Positions 1 through 35,147 of a stretch of 35,147 nucleotides of DNA are shown one piece after another (positions within the stretch are counted from its first letter, which is position 1; each line of letters starts with the position of its first letter). The translations under genes were made by a program, and so were the position numbers. The stretch is from Candidatus Babelota bacterium. Lineage in GTDB: Bacteria > Babelota > Babeliae > Babelales > Vermiphilaceae. The stretch is from assembly GCA_013287855.1 (NCBI GenBank), contig JABDCY010000005.1, forward strand, positions 19,338 through 54,484. Reading direction: 5' to 3'. The notes beneath the pieces were generated by a model that was given only the letters and a program-made list of their open reading frames with translations, did not search any database and was not told where the DNA came from.

Positions 1-167
1 CAGCCTGCATGACCAGCAGCTTCTTTCTTCTCTTCAGGAATTTCGCAAATAGCGGCTTCCATGGTAAGAAGAAGTCCAGCAATTGACGCAGCGTTTTGAA
101 TCGCAGTGCGTGCAACTTTGGCAGGAGCGATGATACTCTCGCCCGAATCTTGATAAAGGCTAGCCAT
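1..167 (-). pseudogene. Second, truncated copy of the GroEL C-terminal region with a foreign start
   Basis: Bases 1-136 repeat 1139-1274 inside groEL with a single mismatch (base 127, changing Asp to Ala in the IIDPAK stretch). To the right of base 136 the similarity stops abruptly. On the minus strand an ATG at 167 opens an in-frame reading frame: about ten unrelated residues ([10 protein letters not shown]...) run into [14 protein letters not shown] and on through the GroEL C-terminal helices to the window edge, with no stop seen. There is no apical or ATP-binding domain, so it cannot be a chaperonin. It is either a recent partial duplication that created a small chimeric ORF, or a misassembly at a contig end, because the repeat reaches base 1. 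What lies further left is not visible. Confidence 0.75.
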
Positions 168-174
168 TTATTAA

Positions 175-810
175 TTATTTATGCTTGCTTAAACTAAGCG
201 CAACTTGAAGCTTTTTTATGCACTCTTTTTTATCTTCATAGCCAAATATCATGCCTGTTAATGACCACTTTGGATTTATACACTTTTGCATTTTTTCCAT
301 AATCGCCATTCTTGTTTCTTGATTCAATCCTGTTGCTTCGATATTTAACTTTTCATTATCAACAAAAAATTCTGTTCTTTTTTCTTTAGGAAATTCGCAT
401 ATACCAAAAGGGTATTTTGTGGTTTCAAATATTTTTTGATTATCTTTAAATATTTTAATCGCGTCACTTTCGATATCGCCATTATTGCAGAAAGGAAAAG
501 CACCAACAAGACCATGGTTAATCATGCAAGGGCCCGTAAACATAGAATAATCAGTTTTAATAGCACTTTTTAAATCTAATTCATTATTATTTTTTAAATT
601 AAGTCTAAAAAAATATCCTTCCTCATTGCCTAAATAAACTACTTTTTCAGCATCTCTACATACTCGTGTTTGTCCATTGTCATATATTCTTGTTCCTGTG
701 GAATAAATACCTGTGCTTTTCCAACCCGGTGCGCTTTTAGGTGCAGGTGCCGCATCAACAAAAGCAGGTAGCGCTAACAGGCTTAACACTATTATTAATT
801 TATTCTTCAT
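175..810 (-). CDS. Hypothetical secreted protein
   Basis: The product is 211 aa and I do not recognise its family. The frame is open upstream to 855, but the ATG at 810 is preferred: AAGGA lies 8 bases ahead of it, and translation from there begins with a clean signal peptide (MKNKLIIVLSLLALPAFVDA, cleavage probably after a small residue near 20). The mature part is soluble, mixed alpha/beta in character, with six cysteines spread along it (in RVCRD, GPCMI, FPFCNN, GICEF, QKCIN and KECIK). This suggests disulfides in an exported protein. It has its own promoter (854-881) and is separated from groEL by a terminator, so it is a stand-alone gene. Function unknown. Confidence 0.7.
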   Translation of the reverse strand: MKNKLIIVLSLLALPAFVDAAPAPKSAPGWKSTGIYSTGTRIYDNGQTRVCRDAEKVVYLGNEEGYFFRLNLKNNNELDLKSAIKTDYSMFTGPCMINHGLVGAFPFCNNGDIESDAIKIFKDNQKIFETTKYPFGICEFPKEKRTEFFVDNEKLNIEATGLNQETRMAIMEKMQKCINPKWSLTGMIFGYEDKKECIKKLQVALSLSKHK

Positions 811-853
811 AATATGGTTCCTTATATTTTGCAGATTTTTAACTATCTTTATC

Positions 854-881
854 ATTTTATCTCATGGCTATAAATTGTCAA
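854..881 (-). promoter_or_regulatory. Sigma70-type promoter for the 175-810 gene
   Basis: On the minus strand, TTGACA (876-881) and TAAAAT (854-859) are separated by 16 bases. This lies about 45 bases upstream of the ATG at 810. The -35 box is a perfect consensus and the -10 box has one mismatch. Confidence 0.6.
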
Positions 882-1020
882 TTGGTAAATTATAGAAACG
901 GGTTGAAAATCCATGTTTTCACCTGTTCATACCTGTTATTCTTCCTAAACAAACTGTAATAGAAAAAAATTTCAGAAATTCTCACTCTGAAACTTAACTC
1001 GCAGCTATTTCCCAACAAAA

Positions 1021-1046
1021 AAGGCTGAGGAAAATTCCTCAGCCTT
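1021..1046 (-). terminator. Terminator downstream of groEL
   Basis: An 11-bp perfect stem (AAGGCTGAGGA / TCCTCAGCCTT) around a short AT loop is flanked by A-runs on the left and T-runs on the right, so it can work in both directions. It lies about 60 bases past the groEL stop codon. Confidence 0.8.
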
Positions 1047-1104
1047 TTTATTTTTTTGTCTGAGCTATGGCTTATAGTCGATACTCAGAATTGGAGGTTT
1101 ATAT

Positions 1105-2760
<1,656 letters not shown>

Positions 2761-2773
2761 TTAATTCGGCATA

Positions 2774-2870
2774 TCCTTCGATACACCTCGCTTTGCTCGG
2801 CACTCAGGACGAACGGAGAGATTATTTATACCGTTCGTGGTGAGTGATTTGCTTTGCAAATTGTATCGAA
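2774..2870. repeat. Palindromic REP-like intergenic repeat in the groES-groEL gap
   Basis: The left arm (2777-2816) begins TTCGATACACCTCG and ends CACTCAGGACGAACGG. The right arm (2831-2870) is its imperfect reverse complement, starting CCGTTCGTGGTGAGTG and ending TTGTATCGAA. The arms pair well at both ends, with a divergent middle and a 14-base loop. The left arm shares its core (TCCTTCGATACACC ... GGCACTCAGGACGAACGG) with the repeat at 9694-9736, so this is a dispersed family. It lies inside the presumed groESL transcript. Confidence 0.75.
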
Positions 2871-2888
2871 CCACATTCCAAACAATTC

Positions 2889-3176
2889 TTACTTCTCAAC
2901 AATACCTAAAATTTCATCTTCACGAATAATGAGGAAATCGTTTCCTGCATCGGTGCCAGCATATTTGCCAAAATAGACTACATCGCCAGCTTTGACAGCC
3001 AGTGGAGCCAATGCGCCATCTTTTGCAATGCGGCCCTGGCCAACAGCTACAACGGTACCCATTTGTGCTTTTTCCTTAGCGGTATCAGGTATAATGATGC
3101 CACCCGAGGTTTTTTCTTCATGTTCTGAACGTTTTACCAGAACTCGATCATAGAGCGGACGAATTTTCTCGATCAT
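2889..3176 (-). CDS. groS: 10 kDa co-chaperonin GroES
   Basis: This lid of the GroEL chamber is 95 aa, the normal family length. It shows [11 protein letters not shown] at the start, the mobile loop around [17 protein letters not shown] (about 18-34), and the [12 protein letters not shown] stretch before the C-terminal strand. A GTG two codons upstream (3182) is in frame, but the ATG at 3176 has AAGGAG five bases ahead of it and is taken as the start. It is the first gene of a groES-groEL unit. Confidence 0.97.
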
Positions 3177-3564
3177 GCTCACTCCTTGTGCTTATATTGT
3201 TATAATTATCTAAAAACATTTACTTTTCTCTGTTATTTAACTATTGCTCTAGTAGAAGGATAGAAAAAATCTAAAAAATTTCAACATATTCCTTACATCG
3301 CTACACTCAACTTTTATGTTATAAATGTTAAGCAGCTCTCAAAAAAATATCGTATAATAAGCTAAAAAACGATTGTTTGATTTTTATTTTTTTTACCGTT
3401 TTTTTGATAATTTTCTCGGAAAAAGTTGTCGTTTTCTGCAAATCACGCATTTGCTGTATTTTTTGAACCGATTTTATCTAGACTCAATAGCATGCAGTTT
3501 CTATTCTTTAGTGTACCACGCTCAACATAATCCTCAATAACCCTGGTAAAAAAGGAAGAATTTA
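3177..3564. other. Gene-free divergent region between groES and rpe
   Basis: This 388-base AT-rich region separates two divergent genes and must hold both promoters. A TATAAT on the plus strand at 3353-3358 is the best -10 candidate towards rpe, but no good -35 lies at the right spacing. Towards groES only weak AT-rich -10-like boxes (GATAAT, TATAAC near 3205) were seen. No CIRCE-type inverted repeat (TTAGCACTC-N9-GAGTGCTAA) is present, and no ORF or RNA gene was recognised. Confidence 0.5.
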
Positions 3565-4212
3565 ATGATTAAAATTTATCCATCCCTGATGGCGGCCGAT
3601 CAACTCGACCTAAAGCATGAAATAGAAACCCTCGATGCCCACTGTGTCGGCTTTCACCTCGATCTCATGGATGGCCATTTTGTTCCTAATTTGGCCATGA
3701 GCCCAGAGGTAATCAATGCTGTAGATCGCGCGAGCCAAAATCCGGTATGGGTTCATATCATGGCCGATAATCCCCGCAGATGGATTGACAGATTGATAAT
3801 AAAAGAAAAGAGCATTGTTAGTATTCATATAGAAACAAAAAATGAAATTACAGAATCTATTAATGATATAAGGAAAAAAAACTGGCTTCCCTCACTCGCT
3901 ATAAATCCAAAAACGGCCGTCTTTGAATTATTGCCTTTTATTGATCAACATATTTCCCAAATTTTAATTATGTCGGTAGAGCCCGGATTTAGTGGCCAGA
4001 AATTTATGCCTGAAGTGCTTAAAAAGATCGATGTTCTTATTGATTTAAAATATAGGGAAAATTTTCCGTTCACTATTGCTCTTGATGGCGGCATTGGCCC
4101 TGCAGTTATTCCACAGTTGAGTTCTTTAGAAGTCTCCAGCATTGCTGCCTCTCGTAGTATTTTTAATCACAAAGATAGATTGCAAAATTTGATGCAGTTA
4201 CAGAAAACATAA
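3565..4212 (+). CDS. rpe: Ribulose-phosphate 3-epimerase
   Basis: It interconverts D-ribulose 5-phosphate and D-xylulose 5-phosphate in the non-oxidative pentose phosphate pathway. The 215-aa TIM barrel is full length. It has PSLMAAD at the first strand, HLDLMDGHFVPN with metal/catalytic residues His31, Asp33 and Asp36, VHIM with His64, MSVEPGFSGQ at about 136-145 (phosphate-loop side) and LDGGI with catalytic Asp174. The SD sequence AAGGA lies eight bases before the ATG. It is monocistronic: a divergent groES is upstream, and a strong bidirectional terminator starts at its stop codon. Confidence 0.95.
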   Translation: MIKIYPSLMAADQLDLKHEIETLDAHCVGFHLDLMDGHFVPNLAMSPEVINAVDRASQNPVWVHIMADNPRRWIDRLIIKEKSIVSIHIETKNEITESINDIRKKNWLPSLAINPKTAVFELLPFIDQHISQILIMSVEPGFSGQKFMPEVLKKIDVLIDLKYRENFPFTIALDGGIGPAVIPQLSSLEVSSIAASRSIFNHKDRLQNLMQLQKT

Positions 4213-4250
4213 AAAAAGAATGTGGGAAAATTTCCCACATTCTTTTTTTA
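4211..4250. terminator. Bidirectional terminator after rpe
   Basis: A 15-bp perfect inverted repeat (AAAGAATGTGGGAAA and its complement, one base apart at the centre) is flanked by an A-run and a T-run. It serves the convergent genes rpe and 4266-4793. Confidence 0.9.
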
Positions 4251-4265
4251 TATACTAGATGTTAA

Positions 4266-4793
4266 TTACTTTCTAGCAGCATCTTGCGCCCTCGCAAGAT
4301 TTTCAGCGTTAAGCTCAGCTTCTGATTTGACTTTGTTGCCATCTTGTGGTTTGCCGTCTACAAGGTTTGCACCTGGGCCTTTGTCTTCACCTGTAAGAGC
4401 GTTGTAACCGTATACTAAACCAGCTGCTGTAGCTAAAGCTAATGCTGAGTTAGTAAGAGTTGCGCCGTAGTTCTTAAGGAACCCTGATTCTGATTTGTAA
4501 CTTTTTTCTACAAATGCAGGAACCAAGTTGTAAAGACGGTCAGCTATTGACGTTTCAGTACCAAGTTGGCACTTGCCAACGTAGTTAAGAGTAGCCAAGC
4601 CAGCTTCGCGAACATAATCAAAAGGTTTTAAGACGAACTTACCTGCTTTTGATAAGTATGACAAGTAACCAGCATCTTTAGCTGTTTCTGCTTTATCAGC
4701 AACCTTGTTCACTGGATCCATTGCAACTACTGCAAACGGAGCAGCGAGAACCATTAACGCGATAGCGTTAAGTATTGTTTTTTGTGTCTTCAT
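4266..4793 (-). CDS. Hypothetical exported protein with a C-terminal membrane segment
   Basis: The 175-aa product has no family I recognise. The ATG at 4793 is chosen over upstream starts: it has GGAGGA seven bases ahead and gives a signal peptide (MKTQKTILNAIALMVLAAPF..., likely cut after AVVA-M). The mature part has a Lys/Ala-rich stretch, one Cys, and a hydrophobic helix at about 119-142 (LTNSALALATAAGLVYGY). A polar, Asn/Lys/Glu-rich tail follows (AELNAENLARAQDAARK). It is probably anchored in the envelope. It has a good promoter at 4841-4868 and stands alone. Confidence 0.7.
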   Translation of the reverse strand: MKTQKTILNAIALMVLAAPFAVVAMDPVNKVADKAETAKDAGYLSYLSKAGKFVLKPFDYVREAGLATLNYVGKCQLGTETSIADRLYNLVPAFVEKSYKSESGFLKNYGATLTNSALALATAAGLVYGYNALTGEDKGPGANLVDGKPQDGNKVKSEAELNAENLARAQDAARK

Positions 4794-4840
4794 AGAGACA
4801 TCCTCCATTATATGGTTATTAAAAAACATTTATTATCTTA

Positions 4841-4868
4841 ACTATATATTAAATTTATTGTTTGTCAA
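4841..4868 (-). promoter_or_regulatory. Promoter for the 4266-4793 gene
   Basis: On the minus strand, perfect TTGACA (4863-4868), 16 bases, then TATAGT (4841-4846). It lies about 50 bases upstream of the ATG at 4793. Confidence 0.65.
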
Positions 4869-5160
4869 TAAGCTTATATAGGTTAATCTATATATTTTAT
4901 AATCTGTAAATTTCAAAAAATAGCTCTATACCTGTTATATGGCTATTTATAATGTAAATATCATATTATATACTACTAATTTTATATATATTATTCAATC
5001 TGTCAATAGGCGACTTAGCCTATTATTTCTGCGATATCTGTCTAACCTGATAATATCGAGCTAACAGAAGAATAGAGTTGTAAGAATAACCTCTCATTTC
5101 AATGATCAGATACCTATTTCAGGCACTTAAGAATAGATTAACAGGACTAGAAATTAGATC
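4869..5160. other. AT-rich gene-free stretch
   Basis: This very AT-rich stretch is full of TATATA runs, between the promoter at 4841-4868 and the terminator at 5161-5191. No ORF, RNA gene, repeat or array was recognised. Confidence 0.4.
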
Positions 5161-5191
5161 AAAAGCCCCCTTCCTAATAGGTTCAAGGGGC
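5161..5191 (-). terminator. Terminator after the adenosine-deaminase-like gene
   Basis: Read on the minus strand, GCCCCTT pairs with AAGGGGGC across a loop of about 15 bases, followed by TTTT. It lies about 90 bases past the stop codon at 5281. Confidence 0.6.
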
Positions 5192-5280
5192 ATCCCTTTT
5201 CAGAGATAAAAAGGCTCCTAGGGCTAGAATGCTCTTAAAATGACTCAAAAGATCCAGCCAATCTAAAAAGAACCCCTTTT

Positions 5281-6291
5281 TTACGTAAAACGATAGCTAT
5301 AAGCCTTTTCCTGCAATCTAATCATAGTATTCATGGTCAGGCCGCCAATTTGTGCTACCTGGGCACATTCGTGTGAAAGGGATGTTCTAAAGATAAGAGG
5401 ATCATCGGTGCAAATAATAACGGGATGCCCCTGTTTGAGGAGTTTTAAAGCAGGATGCTCATGGAGCTCTGATATCATCATTACTTTAAGAGCGCTTGTC
5501 AGACAGAGCTCTATAGGTATTTTGCGCATTTCTATCCAATTTTTTGCTTCTGGGCATAAGTGAACGCAATGACCTACTCGCGCTGGTCTTATCATCTCCA
5601 ATTCTTTCATTTGCTGAACGGCTGCTTCTTCTGGTGATTCACCAATATGCAGCGTTATAGGGATGTCCAATTCTTGGGCTCGTTTAATTGCTGGCACTAT
5701 GCTACTGCCATCACCTTGTACCGAAATACCAGAAATATCTAAACCAGTTACTCCCTGCTGGCAATATTTACTGATCAAATCAACGGTCTGCAGAGCAACC
5801 TGCGCAGGCGTATCGCGACGCAAACTGAGTAAAACAGTTGCCTGAAGACGAGTTTGATAACACCCACGTTCTATCCCTCGCAAAACTGCCTTCAAATATC
5901 CTTCGTGTCCTGAACCAAGATCCTTAAGCCCCGTGCGGATTTCGGCATATACCACACCATCTTCTGCTAACTCCTTGCAAAGCGCAGCAACGCCATCTTC
6001 AACCTTTTTATCAGTGTTTACCATCTTACTCAGCAGATCGAAAACTTTAAAAGCATTCTTGTATTCTACGCCCTGTTCGATTTGATCAAGCAAGTGGGTT
6101 AATTGAACACATTGAGCCGGTTCCGCTACTTCCTTAAGATATGCCAAAGGCCAAGAACCTCCCAAATGCAAATGCAGTTCGACCTTATCAATTGATTTCA
6201 TTTCCATGGCTGTTATAGGTGAAACAGCAGAAGCAGCGCCTACATGGCTTACACTAGATAGTGCATAGAGAAAAAATTTTAATGAGTTCAT
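5281..6291 (-). CDS. Adenosine/AMP deaminase-family metallohydrolase, probably exported
   Basis: This amidohydrolase-fold enzyme is expected to deaminate adenosine or a related N6-substituted nucleoside or nucleotide. The 336-aa protein shows all family ligands: VELHLHLGGS with His40 and His42, LHIGES with His215 and catalytic Glu218, RVGHCVHL with His241, and ICTDDP with Asp296 and Asp297. The first 22 or so residues (MNSLKFFLYALSSVSHVGAASA) form a signal peptide, unusual for this normally cytoplasmic family, so it may act in the periplasm or outside on scavenged host nucleosides. The SD AAGGAG lies five bases before the ATG. The exact substrate (adenosine or methyl-AMP as in ADAL-type enzymes) cannot be told. 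Confidence 0.85.
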   Translation of the reverse strand: MNSLKFFLYALSSVSHVGAASAVSPITAMEMKSIDKVELHLHLGGSWPLAYLKEVAEPAQCVQLTHLLDQIEQGVEYKNAFKVFDLLSKMVNTDKKVEDGVAALCKELAEDGVVYAEIRTGLKDLGSGHEGYLKAVLRGIERGCYQTRLQATVLLSLRRDTPAQVALQTVDLISKYCQQGVTGLDISGISVQGDGSSIVPAIKRAQELDIPITLHIGESPEEAAVQQMKELEMIRPARVGHCVHLCPEAKNWIEMRKIPIELCLTSALKVMMISELHEHPALKLLKQGHPVIICTDDPLIFRTSLSHECAQVAQIGGLTMNTMIRLQEKAYSYRFT

Positions 6292-6363
6292 ATAATCTCC
6301 TTTGTTACAGAATATTTGATACCTTAATGCAAGAACAAATAGTTTAAGTATGTTTTCTGTTTT

Positions 6364-6392
6364 TTGTCATTTTTTTTCTCTGCCGGTATAGT
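6364..6392 (+). promoter_or_regulatory. Promoter for the ybaK-MBL-flavoprotein operon
   Basis: TTGTCA (6364-6369), 17 bases, then TATAGT (6387-6392), 45 bases before the ATG at 6438. Confidence 0.6.
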
Positions 6393-6437
6393 AAATGAAT
6401 AATAATCAACAATCAGAGCATCTTTTAAAGGAATCAT

Positions 6438-6917
6438 ATGGAACAGAAATTGAGCAAAAGCGCACAAGCAGTACAAGATGCATTATTGAAAAAAGGCTCC
6501 CACTTTAAAGTTCTCGAGCTACCTGAAAGCACCCGTTCTGCACAAGAAGCTGCTCAAGCGATTGGCTGCGAGGTCGCGCAAATTATCAAATCACTGATTT
6601 TTAAGACAAAAGACACCAACAAACCGATTCTTGTGCTTGCAAGCGGTTCCAATCGCGTCGATGAAAAGCTCATCGAAAAACAACTTGGCGAAAAAATTAC
6701 CAAAGCTGATGCTGATTTTACCCGCGAAGTTACCGGATTTGCCATTGGTGGTATTCCACCGATGGGTCATAAACAGAAAATTCAAACATTTATCGATGAA
6801 GATCTCATGAAATTCTCAGAACTCTGGGCTGCTGCTGGCACGCCTAACGCCGTTTTTAGCTTAAAACCACACGATCTGCAAACGCTCACTGGCGGCACCA
6901 TAATCGCAATTCATTAA
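6438..6917 (+). CDS. YbaK/EbsC-family aminoacyl-tRNA deacylase
   Basis: Members of this family hydrolyse mischarged tRNAs (for example Cys-tRNA(Pro) or Ala-tRNA(Pro)) and protect translation accuracy. The 159-aa single domain contains SAQEAAQAIGCEVAQIIKSL (about 34-53), a conserved Lys in IKSLIFK, the binding-loop motif GFAIGGIPPMGH (about 99-110), AGTPNAVF and a closing GGTIIAI. The SD AAAGGA precedes the ATG. It is the first gene of a plus-strand operon, with the next gene 15 bases downstream. Which tRNA it edits cannot be read from the sequence. Confidence 0.9.
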   Translation: MEQKLSKSAQAVQDALLKKGSHFKVLELPESTRSAQEAAQAIGCEVAQIIKSLIFKTKDTNKPILVLASGSNRVDEKLIEKQLGEKITKADADFTREVTGFAIGGIPPMGHKQKIQTFIDEDLMKFSELWAAAGTPNAVFSLKPHDLQTLTGGTIIAIH

Positions 6918-6932
6918 TCGGGTAAAATAGTC

Positions 6933-7850
6933 ATGTCAAAAGTTTCATTGCATGCCCTCAAAGGAAATAGTTATTTTGCCACAGGCATTTTTGCTATAGG
7001 CATCTATCAGCACGATAACACTACTATTTTGATTGATAGTGGCAGCGATGATGGCCATGCTAAAAATGTATATGATCTACTGCAAGCGCAGGGACATTCG
7101 GTTACCGCCATCATCAATACCCACTGCCATCCGGACCATTGTGGCGGAAACCACTTTTTCCAAAAAAAATTCCCTGATATCAAAATATACGCGACGCGCG
7201 ATGAAAAAGAACTAATCGAAAATCCAAATCTAGCGCCCCGTTGTTTTTGTGGTGGCGCAGCTCCATTTGCCGGCTTGCAGCATAAACACATAGCTCCTCA
7301 AAAAGAAACGTGTGTCACTAATGTTATAGCACCATATTCTGATCAGAAGCTTGCCATCGGTTCTGCCGAAATTAAAATCGTAACTCTTCCTGGGCACACT
7401 CCAGGCAGCATCGGCATTATAACACCCGAAAATATTTTATATTCTGGTGATGCGTTGTTTGGCACAGAAACATTTAATAAGCATCCAATGCTATTTTACA
7501 CAGATATTGAAAACACTTTGGCATCATTCAAGAAGCTTGCGTCCCTACCAGTTGATGCCTGTGTTCTGTATCACGGTGGAGTAATTTATGATTTGCCAAA
7601 TGTCGCCAAACAGCATGAAATGAGAATTTTGGAAATTAAAGAAGTAATTTTGAGCACGCTACAACAACAGCAACTTTCAATAGATCTGCTCACTCAAAAG
7701 ATAATGCAACATTATAAAATTCCCGATAACATTATTCCTTTTGTGCTTACGCAAACCGCAGTGCGCGCATATCTTACAAAGCTTGAACAGGAAAAAGCGA
7801 TTAAGCTCATGGTGCAAGATGGCCTCCTGCAAGCTATGGCGATAATCTGA
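6933..7850 (+). CDS. Metallo-beta-lactamase-fold hydrolase
   Basis: The 305-aa zinc hydrolase has THCHPDHCGG with His64, His66, Asp68 and His69, LPGHTPGS with His155, SGDALFG with the bridging Asp173, and LYHGG with His214. The complete dinuclear metal site is therefore present. A Cys-rich loop (PRCFCGGAAP, about 102-111) sits between the first and second metal motifs. About 75 helical residues at the C-terminus resemble the winged-helix tail found in LACTB2-like members. The substrate is unknown: glyoxalase II, LACTB2-type RNase and other hydrolases share this core. No signal peptide. It is second in the ybaK operon. Confidence 0.85.
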   Translation: MSKVSLHALKGNSYFATGIFAIGIYQHDNTTILIDSGSDDGHAKNVYDLLQAQGHSVTAIINTHCHPDHCGGNHFFQKKFPDIKIYATRDEKELIENPNLAPRCFCGGAAPFAGLQHKHIAPQKETCVTNVIAPYSDQKLAIGSAEIKIVTLPGHTPGSIGIITPENILYSGDALFGTETFNKHPMLFYTDIENTLASFKKLASLPVDACVLYHGGVIYDLPNVAKQHEMRILEIKEVILSTLQQQQLSIDLLTQKIMQHYKIPDNIIPFVLTQTAVRAYLTKLEQEKAIKLMVQDGLLQAMAII

Positions 7851-7867
7851 AAAACTCATGTGTGAAT

Positions 7868-8932
7868 ATGCAAAGAATAGTACAATTAACCCCTCCAGCT
7901 CTATCTGCAGAGCACATCAAAGAAAAAATAATATGCATTCGCGCACACCGCGAGCGCATATTTCAGATAGATGCCCAAAAGCTTCATGATAAGCTCATAA
8001 TCCATAATTATGGGCAAGGAGGCGCTGGCTGGACTTTCCTGTTTGGCTGTGTGCAAGAAGCAATCCGAAAATTTGAGCACGAAGTAGTACAAAATTCTCA
8101 CTACAAAAATAAACCCATAGCGGTTATTGGTGCTGGTTGTTATGGTCTACTCACTGCAATCATGTTGGCACGTAAGGGACACCGCGTGCGCATTATTGCC
8201 AAAGAAACTGAAAATCTCCCTTCGCACAAAGCTGCAGGTCTCTTTTTTCCACGACCACGCAAATGTTCCACGCAAGAAGAAATTGCTCAATTTTATGCAC
8301 GGGGCATGGAATCATATAGTGCTTATCTACAGATCATTGATGGCAGTCACCCTTTTATCAACCGTGGACCACAATTATTACCTGCCTATTTTGGACGCGA
8401 GATTGATCCAGGTTTTGGTCCTTACATTGCTGCAGGGCTCATCAAGCAACCAGAAGCAGTTACCATCAATTTTGGCAACAGCAAAAATTATGATGCGCTC
8501 GAGCACAGGATTGTTTACCTTAATGCCACAATTCTCATGCAAGAACTGTGGCGCACTATCAAAGAACTTGGAATATCGATTATCAAACAAGAAATAGCTA
8601 ATTTCGCAGACATTGAAGAATCAATTATTTTTAACTGTGCAGGTCTCGGAGCTAAAAAACTAACGGGTGATGCCAAAATTATTCCCGTGCAAGGGCACCT
8701 GATTACTTTGCAGCAGCAGCCAATCGAACAACTGCAGTATCTCATTAACTTCCAAGTTACCATGACTGATGAGCGAGGCGGACACCGAGAAGAGATAATT
8801 TATTTTGCACCCAAAGGAGATGGTATCGTTGGCACTACTTTTTTGCGGGGGACTGATTCGCCAACAGCCAATCAGCATGAATTCGATCGCTTGATTGAGC
8901 GATGCCGCAATTTTTTTGGTACAAATTTCTAG
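7868..8932 (+). CDS. D-amino-acid-oxidase-like FAD oxidoreductase with circularly permuted domain order
   Basis: The protein is about 354 aa. Residues about 22-68 (IICIRAHRERIFQI ... IIHNYGQGGAGWTFLFGC) match the motif that normally closes D-amino acid oxidases (ICxRPxR ... VIHNYGHGGxGxTxxWG). Here it comes first, and the FAD-binding Rossmann start (IAVIGAGCYGLLTAIMLARK, glycines at 88-93) follows. The rest is in normal order: KAAGLFFP, IIFNCAGLGAKKL, VQGHLITL, then YFAPKGDGIVGTTF and a final helix. All DAO parts are present, so this looks like a circular permutation, not a truncation. An in-frame GTG two codons upstream (7862) is an alternative start; neither has a strong SD. It is third in the ybaK operon. 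The substrate is unknown. Confidence 0.82.
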   Translation: MQRIVQLTPPALSAEHIKEKIICIRAHRERIFQIDAQKLHDKLIIHNYGQGGAGWTFLFGCVQEAIRKFEHEVVQNSHYKNKPIAVIGAGCYGLLTAIMLARKGHRVRIIAKETENLPSHKAAGLFFPRPRKCSTQEEIAQFYARGMESYSAYLQIIDGSHPFINRGPQLLPAYFGREIDPGFGPYIAAGLIKQPEAVTINFGNSKNYDALEHRIVYLNATILMQELWRTIKELGISIIKQEIANFADIEESIIFNCAGLGAKKLTGDAKIIPVQGHLITLQQQPIEQLQYLINFQVTMTDERGGHREEIIYFAPKGDGIVGTTFLRGTDSPTANQHEFDRLIERCRNFFGTNF

Positions 8933-8966
8933 TTGCAGAAAAAAGAAGGTATTGATATTCAAAAAA

Positions 8967-9114
8967 GATGTCATCCTGAACTTGTTTCAGGATCCAAAAA
9001 ATCATGTAAATTTTTCACAATTTTGCTCTTAATTTTCATTTAAACACTATTAAATCAGCTAATACGGTTACATAAGTAAAAAAATGGACCCTGAAACGAG
9101 TTCAGGGTGACATC
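8967..9114. repeat. 148-bp MITE-like element with 29-bp terminal inverted repeats
   Basis: The left end, GATGTCATCCTGAACTTGTT..., and the reverse complement of the right end agree at 26 of 29 positions. The 90-base interior is AT-rich and non-coding. The end sequence (TCATCCTGAAC-TTGTTTCAGGATC type) resembles palindromic intergenic repeats common in many bacterial genomes. It could act as a large stem after the flavoprotein gene. Confidence 0.75.
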
Positions 9115-9165
9115 GGGGTACGTCAGTGTCGACATTAAAACTTCTTAGATAATCACTCTTTGCTC

Positions 9166-9194
9166 TTGGACGACAAAATGTAGTAACCTATTGC
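9166..9194 (+). promoter_or_regulatory. Possible promoter for the RidA gene
   Basis: TTGGAC (9166-9171), 17 bases, TATTGC (9189-9194), 33 bases before the ATG at 9227. Both boxes have mismatches. Confidence 0.35.
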
Positions 9195-9226
9195 GAGTAA
9201 AAAATAACAAAACAAAAAGGAATATC

Positions 9227-9682
9227 ATGATCGAACAAAAATTGCACACCCTCGGCATGACTCTGCCGCTCGTCTCTACTCCCATTGCAAATTATGTCCC
9301 CTTTGTTATCTCAAACAATCTCGTGCACATTTCGGGCCAATTGCCGATGCTCGATGGCAAGTTGCACTACAGCGGCAAACTTGGTGAAACTATTTCTACG
9401 GAAGACGGCCAAGCAGCAGCACGTTTGTGCGCACTTAACATTCTTGCACAGGTTAAAGCCGCCATTGGATCACTTGATCGTGTAAAACGCTGTGTCAAAA
9501 TCACCGGTTTTGTAACTGCCACAGCAGAATTTACGGACCACTCTCAAATTATTAATGGTGCATCAGATCTTATCGTGATGGTATTTGGCGATAACGGCAA
9601 ACATGCCAGAGCGGCCGTTGGCGTCAGTTCACTTCCGCGAGGAGCATCGGTTGAAATTGAAGCTATTTTTGAAATAGAATAG
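9227..9682 (+). CDS. RidA/YjgF/YER057c family protein
   Basis: RidA-type proteins are trimeric and hydrolyse reactive enamine/imine intermediates made by PLP enzymes; some subfamilies have other roles. The 151-aa protein, somewhat longer than the roughly 130-aa RidA proper and closer to the YjgH-like length, has VHISGQLPM, a long helix with AARLCALNILAQVKAAIG, and the signature HARAAVGVSSLPRGASVEIEAI. That signature includes the Arg that binds the substrate carboxylate and the Glu in VEIEA. The frame is open to 9191, but the ATG at 9227 is preferred because AAGGA lies five bases ahead. Confidence 0.9.
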   Translation: MIEQKLHTLGMTLPLVSTPIANYVPFVISNNLVHISGQLPMLDGKLHYSGKLGETISTEDGQAAARLCALNILAQVKAAIGSLDRVKRCVKITGFVTATAEFTDHSQIINGASDLIVMVFGDNGKHARAAVGVSSLPRGASVEIEAIFEIE

Positions 9683-9693
9683 AATTAGTACTG

Positions 9694-9736
9694 TCCTTCG
9701 ATACACCGCTCTACGAGCGGCACTCAGGACGAACGG
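9694..9736. repeat. Short dispersed repeat, same family as 2774-2816
   Basis: TCCTTCGATACACC ... GGCACTCAGGACGAACGG is shared with the left arm of the groES-groEL element. Here the centre forms a small hairpin, CCGCTC-TAC-GAGCGG. It lies between the RidA gene and arfB. Confidence 0.75.
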
Positions 9737-9755
9737 ATTTATTTGGGGAGAGAGT

Positions 9756-10181
9756 ATGAAAAATGATGTACCTATTAGAAATGACATTGCGATCCCAGAG
9801 CATGAAATAGAGATCTCCACCAGCAGATCCGGCGGTGCTGGTGGACAACATGTGAATAAAACAGAAACGCGCGTCACCGTGCGCTGGAACATTAAAAGTT
9901 CACAGGTTTTAAATGAAATACAAAAAGAACGCTTAGTACAAAATCTCCAAAGCAAGTTGACCGAAGAAGGTGATCTGATTGTTCACAACAGCGAATCACG
10001 CAGTCAGGATCACAATCGTCGCGCAGCACTTGCCAACCTAGCGCATATCGTGCGCAAAGCATTGCATGTTCCCAAAAAACGTATGAAAACAAAAATTCCA
10101 AAATCAATCAAAGAATCGCGTCTTAAAGCAAAATCTCGCAGAAGTGATATTAAAAAAATGCGCGGAAAAATTAGAGATTAA
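9756..10181 (+). CDS. arfB: Peptidyl-tRNA hydrolase ArfB (ribosome rescue)
   Basis: It releases the nascent chain from ribosomes stalled without a stop codon. The 141-aa protein has the release-factor catalytic loop SGGAGGQHVNKTETRV, with GGQ at 29-31, and SESRSQDHNRRAAL further on. Its basic tail, rich in Lys/Arg (about 105-141, e.g. KTKIPKSIKESRLKAKSRR), inserts into the mRNA channel in known ArfB. It lacks the codon-recognition domains of RF1/RF2, as expected for ArfB. A GGGGAGAGAG ribosome site precedes the ATG. Confidence 0.93.
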   Translation: MKNDVPIRNDIAIPEHEIEISTSRSGGAGGQHVNKTETRVTVRWNIKSSQVLNEIQKERLVQNLQSKLTEEGDLIVHNSESRSQDHNRRAALANLAHIVRKALHVPKKRMKTKIPKSIKESRLKAKSRRSDIKKMRGKIRD

Positions 10182-10194
10182 TTATCAAATTTTC

Positions 10195-11106
10195 TTAGAA
10201 ATTTACACCAACCGAAATCCAAGGCGTGACAATGCGTTTATTGCCGTACAATTTGGGATACTGATCAAATCCGCATGATAGCGCAGCAGCGATTGATACG
10301 GTTACTTCTTCAAATTTAAAACGATACTTATACATGCCAAAAAAGCTGTGTCGCAGATAGTTGGTTTTTCTTACGGCATCATCAAAAAGAGGATGTACGC
10401 TAGCACCGAAAAATTTCGAGCCGTCATACCCAACTTCAGCAATATGGCCATTAAATGTGCTGTGAAATGCGATGAACACGTCAAGCACATTACCAAGACC
10501 ATAGCGGAATGGTTCGGCAATACCAGCAACGCTCTCAGTTATAGTGCGCGGAAAAAAATGAATTAGGCGTAGCGCAGCGCGCACCCAATGGTTTTCATTT
10601 TCCACATAGTTGTAAGAGCCATCAACCTGACCACCAAGACCGTAGTGGCCATAGCCAAATTGCACAAAATCAAGACTCGTATCTTTATGGGTAGGAAATC
10701 CTAAAAATCCAGAGAAAGTAATGCGCATCCTGTCTGATAGTGTTGGACTATACCCGCCAGAAAAGAGCAGATCATCACCTTGCGTGCGGCTAAACAATGT
10801 GCCTTTATCAAAAGAGGCCACAAGGGCCGCTGCAGCATCTGCGCGAACATAAAAATTTTTCTGCGCATAAATAATGCTGAACAACTCTCCAGCACATTCA
10901 TGCCGCGTACCATTATATTTTTTACGAAATGTACCAAACGTCGTAGCAATTGCAGTCGAAGAACGCTTCAAAACATCGTCTACACCGATATATTTGGTTG
11001 TTTCTGCAATGCGCAAGTTGTAAACGATTGATATGGCACACTCGATATCTTGGAGCAGACCACTAGCCATCAAAAAAATAATTCTTATGAGAGATTTCTT
11101 CAACAC
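10195..11106 (-). CDS. Hypothetical outer-membrane beta-barrel-like protein
   Basis: The 303-aa protein has an N-terminal signal peptide (MLKKSLIRIIFLMASGLLQD...) and a body rich in alternating aromatic/polar strands and glycine (QFGYGHYGLGGQVDGSYNY). It ends in WISVGVNF, the C-terminal Phe pattern recognised by the barrel-assembly machinery. GTG at 11106 is taken as the start because AAGGA lies nine bases ahead; a TTG follows directly. It is convergent with arfB, 13 bases apart. I cannot assign a family. A porin-like or surface protein is the reasonable guess. Confidence 0.65.
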   Translation of the reverse strand: MLKKSLIRIIFLMASGLLQDIECAISIVYNLRIAETTKYIGVDDVLKRSSTAIATTFGTFRKKYNGTRHECAGELFSIIYAQKNFYVRADAAAALVASFDKGTLFSRTQGDDLLFSGGYSPTLSDRMRITFSGFLGFPTHKDTSLDFVQFGYGHYGLGGQVDGSYNYVENENHWVRAALRLIHFFPRTITESVAGIAEPFRYGLGNVLDVFIAFHSTFNGHIAEVGYDGSKFFGASVHPLFDDAVRKTNYLRHSFFGMYKYRFKFEEVTVSIAAALSCGFDQYPKLYGNKRIVTPWISVGVNF

Positions 11107-11191
11107 AGCACTAATTCCTTACAAAAAAATTGCGTCCTTACTAAACTAATCCTGTTCAGAAAATAGGAGCAAATGCAAGAAGGAGAATGTC

Positions 11192-11800
11192 ATGTCGAAA
11201 AAATTAATAATTTTTTTCATATTGTGTGTGGTACTCTGCATCCCTTTGGTATTTTCCAGAAAATTTCAACAAGCTGATCTCAATACCATTGTGCAACAGT
11301 CTATCCAATTGCCCGAAGAACAACGTCTTGATTTCATTTTACAAGAACTCAACAAAAAATATGGTACCACAACAAGGCCCAACTTCCATTTGTTCAATGG
11401 GGGTGGCGCTTTTGGCATCATCGGACTCGTGTATGCTTCGTTGAATGAATATCTTATTATTTTTGGCTCGGTGCTGCCCAATGGCGGCCATTCCGGCAGA
11501 TATTTCCTGAACTTCTCAGATTTTGTGTACCGCGGCAAAATCACGATCGCTTCACCAAAAGAATTAGAAGGCCGAGAAGTGAAAGAAGGACAAGCAACCT
11601 ATATGGCATGGGGTGATGCACACCATTATACCCTCGATAAAAATACCTGGATGGTTGAACATGCTCATGGGCTCACCATTTCAGGGTTGCCAATTATGAT
11701 AGCAAGTATTTTCACGACGACTGATATAGTTGCAATAGGATATTTAGTTTTTGATTATGTAAAGCATGTGGTGAAAAGTTTGATCGAAACAATATTTTAA
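11192..11800 (+). CDS. Sigma-1 receptor / ERG2 C8-C7 sterol isomerase family protein
   Basis: The 202-aa protein resembles human sigma non-opioid receptor 1 and fungal ERG2 along most of its length. There is one N-terminal membrane helix (about 4-22). [21 protein letters not shown] parallels the sigma-1 stretch [40 protein letters not shown] (about 92-110) parallels the GxxGHSGRY...SD motif, and [11 protein letters not shown] (150-160) parallels PNTWMVEYGRG. Asp110 and Glu156 align with human Asp126 and Glu172, which contact the ligand amine, and Tyr87 and Arg103 are also kept. The C-terminal membrane-associated helices are present. The SD AAGGAG lies six bases before the ATG. No other sterol gene is in the window. 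Role unknown; acquisition from a eukaryote is plausible. Confidence 0.9.
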   Translation: [202 protein letters not shown]

Positions 11801-12789
11801 CTACCTGTTTCCAGGCTTAAAGTTGTTGGTTTGTCGCTGGTAATTTCCATGCGCATTAAATCAACCATACGTGGCGTGCGATCATTATAGGTATGATAAT
11901 AATAGCGTTTATTATGCAGATCGCTTGCACTTGTCCATTGCGTAAATTCATATTCAACTTCACCGCCCTCTTTTTGACGTACTGAACCAAGTGGAATATC
12001 AAACAAATTAAGAATATGAAACGCTCTGCTCACCGCTTCTTGCTCACTCTTGATTTCTTTTGTACCTTGCGCAAATACGGTTGCGCGAACAAATCGAGAG
12101 GGTGAGGTAAAATCACCGGGCAAGCCAAGCAGCCCCGATCCTTGACCAAGTGGACCAAGATTGATAGCGCCAATTTGTACTTTTGGCACACTCAAAACTG
12201 ATAAATTAATATAATTTCTCAAATTAGTAATGTGCCAATCGAATGTTGGCGCATTAGTAAACACTCCCAGAGGATTGTCCGTCATCACAAGATTTCCGCC
12301 AACATATTCAATGACCAGACTATTGCCCGCTGCATCATGCACAATCGCATGCACGGGTGGCGTGATGCCCCATGCGGGCCAGATGGCATTAGATATCCGA
12401 ATTTTTGGCAATGCCTTGCGCACTTCATCAATCGTGGCAAAATTGCTCAATAGCCACGTGATCAACTCCCAGGGAGCAATCGAATCGGCAACTTGATCGG
12501 GAGAAACTACTTGATACTGCGCATATTCAGGAAAATAGAAAAGACCACCAGCAAGTCCACGCTCATTGACACCATCAATAATGCCAACAATATCAAAGGC
12601 ATTTGCGCCAACAACCGCATAGCGCGAGCGCCACTGCAAACCTTCTGGTTTGCTTGCAGGAGATGTGCCAATAAATTGATAATTGCGAGGGATCACAATT
12701 ATGTTAGAAGCTAAATCACGCGCAAATTCCAAGGTGCGCGCATATACTACTGCCCCATTTTGCGCTTTAAGCCTAATTCCAGTACACAT
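11797..12789 (-). CDS. Choloylglycine hydrolase / linear-amide Ntn hydrolase
   Basis: This N-terminal-nucleophile amidohydrolase family includes bile-salt hydrolase, penicillin V acylase and N-acyl-homoserine-lactone acylases. The 330-aa protein starts MCTGIRL, so Cys2 becomes the nucleophile after Met removal. Arg18 and Glu21 (YARTLEF) fill the R18/D21 region, Asn75 is in DGVNERGL, Asn179 is in VFTNAPTFDW, and Arg232 is in SPSRFVRA. The set needed for catalysis is present, except Glu instead of Asp at 21. No signal peptide is visible, so it is probably cytoplasmic. Its 3' end overlaps the convergent sigma-1-like gene by four bases. The substrate cannot be read from the sequence. Confidence 0.88.
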   Translation of the reverse strand: MCTGIRLKAQNGAVVYARTLEFARDLASNIIVIPRNYQFIGTSPASKPEGLQWRSRYAVVGANAFDIVGIIDGVNERGLAGGLFYFPEYAQYQVVSPDQVADSIAPWELITWLLSNFATIDEVRKALPKIRISNAIWPAWGITPPVHAIVHDAAGNSLVIEYVGGNLVMTDNPLGVFTNAPTFDWHITNLRNYINLSVLSVPKVQIGAINLGPLGQGSGLLGLPGDFTSPSRFVRATVFAQGTKEIKSEQEAVSRAFHILNLFDIPLGSVRQKEGGEVEYEFTQWTSASDLHNKRYYYHTYNDRTPRMVDLMRMEITSDKPTTLSLETGS

Positions 12790-12860
12790 CTAAACTCCTT
12801 TTCTTGATCATTTAGGCGAAAATAACACATGCAGCTGGAAAAAGTACATGAGTTACTTTT

Positions 12861-13304
12861 CTATAGCGCTAATCGCATGCACTCAGCAATCTTTAAACTT
12901 TCTTTGGTGTATTCAGGGATATTGTTATCAGCAACTATTTCATCGATCGTCAACCAAATAACTGATGACAATTCTTCAGGCTCTAATACTCTCGGCACTC
13001 CAGCTTTATAGCGGCAAAGAAAGACGATATCAACAACGCAAACGCCAAAATCAGCCATAAATGAACTGCTTTTTATATAATGGACATCATCATAAATTTC
13101 AACACCCACTTCTTCCATAATTTCGCGCTTGAGCGTTTTTTCTAAAATATTGTTGTCATTTCGCGCATTTTCTACTTTTCCACCAATTAACGATAAAACA
13201 CCGGCAGCATGTTCTTCTTTTTCGCTGCGCTTACCGAGCAACCACTTGTCATCTTTAAAGATCGCAGCTTCGACATTAACGGCATATAGATTGGTATTTT
13301 TCAT
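12861..13304 (-). CDS. NUDIX hydrolase
   Basis: The 147-aa NUDIX-fold protein should cleave a nucleoside-diphosphate-linked compound. The Nudix box runs from GGKVEN (about 41-46) to REIMEEVGVEI (about 60-70). The catalytic REUxEExGU half is intact, while the segment between its two halves is a few residues longer than standard (ARNDNNILEKTLK). The end is helical. It is the last gene of a three-gene minus-strand unit, 12 bases after the cupin-like gene. The substrate is unknown. Confidence 0.85.
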   Translation of the reverse strand: MKNTNLYAVNVEAAIFKDDKWLLGKRSEKEEHAAGVLSLIGGKVENARNDNNILEKTLKREIMEEVGVEIYDDVHYIKSSSFMADFGVCVVDIVFLCRYKAGVPRVLEPEELSSVIWLTIDEIVADNNIPEYTKESLKIAECMRLAL

Positions 13305-13316
13305 AAAGTAGGAGCC

Positions 13317-13652
13317 TTATTTTAACTGTACAATAATCAGTTCGATCGGTTTTGATGTCGCATTTACACTTTTGTGCATCTTATCAGGAGTTTCAGCCGG
13401 GCGAAAAACCCATGTTCCGGTGGGGAAATCAACTTCAGTAGTTGAACCATCTGCTTCAAGTCGCGTTACAATTCCTCCAGCTAATGCCTTAACCATCTGA
13501 GGATACTGGTCATAATGTAATCCAATTTCTTCTTGAGCCATTATTTTAATATATGAAACACAGACATTGTCATTTTCAAACTGTTTTATGTATTCCAATG
13601 CGTGGATCCTCGGTAAAAACAAACAAGATACTGCTAATAAAATATATTTCAT
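13317..13652 (-). CDS. Small exported cupin-like protein
   Basis: The 111-aa product starts at the ATG at 13652 (preceded by AGGA), which gives the signal peptide MKYILLAVSCLFLPRIHA. The mature part has a single beta-rich domain: EEIGLHYDQYP, then GGIVTRLEADGSTTEVDFPTG and a closing strand PIELIIVQLK. This is the layout of a small cupin with possible metal ligands His/Asp/Tyr in HYDQYP and His in DKMHKS. The fold call rests on the pattern only. It lies 16 bases downstream of the NTF2-like gene in the same direction. Confidence 0.6.
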   Translation of the reverse strand: MKYILLAVSCLFLPRIHALEYIKQFENDNVCVSYIKIMAQEEIGLHYDQYPQMVKALAGGIVTRLEADGSTTEVDFPTGTWVFRPAETPDKMHKSVNATSKPIELIIVQLK

Positions 13653-13668
13653 GTTAATTCCTATTATG

Positions 13669-14142
13669 TTATGCAAACTGATGAGCAACTTCATGAAGTC
13701 TACAAAGCTTACCATCTGCCGCAATTTCCCAAATAGCAATCACATGTTCTCGTCGATGTATTCCATTATAATAGTTTTTCTGAACGGTATAACGCAGAAC
13801 GCAGCGCCTTAAATCTTCAGATACAATTACTTCCTTAAAAGGCAAGTCAATTATTAACAAAAAAGACCCGCCGCGTAATTCGTCAACTAATTCACAGAGC
13901 GACGAATAGTCATGTGCCCAGGTCACTTCGCTTGATCGCCAGACAAAATTCCGAGTTACTATTTCATCTAATTCAAGAGGATCAAAGTGATTTTTAGGAT
14001 CAACAACACCGTTCCACCACTCATATATTTTATACATATGTGTCTGGACCTGTTGCTCATTCGATAATGATTGCTGAGACTGCATTTCAACTACTAGACT
14101 AAAAACTAAAATCAAAGTTAAAAAAATAATATGCTTTTTCAT
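13669..14142 (-). CDS. Exported NTF2/SnoaL-like protein
   Basis: The 157-aa protein has a signal peptide (MKKHIIFLTLILVFSLVVEMQS, AAGGA five to six bases before the ATG). The mature part of about 130 residues begins with helices (QQVQTHMYKIYEWWNGVVD) and ends in curved-sheet strands (LRRCVLRYTVQKNYYNG, REHVIAIWEI, LCRLHEVAHQFA). This is the usual arrangement of NTF2-like ester-cyclase or binding domains. No catalytic assignment is possible. It is the first gene of a unit with the cupin-like and NUDIX genes. Confidence 0.6.
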   Translation of the reverse strand: MKKHIIFLTLILVFSLVVEMQSQQSLSNEQQVQTHMYKIYEWWNGVVDPKNHFDPLELDEIVTRNFVWRSSEVTWAHDYSSLCELVDELRGGSFLLIIDLPFKEVIVSEDLRRCVLRYTVQKNYYNGIHRREHVIAIWEIAADGKLCRLHEVAHQFA

Positions 14143-14311
14143 GTTTTTCCTTCATACACACTATATCTCAGATGAATTCCTAACGCGTCATCCTAAGTGC
14201 CTTAACCTTTTGAAAATCTTCTTTAAAAACCAAAATTTTCATAAAATGCTCGCATACTGTATAGAATACTCAATTTTTACTTTGCTATCAAAGCAATTTG
14301 AGCTGTTAATG

Positions 14312-15547
14312 CTACAACCCAAGTATTTGATTTATGCTCGTATTAGAGAAAATATTAAAGGGATCAATATGATTTTTGATCTCAGTAAATTTTATGAAAT
14401 TTTCTCCATATAATTCATTGCATTTTTCGTGATCCAAAAAATTAACCTTTCCCCAATGTGGACGACCGTTTAAAGAATACATAGCTTCTTCAAACGCTTT
14501 GAAAAATTCATAATATTTGGCTTCAGCATCAGTTCCAATATTCAAATACACCACATCATAATCGGCTGCAGGACTCAAGTAGGAATTCTTGTCAGCGCAC
14601 ACAAATCGACAAACTACTTCTTCAAGTGCAAATCCATTTTGTGTCCATTGAGGTACAAGCTTTTGGATAATCGCGATAGCTTGTGGCAGTAAGTCTAGTG
14701 GAACTGCAATTTCACACGCCATGCCAAGTTCAGTACTAGTATCCCATTGCAAGGCGTCATAACTAGTTTTTAAAGAAAGTGAAGAATTGGGTTGGACTTT
14801 TACATTTATTCGATGCCAACTATCTGCATAGACTACATCATCACGTAATTGCCAACGAAATTGAAAATAATCGGATTGTTGAAACAATTGCCGATATTGA
14901 GCAAGAAGTTCGTCTAAACTCATGGTTTTTTGCACATAGTCAAGCATAAAAAGTGGCTCACATTGCATAGTTACGCAATAGATAACTCCCAAAGTTCCCA
15001 AACTCACACATGCTGCTTTGAAAAGTTCTGGATTTTGTTGGGCTGATAAAACATGTACAACCCCATCGGCACTGATTAACTCAATTTCAGTAATAAAGCT
15101 TGATAACGTTCCTGAATGACCTGTGCCATGCGTAGCCGTGCATACTGCACCAGCTAACGTCATACCCCCCATCGCAGGAAGGTTTGAAAGCGCCAAATCA
15201 TAGTGAGCTATAGCTTTATTCAAGTCTTGAATTCGTATTCCTCCTTGAGCCCGCACGCGCAAAAGATTTTTATCCACAGATAAAATGGTATTCAGCCCTG
15301 TCATGTCAATCATATAGTCATCGGAACACGCAATGGCACTGAACGAATGGCCTGTGCCCATAACAGAGACTTTATGATGAGCTTTGGCAGCTTCTTTAAT
15401 AATGCTTATGAGTTCTTCTTTTGTGGTAGGATTCCATACTTTTTTGGGATTACACGACTGATTCCCCGCCCAATTGTGCCATTCTGCGAGAAGTTGATGA
15501 TTAAAAATTAGGCTCAGAAAAATGAGATAAGATTTTATGGATGGCAT
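14312..15547 (-). CDS. Exported aldonolactone oxidase-like flavoprotein
   Basis: The 411-aa protein belongs to the FAD-linked oxidases related to D-arabinono-1,4-lactone oxidase and L-gulonolactone oxidase, which oxidise sugar lactones. The FAD domain contains VSVMGTGHSFSAIA, whose His is the covalent flavin site in relatives, then LRVRAQGGIRIQDLN and GGMTLAGAVCTATHGTG. The C-terminal part has GRPHWGKVN and ends IDPFNIFSNTSINQIL, both typical of the subfamily. A signal peptide (MPSIKSYLIFLSLIFNHQLLA) predicts export. The ATG at 15547 is preferred over a GTG at 15553; the SD is weak. The electron acceptor and substrate are unknown. Two palindromic motifs lie just upstream. Confidence 0.85.
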   Translation of the reverse strand: MPSIKSYLIFLSLIFNHQLLAEWHNWAGNQSCNPKKVWNPTTKEELISIIKEAAKAHHKVSVMGTGHSFSAIACSDDYMIDMTGLNTILSVDKNLLRVRAQGGIRIQDLNKAIAHYDLALSNLPAMGGMTLAGAVCTATHGTGHSGTLSSFITEIELISADGVVHVLSAQQNPELFKAACVSLGTLGVIYCVTMQCEPLFMLDYVQKTMSLDELLAQYRQLFQQSDYFQFRWQLRDDVVYADSWHRINVKVQPNSSLSLKTSYDALQWDTSTELGMACEIAVPLDLLPQAIAIIQKLVPQWTQNGFALEEVVCRFVCADKNSYLSPAADYDVVYLNIGTDAEAKYYEFFKAFEEAMYSLNGRPHWGKVNFLDHEKCNELYGENFIKFTEIKNHIDPFNIFSNTSINQILGL

Positions 15548-15563
15548 GATCACTCACTAATTT

Positions 15564-15626
15564 CAGTTGCTGACAAATTGTCGACAACTGGATATAAGTT
15601 TCAACTTTTCGACAAATTGTCGGCAA
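15564..15626. promoter_or_regulatory. Two copies of a palindromic operator-like motif
   Basis: GACAAATTGTCGACAA (15572-15587) and GACAAATTGTCGGCAA (15611-15626) differ at one base and are 39 bases apart. The first copy sits inside a larger 27-base imperfect palindrome (15564-15590, CAGTTG ... CAACTG, 22 of 27 positions symmetric). They lie 17-80 bases upstream of the oxidase start and 50 bases downstream of the antitoxin gene. Binding by a repressor is an inference. Confidence 0.55.
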
Positions 15627-15674
15627 TTCAGTATCAGAAGTGCTTTTCGCTTAATTTATTGAAATCAGAGTTAC

Positions 15675-16073
15675 CTATTTCTTCCGTGCATGAATAGTTT
15701 TAACACCAACGTTCTTGCGTGGTGCTACAGGCTTCTTGATAAACTTTGGCAGGCTTACAATCACGTTAGCTATCTTCTTTGATCGCGCTTTAGGAGTAAT
15801 ATTGATAGTGATGTCTTGTCCCAAAATTGTTAAAAAACGAAAAAGCCTTTCCAAAGAAAAGCCTGATAGCTTCCCGGTAGAAAGGGCTGATATTTTTGGT
15901 TGATCGATACCAAGCAGTTCAGCTGCTTGAATTTGAGTAAGCTTTTTACGTTTAATAAGTTTATTAATCTGAATGGCAAGATTTGTTTTAGCTAATCGTT
16001 CTTCAGAATCAGGAAATCCAAGATCTGCAAAGATATTACCTGAGCTTATAGTGTAATCTATTTTCTTTTTCAT
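15675..16073 (-). CDS. HigA-like XRE-family antitoxin
   Basis: The 132-aa protein contains a helix-turn-helix (KLTQIQAAELLGIDQPKISALSTG, about 45-68) followed by FSLERLFRFLTILGQDITINI, the standard end of HigA/XRE antitoxins paired with Gp49-type toxins. An extra basic tail of about 40 residues (Lys/Arg/Pro-rich, ending TIHARKK) is longer than usual. Its ATG shares one base with the toxin's TGA (TGATG), so it is translated by coupling. It probably binds the palindrome at 16451-16468 and neutralises the upstream toxin. Confidence 0.88.
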   Translation of the reverse strand: MKKKIDYTISSGNIFADLGFPDSEERLAKTNLAIQINKLIKRKKLTQIQAAELLGIDQPKISALSTGKLSGFSLERLFRFLTILGQDITINITPKARSKKIANVIVSLPKFIKKPVAPRKNVGVKTIHARKK

Positions 16074-16423
16074 CACTTATAACTTTCTTTATAAATTTCT
16101 TGAGCTCTTTGCAGTCTACTTTTTATAAGATCCATATCTTGTTTAGGCGTTGCTATACCATGCTTAGATTTTTTCTGAAACACATGCAACACAAATACAA
16201 CTTTGGGCATTCGAACAGTATAGACAGCACGATAAGTTCCAGCTGCATCCCTATCTATAAGCTCAATAACATCAGCTCCGCCGAATCCTTTAAGCACCTT
16301 ACCCTTTGGTGATTTTCCTCCCTCTTGAGCAAGACTTAAACCATAAACAAAAGCATCTACAGTCTCTTCTGGAAGCTTCTTTAGATCTTTTTCACTTGAA
16401 CCTACATAATACAATATCTTCAA
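16073..16423 (-). CDS. HigB/RelE-superfamily (Gp49-like) toxin with TTG start
   Basis: The 116-aa protein has ILYYVGSSEKDLKKLPEE at the start, LAQEGGKSPKGKVLKGFGGADVIEL, TYRAVYTVR, VLHVFQKKSKHGIATPKQD and a helical end. This is the full Gp49-like toxin, expected to be an mRNA interferase. The frame is open to 16630, but the family similarity begins exactly at TTG 16423, nine bases after AGAGGA, and no ATG lies in between. So TTG is the start. The toxin-first order with overlapping antitoxin is typical of HigBA-type modules. Confidence 0.87.
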   Translation of the reverse strand: MKILYYVGSSEKDLKKLPEETVDAFVYGLSLAQEGGKSPKGKVLKGFGGADVIELIDRDAAGTYRAVYTVRMPKVVFVLHVFQKKSKHGIATPKQDMDLIKSRLQRAQEIYKESYK

Positions 16424-16448
16424 TATTCTATTTCCTCTTATGAATAAG

Positions 16449-16477
16449 AATATGCCATATATGGTATAACATATCAA
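16449..16477 (-). promoter_or_regulatory. Promoter with overlapping palindromic operator for the HigBA-type pair
   Basis: On the minus strand, TTGATA (16472-16477), 17 bases, CATATT (16449-16454). The spacer holds TATGCCATATATGGTATA (16451-16468), a palindrome with one mismatched pair. It is well placed for autorepression by the antitoxin. Confidence 0.55.
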
Positions 16478-16566
16478 GTGACTGATGAAAACAATATAGC
16501 TATAATTGTTGTAGATATACTTCATTTGGGCAGTGAGGTAGCCTAAATCCACAGGAACTAAATAAT

Positions 16567-17073
16567 ATGAAACCCAATACCACAATTCACCCTGATCTTC
16601 TTGCCGCCCAAACGCTTGCATACAAACCAAGCGGATTCACGTATTCAAATCCAGTGCAAGAAGCAGAAAGCCAAGAATATGGTGCATGTGAGTTCGAGCT
16701 GAATAATCATCGCATCAAATTTCGGGTGGCAAAAATTACGCCAACAAAAATTGGCCAGTTTGTTACATTGTGGAAGAGAATTGAAAATGGCCCCATTGTG
16801 CCCTTCGATATGGCAGATCCAGTTGACCTATTTGTGGTGTGCGTCCGCAAGGGACAACAGTTCGGTCAATTTGTTTTTCCTAAAAACGTGCTGCATGAAA
16901 AAGGATTTGTATCAAAAGATGGAAAGGGTGGCAAACGTGCTATGCGCGTCTACCCGCCATGGGATATGGCGGATAGCCCACAGGCCAAGAAAACACAAAC
17001 CTGGCAGCTTAAGTATTTTTTTGAGATTCAACCTGCTATTGATGCGGAGATCATTACTTTTTTATTTTTTTGA
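16567..17073 (+). CDS. MepB-like protein
   Basis: The 168-aa protein matches the MepB family (named from the Staphylococcus mepRAB locus; biochemical role unknown). It has YGACEFELNNHRIKFRVAKITPTKIGQFV, then a central FVVCVRKGQQFGQFVFPKNVL split by a short loop, GKRAMRVYPPWD and TQTWQLKYF. AGGA lies about ten bases before the ATG. It diverges from the toxin gene, and its 3' end overlaps the convergent isochorismatase-like gene by 12 bases. No mepR or mepA is nearby. Confidence 0.82.
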   Translation: MKPNTTIHPDLLAAQTLAYKPSGFTYSNPVQEAESQEYGACEFELNNHRIKFRVAKITPTKIGQFVTLWKRIENGPIVPFDMADPVDLFVVCVRKGQQFGQFVFPKNVLHEKGFVSKDGKGGKRAMRVYPPWDMADSPQAKKTQTWQLKYFFEIQPAIDAEIITFLFF

Positions 17074-17682
17074 AAAATATTGATGTAAACCATATACTAA
17101 ACTTGCAAATGGCATATCCAAACAATTATAGGCCTCAATGGCAAGGGGACTCGCATTATCTTTTAGAATTTCGACGATGACATTTGAATAACCAACAACC
17201 TTAACACCAGCTTGTACCATTCGACTCACGCCGAGTTCACCTTGTTTGACGGTGAATGCGCCTGCGGCATCAACGACTGCATAAACATCATAACCTTTTC
17301 CTACTGCAGTAATTGCGGGGAAAGCAAGACATACATCAGTAGATATTCCCGTCATAATCAGTTTCTTTCGACCTGTTTTTTCAATGGCATCACGTACGTT
17401 TTGATCATCCCATGCATTCACTGTTGTTCGTTGGATGACGGGTATCTCCTTCAATATTTCTTGCAATTCTGGAATCATCGGCCCCCACACGTTTTCTGTC
17501 GTTGTTGTGACAATAATCGGAATCTGAAAAACTTTAGCAGCTTTTACTAGTCCAATGATATTGTGTTTTAACTCCAAGATGGGTATATCTCTTACACCTG
17601 TATATAAACCTACCTGATGGTCAACTATGATGAGAGCAGAGTTGTTCGGAGTAATCGTTTCATAGAATTCTTTTTTGATCAT
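17062..17682 (-). CDS. Isochorismatase-family (YcaC-like) cysteine hydrolase
   Basis: The 206-aa protein shows ALIIVDHQVGLYTGV with catalytic Asp21, the WGPMIPEL loop, INAWDD-like VNAWDDQNV, and MTGISTDVCLAFPA with nucleophilic Cys118. This is the layout of YcaC-type hydrolases of unknown substrate. The ATG at 17682 (AAGGAG six bases ahead) is preferred to the open frame reaching 17724. No signal peptide. It has no functional partner nearby, and a true isochorismatase role is not implied. Confidence 0.87.
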   Translation of the reverse strand: MIKKEFYETITPNNSALIIVDHQVGLYTGVRDIPILELKHNIIGLVKAAKVFQIPIIVTTTTENVWGPMIPELQEILKEIPVIQRTTVNAWDDQNVRDAIEKTGRKKLIMTGISTDVCLAFPAITAVGKGYDVYAVVDAAGAFTVKQGELGVSRMVQAGVKVVGYSNVIVEILKDNASPLAIEAYNCLDMPFASLVYGLHQYFSKK

Positions 17683-17903
17683 TTTTTTCTCCTTATTTTC
17701 TTGGTAATACTTACTTAGGAACACTATGAAAATGTTAGCTTTCTAACAAATAAAAAATCTACTAATCAGATAAAAAACACTACCAAAGCCAAAAATCAGA
17801 ATATGCGAGAAGTTTTGAATCTATATTCAGTATGATACTGATTTATTATTAAGCCGTATTCAGTTAAAGAAACTGGTCCGTCATACGAAGCTTTAGCGAA
17901 GAC

Positions 17904-17980
<77 letters not shown>

Positions 17981-18040
17981 GAAAATTTGTGGTTTTTTGA
18001 TCCAACTAGTATAAAAGAATTATGCAAATAGCGCAATTAC

Positions 18041-19546
18041 TTATCTGCGCGGTGTTTGAAAAAGAATACTAAATTCTTTGGCAATAGCCTTTAGTCTTTC
18101 TTGGGCTTCTTGTGGCACATCCTGGGTCGTCAAAATGCCATCATATATTTCTGGATAAACGCCTTTTACATAACTTACAAATTGCACTGCAAAGGTATGC
18201 ACAGCCTCAGTTCTGAGCGCATCCAAGAAATTCTCTTTCAGCAAGAACAGCATCAAGGTTTGATCAACAAACGAATAGGTAACATGCTCGGGCTGTTTGA
18301 GCAGCTCAACTGCCAGCGCACCCCGCATGAGGCGTTTTTGCGAGATTTCATCAAGCTCACTGCCAAATTGGGAGAAATCAAGCAACTCGCGATATTGTGC
18401 TAGCTCAAGTTTCAAGGCTTTTGTCATTCTTTTAATTGCTGCTGTTTGCGCAGCACCACCCACGCGAGAAACGGAAAGTTCAGCATTTACGGCAGGCCGA
18501 ATACCATTATTAAATAAATGGCTATCCAAAAATATCTGCCCATCAGTAATTGAAATGAGATTGGTAGGAATGTAGGCCGTAATATCATCACTCTGCACTT
18601 GCACCAATGGCAGTGCCGTCATTGAACCACCTTTTGATAATTTACCGGCACGTTCTAAAAGACGCGAATGCAAATAAAACACATCACCAGGATACGCTTC
18701 TCGTCCCGGCGGGCGACGCATCAATAATGACATTTCACGATAGGCAATGGCATGGTTACTCAGATCATCATATACAATAAGTACATCCTTGCCCTGATTC
18801 ATAAAATATTCACCAATGGTGCAACCGACATACGGAGCCAAATACTGATTGAGCACCGCTTCGCCCGCATCAGCAGAAACTACCACGGTGTACTCCATCG
18901 AACCTTGTTCTTCCAAAAAGCGCACCATGCGTGCCAAATTTGCTTGTCGCTGACCGATGGAAACATAGATGCAGATAACATCACGCCCTTTTTGGTGCAC
19001 AATAGTATCGAGAGTCACCGAAGTTTTACCGGAGTTACGATTACCGATAATGAGTTCACGTTGCCCTTTACCAATCGGTACCAAGGCATCAATGGCGATC
19101 ATGCCGGTTTCTAATGACTCATCTACCGGAGAACGGTCTATAATACTTGGAATTTCTGCTTCAATTGCGTTGTGTTCAGTAACCTTCAGCTCACCAAGTG
19201 CATCGAGTGGTTCACCCAGGGCATTAATTACCCTACCTATCAAGTTCATACCAACAGGAGCTTTAAAAACGCTTCCTGTGCGTCGAGCAACTTCAAGTTC
19301 TTCCACCGTAATATTTTGATAGAGCAAGAACACGGCAGCACTTTCTTCATCAAGATTCATGATAATGCCGCTGTTGCCACCTTCAAATTCGATAAGTTCT
19401 CCGTACACGGCATTAATCAACCCATGCACATGACAAATATTATCGCCAACAGTGATTACAATCCCCGTTTCTTCAAACGATTCTTGCTTAACCCCTTGGA
19501 GGGATTTTTCAAATAATGAAATTAAATCGCTACTTTTAACGTTCAT
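18041..19546 (-). CDS. atpA: ATP synthase F1 subunit alpha
   Basis: This non-catalytic nucleotide-binding subunit of the F1 hexamer is 501 aa from the ATG at 19546, which follows GAGGGA. An upstream in-frame start at 19558 is less likely. Walker A is GNRNSGKT at 168-175 (E. coli has GDRQTGKT), Walker B is LIVYDDLSNHA, and the arginine-finger region is LSVSRVGGAAQ. The length and C-terminal helical domain are normal. It overlaps atpH by 11 bases. Gamma, beta and epsilon genes do not follow; a tRNA and unrelated genes do. Confidence 0.97.
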   Translation of the reverse strand: MNVKSSDLISLFEKSLQGVKQESFEETGIVITVGDNICHVHGLINAVYGELIEFEGGNSGIIMNLDEESAAVFLLYQNITVEELEVARRTGSVFKAPVGMNLIGRVINALGEPLDALGELKVTEHNAIEAEIPSIIDRSPVDESLETGMIAIDALVPIGKGQRELIIGNRNSGKTSVTLDTIVHQKGRDVICIYVSIGQRQANLARMVRFLEEQGSMEYTVVVSADAGEAVLNQYLAPYVGCTIGEYFMNQGKDVLIVYDDLSNHAIAYREMSLLMRRPPGREAYPGDVFYLHSRLLERAGKLSKGGSMTALPLVQVQSDDITAYIPTNLISITDGQIFLDSHLFNNGIRPAVNAELSVSRVGGAAQTAAIKRMTKALKLELAQYRELLDFSQFGSELDEISQKRLMRGALAVELLKQPEHVTYSFVDQTLMLFLLKENFLDALRTEAVHTFAVQFVSYVKGVYPEIYDGILTTQDVPQEAQERLKAIAKEFSILFQTPRR

Positions 19547-20093
19547 AATATCCCTCAAGAGTAAGCGGTTTTTGTAATCGCCTCAATTGGCGCCGCACTG
19601 AATGTTCCCAAAAAAAACTGGTGCCTTTTATGGCTATACCGGCAATCAAACCTTGGTCAAGTACATGAGTATAAATAACTTTCTTTTTTGTCTTGGCAGC
19701 AATAAAAGCAACAATTGTGTTGAGCTGTTTTTCTGAAAGATGCTCTGCACTAAAAATAGTACATTCTTCTACCTGAATATGTTCTTCAAATTGTTCTTGA
19801 ATATAGGCAAGCACGGGAATTAGTAAATGAAGTCGATGGTCACGAAGTAACAAGGTGACCAAATGTACCCAAGCATCGGTAGCACTGCAAGAAGAAAATA
19901 ATTTTTTAAGCAGATCCTGTTTTGTTGGTAGGTCAAGCGCAGGCATTTTGATCGCTAATAATGCTGCTGGATTATTTTCAAGAAACGTGGCAATGCTACG
20001 ACAACAAATTATATCATCGAGCACCAGAGACCGCTCAAATATTGCCAAAAATGCAGCGGCGTAGCGACGAGCAAGTAACGTTGCTGAATCCAT
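19536..20093 (-). CDS. atpH: ATP synthase F1 subunit delta
   Basis: This OSCP-type subunit links F1 to the peripheral stalk. The 185-aa protein opens ATLLARRYAAAFLAIFE, the conserved N-terminal helix of delta. It has DLPTKQDLLKKLF in the middle and a C-terminal domain with LDQGLIAGIAIKGTSFFWEHSVRRQLRRL, matching the family's GGxxxxIgdxxxDgSvrxqL region in a divergent form. Its ATG directly follows the stop of the b-type gene (TAAATG). Confidence 0.9.
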   Translation of the reverse strand: MDSATLLARRYAAAFLAIFERSLVLDDIICCRSIATFLENNPAALLAIKMPALDLPTKQDLLKKLFSSCSATDAWVHLVTLLLRDHRLHLLIPVLAYIQEQFEEHIQVEECTIFSAEHLSEKQLNTIVAFIAAKTKKKVIYTHVLDQGLIAGIAIKGTSFFWEHSVRRQLRRLQKPLTLEGYYER

Positions 20094-20585
20094 TTAGATA
20101 CTCTTTTCTAAAAACTCAATAATGGCAGCATCATACTGCCGCATATTCTCTACCTGTGCAAAATGCTTTTTTGCGTCGTGCTTAAGCGTAGCCACCACCT
20201 GAGGTAGCACTTGCACTATACTATAGTGACGCTCCAATTCTTGCTGTTTATGCTCTATGCGTTGGTGCACTAATTTTTTACAGTGTTCACGTTCAATATC
20301 TATAGTTTTATCAAAGGCAACTACCGACTTTTGCCAACGGTGTACTTTGTTAAGCAAGTCCCGTTCTTGTTCAGCCTTATCATAATTAAGTTGCTGAGTT
20401 TGCGTTATATCAAGTTCAAGTTTTTGTATTTGAACGTGTTGCTGTTTTTTTTCCTCTTCTTTTTCATGCAATTTTTTTAGAATTTGCGGCTTTGCGTTCG
20501 TAGTAAAAATGTAATAAGCAACCCCACAAAAAATGCCTACATTAAGGCAGTTAAACACAAAAGTTACAACATCGGTCATTATCAT
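20094..20585 (-). CDS. atpF: ATP synthase F0 b-type subunit
   Basis: The 163-aa peripheral-stalk protein has one N-terminal membrane helix (VVTFVFNCLNVGIFCGVAYYI) followed by a long charged coiled coil (about 35-160, KKLHEKEEEKKQQHVQIQKL and on). The sequence is divergent; the assignment rests on this architecture and on its position between a second b-type gene and delta. ATGATAATG gives two possible starts two codons apart. It overlaps the upstream gene by four bases (ATGA). Confidence 0.85.
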   Translation of the reverse strand: MIMTDVVTFVFNCLNVGIFCGVAYYIFTTNAKPQILKKLHEKEEEKKQQHVQIQKLELDITQTQQLNYDKAEQERDLLNKVHRWQKSVVAFDKTIDIEREHCKKLVHQRIEHKQQELERHYSIVQVLPQVVATLKHDAKKHFAQVENMRQYDAAIIEFLEKSI

Positions 20586-20947
20586 GAGAGCACCTTGTTA
20601 ACGAGGCCTTGTTTAACTTCATGTTGTAATGCTGCAATCTCTTGCGCGGTGGGCATAGATCGTTCGGGCTTTAATTGAATATCTTCAAAAGAAAATACGG
20701 GATGAGCAATTTCATGCGGATAATAGGTGGTAAGTGTCTTTAACATAGTTTGATGGGCCAGTTCAAGCGCATCCTGAGATTCCCGCAATCTGTGCTGGTT
20801 TTGCGTAAATCGTTGCGCTAGCGACTCAGACGCGGTACGTTCAGTCGCAATAATCTTAGCCACAGGTTTTAATAACCACGTACGCAGCATAAAATATGCG
20901 ATACCAAAATTTAGCGCTTGGATAACAAGCGTCATATTTATGGTCAT
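20582..20947 (-). CDS. Short ATP synthase F0 b/b'-type subunit
   Basis: The 121-aa protein has an N-terminal membrane helix with the b-subunit look (LVIQALNFGIAYFMLRTWLLKPVAKII) and then a short helical stalk that breaks up around Pro-containing segments (HEIAHPVF, KPERSMPT). At 121 aa it is clearly shorter than usual b subunits (about 155-170). With the following gene it forms a b/b' pair, an arrangement known from photosynthetic and some other bacteria. No strong SD was seen. It lies 11 bases after atpE. Confidence 0.8.
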   Translation of the reverse strand: MTINMTLVIQALNFGIAYFMLRTWLLKPVAKIIATERTASESLAQRFTQNQHRLRESQDALELAHQTMLKTLTTYYPHEIAHPVFSFEDIQLKPERSMPTAQEIAALQHEVKQGLVNKVLS

Positions 20948-20958
20948 GAGAATTAATA

Positions 20959-21204
20959 CTATTTATTAAATAAAATTAACGCACCAGCAACCATCAGAGC
21001 ATAAATTGCAGACGTTTCTACCAGACCCATGGCAATCATCATGGTTGTTCTAATTTTGCCCGCGCTTTCTGGATATTTACCGATGCTCTCGCATGCCTTC
21101 ATACCAATAAGACCTTGGCCAAGTGCAGGTCCAATAGTTCCTACCCCCATCGCGATAGCGGCACCCAAAAACGCTGCTGCTTTTGCGTATTCCATTCCTT
21201 CCAT
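20959..21204 (-). CDS. atpE: ATP synthase F0 subunit c
   Basis: This rotor-ring proteolipid is 81 aa with two membrane helices. It starts at the ATG at 21204, which has AAGGGG five bases ahead; the open frame extends to 21261 but would give an abnormal 19-aa extension. Helix 1 has the glycine-rich face and GPALGQG with Gln30. The loop is KACESIGKYPESAGKI. Helix 2 carries the ion-binding Glu63 in GLVETSAIYAL. Gln30, Glu63, Thr64, Ser65 and Tyr68 sit at the positions of the Na+ ligand set of Ilyobacter-type c rings, so Na+ coupling is possible. Confidence 0.96.
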   Translation of the reverse strand: MEGMEYAKAAAFLGAAIAMGVGTIGPALGQGLIGMKACESIGKYPESAGKIRTTMMIAMGLVETSAIYALMVAGALILFNK

Positions 21205-21270
21205 GATTACCCCTTCAGCGGCTGAAATATTAAACTCATTATAATCATAGTAATTTATCATGCATTCTAT

Positions 21271-22056
21271 TTACAAGGACAAATACGATTGTGTTGGCAT
21301 CGTGATAGGTTTTTTATGATGAACATCTTTAAAAAAGTTCGTAATCTTTGCTATATGATCAAGTTGCTGTGAAACGGTATGTTCAAAATCAGGATTACCA
21401 TCAAGAATAAGAACCGGAACATCACGTACTAACGCATCAACCCCTTCTTTTTGCACCAACCATTTTTCATGTTTTTCATGTAATTGCTGCAAATAGTGTA
21501 AAGGAACACTTGATTCCTCATGCCTATTACGAATTTGCATACGGTCAAGACAGACTTTTGGGTCAACACGCAGATAAATAAATCCTGCTGGTTTTGGCAT
21601 ATAATATTCAACTAACCAAGAAAACCACTCACGGTACAGATGCCATTCTAATGGGCTCATGAACCCAGTTTCATACGCATTTTTTGCAAAACAATAGCGA
21701 TCAGAAAATACTGACCGCTCTAAAATACAATTTTGTTGATGGGTTTTTTGTGCAAATTGTTGTTGCGCTTTGATACGCGTAATAAAAGCATAGGATTGAA
21801 AGGTATAAGCCCAGCGTTGTGGGTTTTCATAAAACTGCTCAAGGAGATTTCCGGTATCACCTACTCGTTGCCATTGCTCATGAGGCTCATAGACAAAGCC
21901 AACATCAAGATATTGTTGTATCATTTTGAGGAAAGTCGATTTTCCTGCGCCAACATTACCTTCTACGATGATCCATTGTTTTGCTGGTTGTCCGACTTCG
22001 CTCAAGGCTGGGTCGTTACTGTCGCGCCTCACGGCGGACTGATAATTTTTAATCAT
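21271..22056 (-). CDS. Deoxynucleoside kinase (dCK/dGK/TK2-like)
   Basis: It phosphorylates deoxynucleosides with ATP, a salvage step for dNTP synthesis. The 261-aa protein has the P-loop VEGNVGAGKST at 31-41, YEPHEQWQ (substrate region), ERSVFSDRYCFAK, and the LID-type segment IYLRVDPKVCLDRMQIRNR followed by PLHYLQQLHEKHEKWL. These are all hallmarks of the animal/bacterial dNK family. It lies 66 bases upstream of atpE in the same direction and may lead the transcript. The long N-terminus before the P-loop (about 27 aa) is a little unusual. Nucleoside preference cannot be read. Confidence 0.92.
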   Translation of the reverse strand: MIKNYQSAVRRDSNDPALSEVGQPAKQWIIVEGNVGAGKSTFLKMIQQYLDVGFVYEPHEQWQRVGDTGNLLEQFYENPQRWAYTFQSYAFITRIKAQQQFAQKTHQQNCILERSVFSDRYCFAKNAYETGFMSPLEWHLYREWFSWLVEYYMPKPAGFIYLRVDPKVCLDRMQIRNRHEESSVPLHYLQQLHEKHEKWLVQKEGVDALVRDVPVLILDGNPDFEHTVSQQLDHIAKITNFFKDVHHKKPITMPTQSYLSL

Positions 22057-22266
22057 AAGGTCGCCTTATTTGTTCTACATGATTAGTAATTTAGTAGTTA
22101 TTTTTAGAGTACTCAGTCGGCGATATTAGGCAAGAAAAAAGAAATTTTTTACAATTTCATCATACCAAAGTACAATCAAGTGAGTATTTTGAAGCTATTC
22201 TCAAGGCAAGAATATCACATTCATATTATCACTGTAATGAAAGCCATTACTTTTGCTGGGTTTATA

Positions 22267-23910
22267 ATGAAGATAAAAAATATAGTATTATTAATGTGCA
22301 TAATTACTGCACAAGCATCAACTACTCATATTAATGCAGACATATCACTGGATAATGTTGGATCATCGGATTTTGATATTTTTGATGATAATAATGAAGA
22401 AACAAATAATTATCTTGATACCAATGAATTCCAAATATTGAGAAGTGCTGTAAGTCCTGAAAATATTATCGATCTTCTGCAAGAAATTGGTGCTTTTAAT
22501 CTTTTGCAACTTGACTTTTATTTGCGAACGTATGTGCTCAATACGCGTGATGTGCTTGACTTACCTGCCTTTGTTAAAAATAGATGTTATGAATATCAAT
22601 GTTGGGTGGTAGGAGCACAGCTTTTTTATGATCAAACATCAGGTGTTTATTTTTCTCCCCAACATGACGAAATTGAACACTACCTAGCAATTGGTGAGGA
22701 AAATGTTCTTGAAGCTTTGGATTTGTTAATTAATAAAGTGCAACAATTGTTCCCCACCTTTCAATTTCCTTTCATAGACCTGTTTGATATTTTTGGCAAC
22801 GCGCGAGTACAAGAACGCAGAATGGGTGCCATGTTCCAGGTAGTTAGAAATTTTAACGATACACGATTTACCTTCATGGTCCCTTTTTATTATCGCGAGC
22901 GTAATTATTTCCTTACCGACGCTGATCGTGAAGCAATCGAAGCTCTTGTAGGCAGCACCACAGAAGAAGATCAAGCAAAATTACAAAAAGACCACTTAAT
23001 TAGCGATAAAATAGGTCTTGGTGATACACGCTTGATGCTTGATTTTCCATGTATTGATAAAGAATGGTACTGCTCACGCCTCGGCATTTTTGCTACTATT
23101 CCCACGGCAGTGACATTCGTAAATGGCATTTTAGGATCATCTTATAAGAGTAAATGCCCACCCCAACAGCCTATCTTCAGTTTTACCGATATTTTCAATT
23201 TCGGCAGCAATCCGTCAACACAACAACAGGCGGTTGATACTGCCGTAGAATTTCTGTTAGGTGCGCTCGATAGATTGTCAGCAATTCTGCTTGATAAACC
23301 CCTCGGCAATAACGGTCATTTTGGCATCGCACCGTATTATATCTCTATTGTTCCATTATCCTTCTTTATTAAACGCCCATGGGCCGAAGCATTTGAAATT
23401 AGAAGTAGAATGTCACTGGAATATTTGTTCCCCAAAACTGAACGTCGTTACTTTATACTGCAAGGTGTAGCTCAACAATTTGCTGAGCGCAATTTTTCAG
23501 ATCCAGCACAAGCTACTGCTAATTTAGCATTTTTGGAAACTACTTTTGTTAATCAGTTCTATCCTTATGCCATAGAAGCAACGGTACAACCAGGACTCAT
23601 CTTTTGGATGAATAGCAGAGCATGTTATGATGGCCCTTGTTTTAGTTTCCAAGTAGGTACCGACACGTATTTACAAACGAGTGAACATTTACGTTCATTG
23701 CAAGTGTCCAACGCCCTTCGCCCCTTCCTCAATACGTGCAAAGAACAAGGATTCTGGGCATATCAAAGTACCGTGTATGCCAATTTAGCCTGGACTATTC
23801 ACCGACCTGATGACAACATAATTGTCGGACTGCATTTGGCCGATGTTGTGTGGAATTATGGTATCGGTAGTGAATTTACCGTGGCATTAACCATAGAAAA
23901 GAATTTTTAA
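22267..23910 (+). CDS. Large hypothetical outer-membrane beta-barrel-like protein
   Basis: The 547-aa product begins at the ATG at 22267, chosen because it gives the signal peptide MKIKNIVLLMCIITAQASTT. Upstream in-frame ATGs (22237, 22180) lack both SD and signal peptide. The mature part has an acidic N-terminal segment (SDFDIFDDNNEETNN) and many amphipathic strands with aromatic girdles (RFTFMVPFYYRERNYF, GHFGIAPYYISIVPL). It ends VALTIEKNF, a barrel-type terminal Phe. Several cysteine pairs occur (CYEYQC, CIDKEWYC, CYDGPC). The family is not recognised. It is followed closely by an exported coiled-coil gene. Confidence 0.65.
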   Translation: MKIKNIVLLMCIITAQASTTHINADISLDNVGSSDFDIFDDNNEETNNYLDTNEFQILRSAVSPENIIDLLQEIGAFNLLQLDFYLRTYVLNTRDVLDLPAFVKNRCYEYQCWVVGAQLFYDQTSGVYFSPQHDEIEHYLAIGEENVLEALDLLINKVQQLFPTFQFPFIDLFDIFGNARVQERRMGAMFQVVRNFNDTRFTFMVPFYYRERNYFLTDADREAIEALVGSTTEEDQAKLQKDHLISDKIGLGDTRLMLDFPCIDKEWYCSRLGIFATIPTAVTFVNGILGSSYKSKCPPQQPIFSFTDIFNFGSNPSTQQQAVDTAVEFLLGALDRLSAILLDKPLGNNGHFGIAPYYISIVPLSFFIKRPWAEAFEIRSRMSLEYLFPKTERRYFILQGVAQQFAERNFSDPAQATANLAFLETTFVNQFYPYAIEATVQPGLIFWMNSRACYDGPCFSFQVGTDTYLQTSEHLRSLQVSNALRPFLNTCKEQGFWAYQSTVYANLAWTIHRPDDNIIVGLHLADVVWNYGIGSEFTVALTIEKNF

Positions 23911-23931
23911 TCGAATATGGGAGTTTATAAT

Positions 23932-24666
23932 ATGAAAAAACAGATTATCATTACCTTACTAATTATCAGCACTAGCACGTGGTTAGAATGCAAGGTAAAA
24001 GAAGAACACAAATTCAAGCTCAAATCACCCATAATCGGCATGCTTGATGGCAAGGCTTTGGGTATTTCGCCCAGAGTAGTCGGTTTGATGTTACAAGTGC
24101 GTCGTGAAGTACGAAAAATGTTGTATGGCGTACCTGTTCCTACAAGCGATTCTTGTATTGGCACGTATGAATTTCATGGCCAGAAACATTCTGTCCTTTC
24201 ATTGGCAAAATTAGAGTCGGAATTGAATGCAAGATTTTTTGCGCATGAAAATACCATGATGCAAGACTCTATTGCCCATACTCCTCAAGAATGGGAAATC
24301 ATCCAAAAAAAATATGAAAAACAAAAAACAGAACTTAAGAAAGAATTGGTGCATATCAAGGAAGAATTTAAAAAAACAACGAAATCATATGTTGAAGGTG
24401 CACGTGGATTCAAGCAGCAAATGTTAATCCTCATTAATGAATCCTGCGAATTACGTAACAAAAAAGATTGCTTCCTCTTGACGTGGTCTGAAGCTGAAGA
24501 AGGTCGAGAAACGGAACAACTTGATAATAAAATGAATACCTTTGAAGCATTTGCTGAATTTTTAACAGACTTAACGCATTTTTTAGAAGATCTGGTCAAT
24601 AGTTGCGATAAAGCACGCGAACAGTTCATGGCTGAAGTGCATCACAATAAGGCAAAAGATAAATAG
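23932..24666 (+). CDS. Hypothetical exported coiled-coil protein
   Basis: The 244-aa protein starts at the ATG at 23932 (GGGAG eight bases ahead), giving the signal peptide MKKQIIITLLIISTSTWLEC. The region after it is basic (KVKEEHKFKLK). A Lys/Glu-rich coiled coil covers about 120-160 (EIIQKKYEKQKTELKKELV), and helices continue to the end. Four cysteines are scattered after the leader, one possibly the signal-peptide end (LEC-K, lipobox-like but poor). It lies 21 bases after the barrel-like gene and two bases before recD2, so the three may be co-transcribed. Function unknown. Confidence 0.6.
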   Translation: MKKQIIITLLIISTSTWLECKVKEEHKFKLKSPIIGMLDGKALGISPRVVGLMLQVRREVRKMLYGVPVPTSDSCIGTYEFHGQKHSVLSLAKLESELNARFFAHENTMMQDSIAHTPQEWEIIQKKYEKQKTELKKELVHIKEEFKKTTKSYVEGARGFKQQMLILINESCELRNKKDCFLLTWSEAEEGRETEQLDNKMNTFEAFAEFLTDLTHFLEDLVNSCDKAREQFMAEVHHNKAKDK

Positions 24667-24668
24667 TC

Positions 24669-26855
24669 ATGCAATCCTTAGAAGAACTGACTGGAACTAT
24701 CGATCGATTATTATTTCAAAGTCCAGAAAACGGCTATACCGTATTTATACTACAATTACGTGGTCAAACTACCGCCACGGTTTGCGGCAATTTGCCAAAT
24801 ATCCAGCCAGGCCAACAAGTCACCTTGCAAGGCGCCTGGACCATGCATCCAAAATTTGGCAAACAATTTGAAGCAAAACAGTGTACCGCACTCCTACCAG
24901 ACACTATTATCGGGCTCAAAAAATATTTGGGTTCAGGGCTCATTAAAGGTATCGGTCCGGTGTACGCAGAAAAGTTGGTTAACAAATTTGGTACCCAAGT
25001 TTTGCAAATTATCGAAGCCGATCCTTCTCAGCTGCTAAAAGTTGATGGCATCGGACCCAAGCGCGTAGAAACCATTATTACTGCATGGAAAGATCAGAAA
25101 GAGATCGCCAATATCATGGTCTTTCTACAAGGAAAAGGTGCATCAACTGCTTTTGCTACCAAAATTTACAAAAAATACGGCCAGCAATCGATTGCACTCA
25201 TACAAGAAAATCCGTATCGCCTTGCCGAAGATATTTGGGGTGTTGGGTTTAAAATGGCAGATGGCATGGCACAGCAAATGGGCTTTGATAAAAATTCGTT
25301 AAAACGAATCCGCGCCGGCATCAGTCATACATTAAGCACTACACTCACCCAAGGACATCTCTATAGCGAACTGACTGAACTCAAAAGTACTACCGTCGAA
25401 CTTCTTGAACTTGATGCCGATGACACCGAACAACAACTTAAAAATGCATTGCATGATCTCTATAACAGCGGCACTATCAAACTCATCACCCATGAAAGCA
25501 AACATTTTGTTACCCTGTCGCAATATTATTTTTGTGAAAAAGGAGTCGCCCAAAAATTAAAAACGCTCTGCGAGCGTCCATCATCACACCAATTTGATCT
25601 GCGTGCAGTGTATGATCAGTTGCGAGTTGCAAAAAATGACCACGAAGTTGTTTTAAACGATGACCAGCTTGATGGCGTCATGAGCTGTTTGCAAAATAAA
25701 GTTAATGTCATCACGGGTGGACCAGGAACCGGTAAAACAACATTGATTAAAAAATTGCTGCACATACTCGATGACTGCAAAATTCGCTACAAGCTTGCAG
25801 CGCCTACCGGACGTGCAGCAAAACGAATTATGGAGGGCACGGGTCGCCATGCACTCACCATTCACCGGTTACTAGAATTTGATGTTTCCACCATGAGTTT
25901 TGCCCACAATGAACAAAATGCACTTAATGTTCAATTTTTGATTATCGATGAAGCTTCCATGATCGATATTTTTTTGGCGCACGCGATCGTCAAAGCATTG
26001 CCATTAGATGCGCATTTGATCCTGATTGGCGACGTTGATCAGCTACCTTCAGTAGGTGCTGGTAATTTCTTAAACGACGTCATTGCAAGTGAAAAAGTTC
26101 CTTGCAAACGACTCAAGCAGATTTTCCGCCAAGCACAGGACAGCATGATTATTGTTAATGCTCACCGGGTCAATAATGGCGAATTCCCCCTGAGCAGCAT
26201 GCCAGAGAGCAAAAAAGATTTTGTGTATATCAAGGAAGAAAATCCTGAGCTGGTTAAAGAGCATTTGGAGCATATTTATGCGCAAGGCTTGAGACGGTTT
26301 GGTATCCGGCCTGATGAATCTATTGTGCTCGTTCCCATGAATCGCGGCTTGGTAGGCACGCATAAATTAAATCATGATTTGCAGCAATTTCTGAATCCCA
26401 AGACAGGTGAAAATCAACTCATGCATTCAGGGACGACGTTCAAAGAAGGTGACCGAGTCATGCAAATTCGCAACAACTATGACAAACATGTTTTTAATGG
26501 CGACATTGGCATTGTTGATGTGATTGATCCGCAAGAGCGTATGCTCACGGTACAATTTCCGGACATGGTCGTGGAATATGAGTACAGCGAACTTGATGAA
26601 CTCGTTCTTGCCTATGCTGTTTCCATTCACAAAAGCCAGGGTTCTGAATATAACGCCGCCATTATCCCAATCTTCATGCAACATTTTACGCTACTACAAC
26701 GTAATTTAATCTACACCGCCATCACGCGCGCCAAAAAATTATGTATACTTATTGGACAGCCCAAAGCAATTGCTATGGCCATTAAGAACAACAAAGGGTT
26801 GCTGAGAATCACGTTTTTAAAAGAATTTTTAACTACCGATTTACAATGTCGTTAA
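24669..26855 (+). CDS. recD2: RecD2-type 5'-3' DNA helicase
   Basis: This superfamily 1B helicase acts alone, outside RecBCD, in DNA repair. The 728-aa protein has an N-terminal OB-like region, then two helix-hairpin-helix motifs (GLIKGIGPVYAEKLV and LLKVDGIGPKRVETI) as in RecD2. Walker A is GGPGTGKTT from residue 350, PTGRAAKRI follows, and Walker B is FLIIDEASMID (about 421-431). LIGDVDQLPSVGAG and KRLKQIFRQA follow, and the C-terminal motif VSIHKSQGSEYNAAIIP and YTAITRAKKL close it. Length is normal. Start codon and context suggest translation coupled to the preceding exported-protein gene, a functionally odd pairing. Confidence 0.96.
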   Translation: MQSLEELTGTIDRLLFQSPENGYTVFILQLRGQTTATVCGNLPNIQPGQQVTLQGAWTMHPKFGKQFEAKQCTALLPDTIIGLKKYLGSGLIKGIGPVYAEKLVNKFGTQVLQIIEADPSQLLKVDGIGPKRVETIITAWKDQKEIANIMVFLQGKGASTAFATKIYKKYGQQSIALIQENPYRLAEDIWGVGFKMADGMAQQMGFDKNSLKRIRAGISHTLSTTLTQGHLYSELTELKSTTVELLELDADDTEQQLKNALHDLYNSGTIKLITHESKHFVTLSQYYFCEKGVAQKLKTLCERPSSHQFDLRAVYDQLRVAKNDHEVVLNDDQLDGVMSCLQNKVNVITGGPGTGKTTLIKKLLHILDDCKIRYKLAAPTGRAAKRIMEGTGRHALTIHRLLEFDVSTMSFAHNEQNALNVQFLIIDEASMIDIFLAHAIVKALPLDAHLILIGDVDQLPSVGAGNFLNDVIASEKVPCKRLKQIFRQAQDSMIIVNAHRVNNGEFPLSSMPESKKDFVYIKEENPELVKEHLEHIYAQGLRRFGIRPDESIVLVPMNRGLVGTHKLNHDLQQFLNPKTGENQLMHSGTTFKEGDRVMQIRNNYDKHVFNGDIGIVDVIDPQERMLTVQFPDMVVEYEYSELDELVLAYAVSIHKSQGSEYNAAIIPIFMQHFTLLQRNLIYTAITRAKKLCILIGQPKAIAMAIKNNKGLLRITFLKEFLTTDLQCR

Positions 26856-26895
26856 ATTTTTTTAGATAAGAAGACTACATTTATCAGAGATGTAT

Positions 26896-27990
26896 CTATT
26901 CATCTTTGCCATGAAGATTCACAGAAACCTCAAACCCATCTCCACAATCTAGAGGACCGTTTTCCGGGTTCCACTGAGTAAGAGGAATATTATTTAAAAC
27001 TGAAAATCTAGATGAAGCATAACGTGCTAATTCTGGATTTTCAAGATCTAGTTTAAGAAAACTTCTAGACTCAGTGTCTACTATATAATTAATGCCTGAT
27101 ACTGTATCTTTGATTACATTTTCGCAGTGGCGAGCTGTCCATACCGAATTATCTAAAGAAAGGTCGGCATAGCCTACTGCTGACCGTGGCCCAATATCAT
27201 CAAAAACTGAAGGATTACAGCCAATTGGCGCACCTTCAATGTTTTTGAAAAATATCTTTGCATTTTTTAATCTTCCAGCGGTTGGAAAATTTTCACCAAA
27301 CCAAAGCTCAACGTTAATTTTTTCAGGATTATCAGCAACAATTATATAATCTGGAACATCATATTGGCCATGTAATTTATCAGACTTATTTATTTTTTCT
27401 TTTAGATATTTAGCTCCCCATATTCGGGTAAGATCTGTTAACTGATCTCGATGGGTATTATCGATATAATATGATTTTTTAATTTTCTCAAATTCTTCTT
27501 TGGAGATGATCAAGCCCTTTTGTTTCATTGCATCAAATTTGTTTTTAACGATTTGCTCCATTTCTTTTAGAGTCATAGCATAATTCATATCTCCATAAGG
27601 ATTTACCTTTGGATCAATATGTAGACTATTTATAGAATTTTCTTGTTTTTCATAATATTGAAATAGTTGATCACCCAATTTTTCTTGTTCTTGGGGTGTG
27701 AATCCTTTTAGCGAGCGTAAAAAATACCAGCGTTCGCAATCTTCATTTTTTAAACATCTAAGAAACCGATCAACTAATATTTTAGAAGCCGATGTTACAT
27801 TATCTTCTTTGATATCTGATTTTCCTGCTTTTTTTTCAAAACGGCGCAGCCAACCTTCTTCGCTTATTCTGTATGTTGTGCTAATAATATCATGCATCTT
27901 TTTATGATCCACTGAATCTTCTGATTTAATCAAAGATGTAATTCCTATCAAAAGCGAAAAAACAACATAAAATTTACGTTTATTAATCAT
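26896..27990 (-). CDS. Hypothetical exported protein
   Basis: The 364-aa product starts at the ATG at 27990 (GGAG nine bases ahead), giving the signal peptide MINKRKFYVVFSLLIGITSLIKSE. The N-terminal half is helical and charged (LRRFEKKAGKSDIK, EEFEKIKKSYYID). The C-terminal half looks like a folded beta-rich domain with GENFPTAGRLKNAKIFFKN, GCNPSVFDDIGPRSAVGYADLSLDNSVWTARHCENV and YIVDTESRSF. No family was recognised. A good promoter lies at 28049-28077. It is convergent with recD2, with no clear terminator between. Confidence 0.65.
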   Translation of the reverse strand: MINKRKFYVVFSLLIGITSLIKSEDSVDHKKMHDIISTTYRISEEGWLRRFEKKAGKSDIKEDNVTSASKILVDRFLRCLKNEDCERWYFLRSLKGFTPQEQEKLGDQLFQYYEKQENSINSLHIDPKVNPYGDMNYAMTLKEMEQIVKNKFDAMKQKGLIISKEEFEKIKKSYYIDNTHRDQLTDLTRIWGAKYLKEKINKSDKLHGQYDVPDYIIVADNPEKINVELWFGENFPTAGRLKNAKIFFKNIEGAPIGCNPSVFDDIGPRSAVGYADLSLDNSVWTARHCENVIKDTVSGINYIVDTESRSFLKLDLENPELARYASSRFSVLNNIPLTQWNPENGPLDCGDGFEVSVNLHGKDE

Positions 27991-28048
27991 ATAAAACCAC
28001 TCCATTTATACCTACAATCACTGTTTTTATGGCTATTAAATATTTCTA

Positions 28049-28077
28049 ATAGTATTACAATTATTGATATTTGTCAA
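28049..28077 (-). promoter_or_regulatory. Promoter for the 26896-27990 gene
   Basis: On the minus strand, perfect TTGACA (28072-28077), 17 bases, TACTAT (28049-28054), about 60 bases upstream of the ATG at 27990. Confidence 0.65.
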
Positions 28078-28118
28078 CCCCATAGACTACCCATATATTG
28101 CCATTCTTAACTACTTGT

Positions 28119-28152
28119 TATTTGATATCCCTTTTGATATCATTATCAAATA
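28119..28152. promoter_or_regulatory. Inverted repeat upstream of hicA, candidate operator
   Basis: TATTTGATA (28119-28127) and TATCAAATA (28144-28152) form 9-bp perfect arms with a 16-base spacer that itself contains TTTTGATATCA. It lies 27-60 bases upstream of hicA, where autorepression by the HicB RHH domain would be expected. Confidence 0.5.
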
Positions 28153-28179
28153 AGCCTGAGTATTATCTATAGGAAATTA

Positions 28180-28419
28180 ATGAGTAAAAAAGACAAATTA
28201 ATCCAAAAGATTTTTGCGAATGCTCAAATTTCCTATGAGGATGCAGAAAGTATATTGCTTAGTCTGGGGTTCGCTTATACTGTGACAGGATCCCACCACG
28301 TTTTTAGAAAACTGGGCTATTTTAGAAATATTACCCTAAAAAAGAGATCACAGTTATTGACGTATCAAATTAAAATGTTAAAAGAGGTATTAATTTATCA
28401 TGGCTACTTACAAAACTGA
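28180..28419 (+). CDS. hicA: HicA-like mRNA interferase toxin
   Basis: The 79-aa protein of the HicA dsRBD-like fold shows AESILLSLGFAYTVTGSHHVFRK with the catalytic His in the GSH motif (His39), and ITLKKRSQLLTYQIKMLKEVL as the closing strand and helix. Toxins of this type cleave mRNA. It has a slightly long N-terminus (about 20 residues before the first helix motif). It overlaps the antitoxin gene by 20 bases. Confidence 0.9.
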   Translation: MSKKDKLIQKIFANAQISYEDAESILLSLGFAYTVTGSHHVFRKLGYFRNITLKKRSQLLTYQIKMLKEVLIYHGYLQN

Positions 28420-28798
28420 GAAAAAAACTGCTATCAAAAAAGACATAGATTACTATCTTGATTTGCCTTGGACATATACAATTGAAACGACCAAAGAGGA
28501 TGGCGATCTACTCTATATAGTTTATGTAAATGAACTTCCTGGAGTTGCAACAGATGCGCCGACATTACCTGAAGCGATGACATTAATAAAAGATGCTATG
28601 CGCGGAATTTTTAAGTTGTATCTTGAGCAAGGTGAGGAAATTCCCGAACCTATGCAGGAAGAACAATTCAAGGGCAACATAGCGTATCGCACTACAAACA
28701 GACGACATCTTTTGCTAGCCAAAGAAGCAAAAAAACGCGATGTATCCTTAAGTTCTCTGATTGATGAATGCATAGATAAAACTTTGCAAAGAAAATAA
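28400..28798 (+). CDS. hicB: HicB-like antitoxin
   Basis: The 132-aa protein has an N-terminal degenerate RNase H-like HicB domain (LYIVYVNELPGVATDAPTL, EAMTLIKDAMRGIF) and a C-terminal ribbon-helix-helix segment (RRHLLLAKEAKKRDVSLSSL and on). It should neutralise HicA and repress the operon. Its stop overlaps the start of the amidase gene (TAATG), which is unusual for a TA pair and ties the downstream gene to it translationally. Confidence 0.9.
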   Translation: MATYKTEKKTAIKKDIDYYLDLPWTYTIETTKEDGDLLYIVYVNELPGVATDAPTLPEAMTLIKDAMRGIFKLYLEQGEEIPEPMQEEQFKGNIAYRTTNRRHLLLAKEAKKRDVSLSSLIDECIDKTLQRK

Positions 28799-29457
28799 TG
28801 CTTTACCCTTTCTTAACTGCGCTTTTCACATTAGTTGTGTTTTTTTCTACTTTGAGCTCCATCCCGCTCATCATCATGCTTGATCCTGCAGGCGATGCAC
28901 AGAATGCAGGCCGTCACATTGATGATAGCTTTGAGCGCGGACTTACTCTACAATGCGTTGAACACATCAAAGAATGCCTAGAAGCACAATTTCCTGAGAT
29001 TCATTTTGTACTTACTCGATTTCCGGGAGAATCGGTGCAACCATTGCAGAATGCCAATTTTGCCAACCGGCTCGCGGTCGATTTGTATGTGAGCATTCAC
29101 TTGTATCATGAAGTTGGCACCAAGCCTGAGCTGTTTATTTATACCTACACGCATGACAAGGTCATTACCAAAAACAAAGAATCTCAGTTTTCCTTTTGTC
29201 CCCTTGATCAAGCACATCGTGGCACTAGTGCCGTAACAAATTCAATAGCAGCGGCCATGCATGAGCATTTTCTGAACCATGCACAAACCATGTTTACTGC
29301 ACGAGGCGTTTTTAATGTGCCATTCAAGCCACTCATGGGTATCAAGGCACCTGCTCTTGCACTCGAAGTTGGTCTAAAACAAAAAGATGATTGGCGATTA
29401 TACGTTGATGCATTTGCGGATGCAATTGCAAACATTATTAAACAAAAATTGATATGA
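28798..29457 (+). CDS. N-acetylmuramoyl-L-alanine amidase-like protein, zinc site incomplete
   Basis: The 219-aa amidase_3-fold protein has a signal or anchor segment at 1-22. Canonical enzymes have LDxGHGG with the first zinc His; here the equivalent is LDPAGDAQNAGR (28-39), with no His. The other residues are kept: Glu46 (SFERGLTL), His101 in LYVSIHLYHE, and catalytic Glu190 in ALALEVGLKQ. It may be inactive, use Asp33 or His40 instead, or have become a peptidoglycan-binding relative. It is followed, with a four-base overlap, by a GerMN-like gene, a domain often linked to amidases. Confidence 0.75.
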   Translation: MLYPFLTALFTLVVFFSTLSSIPLIIMLDPAGDAQNAGRHIDDSFERGLTLQCVEHIKECLEAQFPEIHFVLTRFPGESVQPLQNANFANRLAVDLYVSIHLYHEVGTKPELFIYTYTHDKVITKNKESQFSFCPLDQAHRGTSAVTNSIAAAMHEHFLNHAQTMFTARGVFNVPFKPLMGIKAPALALEVGLKQKDDWRLYVDAFADAIANIIKQKLI

Positions 29458-29996
29458 ATTCAAAAACCCTTGCTTTCTCATTCCTCTGTTTCCTTGCTGG
29501 CATACTTGCCATAGCCCTCCAGCGCGAATGGATCATAATTCGCTCACCATCGCTCACTACTTCAGCAACTACAATCACCAACTCGCCCATTAACAAGAAA
29601 AAAATCACGCTCTTTTTCTGGCATCATAAGAAGTGGCACCAAGAAACTGCTGAAGTTTTATGGTCGCACGATAAAACTGCAAATCTTAAACAACTTATCA
29701 TGAAGTGGCTTGCCGTGCTTGATGAAGAGCAGGTGAGCAAAAAACGAATCTCCTTACAATCAGTTATGCTTTCGGCACACGAACATGATGCCTATGTTTC
29801 TTTTGATCGCAATCCACTACAAAAAGATGAGGCAACCATGGTTAACATCATGTGGTTTGAAGGCCTGCTCAAAACAGCACGTGAAAATGACATCGCGCTC
29901 AACGGCGTCTATTTCCTAGTCCATCATCAACCGCTACAAGATACGCATATTGATTTTTCTCATGCCTGGCCACTAGTTGGTTTTGTGAAAAATTAA
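29454..29996 (+). CDS. Possible GerMN-domain membrane-anchored protein
   Basis: The 180-aa protein has an N-terminal membrane anchor (LAFSFLCFLAGILAIAL) and a Ser/Thr-rich linker. One domain of about 125 residues follows: KKITLFFWHH strand, LKQLIMKWLAVLDEEQ helix, ISLQSVMLSAHEHDAYVSFDRNPL, and ALNGVYFLVHH. This is the strand-helix pattern of GerMN domains, which occur in cell-wall and germination proteins. The match is by pattern only. It overlaps the amidase-like gene by four bases, so both probably act on or at the cell wall. Confidence 0.5.
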   Translation: MNSKTLAFSFLCFLAGILAIALQREWIIIRSPSLTTSATTITNSPINKKKITLFFWHHKKWHQETAEVLWSHDKTANLKQLIMKWLAVLDEEQVSKKRISLQSVMLSAHEHDAYVSFDRNPLQKDEATMVNIMWFEGLLKTARENDIALNGVYFLVHHQPLQDTHIDFSHAWPLVGFVKN

Positions 29997-30099
29997 GTAG
30001 ATATGTTGGTATATTCAATCTTAGAAATTGGTCACGTGCAATTGGGGAAAATAATGTAGTATAATCATGTGCTCAAGTATTAAGCTACGTGGAGATTTT

Positions 30100-30420
30100 A
30101 TGATAACGCCAGAAATAATTGAAGAAGTTAAGCGGCGCCTTGTTGATGTCTATCAGCCAGAGACAATTTATCTCTTTGGTTCATATGCCTGGGGACAGCC
30201 TGACGATGAGAGCGATTTAGACTTATTGGTAGTGGTACGTGACTCTAAAGAGAAAAGCCATAAACGTAGTATTGTTGGCCGTCGCGCGCTCTGGGATCTC
30301 GATATTCCAAAAGATATTATGGTGTTTACCCAAGATGAATTTAATGCGCGAATTACAGACCCAACATCATTGCTGTATAAAATAAAGAACAACGGCAAGG
30401 TGATTTATGCCCGGAGTTAA
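30100..30420 (+). CDS. MNT-type nucleotidyltransferase
   Basis: The 106-aa minimal nucleotidyltransferase has YLFGSYAWGQPDDESDLDLLVVV, with Gly-Ser at 27-28 and metal-binding Asp39/Asp41, and a third acidic residue in LDIPKDIMVF. The ATG at 30100 (GGAG five bases ahead) is preferred to an ATG at 30067. It pairs with the downstream HEPN gene (14-base overlap). In studied MNT-HEPN pairs the MNT protein adds nucleotides to the HEPN toxin and silences it. Confidence 0.88.
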   Translation: MITPEIIEEVKRRLVDVYQPETIYLFGSYAWGQPDDESDLDLLVVVRDSKEKSHKRSIVGRRALWDLDIPKDIMVFTQDEFNARITDPTSLLYKIKNNGKVIYARS

Positions 30421-30820
30421 AGATTGGATTGCTAAGGCGACTGGTGATCTTAGAGCAGCAAAAAAACTCATAAAAGACGATGATTATACGCTTGACATGG
30501 CAGCTTATTCTACTCAACAATCTGCTGAAAAATCGCTCAAGGCCTACCTGATTTTTAAAAAACAAGCAATTCCCAGAACACATGATGTTGAAAAATTGTT
30601 AATGGATTGCATTAAACATGATAATACGTTTGATATTCTGCGAAAGGATGCTGAGCTTTTATCTCCATACGCCACATACACACGCTATCCAGACGATCGT
30701 TTTAATGTAGATCGCGAAGAAGTTGTTGGCGCAATTAACTGTGCCGAAAAGATCTTAAAGTTTGTAAATGCAAGAGTAGCATCAACTGAAAAAAATCCGC
30801 AGCTAGGTCTATTTGAGTGA
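30407..30820 (+). CDS. HEPN-domain protein
   Basis: The 137-aa four-helix HEPN protein has DWIAKATGDLRAAKKLIKDDD, MAAYSTQQSAEKSLKAYLIFK, IPRTHDVEKLLMDC and a late YATYTRYPDDRFNVD. The clear R-x4-6-H RNase motif of HepT-type toxins is not evident, so RNase activity is uncertain; it belongs to the broader HEPN family usually encoded beside MNT genes. It ends with a short polar tail. Confidence 0.87.
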   Translation: MPGVKDWIAKATGDLRAAKKLIKDDDYTLDMAAYSTQQSAEKSLKAYLIFKKQAIPRTHDVEKLLMDCIKHDNTFDILRKDAELLSPYATYTRYPDDRFNVDREEVVGAINCAEKILKFVNARVASTEKNPQLGLFE

Positions 30821-30938
30821 GAGCATAGCTACTCACATCATGCGGCATTAAGATACCAAGAAACACTTGACTGCTTCGAGAAATTTATGCTGTGTTTTTG
30901 ATATTGGTATATGTTTCTTTTATTTAAAAAGGAGAAGT

Positions 30939-31154
30939 ATGGGATTTCTTAGTTTTTTGCCAGTAGTGTATCAAGGCGCGATTATTATGGCAGCCGGTAT
31001 TGTTCTGCTACTCCACACACTGGGACTTTTTGAAAAAGGACTGCAATATTTAATCATTGCCGGCGCAATTTACATGATCATCCATGGATTCATTAAAATG
31101 GATGGCTTTGCCAAACTGCAGAATTTATTTACCCGCAAGTCTGATAAAAAATAG
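30939..31154 (+). CDS. Small two-helix membrane protein
   Basis: The 71-aa protein starts at the ATG at 30939 with AAGGAG just ahead; the frame open from 30867 is not favoured. Two hydrophobic helices (VVYQGAIIMAAGIVLLLHTL and LQYLIIAGAIYMIIHGFI) are joined by a short polar turn, and the tail is MDGFAKLQNLFTRKSDKK. A terminator follows directly. The last 18 codons recur as a decayed fragment at 31741-31797. Function unknown. Confidence 0.72.
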   Translation: MGFLSFLPVVYQGAIIMAAGIVLLLHTLGLFEKGLQYLIIAGAIYMIIHGFIKMDGFAKLQNLFTRKSDKK

Positions 31155-31162
31155 AATAAAAT

Positions 31163-31190
31163 CCCCGCCTTTCTGGCGGGGTTCTTCTTT
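31163..31190 (+). terminator. Terminator after the small membrane protein gene
   Basis: CCCCGCC-TTTCT-GGCGGGG stem-loop followed by TTCTTCTTT; a strong intrinsic terminator nine bases after the stop codon. Confidence 0.92.
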
Positions 31191-31389
31191 ACCATGACAA
31201 AATTATTTATTTAGCGAAATTCTAGTGCAAATTCATTCTGTTAAATGCCCAGCCCTTCGCTCAAGCCGGCAGGCATGGCTCATCGTCTTAACTAAAATTT
31301 CATCACCTGTTCTCGAAGCGTTTTTTTACATGTCAATAATTCTAAGATAAGCTCTCCTACAAAAGTACGCTTCCAGAAAGGTTAATGAT

Positions 31390-31725
31390 ATGAAGATACA
31401 TAAAATACATTTATTTGGCTTGTTAGCTCCCTTCGCATTAGTAACGTCTATGCAGGCTGTAATTACAATGCTTCAATACACTACAACCTTTGCAGGAACC
31501 ACAACCCCATGTAACGTGACACTATATACAGATGATACAGGAGGAGTACATGCTTATAAACGCACTGATGCAGCAAGTAATACCATTGTTGCCTACGGCG
31601 GAAGTAGACTAATTTCTCAATCGGGTGCCATGGACAACCAAGCAAAAAACCAGCACTATAAAGCTGACTACGACAGACTAGAAGCTGCGCATGCGCAACA
31701 AAATACTCCAGGAGAACGAGAATAA
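31390..31725 (+). CDS. Small secreted protein, array member 1
   Basis: The 111-aa protein has a signal peptide (MKIHKIHLFGLLAPFALVTSMQA) nearly shared with four genes downstream. The mature part of about 88 residues looks beta-rich (MLQYTTTFAG, CNVTLYTDDTGGVHAYKR) and ends in a helix with DYDRLEAAHAQQNTP, matching the family C-terminal pattern (Y-x-x-L-E-x-x-Y/H). The ribosome site AAAGG precedes the ATG. The family has no function I know; export and paralogy suggest a role outside the cell or at the host interface. Confidence 0.7.
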   Translation: MKIHKIHLFGLLAPFALVTSMQAVITMLQYTTTFAGTTTPCNVTLYTDDTGGVHAYKRTDAASNTIVAYGGSRLISQSGAMDNQAKNQHYKADYDRLEAAHAQQNTPGERE

Positions 31726-31740
31726 AAAAGCGTTTGTATA

Positions 31741-31797
31741 ATGGATGGTCTTGAAAGATTACGAAAATTAGTGAACCGCAAACCAGAAAAAAAATAA
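31741..31797 (+). pseudogene. Decayed copy of the small membrane protein's 3' end
   Basis: It translates as MDGLERLRKLVNRKPEKK followed by TAA, against MDGFAKLQNLFTRKSDKK and a stop at the end of the 30939-31154 gene. It is followed, as in the parent, by a terminator hairpin. The membrane helices are absent. Confidence 0.7.
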
Positions 31798-31817
31798 TCG
31801 TTAACTATTAATATAGT

Positions 31818-31855
31818 AAAAAACCCTATCAATCGACGGGGTTTCCTCTTTTTGA
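31818..31855 (+). terminator. Terminator copy after the membrane-protein fragment
   Basis: AAACCC (31821-31826) and GGGGTTT (31838-31844) can pair, followed by CCTCTTTTT. It corresponds in position to the terminator at 31163-31190. Confidence 0.6.
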
Positions 31856-31930
31856 CCCTTATCAAAAAAATTTTTATCTGTCTCATATGGCTAAAAGTCC
31901 GATCTACAGCGACTTTTTAATCAAAAACTC

Positions 31931-31960
31931 TTGCTTTTTACCATATAAATTTTCTATTAT
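31931..31960 (+). promoter_or_regulatory. Promoter for array members 2-4
   Basis: TTGCTT (31931-31936), 18 bases, TATTAT (31955-31960). The surrounding sequence (AAAACTCTTG ... TTCTATTATTAAATTA) is repeated before member 5 at 33300-33329, which supports a real function. Confidence 0.6.
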
Positions 31961-32045
31961 TAAATTAGCAACAGTGTAAAAATATCCAAAAATCATTTAT
32001 TAATAAAAACAGGGAGAGCTTCTTATTGAAAGAAGGAGTCTTCAT

Positions 32046-32393
32046 ATGAAGATAAACAAAATACATTTATTGGGATTGTTGGCTTTATTTGCTTTAATGC
32101 CTTCGATACATTCTCAAGTCACTCACACAGTTAACACACAGCGTTTTCCTGACCCTAAAGCTAGACTCGGCTTTGTAGACATTACATATGACATGTATAG
32201 CAAAGCCCAGGGCAACGACAAGTTAATTGCTCAAAAGATACTTCAACAAAATCAGATCGATGCTTGGCTGCAAGACTCTAGCACACACCTTATAAAGAAA
32301 ATGTATGGCACTGATTCGCCACAATCAGTAAAAACCTTTAATCAACTTCAAAATGAATATCAACAGCAACAGGCGAGCGGGCCACAGCAGTAG
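32046..32393 (+). CDS. Small secreted protein, array member 2
   Basis: The 115-aa protein has the signal peptide MKINKIHLLGLLALFALMPS. The mature part is more helical and polar than in the other members (QGNDKLIAQKILQQNQIDAW). It ends VKTFNQLQNEYQQQQASGP, which keeps the family pattern of a C-terminal helix followed by a Gln-rich tail. AAGGAG lies seven bases before the ATG. It is the first gene of a likely three-gene transcript. Confidence 0.72.
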   Translation: MKINKIHLLGLLALFALMPSIHSQVTHTVNTQRFPDPKARLGFVDITYDMYSKAQGNDKLIAQKILQQNQIDAWLQDSSTHLIKKMYGTDSPQSVKTFNQLQNEYQQQQASGPQQ

Positions 32394-32430
32394 CGCGATA
32401 ATACAAAGAAAATAATAAAGGAGATAATTC

Positions 32431-32736
32431 ATGAAGATAAACAAAATATATCTACTGGGATTGTTGGCAGTGCTCGTACCTTCAATCAATGGAGCGATTT
32501 CGAAAATCAAAGACAAGCACGGCGTTGATGAACAGAACAGGCCATTTAGCTTAACTAAATACCATGAGGTGTCTGACCTTGGCGATACAACAAAAATTGC
32601 TGGTAAATGGTCCGGTTATGGCAAAGAAGAGTACTGGGCCACTGTAATTAATGAGACTGGTTCCGGTATGAATGAATATGAAGGAGAAGCGGCAAAAGAA
32701 ATATATGATGATCTAGCATCTCGTGAGGTAAGATAA
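32431..32736 (+). CDS. Small secreted protein, array member 3
   Basis: The 101-aa protein has the signal peptide MKINKIYLLGLLAVLVPSIN. The mature part of about 79 residues (AISKIKDKHGVDEQNRPFSL, then YHEVSDLGD and WATVINETGSG) ends EAAKEIYDDLASREVR, the family helix. It aligns best with member 5 in the stretch before the central strands (Gly/Asn-Arg-Pro-hydrophobic-Leu). AAAGGAG lies seven bases before the ATG. Confidence 0.72.
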   Translation: MKINKIYLLGLLAVLVPSINGAISKIKDKHGVDEQNRPFSLTKYHEVSDLGDTTKIAGKWSGYGKEEYWATVINETGSGMNEYEGEAAKEIYDDLASREVR

Positions 32737-32767
32737 CGACAACAACGAGGAAGCAGGGGAGAAACTT

Positions 32768-33127
32768 ATGAAGATTAATAATTTATTTGTAGGACTATTA
32801 ATAGCCTGCGTTTTTATGCACACAATAAACGGAGTCCAAAAAATTAAACAAAAAATTCAAAAAGCTGCAGTTATTTTCCCAGTACCCTATTCTAGTATTA
32901 GATTGCAAGTAACAAATTATTACGATCCAAATAACAAAAAGGGAGCTATGCAGATAATAGATCAAATGGGAAAAAAAACAGGATATGTATATACATATTC
33001 GAGCAAAATTACGAATCGTAGCTTAATCTTCAGCGCATTTATGAATGTAATAAGAACAAAACAACCTGCACAATCGTTATATAACACTCTTGAGAATACG
33101 TATAACGGGGAACAAGCAGGGCCTTAA
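32768..33127 (+). CDS. Small secreted protein, array member 4
   Basis: The 119-aa protein has a shortened family leader (MKINNLFVGLLIACVFMHTI). The mature part is basic at first (QKIKQKIQKAAV), then beta-rich with many Tyr (SIRLQVTNYYDPNN, TGYVYTYSSKI). It ends PAQSLYNTLENTYNGEQAGP, clearly parallel to member 5 (AKTLYDSLEQKYVSQANP). GGGGAG lies six bases before the ATG. Its stop is followed two bases later by a convergent decayed mscS end. Confidence 0.72.
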   Translation: MKINNLFVGLLIACVFMHTINGVQKIKQKIQKAAVIFPVPYSSIRLQVTNYYDPNNKKGAMQIIDQMGKKTGYVYTYSSKITNRSLIFSAFMNVIRTKQPAQSLYNTLENTYNGEQAGP

Positions 33128-33128
33128 A

Positions 33129-33235
33129 TTAGCTATGCTGGCCATCTTGCGCATCCCGCATGTACGCTTTTGGTCCAACCATGACGCGCATCGGCTCTGA
33201 AATTTCAATACCATGCTGTCCGATTCTTCAACTTG
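33129..33235 (-). pseudogene. Decayed fragment of the mscS 3' end
   Basis: On the minus strand it reads HGIEISEPMRVMVGPKAYM followed by RDAQDGQHS and TAA. The true C-terminus of the channel gene at 33810 is HGIEISVPMRVMVGPKAYV followed by RDVEEEVKM. Nucleotide identity is about 80% over some 78 bases, with a one-base frameshift just upstream of the His codon. The rest of the gene is absent. Confidence 0.85.
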
Positions 33236-33299
33236 GGAAATTTACTACTGAGATATAGGTAAAAAACCCCTTATTTACGGCCTTTTTTAATAAAAACTC

Positions 33300-33329
33300 T
33301 TGTTTTTTAGGTCATAAATATTCTATTAT
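33300..33329 (+). promoter_or_regulatory. Promoter for array member 5
   Basis: TTGTTT (33300-33305), 18 bases, TATTAT (33324-33329), in the same sequence context as 31931-31960. The two copies share most of about 45 bases. Confidence 0.6.
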
Positions 33330-33403
33330 TAAATTATAGGGTATTAAAAAGGAGTTTTCTTAAATAGGGTGAGTTTTAATTTTTTTATTGAAGGAGTTTT
33401 ATT

Positions 33404-33748
33404 ATGAAGATAAACAAATTATATCTTTTGGGATTGTTGGCAACATCCCTTCTTGTATCGTCAATTAAGTGCGCAGTCATCCGTCAAGAAGAATCTATGG
33501 TTAATCCTAGCGGCCGTCCTATTACTCTAATAACCTATGGCGAAAGGGATGTAACGTCAATGTCAAGCAATCTTTATATAGCAATTAAGAAAACATATGA
33601 TGATACTGGCTCAATAGACTACCAATCAACGGTGTCTATTTACAAAGTGTCTACCGGTATACCTGAAATATTCAAGGATACTGGGCCAGCTGCAAAAACA
33701 TTGTATGATTCATTAGAACAAAAGTACGTTAGTCAAGCAAATCCTTAA
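33404..33748 (+). CDS. Small secreted protein, array member 5
   Basis: The 114-aa protein has the signal peptide MKINKLYLLGLLATSLLVSS. The mature part has GRPITLITYGERD, SNLYIAIKKTYDDTG, YQSTVSIYKVSTG, then the family C-terminal helix AAKTLYDSLEQKYVSQANP. AAGGAG lies seven bases before the ATG. It has its own promoter copy and is convergent with the intact mscS-type gene, across a terminator. Confidence 0.74.
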   Translation: MKINKLYLLGLLATSLLVSSIKCAVIRQEESMVNPSGRPITLITYGERDVTSMSSNLYIAIKKTYDDTGSIDYQSTVSIYKVSTGIPEIFKDTGPAAKTLYDSLEQKYVSQANP

Positions 33749-33765
33749 AGAATATTCATTGTAAC

Positions 33766-33802
33766 AACTAAACCAGTTGAGAATTTTTCAACTGGTTTAG
33801 TT
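33766..33802. terminator. Stem-loop between member 5 and the mscS-type gene
   Basis: A 15-bp perfect stem (AACTAAACCAGTTGA and its complement) with a seven-base loop lies between convergent stops. T-runs are short, so termination strength is uncertain. Confidence 0.65.
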
Positions 33803-33809
33803 ACTTATG

Positions 33810-35147
33810 TTACATCTTCACTTCTTCTTCAACATCCCGCACATACGCTTTTGGACCAACCATGACGCGCATAGGAACCGAAATTTCTATGCCATGCTTG
33901 CGCAATTCTTTGACCATAGAAATTCGTACATCGCTGGCGATATCCCATTGCTCGAGCGTGTAATTTGAGCTCAAAAATCCACGCACCAAGAATTCAAACC
34001 CTGCTTGGGTAAAATTCTCAAGTCGAATCACGGGCTTTGGACTTTTGAGAATATATTGATGCTTATCAAGCACTGAGAATAAAATTTGTTTCACTTTTTC
34101 TGGATCTTCTTTGTAACCAACATTAATTACAATATCTTCAAACGCAAAAAATCCTTGTACATAGTTCCAGTTGGTTATCGGCTTGTTGAGCACTTGCGTA
34201 TTTGGCACCACAATGGTGTTGCTATTTCTGCGTCTGATGATCACCGAGCGCGGCGTAATTTTACGCACCACACCCATCGTAGTGTTATCGATCCAAATGT
34301 AATCACCAATCTTGATCGGGCGCTGCACCAAAATAATAAAATAGGCCATAAAATCGCTGATCGGATCTTTGGCAACCCAACCAATAGAAAGTATGAGAGC
34401 ACCGGTTAAGTACAAGACGAGCGAATCGAGCCCCACGCTGCGGAACCCAAGCATGATGGCGGCAATGACAATGAAATATTTGGTGAAGCTGGCAATCGTG
34501 TTCTGCACGCCAGAATCCACCAACAAGAGATCAAAAATGCGGCGCAGCAGAAACCGGTTGACCAGAATGGCGATAATAAAACCAATAAGACAGAAGAATA
34601 AGATTTGGAAAATGGAGAAAATGGTGACCGGTGGCACATCATGACCCAAATACACAATTGTGGTGCCAAGCCAATCATAGACTTCTTTGTACGAAATAAA
34701 CCAGCCCCAAATGCGCGCAATAATGAACATGCCCAGGAGCGCAACTACGGCAAATGATGCCATAATGAAAAGACCATACCAACTCTTGGCGTACACAAAT
34801 CGCTCACGCACCACTTCTTCATCGACCGAGAAGAAGACTTGCGACATGAATTTGCGCAAAATTTCGTACACAAAAAAGAGCGCGCGAATCAACACAACGG
34901 TGTACACGAGACCACGCAGAGCAAAAAGTACCAAGCGGCCAAATCCAACATAGGGATTGCTTAAGATGATGATCGCTACAATGAGCACAAAAATTGGATA
35001 GTAATAACTATCTACCGACTCGTGCAACCATTGCCAAAAAGCGCCGCGGCGTGGAATGAGACTCAACACAAATTCTTTAGTGATGAGCAACATCAGGCAG
35101 AGTTGGAAAATAATAATATTGAGCGCCAATAGAATCGCCGGAAGTTC
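33810..35147 (-). CDS. MscS-family mechanosensitive channel (5' end outside the window)
   Basis: 445 residues are visible and the frame remains open to the right edge (beginning ELPAILLALN), so the start lies beyond; a TTG at 35129 is only internal. Several N-terminal membrane helices are followed by the MscS core. The pore-lining helix region is LGFRSVGLDSLVLYLTGALILSIGWVAKDPISDFMAYF, and the beta domain has RPIKIGDYIWID, MGVVRKITPRSVIIRRRNSNTIVVPN and NWNYV. A cytoplasmic alpha/beta domain ends in HGIEISVPMRVM. These channels release solutes under hypo-osmotic stress. A decayed copy of its 3' end lies at 33129-33235. Confidence 0.92.
   Translation of the reverse strand, partial: ELPAILLALNIIIFQLCLMLLITKEFVLSLIPRRGAFWQWLHESVDSYYYPIFVLIVAIIILSNPYVGFGRLVLFALRGLVYTVVLIRALFFVYEILRKFMSQVFFSVDEEVVRERFVYAKSWYGLFIMASFAVVALLGMFIIARIWGWFISYKEVYDWLGTTIVYLGHDVPPVTIFSIFQILFFCLIGFIIAILVNRFLLRRIFDLLLVDSGVQNTIASFTKYFIVIAAIMLGFRSVGLDSLVLYLTGALILSIGWVAKDPISDFMAYFIILVQRPIKIGDYIWIDNTTMGVVRKITPRSVIIRRRNSNTIVVPNTQVLNKPITNWNYVQGFFAFEDIVINVGYKEDPEKVKQILFSVLDKHQYILKSPKPVIRLENFTQAGFEFLVRGFLSSNYTLEQWDIASDVRISMVKELRKHGIEISVPMRVMVGPKAYVRDVEEEVKM

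Follow-up and report, generated by a model that had tools for sequence, protein, structure and literature searches.

The protein encoded at positions 7868..8932 (+) of the window, i.e., the complete stretch of 35,147 nucleotides analyzed here, is very likely a natural circular permutant of the D-amino acid oxidase (DAO) superfamily and a predicted FAD-dependent oxidoreductase; this reading explains the data as a whole best. The segment in front of the FAD-binding Rossmann start, corresponding to the last fifth of the canonical enzyme, is the usual DAO C-terminus with the catalytic arginine, the HNYGxGG signature and the final helix. The permutation had been proposed in the initial annotation and was borne out by a rotation scan, by swapped profile blocks, by a confident structure model and by 143 retrieved frames, partly redundant, in which the order is kept.

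Gene structure and order of the conserved parts

The reading frame is open to the stop codon at 8930-8932 and codes for 354 amino acids from the ATG at 7868 or for 356 amino acids from a GTG at 7862. As the ATG is aligned with the ATG of the relatives L012 and L034, the gene coordinates given in the initial annotation are right, and judged from this conservation the ATG is the likelier start codon. For the residue numbers used here, the GTG is counted as residue 1, and 2 has to be subtracted for numbering from the ATG. The Pfam DAO family (PF01266) matches residues 86-352 with 80.4 bits (E 2.5e-22), which is above the gathering cut-off of 27.9 bits.

Along the protein, the motif CIRAHR (residues 25-30) is followed by the DAO signature IIHNYGQGGAGWTFLFGC (residues 46-63, 7997..8050 (+)) and then by the predicted FAD-binding motif GAGCYG (residues 90-95, 8129..8146 (+)). 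The signature, HNYGxGG...G in general form and HNYGQGGAG at residues 48-56 of this protein, was identified by PDB matches and by the alignment of relatives and is located at the N-terminal side. It belongs to a relocated segment (residues 3-77, 7868..8092 (+)) that corresponds to the canonical DAO C-terminal part (pig DAO about 267-334) according to a phmmer search, the rotation scan and the alignment, and that ends with the model helix 57-77. The remainder consists of a linker between the old C- and N-termini (residues 78-83, 8093..8110 (+)), delimited by the helix end at 77 and the strand start at 86 in the model as well as by the best rotation at 74-84, and of the FAD-binding and substrate part (residues 84-356, 8111..8929 (+)), which is equivalent to pig DAO 1-272.

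In the phmmer search against PDB sequences, residues 24-78 were aligned with residues 325-379 of the DAO 7ct4, and residues 86-348 with residues 3-263 of pig DAO (1dao). By these sequence similarities, both halves are homologous to DAO and their order is swapped. For the rotation scan, a profile was built from five canonical DAOs and the query was rotated at every second start position. The native order resulted in 89.6 bits over model positions 4-254. Rotations at 80-82 yielded 121.8 bits with model positions 4-316 in one collinear piece, and all rotations from 74 to 84 reached at least 121.1 bits. These are the best-scoring rotations of the scan, for which reason the site of the old termini was placed there.

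The collinear match after rotation and the single signature motif in the window agree with the earlier statement that each part occurs once and in cyclic order. Since there is only this one motif and the canonical DAO profile matches just the two blocks in the whole genome, a hidden second copy of the motif downstream, created by a frameshift, is excluded. A second motif or a fused tandem-duplication intermediate, the latter envisaged in the initial annotation, was searched for and not found.

When the canonical DAO profile was applied to 87 genomes of the window's phylum (Candidatus Dependentiae), each gene was matched by the blocks 3-258 and 259-32x in reversed order, which join at model positions 257-259 in most members; a full collinear canonical DAO was not found in these genomes. 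The profile is able to detect both orders, as it recovered a collinear canonical DAO in addition to a permuted one in genome G104. The order is also kept in full-length alignments of the window protein with 24 relatives of its phylum.

The window originates from a fragmented metagenome-assembled genome (48 contigs, 68% complete), in which an assembly error, a frameshift or a chimera might mimic a permutation. The probability of such an artefact is close to nil, because the gene is a single open frame with a single motif and many other genomes independent of this one share the order, among them the complete genome AP025250.1 (L033) and isolates of Polynucleobacter, Xanthomonas, Caulobacter and Brevundimonas. 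Alternatively, the N-terminal segment could have been gained separately and come to resemble a DAO C-terminus, with a loss of the true C-terminal segment, and the limitation of the Pfam alignment to residues 86-352 would fit such a history. It is very improbable, however, as the relocated segment aligns with the canonical C-terminus over about 60-70 residues and keeps the equivalents of Arg283 and Arg286, and as the rotated alignment continues from one block to the other with its junction at model positions 257-259.

Predicted structure and function

The structure of the permuted protein was predicted with AlphaFold2 using an alignment of 45 sequences. The model has a mean pLDDT of 95.6 and a pTM of 0.93, with values of 90-98 for the first 80 residues. 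Model residues 84-356 match residues 1-272 of DAO and D-aspartate oxidase (DASPO) structures with a Z of about 20 and an rmsd of 2.8-3.0 (VIA-align); as Foldseek and VIA-align are sequential aligners, this superposition covers model residues 84-356, not 1-79. The sequence homology and the confident global arrangement (high pTM) suggest that residues 1-79 take the place of the DAO C-terminal part. Only about eight residues connect the model helix 57-77 and the strand 86-89, which implies that the joined ends are close together. In a MAFFT local-pair alignment, the new termini are located at pig residue 267, between the long helix and the Arg283-bearing strand. In the proposed mechanism, the chain would have been opened after the long helix near this residue, the old C- and N-termini would have been joined by a short linker, and the permuted protein would fold to the ordinary DAO architecture.

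Active-site residues were compared in 48 permuted and 19 canonical sequences. The three glycines of GxGxxG are invariant in both sets. R27 (7940..7942 (+)), the equivalent of the catalytic Arg283 of pig DAO, is an arginine in 48/48 permuted and 19/19 canonical sequences, and R30, the equivalent of Arg286, is likewise present in 48/48 permuted sequences. Y314 (8801..8803 (+)) is the equivalent of pig Tyr228; this position is occupied by tyrosine in 21/24 sequences of the window's clade and 17/19 canonical sequences, but in only 10/24 of the other permuted sequences. The lid tyrosine of pig DAO, Tyr224, is replaced by E310 in the window protein. Since this position is also variable among the bacterial canonical sequences compared, Tyr224 is a mark of the mammalian enzyme and not of the family.

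In pig DAO, Arg283 and Tyr228 hold the substrate carboxylate. Because their equivalents are kept, a substrate with an alpha-carboxylate is favored, most simply a D-amino acid. The predicted function, judged from these residues, is the FAD-dependent oxidation of a D-amino acid or a similar amino carboxylate; in this context, we infer FAD binding, the type of substrate, the use of oxygen and the link to a neighboring RidA protein. GAGCYG and the relocated HNYGQGG segment would bind FAD, R27 and Y314 would hold the carboxylate, and a hydride would be transferred from the alpha carbon to the flavin. The resulting imino acid would be hydrolyzed to a keto acid and ammonia, perhaps with help from the RidA protein. 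As the genome codes for an alanine racemase and a D-Ala-D-Ala ligase, D-amino acids are likely to be present and a D-amino acid substrate is plausible. One 781-aa frame with two D-Ala-D-Ala ligase C-domains (G000:C11:15905-17650), also present in most relatives searched, is a fused tandem ligase in the window's phylum.

A different activity of a correctly recognized permutant, i.e., the conversion of another amine or amino acid derivative or a dehydrogenase reaction with an acceptor other than oxygen, especially in exported branches, is a serious possibility, though not the favored one. Several pocket residues besides Tyr224 are not conserved, many members carry Tat-like or lipoprotein-like signals and the Pfam assignment is no narrower than the broad family PF01266. 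Moreover, as Tyr224 is replaced and the Tyr228 position is variable in other permuted branches, substrates may differ. On the other hand, D-amino acid and D-aspartate oxidases are the top solved matches, above glycine and sarcosine oxidases, and the protein has kept the two arginines as well as the DAO signature, which argues against a different activity.

Distribution, origin and genomic context

The permuted order was found in 27/101 genomes of the window's phylum and in 15/299 genomes of a survey around the Xanthomonas genome G102; collinear permuted matches were obtained in 13/151 genomes around the Chlamydiae genome G103. Around G104, where the canonical order is commoner, 3/198 genomes contain the permuted order. 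Permuted members are present in Polynucleobacter, Xanthomonas, Caulobacter, Brevundimonas, Alteromonas, Rickettsiaceae and Holosporales as well as in MAGs of Planctomycetota, Acidobacteriota and Gemmatimonadota. In total, 172 frames were matched by the family profile, of which 143 are permuted, 24 have the canonical order and five are partial; redundant copies of the same gene are counted in this set, and the 24 canonical-order frames were fetched as such. Taken together, the permuted protein occurs in no fewer than six bacterial phyla and seems to go back to a single ancient event. A search for relatives with the same order in other intracellular bacteria had been suggested in the initial annotation; many relatives do exist, and the order is an old family-wide trait without restriction to intracellular bacteria. 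In a Chlamydiae MAG, two separate permuted DAO genes are adjacent with a one-base overlap (L037:2775-5095), a pair that, judged from the tree, is a later duplication. On a plasmid of Mesorhizobium onobrychidis, a permuted DAO homologue (L118:3932-4995) is annotated as two overlapping CDS and is probably a frameshifted copy.

The tree was calculated from 73 sequences, namely 48 permuted ones that had been rotated back, 19 canonical DAOs and six canonical-order sequences as an outgroup. All 48 permuted sequences lie on one side of one branch (97/84, SH-aLRT 84, 96% of bootstrap trees), a support that is good but not overwhelming. Another branch (100/97) separates the 19 canonical DAOs from the rest, and the six outgroup sequences stand apart. 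Since the permuted sequences form one clade, a single permutation event is the simplest history, and the canonical order of the outgroup makes the permutation the derived state. The canonical order, with the FAD motif first and the signature last, is absent in the window protein and in all members of the permuted clade, which is therefore classified as a permuted sister clade and not as canonical DAO. Horizontal transfer is suggested by the window's own clade, in which Dependentiae, Chlamydiae, Rickettsiales-type and further sequences are intermingled. The permutation would accordingly have arisen once and would then have been inherited and transferred among bacterial phyla.

By simple pattern matching in the redundant set, a twin-arginine-like N-terminus was detected in 51/143 and a lipobox-like site in 28/143 permuted frames, and the twin-arginine pattern in 0/24 canonical-order frames. 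The window protein has no Tat-like or lipoprotein-like signal and begins directly at the family core. Canonical DAO starts at its first buried strand, and we hypothesize for this reason that the permutation, as one event, could ease the addition of N-terminal signals. Rather doubtful is the wider scenario in which an old permutation of single origin split the DAO family in two and freed the N-terminus for Tat or lipoprotein signals, the branch spread largely in exported form and the signal-less Dependentiae proteins are secondary cytoplasmic descendants.

Upstream of the permuted DAO gene, a YbaK-like tRNA-editing protein and a metallo-beta-lactamase-fold protein are encoded. A RidA/YjgF-family gene (9227..9682 (+), PF14588 and PF01042) for a possible imine hydrolase and a gene for a release-factor-like protein are located downstream. 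Of these neighbors, only the release-factor-like gene recurs in close relatives. RidA would fit the imine product of the predicted oxidase, but apart from the window the two genes were found paired at a single locus, in the alphaproteobacterial MAG L063. There, a RidA-family frame (L063:3258-3590 (-)) with 71% identity to the RidA of the window lies beside a permuted DAO, and a joint transfer of both genes is possible. A conserved gene neighborhood pointing to a pathway was not found among the loci compared, and as the neighbors are mostly not recurrent, they were not used to assign a function through an operon. In the interval that separates the DAO gene from the RidA gene, an inverted pair of near-palindromic repeats, CCTGAACTTGTTTCAGG (8975-8991) and CCTGAACTCGTTTCAGG (9090-9106), was observed for which none is expected by chance; it could be a dispersed repeat element. 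Further genes of the window code for a choloylglycine hydrolase-family protein (11797-12789 (-), PF02275, 2.5e-74) and a D-arabinono-1,4-lactone oxidase-like protein (14312-15553 (-), PF04030 and FAD_binding_4). The bacterium is probably host-associated.

Comparison with known enzymes and permutations

DAO is among the most studied flavoenzymes and is used as a tool in biotechnology. In the open-access literature, no report of a permuted DAO, DAAO, glycine oxidase or FAD-dependent oxidoreductase was found. Among the matches listed, there is neither a one-piece PDB match to the permuted-family profile nor an NCBIfam model above its cut-off, and the annotated plasmid homologues are named just FAD-dependent oxidoreductase. 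Sequential profile and structure searches give permuted proteins only as partial matches. A large permuted branch of a textbook enzyme thus seems to be unrecorded in the literature and databases searched, although it may have been noticed elsewhere. The branch is of interest for protein evolution and flavoenzymology: it is a natural test of chain order against fold, FAD affinity and catalysis, it offers new termini for engineering, and with a single event permutation and export signals can be compared.

Permutation by duplication is one of the two main models for circular permutation (PMC3320104). It can explain the saposin/swaposin pair (PMC3320104), in which, as in the permuted DAO, one domain is cyclically reordered with its content conserved. 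The fold of saposin/swaposin is different, and for the permuted DAO no fused intermediate, not even a partly duplicated one, was found.

The glycine oxidase ThiO and other PF01266 oxidases share PF01266 and the FAD-binding fold with the window protein. Its score for the ThiO model TIGR02352 (50.8 bits) is below the curated cut-off of 250.8 bits, and the canonical-order outgroup, ThiO-like by our reading, is located outside the group of DAO plus permuted sequences. The closest known enzymes are DAO and DASPO (pig 1kif/1dao, human 6rkf), to which the window protein is homologous over nearly the full length once it is rotated, with the same predicted fold for residues 84-356 and with equivalents of GxGxxG, Arg283, Arg286, Tyr228 and HNYGxGG. 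It differs from them by the swapped blocks, an identity of about 20% and the loss of Tyr224, and many of its relatives carry export-type signals.

Follow-up and report, generated by a model that had tools for sequence, protein, structure and literature searches.

A highly divergent, full-length ERG2/sigma-1-receptor family protein encoded by one of 101 genomes of a bacterial phylum

The window, a 35,147-nucleotide stretch of a contig from a Babelota bacterium, contains on its forward strand an open reading frame that starts with ATG, runs for 202 codons without an internal stop and has an AGGAG ribosome-binding motif directly 5' of its start (AAGAAGGAGAATGTCATG). We refer to its product as P0001. 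On one side of it lies a gene for a 303-residue protein that matches no family, and on the other a convergent gene of the choloylglycine hydrolase family (CBAH). The features of the locus are listed here, with sigma-1 residues in human numbering from an alignment anchored on Tyr103, Asp126 and Glu172.

11179-11188, + strand: likely ribosome-binding site GAAGGAGAAT, from direct reading of the sequence
11192-11800, + strand: ERG2/sigma-1-receptor family protein P0001 (PF04622), 202 aa, from the open reading frame, profile search and model
11192-11260, + strand: predicted N-terminal export/anchor segment, model helix 3-16, from the AlphaFold2 model, hydropathy and alignment
11384-11671, + strand: beta barrel of the cupin type, with its strands within residues 65-160, from AlphaFold2/DSSP and Foldseek
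11402-11416, + strand: GGAFG (residues 71-75), with the GxxxG spacing of sigma-1 G87-G91, from the alignment
11519-11521, + strand: codon of Asp110, equivalent to sigma-1 Asp126, from the alignment
11657-11659, + strand: codon of Glu156, equivalent to sigma-1 Glu172 and invariant in all members compared, from the alignment
11675-11794, + strand: two C-terminal helices (162-175 and 179-201), equivalent to sigma-1 helices 4 and 5, which are membrane-associated, from AlphaFold2 and Foldseek
11797-12789, - strand: Ntn hydrolase of the choloylglycine hydrolase/penicillin V acylase family (CBAH), convergent with the P0001 gene and overlapping it by 4 bases

The family assignment was examined at the level of both sequence and fold. 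The Pfam profile PF04622 (ERG2_Sigma1R) matches P0001 with 118.2 bits (E = 4.2e-34) against a curated cut-off of 21 bits, and the match covers the whole domain, aligning residues 8-199 with profile positions 7-208 of 210. A phmmer search of the PDB returned sigma-1 receptors only (E = 4e-17 to 4e-15). The AlphaFold2 model, calculated with no templates from an alignment of P0001 and 24 prokaryotic relatives, has a mean pLDDT of 88.3 and a pTM of 0.83. When this model was submitted to Foldseek, the top 42 chains were sigma-1, the best PDB match being 5hk1_A (TM 0.89/0.85, rmsd 2.4), and generic cupins ranked far behind (E 3e-7). The initial annotation, made from the sequence alone, had called the product a sigma-1/ERG2 homologue laid out like sigma-1 and had proposed the profile search and the structure prediction as checks. 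Both bear it out: the model contains the N-terminal helix, the barrel and the two C-terminal helices in the order of the vertebrate receptor (SIGMAR1; 5hk1, 7w2b), and the peptides quoted in that annotation (one ending in SD, the other NTWMVE) are both found in the translation. P0001 is therefore confirmed as a true, full-length and intact, but highly divergent, member of the ERG2/sigma-1 family.

The genome that carries the gene is assembled into 1.12 Mb on 48 contigs and is 68% complete with a stated contamination of 0.28%. In the phylum, a PF04622 gene was detected by the Pfam HMM in one of 101 genomes, and a second profile run on the same 101 genomes recovered this gene and two weak extra matches (E 0.02 and 0.5). 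The former of these, in G022, was considered as a pseudogene copy and dismissed as chance noise, as it overlaps another open reading frame. A lone occurrence in an assembly of this completeness is what a eukaryotic or foreign-bacterial fragment in the bin could produce, but this explanation is largely refuted and we give it hardly any weight. The gene lies inside a 54.5-kb contig, its GC content and codon fit are those of its neighbours, and the ArfB encoded nearby shares 53-66% identity with the ArfB of the same bacterial family. It is also a single unbroken frame with a ribosome-binding site, overlaps a CBAH gene that is typical of the family, and has nearby an ArfB gene and a D-amino-acid-oxidase-like gene that cluster with CBAH in the relative G004 as well, where another gene pair lies between ArfB and CBAH.

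The CBAH product is nearest to penicillin V acylases and choloylglycine hydrolases and scores under both equivalog cut-offs. Bile-salt hydrolases have steroid conjugates as their substrates, and a functional operon of P0001 with CBAH was considered. We rejected it, because the two genes are convergent, CBAH falls below the equivalog cut-offs, and CBAH is also present in 5 of 28 relatives without an ERG2/sigma-1 gene. The window CBAH starts with Met-Cys, the cytosolic form, whereas in its G004 homologue the catalytic Cys is preceded by a signal-like extension at the N-terminus. An FAD enzyme at 14312-15553 was likewise tried as a DHCR24-like sterol reductase and set aside, since it matches aldonolactone/xylitol oxidases instead. 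Several other genes deserve mention in their own right. The D-amino-acid-oxidase-like (DAAO-like) FAD protein at 7862-8932 (+), with a counterpart at L042:10994-12202 (-), looks circularly permuted: residues 24-78 correspond to chain positions 325-379, at the C-terminus of DAAO, and the N-terminal FAD domain of DAAO corresponds to residues 83-289. The same order is seen in the sequence of the G004 homologue, which is 61% identical. Candidate toxin-antitoxin pairs are located at 15675-16630 (-; HTH_37 with Gp49-like), 28400-28798 (+; HicB-like antitoxin) and 30067-30820 (+; MNT-type nucleotidyltransferase with a small downstream frame), and an MscS-type channel gene at 33810-35129 (-) has a GC3 of 0.52, compared with 0.22-0.41 in the other genes tested.

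To place P0001 among prokaryotic proteins, 84,980 prokaryotic genomes were scanned with two conserved peptide patterns, which more divergent members may escape, and 30 relatives were recovered. Most belong to Myxococcota (Plesiocystis and Enhygromyxa among them) or Mycobacterium, and others are from a small number of Bacillota, Pseudomonadota and Dadabacteria MAGs and from a single Lokiarchaeota MAG. The 30 proteins divide into a sigma-type group (n = 18, Asp at position 126) and an ERG2-type group (n = 12, Asp at 124 and Phe at 126). ERG2 has also been reported in bacterial sterol clusters (PMC9531527), the Calothrix sterol cluster has a gene for C-8 isomerisation (PMC10202945), and Methylotuvimicrobium has a C-8 isomerase (PMC13277303). 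The rarity that the initial annotation implied for a bacterial homologue is therefore overstated: with at least 30 other prokaryotic members and with bacterial ERG2 already published (PMC9531527, PMC10202945), family membership of a bacterial protein is not unexpected in itself. What is unusual is the setting of the gene, in a reduced genome in which no sterol genes were found and in one of 101 genomes of its phylum.

P0001 differs from all of these relatives at its N-terminus. Its best 15-residue mean hydropathy in this segment is 3.4, compared with at most 1.1 in the 30 relatives, none of which (0/30, as annotated here) has an N-terminal hydrophobic segment. Judged by sequence, no other prokaryotic member recovered has a predicted N-terminal export/anchor helix like that of P0001; eukaryotic sigma-1 and ERG2 are built in this way. 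Among the relatives themselves, the sigma-type protein of the Lokiarchaeota MAG (L002:5950-6633, +) has its hydrophobic segment at the C-terminus rather than the N-terminus and is neighboured by genes for a ClpB-like ATPase and a LuxE-like acyl-protein synthetase; if it is not a binning error, it bears on the origin of the eukaryotic protein. Several Mycobacterium species (L005-L009, L011) share a conserved sigma-type protein. In M. colombiense, the genes sampled around it encode a transaldolase, an acetyltransferase and an alpha/beta hydrolase, and none is a sterol gene. Two Bacillota (Clostridia-type) MAGs have a sigma-type member (L020:5974-6546 and L028:212-841), the former adjoined by ordinary bacterial genes.

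The residues that line the sigma-1 pocket are partly kept in P0001. By docking, sigma-1 ligands contact Asp126, Glu172, Tyr103 and His154 (PMC9962145). Retained residues are Tyr87 (human 103), Phe91 (107), Ser101 (117), Tyr104 (120), Asp110 (126), Glu156 (172), Leu166 (182) and Tyr189 (206), along with the NTWMVE and GHSGRY motifs and the GxxxG spacing, which in sigma-1 has a role in oligomerisation. The equivalents of Glu172 and Tyr103 are invariant in the 30 prokaryotic members, human and Xenopus. Replaced residues include Trp89, His154 and Trp164 of the sigma-1 drug pocket, which are Ala73, Met138 and Leu148 in P0001, as well as Thr181 (Gly), Ile178 (Thr) and Ala185 (Met); Thr202 is Leu in P0001 and Thr in all other sequences compared. 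P0001 resembles vertebrate sigma-1 in its fold and its acidic pair, while it is only ~29% identical, lacks the drug-pocket residues Trp89, Trp164, His154 and Thr181, and has a pre-barrel loop ~4 residues shorter.

The position of one acid separates P0001 from ERG2. Asp110 and Glu156 were originally proposed to align both with the sigma-1 pair and with acidic residues of ERG2; the first part stands for both residues, but Asp126 matches no ERG2 acid. Position 126 is Asp in P0001 and in 18/18 sigma-type bacterial members, and Phe in 12/12 ERG2-like bacterial proteins, which have an Asp two positions earlier. Yeast ERG2 presumably follows the same pattern with no acid at sigma-1 position 126; P0001 has 'NFSDF' where yeast has 'DDYF'. 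The ERG2-type Asp-x-Phe (Asp 124, Phe 126) is reversed in P0001, with Phe108 and Asp110. P0001 and fungal ERG2 nevertheless share the Pfam family, a similar length, an N-terminal hydrophobic segment, and the residues Glu174 (Glu156 in P0001) and Tyr105, which correspond to Glu172 and Tyr103 of sigma-1 (PMC8230181). With the 18 sigma-type bacterial loci (Plesiocystis, Mycobacterium, Myxococcota MAGs and others), P0001 shares both acids, SGRY and MxE at no more than 35% identity; unlike them, it lacks the GK[ILV] tail that nearly all of them have. With the 12 ERG2-like loci (Enhygromyxa, Polyangiales) and the published sterol-cluster ERG2 it shares the family, the fold and the Glu172 equivalent, and several of the organisms with an ERG2-like member are reported as sterol makers. 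The vertebrate sigma-1 receptor, which has the same Asp/Glu pair, is not known as a sterol isomerase, and the pair in P0001 is therefore no proof of catalysis.

Phylogenetic analysis, done without protist sequences, gave P0001 a very long end branch of 5.3 changes per column, and its ligand may for this reason differ greatly from those of its relatives. In the free tree, P0001 groups on this extremely long branch with all of the sigma-type rows (100/99.8), but the test does not reject a placement with the ERG2-type (p-AU 0.27). A grouping with the vertebrates has a support of 74/35, and one with the bacterial sigma-type members a p-AU of 0.735. The best pairwise scores are with Loki and Plesiocystis/Mycobacterium proteins (84-88 bits), and human scores 65 bits. 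With so long a branch and no protist sequences to compare, the phylogeny names no donor, whether eukaryotic or bacterial. A viral carrier is unsupported, as no relative was found on viral contigs and the BFVD fold matches were generic cupins only. The long branch, together with the loss of several family-conserved residues, could also point to an acquired gene that is decaying or neutral and now serves no function. We regard this as very improbable, since the frame is full-length, the invariant residues including Glu156 are intact, and a high-confidence fold and an intact ribosome-binding site are retained.

The sigma-type Asp126 signature in place of the ERG2-type 'DYF', the grouping with the sigma-type rows and the retained GxxxG spacing also fit a binder or chaperone, which would capture a host amine or lipid (e.g., a sphingoid base or a steroid) or stabilise membrane proteins, with no catalysis. 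However, the drug-pocket residues are lost, no partner of P0001 is known, and in the literature found the bacterial function of sigma-type members is undescribed; we judge such a role to be a minority possibility, although a serious one.

No squalene synthase, cyclase, P450, EBP isomerase or ERG4/24 reductase was found in the 68% complete genome or in its family. The earlier statement that the window holds no sterol pathway is thereby borne out and extends to the whole bacterial family, and a sterol pathway in this genome is very unlikely, even when its incompleteness is allowed for. P0001 might instead act on an isoprenoid lipid of its own envelope, polyprenyl or other, with no role in a host. 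Many prokaryotic sigma-type members come from bacteria not known as parasites, and the sampled neighbours of their genes are not sterol genes, both consistent with this idea. Nonetheless, it appears improbable to us, because the gene is missing from all of the 100 other genomes of the phylum that were searched, which argues against a core lipid function, and squalene synthase and phytoene synthase are both absent from the family.

The premise of a host-associated bacterium, also made initially, has indirect evidence in its favour, in that relatives carry multiple ATP/ADP translocases. These were found in 48/51 genomes of relatives and in 40/40 of those of high quality, usually in several copies. 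In the genome of P0001, at 68% completeness, no translocase was found, for which the incompleteness may account, and no 16S gene was found either. The small genomes and translocases of the relatives and the size and structure of the phylum fit Dependentiae, which are host-dependent with genomes of ~1-1.5 Mb and several ATP/ADP translocases. The bacterium itself probably infects protists. Among these, Chromulinavorax has a 1.2-Mb genome, tlcC antiporters, signal sequences on 44% of its proteins and no lipid synthesis, and the use of host lipids has been suggested for Dependentiae (PMC6561590).

Taking these results together, we propose, with about even confidence, that P0001 is exported, sits in or on a membrane and either binds or isomerises a sterol-like lipid of the host. 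The action on a host sterol or lipid that the initial annotation put forward is plausible as a hypothesis. The N-terminal segment would direct Sec export, leaving the barrel outside the cytoplasm, in or on the membrane; the C-terminal helices would admit a membrane-dissolved sterol-like or cationic host lipid into the barrel, where Glu156, together with Asp110 and Tyr87, may engage it. The likeliest use would be to shift a double bond of a host sterol by acid-base chemistry, as ERG2 does, with binding or sequestration as the main alternative. By analogy, the double-bond shift may be somewhat likelier than mere binding, because catalytic precedents with a single gene exist. In Coxiella, the outer membrane protein Stmp1 alters the cholesterol metabolism of the host (PMC8787468), and Legionella drancourtii has a sterol delta-7 reductase of eukaryotic origin (PMC2667531). 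Each resembles P0001 in its proposed role, as a lone sterol-modifying enzyme in an intracellular bacterium that lacks the pathway; unlike P0001, both are sterol reductases of an unrelated family, which was not found in the P0001 genome. Since the acid placement in P0001 is sigma-type and not ERG2-type, the isomerase reading calls for caution. As for the origin of the gene, it is likely to have been gained by its own lineage, or else lost repeatedly in others, and it was probably acquired horizontally.

The split of the prokaryotic members into sigma-type and ERG2-type by the position of one acid leads directly to testable mutants. The physiological ligand of sigma-1 is still debated, and P0001 would offer a natural minimal case for the binding or catalysis of this fold where there is no sterol pathway. 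We suggest, tentatively, that this could be an obligate intracellular bacterium with an exported sigma-1-type receptor or isomerase, perhaps derived from a protist host, that would serve as a single-enzyme effector and intercept or isomerise sterols or sphingoid lipids of the host. Sterol reductases are found in the intracellular bacteria Coxiella, Legionella and Protochlamydia. If P0001 acts on a host lipid, it would add a second enzyme family to the few sterol-modifying tools known from intracellular bacteria.

What the first reader, a model, noticed from the sequence alone, without database searches (positions are those of the whole stretch)
31390..33748. Tandem array of five small secreted proteins with a shared leader and divergent mature parts
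Five genes of 101-119 aa start with variants of MKINKIHLLGLLA, and most keep a C-terminal helix of the form LY-(D/N)-x-LE-x-x-Y plus a polar tail. The mature centres are strongly diverged. A conserved export signal with a fast-changing body in tandem is a pattern typical of secreted effectors, surface antigens or rival-directed toxins. I know no described family that matches.
Basis: partly seen in the sequence, partly recalled or inferred. Interest (0 to 1): 0.75.

Follow-up and report, generated by a model that had tools for sequence, protein, structure and literature searches.

The report
Tandem family of diverged secreted mini-proteins
An uncultured bacterium from a phylum known to live inside protists carries a private family of at least seven tiny exported proteins that keep the same export tag and the same tail helix while their middles have changed almost beyond recognition; this looks like a host-interaction kit, but its function is unproven.

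Summary
Five tandem + strand genes (31390-33748; 111, 115, 101, 119 and 114 aa) share a Sec leader, and all five (not just most) share a C-terminal helix motif [AS]-x-x-[IL]-[YF]-[DN]-x-[LI]. Leader similarity exceeds that of other exported proteins in the window. The tail block beats 300/300 shuffles even among members with no clear pairwise homology.

The host is a Ca. Dependentiae (Babeliales) MAG. Two more members (g6, g7) form a second mini-array beside rho on contig C45. No homologue was found in 28 other genomes of the family, the order, GTDB contigs (one query), viral contigs, phages (one query), Pfam, NCBIfam, PHROGs or PADLOC.

AlphaFold gives g5 five antiparallel strands plus the C-terminal helix (pLDDT 75, pTM 0.64) with no significant PDB match. 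g2 is inconclusive (pLDDT 52).

The cluster sits in a junction conserved in relatives (TM protein >< mscS; 22-122 nt apart in six of them, 2,655 nt here). It contains a second mscS 3' end and a duplicated upstream element, so duplication or recombination built it.

Best reading: lineage-specific, Sec-exported proteins that probably bind host targets. The effector role is inferred, not shown. It is a new family of a known kind.

The parts
31390..31725 (+). g1, 111 aa exported mini-protein, leader MKIHKIHLFGLLAPFALVTSMQA|VIT
32046..32393 (+). g2, 115 aa, leader MKINKIHLLGLLALFALMPSIHS|QVT; most diverged centre, AF2 low confidence
32431..32736 (+). g3, 101 aa; body homologous to g5
32768..33127 (+). 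g4, 119 aa; diverged leader MKINNLFVGLLIACVFMHTING|VQK, basic body (pI 9.9)
33404..33748 (+). g5, 114 aa; AF2 model of mature part: five antiparallel strands plus C-terminal helix (pLDDT 75)
31913..31967 (+). upstream element before g2 (promoter-like by eye, not called by the promoter scan), 84% identical to the one before g5
33282..33336 (+). second copy of the upstream element, before g5
33145..33217 (-). orphan copy of the 3' end of the mscS gene, 84% identical to 33826-33898; dS 0.72, dN 0.07 over 22 codons
33766..33802 (.). 17-bp hairpin between g5 and mscS, terminator-like
33810..35129 (-). mscS-type mechanosensitive channel, N-terminus cut by the contig end; right boundary of the junction
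30867..31154 (+). small membrane protein conserved next to mscS in relatives (start probably at the internal ATG near 30939); left boundary of the junction

Best explanation
A lineage-specific family of at least seven small Sec-exported proteins in a Ca. Dependentiae bacterium. Each has a ~22-residue signal peptide ending in a signal-peptidase-I-like site ([IML]-x-[ASGC]|) and an 80-97 residue mature domain: for g5 modelled as a five-stranded antiparallel sheet followed by a conserved C-terminal helix and a polar tail. The family grew by tandem duplication and recombination inside a convergent junction (TM protein >< mscS) that is nearly empty in several relatives. The export leader and tail helix stayed fixed while the centre diverged, with mature pI from 4.9 to 9.9. 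Most likely the proteins leave the cytoplasm by Sec, then the cell by a general route (the type II system described for Babela, or vesicles), and bind different host-protist molecules. Shown: genes, leaders, tail motif, second array, restricted distribution, junction, duplicated mscS end. Inferred: cleavage site, export beyond the periplasm, host binding, diversifying selection.
For: Leader and tail conservation; leader nearly confined to this family: an exact-pattern search of 101 order genomes finds 4 sites here, 2 in one other genus, 1 elsewhere. Second array g6-g7. Fold model for g5. Host phylum from AtpA: the seven closest hits are all Dependentiae/TM6/Babeliales, 61-79%, then other phyla at about 50%. 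Known members live inside protists; 44% of Chromulinavorax proteins carry signal sequences, enriched in ORFans (PMC6561590); Babela's only detected secretion system is type II and secreted paralogue families are read as host-directed (PMC4378268). Junction: stops 22-122 nt apart in six relatives, 2,655 nt here. Leader silent differences 2/8.8 sites for g3-g5 against about 39/55 in the bodies (Fisher p 0.008; g2-g5 p 0.015; g2-g3 p 0.12). Divergent charge.
Against: No direct evidence of secretion past the inner membrane, of expression, or of a host target. Exported orphans are the norm in this phylum, so an exported orphan array is not by itself a sign of an effector. Body dN/dS cannot be estimated (dS saturated). 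The common fold rests on one moderate model of g5; g2 came out at pLDDT 52. T2SS genes were not looked for in this genome, which is 68% complete.
Confidence: 0.45

Rival explanations
1. Periplasmic or envelope proteins with a housekeeping or self-protective role (envelope stress, superinfection exclusion, immunity against exported toxins) rather than host-directed effectors.
For: Only a Sec signal is visible and no lipobox or other sorting signal (sequence); the neighbour is an MscS channel; small beta-rich periplasmic proteins can be protective (general knowledge).
Against: Absent from all relatives examined, so not housekeeping; no PADLOC, PHROG or phage hit; an intracellular lifestyle should reduce exposure to rivals.
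Confidence: 0.25
2. A cassette system: one export leader (and tail) is kept similar by recombination or gene conversion while the bodies are replaced or shuffled, as in antigenic-variation loci.
For: Leader DNA within array 1 is much less diverged at silent sites than the bodies; 5' element and mscS 3' end are duplicated around diverged genes; the mscS fragment diverged as functional coding sequence (dS 0.72, dN 0.07), fitting import from, or exchange with, a related lineage.
Against: Only 13 leader codons and 22 mscS codons; no donor or silent cassettes seen; no second strain of the genus to show swapping; leaders of array 2 are saturated at silent sites, so homogenisation is not family-wide.
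Confidence: 0.18
3. Ordinary fast-drifting paralogues under relaxed constraint; leader and tail persist because they are needed for export and folding, nothing more.
For: Orphan exported genes are very common in the phylum (PMC6561590); g6-g7 show dN 0.46 against dS 1.65, i.e. ordinary purifying selection.
Against: All seven frames are intact, with ribosome sites at the five window genes and conserved tails; pure decay should have broken some.
Confidence: 0.12

Closest known systems
Lineage-specific exported paralogue families of Dependentiae (Babela massiliensis expanded secreted families, PMC4378268; ORFan-rich secretome of Chromulinavorax, PMC6561590)
   Same: Same phylum, Sec signals, no homologues elsewhere, paralogue expansion, probable host interface.
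   Different: Those singled out in the Babela paper are large or carry recognisable domains (ankyrin, Ulp1-like protease, cysteine-rich plus beta-barrel); these are ~80-97 aa single domains with 0-2 cysteines and no known domain.
Leader-sharing tandem array on contig C17 of another genus of the family (L200: four exported proteins of 531-604 aa)
   Same: Tandem, exported, very similar leader MK[VLS]NK[IV]Y[LV]...; leader scores 34-53 with g2, g3, g5, g6 versus 12-34 with control leaders.
   Different: Bodies are large, charged, 47-54% identical to each other and not detectably related to g1-g7; leader and body diverge at about the same rate.
Streptococcus sanguinis PilA minor pilin (7o5y), best PDB fold hit of the g5 model
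   Same: Loose overlap of an antiparallel sheet region (TM about 0.5, E 0.065).
   Different: E not significant; no prepilin leader; 12% identity.

Membership tests
Sec-exported, signal peptidase I substrates | Basic n-region, hydrophobic core, small residue at -1 and aliphatic or small at -3 | tested here: met
   All seven align at M-x-A, I-x-S, I-x-G, I-x-G, I-x-C, L-x-G, M-x-C (sequence reading); no dedicated predictor was available
Bacterial lipoproteins | Lipobox [LVI][ASTVI][GAS]C | tested here: not met
   No match in any of the seven leaders; g5 SIKC and g7 AMHC fail the rule for the residue before the cysteine (sequence)
Type IV pilins / pseudopilins | Class III prepilin leader (G|F-T-L-I-E-type) before the hydrophobic helix | tested here: not met
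   Absent from all sequences, although the top fold hit is a minor pilin at E 0.065
Ankyrin or other known-domain Dependentiae effectors | Recognisable Pfam/NCBIfam domain | tested here: not met
   No family above its cut-off for g1-g7
Polymorphic / contact-dependent toxins | Large carrier plus variable toxin tip and adjacent immunity gene | tested here: not met
   Only ~100 aa proteins, no carrier or immunity gene in the cluster
Phage or defence proteins | Match to PHROGs, PADLOC, phage or viral contigs | tested here: not met
Type II secretion substrates | Export from periplasm dependent on T2SS | not testable with these tools
   Needs an experiment; T2SS genes were not searched for in this genome
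Lineage-specific exported paralogue families of Dependentiae | Exported paralogues confined to a Dependentiae lineage | tested here: met

The most novel reading that the evidence does not exclude
A leader-cassette diversification system in an uncultured intracellular bacterial phylum: bodies are exchanged by recombination behind one shared export leader and tail helix at conserved convergent junctions, giving each lineage its own set of small host-facing binding proteins on one scaffold.
Probability: 0.15. Interest if true: 0.7.

Novelty: new member of a known kind. Interest (0 to 1): 0.4.

Why it matters
Dependentiae are widespread bacteria that live inside protists, with almost no experimentally tractable host-interaction proteins. 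A compact family on one apparent scaffold, with fixed ends and variable faces, gives a small set of proteins to express, solve and use as bait. The conserved junctions (mscS >< TM protein, rho >< tsaD) that hold different exported orphans in different genera give a simple way to find such genes in other genomes of the phylum.

Tried and rejected
Homologues elsewhere: none by profile in relatives, family or order, by g5 in GTDB contigs, or in viral contigs and phages; weak profile hits in relatives (E about 0.001-0.3) are leader-only or partial matches, mostly inside longer ORFs, and were treated as chance. PDB sequence hits to ATP synthase alpha (E 0.02-1.6) cover 28-60 residues and were rejected as chance. 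Foldseek gave nothing below E 0.001. I first read the orphan mscS tail as a neutral clock for accelerated body evolution; it proved to have diverged under purifying selection, so that argument was dropped. The C1 hit (L008) matches only inside a 217-aa open frame and was not counted as a member. A promoter claim for the duplicated element was downgraded because the scan does not call it.

Full report
Observation. MAFFT puts the shared residues in the first 13 positions and in a C-terminal motif. Leaders are homologous: within-family scores average 44.6 against 19.8 with eight other exported leaders of this window. g4 is the weakest. Aligned leaders also share a signal-peptidase-I-like end (aliphatic-x-small), which other exported proteins of this window appear to share by eye (sequence reading).

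Bodies. Pairwise Smith-Waterman with shuffles shows real body homology only for g3-g5 (z 7.8), and for g6-g7 (z 16) in the second array; other pairs are at or near chance. The C-terminal block is nevertheless common to all. The best ungapped 12-mer among g1, g2, g4, g5, g6, which have no clear pairwise homology, scores 199 against 99.9+-13.0 (0/300 shuffles); a second mixed set gives 7/300. Over all seven members it scores 324 against 140+-21 (0/100, inflated by the two homologous pairs).

More members. A five-sequence profile finds two further tandem ORFs on contig C45 (570-884, 899-1213). Independent support: g6 has an exact leader-DNA match (reversed control 0) and the tail block. They lie tail-to-tail with rho. 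Nothing comparable was found in the 28 other genomes of the family, 134 relatives or 101 genomes of the order, nor in GTDB contigs with g5. The genome is a Dependentiae MAG: the seven closest AtpA hits are all from that phylum, best 79% to JAHDWT010000001. That contig's length equals contig C1 of the nearest held relative, G025. The assembly is 68% complete, so more members may exist.

Locus. In relatives the 3' end of mscS faces the 3' end of a small membrane protein, with stops 22, 44, 61, 69, 73 and 122 nt apart in six loci and 256-788 nt in four; in this genome the gap is 2,655 nt and holds the five genes. Inside the cluster is a 73-nt orphan copy of the mscS 3' end (33145-33217, 84% identical to the live copy) and a 55-nt element repeated before g2 and g5. 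The orphan keeps the mscS frame and diverged mainly at silent sites (dS 0.72, dN 0.07, 22 codons). It is closer to the live copy (55/66) than to any relative's mscS (at most 39/66). So the cluster was most likely built by duplication or exchange within the genus, anchored in mscS.

Leader versus body. Within array 1 the first 13 codons differ little at silent sites (g3-g5 2 of 8.8) while the bodies are saturated (38.7 of 55.2; Fisher p 0.008; g2-g5 p 0.015; g2-g3 p 0.12). Between arrays the leader is conserved in amino acids but saturated at silent sites (g2-g6). This points to protein-level constraint on the leader overall and recent homogenisation or duplication within array 1. It does not prove positive selection on bodies. 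In another genus (L200) a four-gene array with a similar leader has leaders and bodies diverging together, so the inverse pattern is not a general rule.

Fold. AlphaFold2 on the five mature parts gives g5 five antiparallel strands plus a C-terminal helix at residues 73-90, pLDDT 74.9, pTM 0.64. g2 reached only 51.6, showing three strands and the helix in similar places: compatible but inconclusive. No PDB or viral match below E 0.001. No Pfam, NCBIfam, PHROG or PADLOC family.

Function. Known Dependentiae live inside protists; Chromulinavorax has 44% signal-bearing proteins enriched in ORFans (PMC6561590), and Babela's only detected secretion system is type II (PMC4378268). With export signals, private distribution, duplication, divergent centres and widely different charge (pI 4.9-9.9), host-directed binding proteins are the most likely role, at about 0.45. 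Periplasmic protective proteins, a recombination-driven cassette system and relaxed drift remain open.

Verdict. A real, apparently undescribed small protein family; by kind, a lineage-specific exported paralogue set like others in this phylum. The unusual point worth follow-up is fixed ends with a variable centre.

Noticed in passing
30067-30820 (+): MNT nucleotidyltransferase plus HEPN pair, a known toxin-antitoxin type; MNT-HEPN and HicAB were both reported for Babela massiliensis (PMC4378268).
   Followed up: partly
28400-28798 (+): HicB-like antitoxin (Pfam E 2.4e-6); I did not look for a HicA partner.
   Followed up: no
L172-L197, downstream of rho: In at least seven relatives rho and tsaD are convergent neighbours; in several others exported orphan ORFs lie between rho and tsaD or next to rho. 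The second array (g6-g7) occupies the same side of rho.
   Followed up: partly
L198:2659-6495: In the nearest relative (G025) three tandem exported paralogues of 409-434 aa (28-32% identical) lie beyond a nitroreductase-like gene downstream of mscS.
   Followed up: partly
L200:1575-8807: Four tandem exported proteins of 531-604 aa in another genus with a leader very like that of g3/g5.
   Followed up: partly
L009:121-420: Palindromic repeat-like sequence (GTCATCCTGAACTTGTTTCAGGATCT and complements) upstream of the second array.
   Followed up: no
C5 right end (window 35147): mscS is cut by the contig end; relatives have open frames of up to about 1,200 aa there.
   Followed up: no
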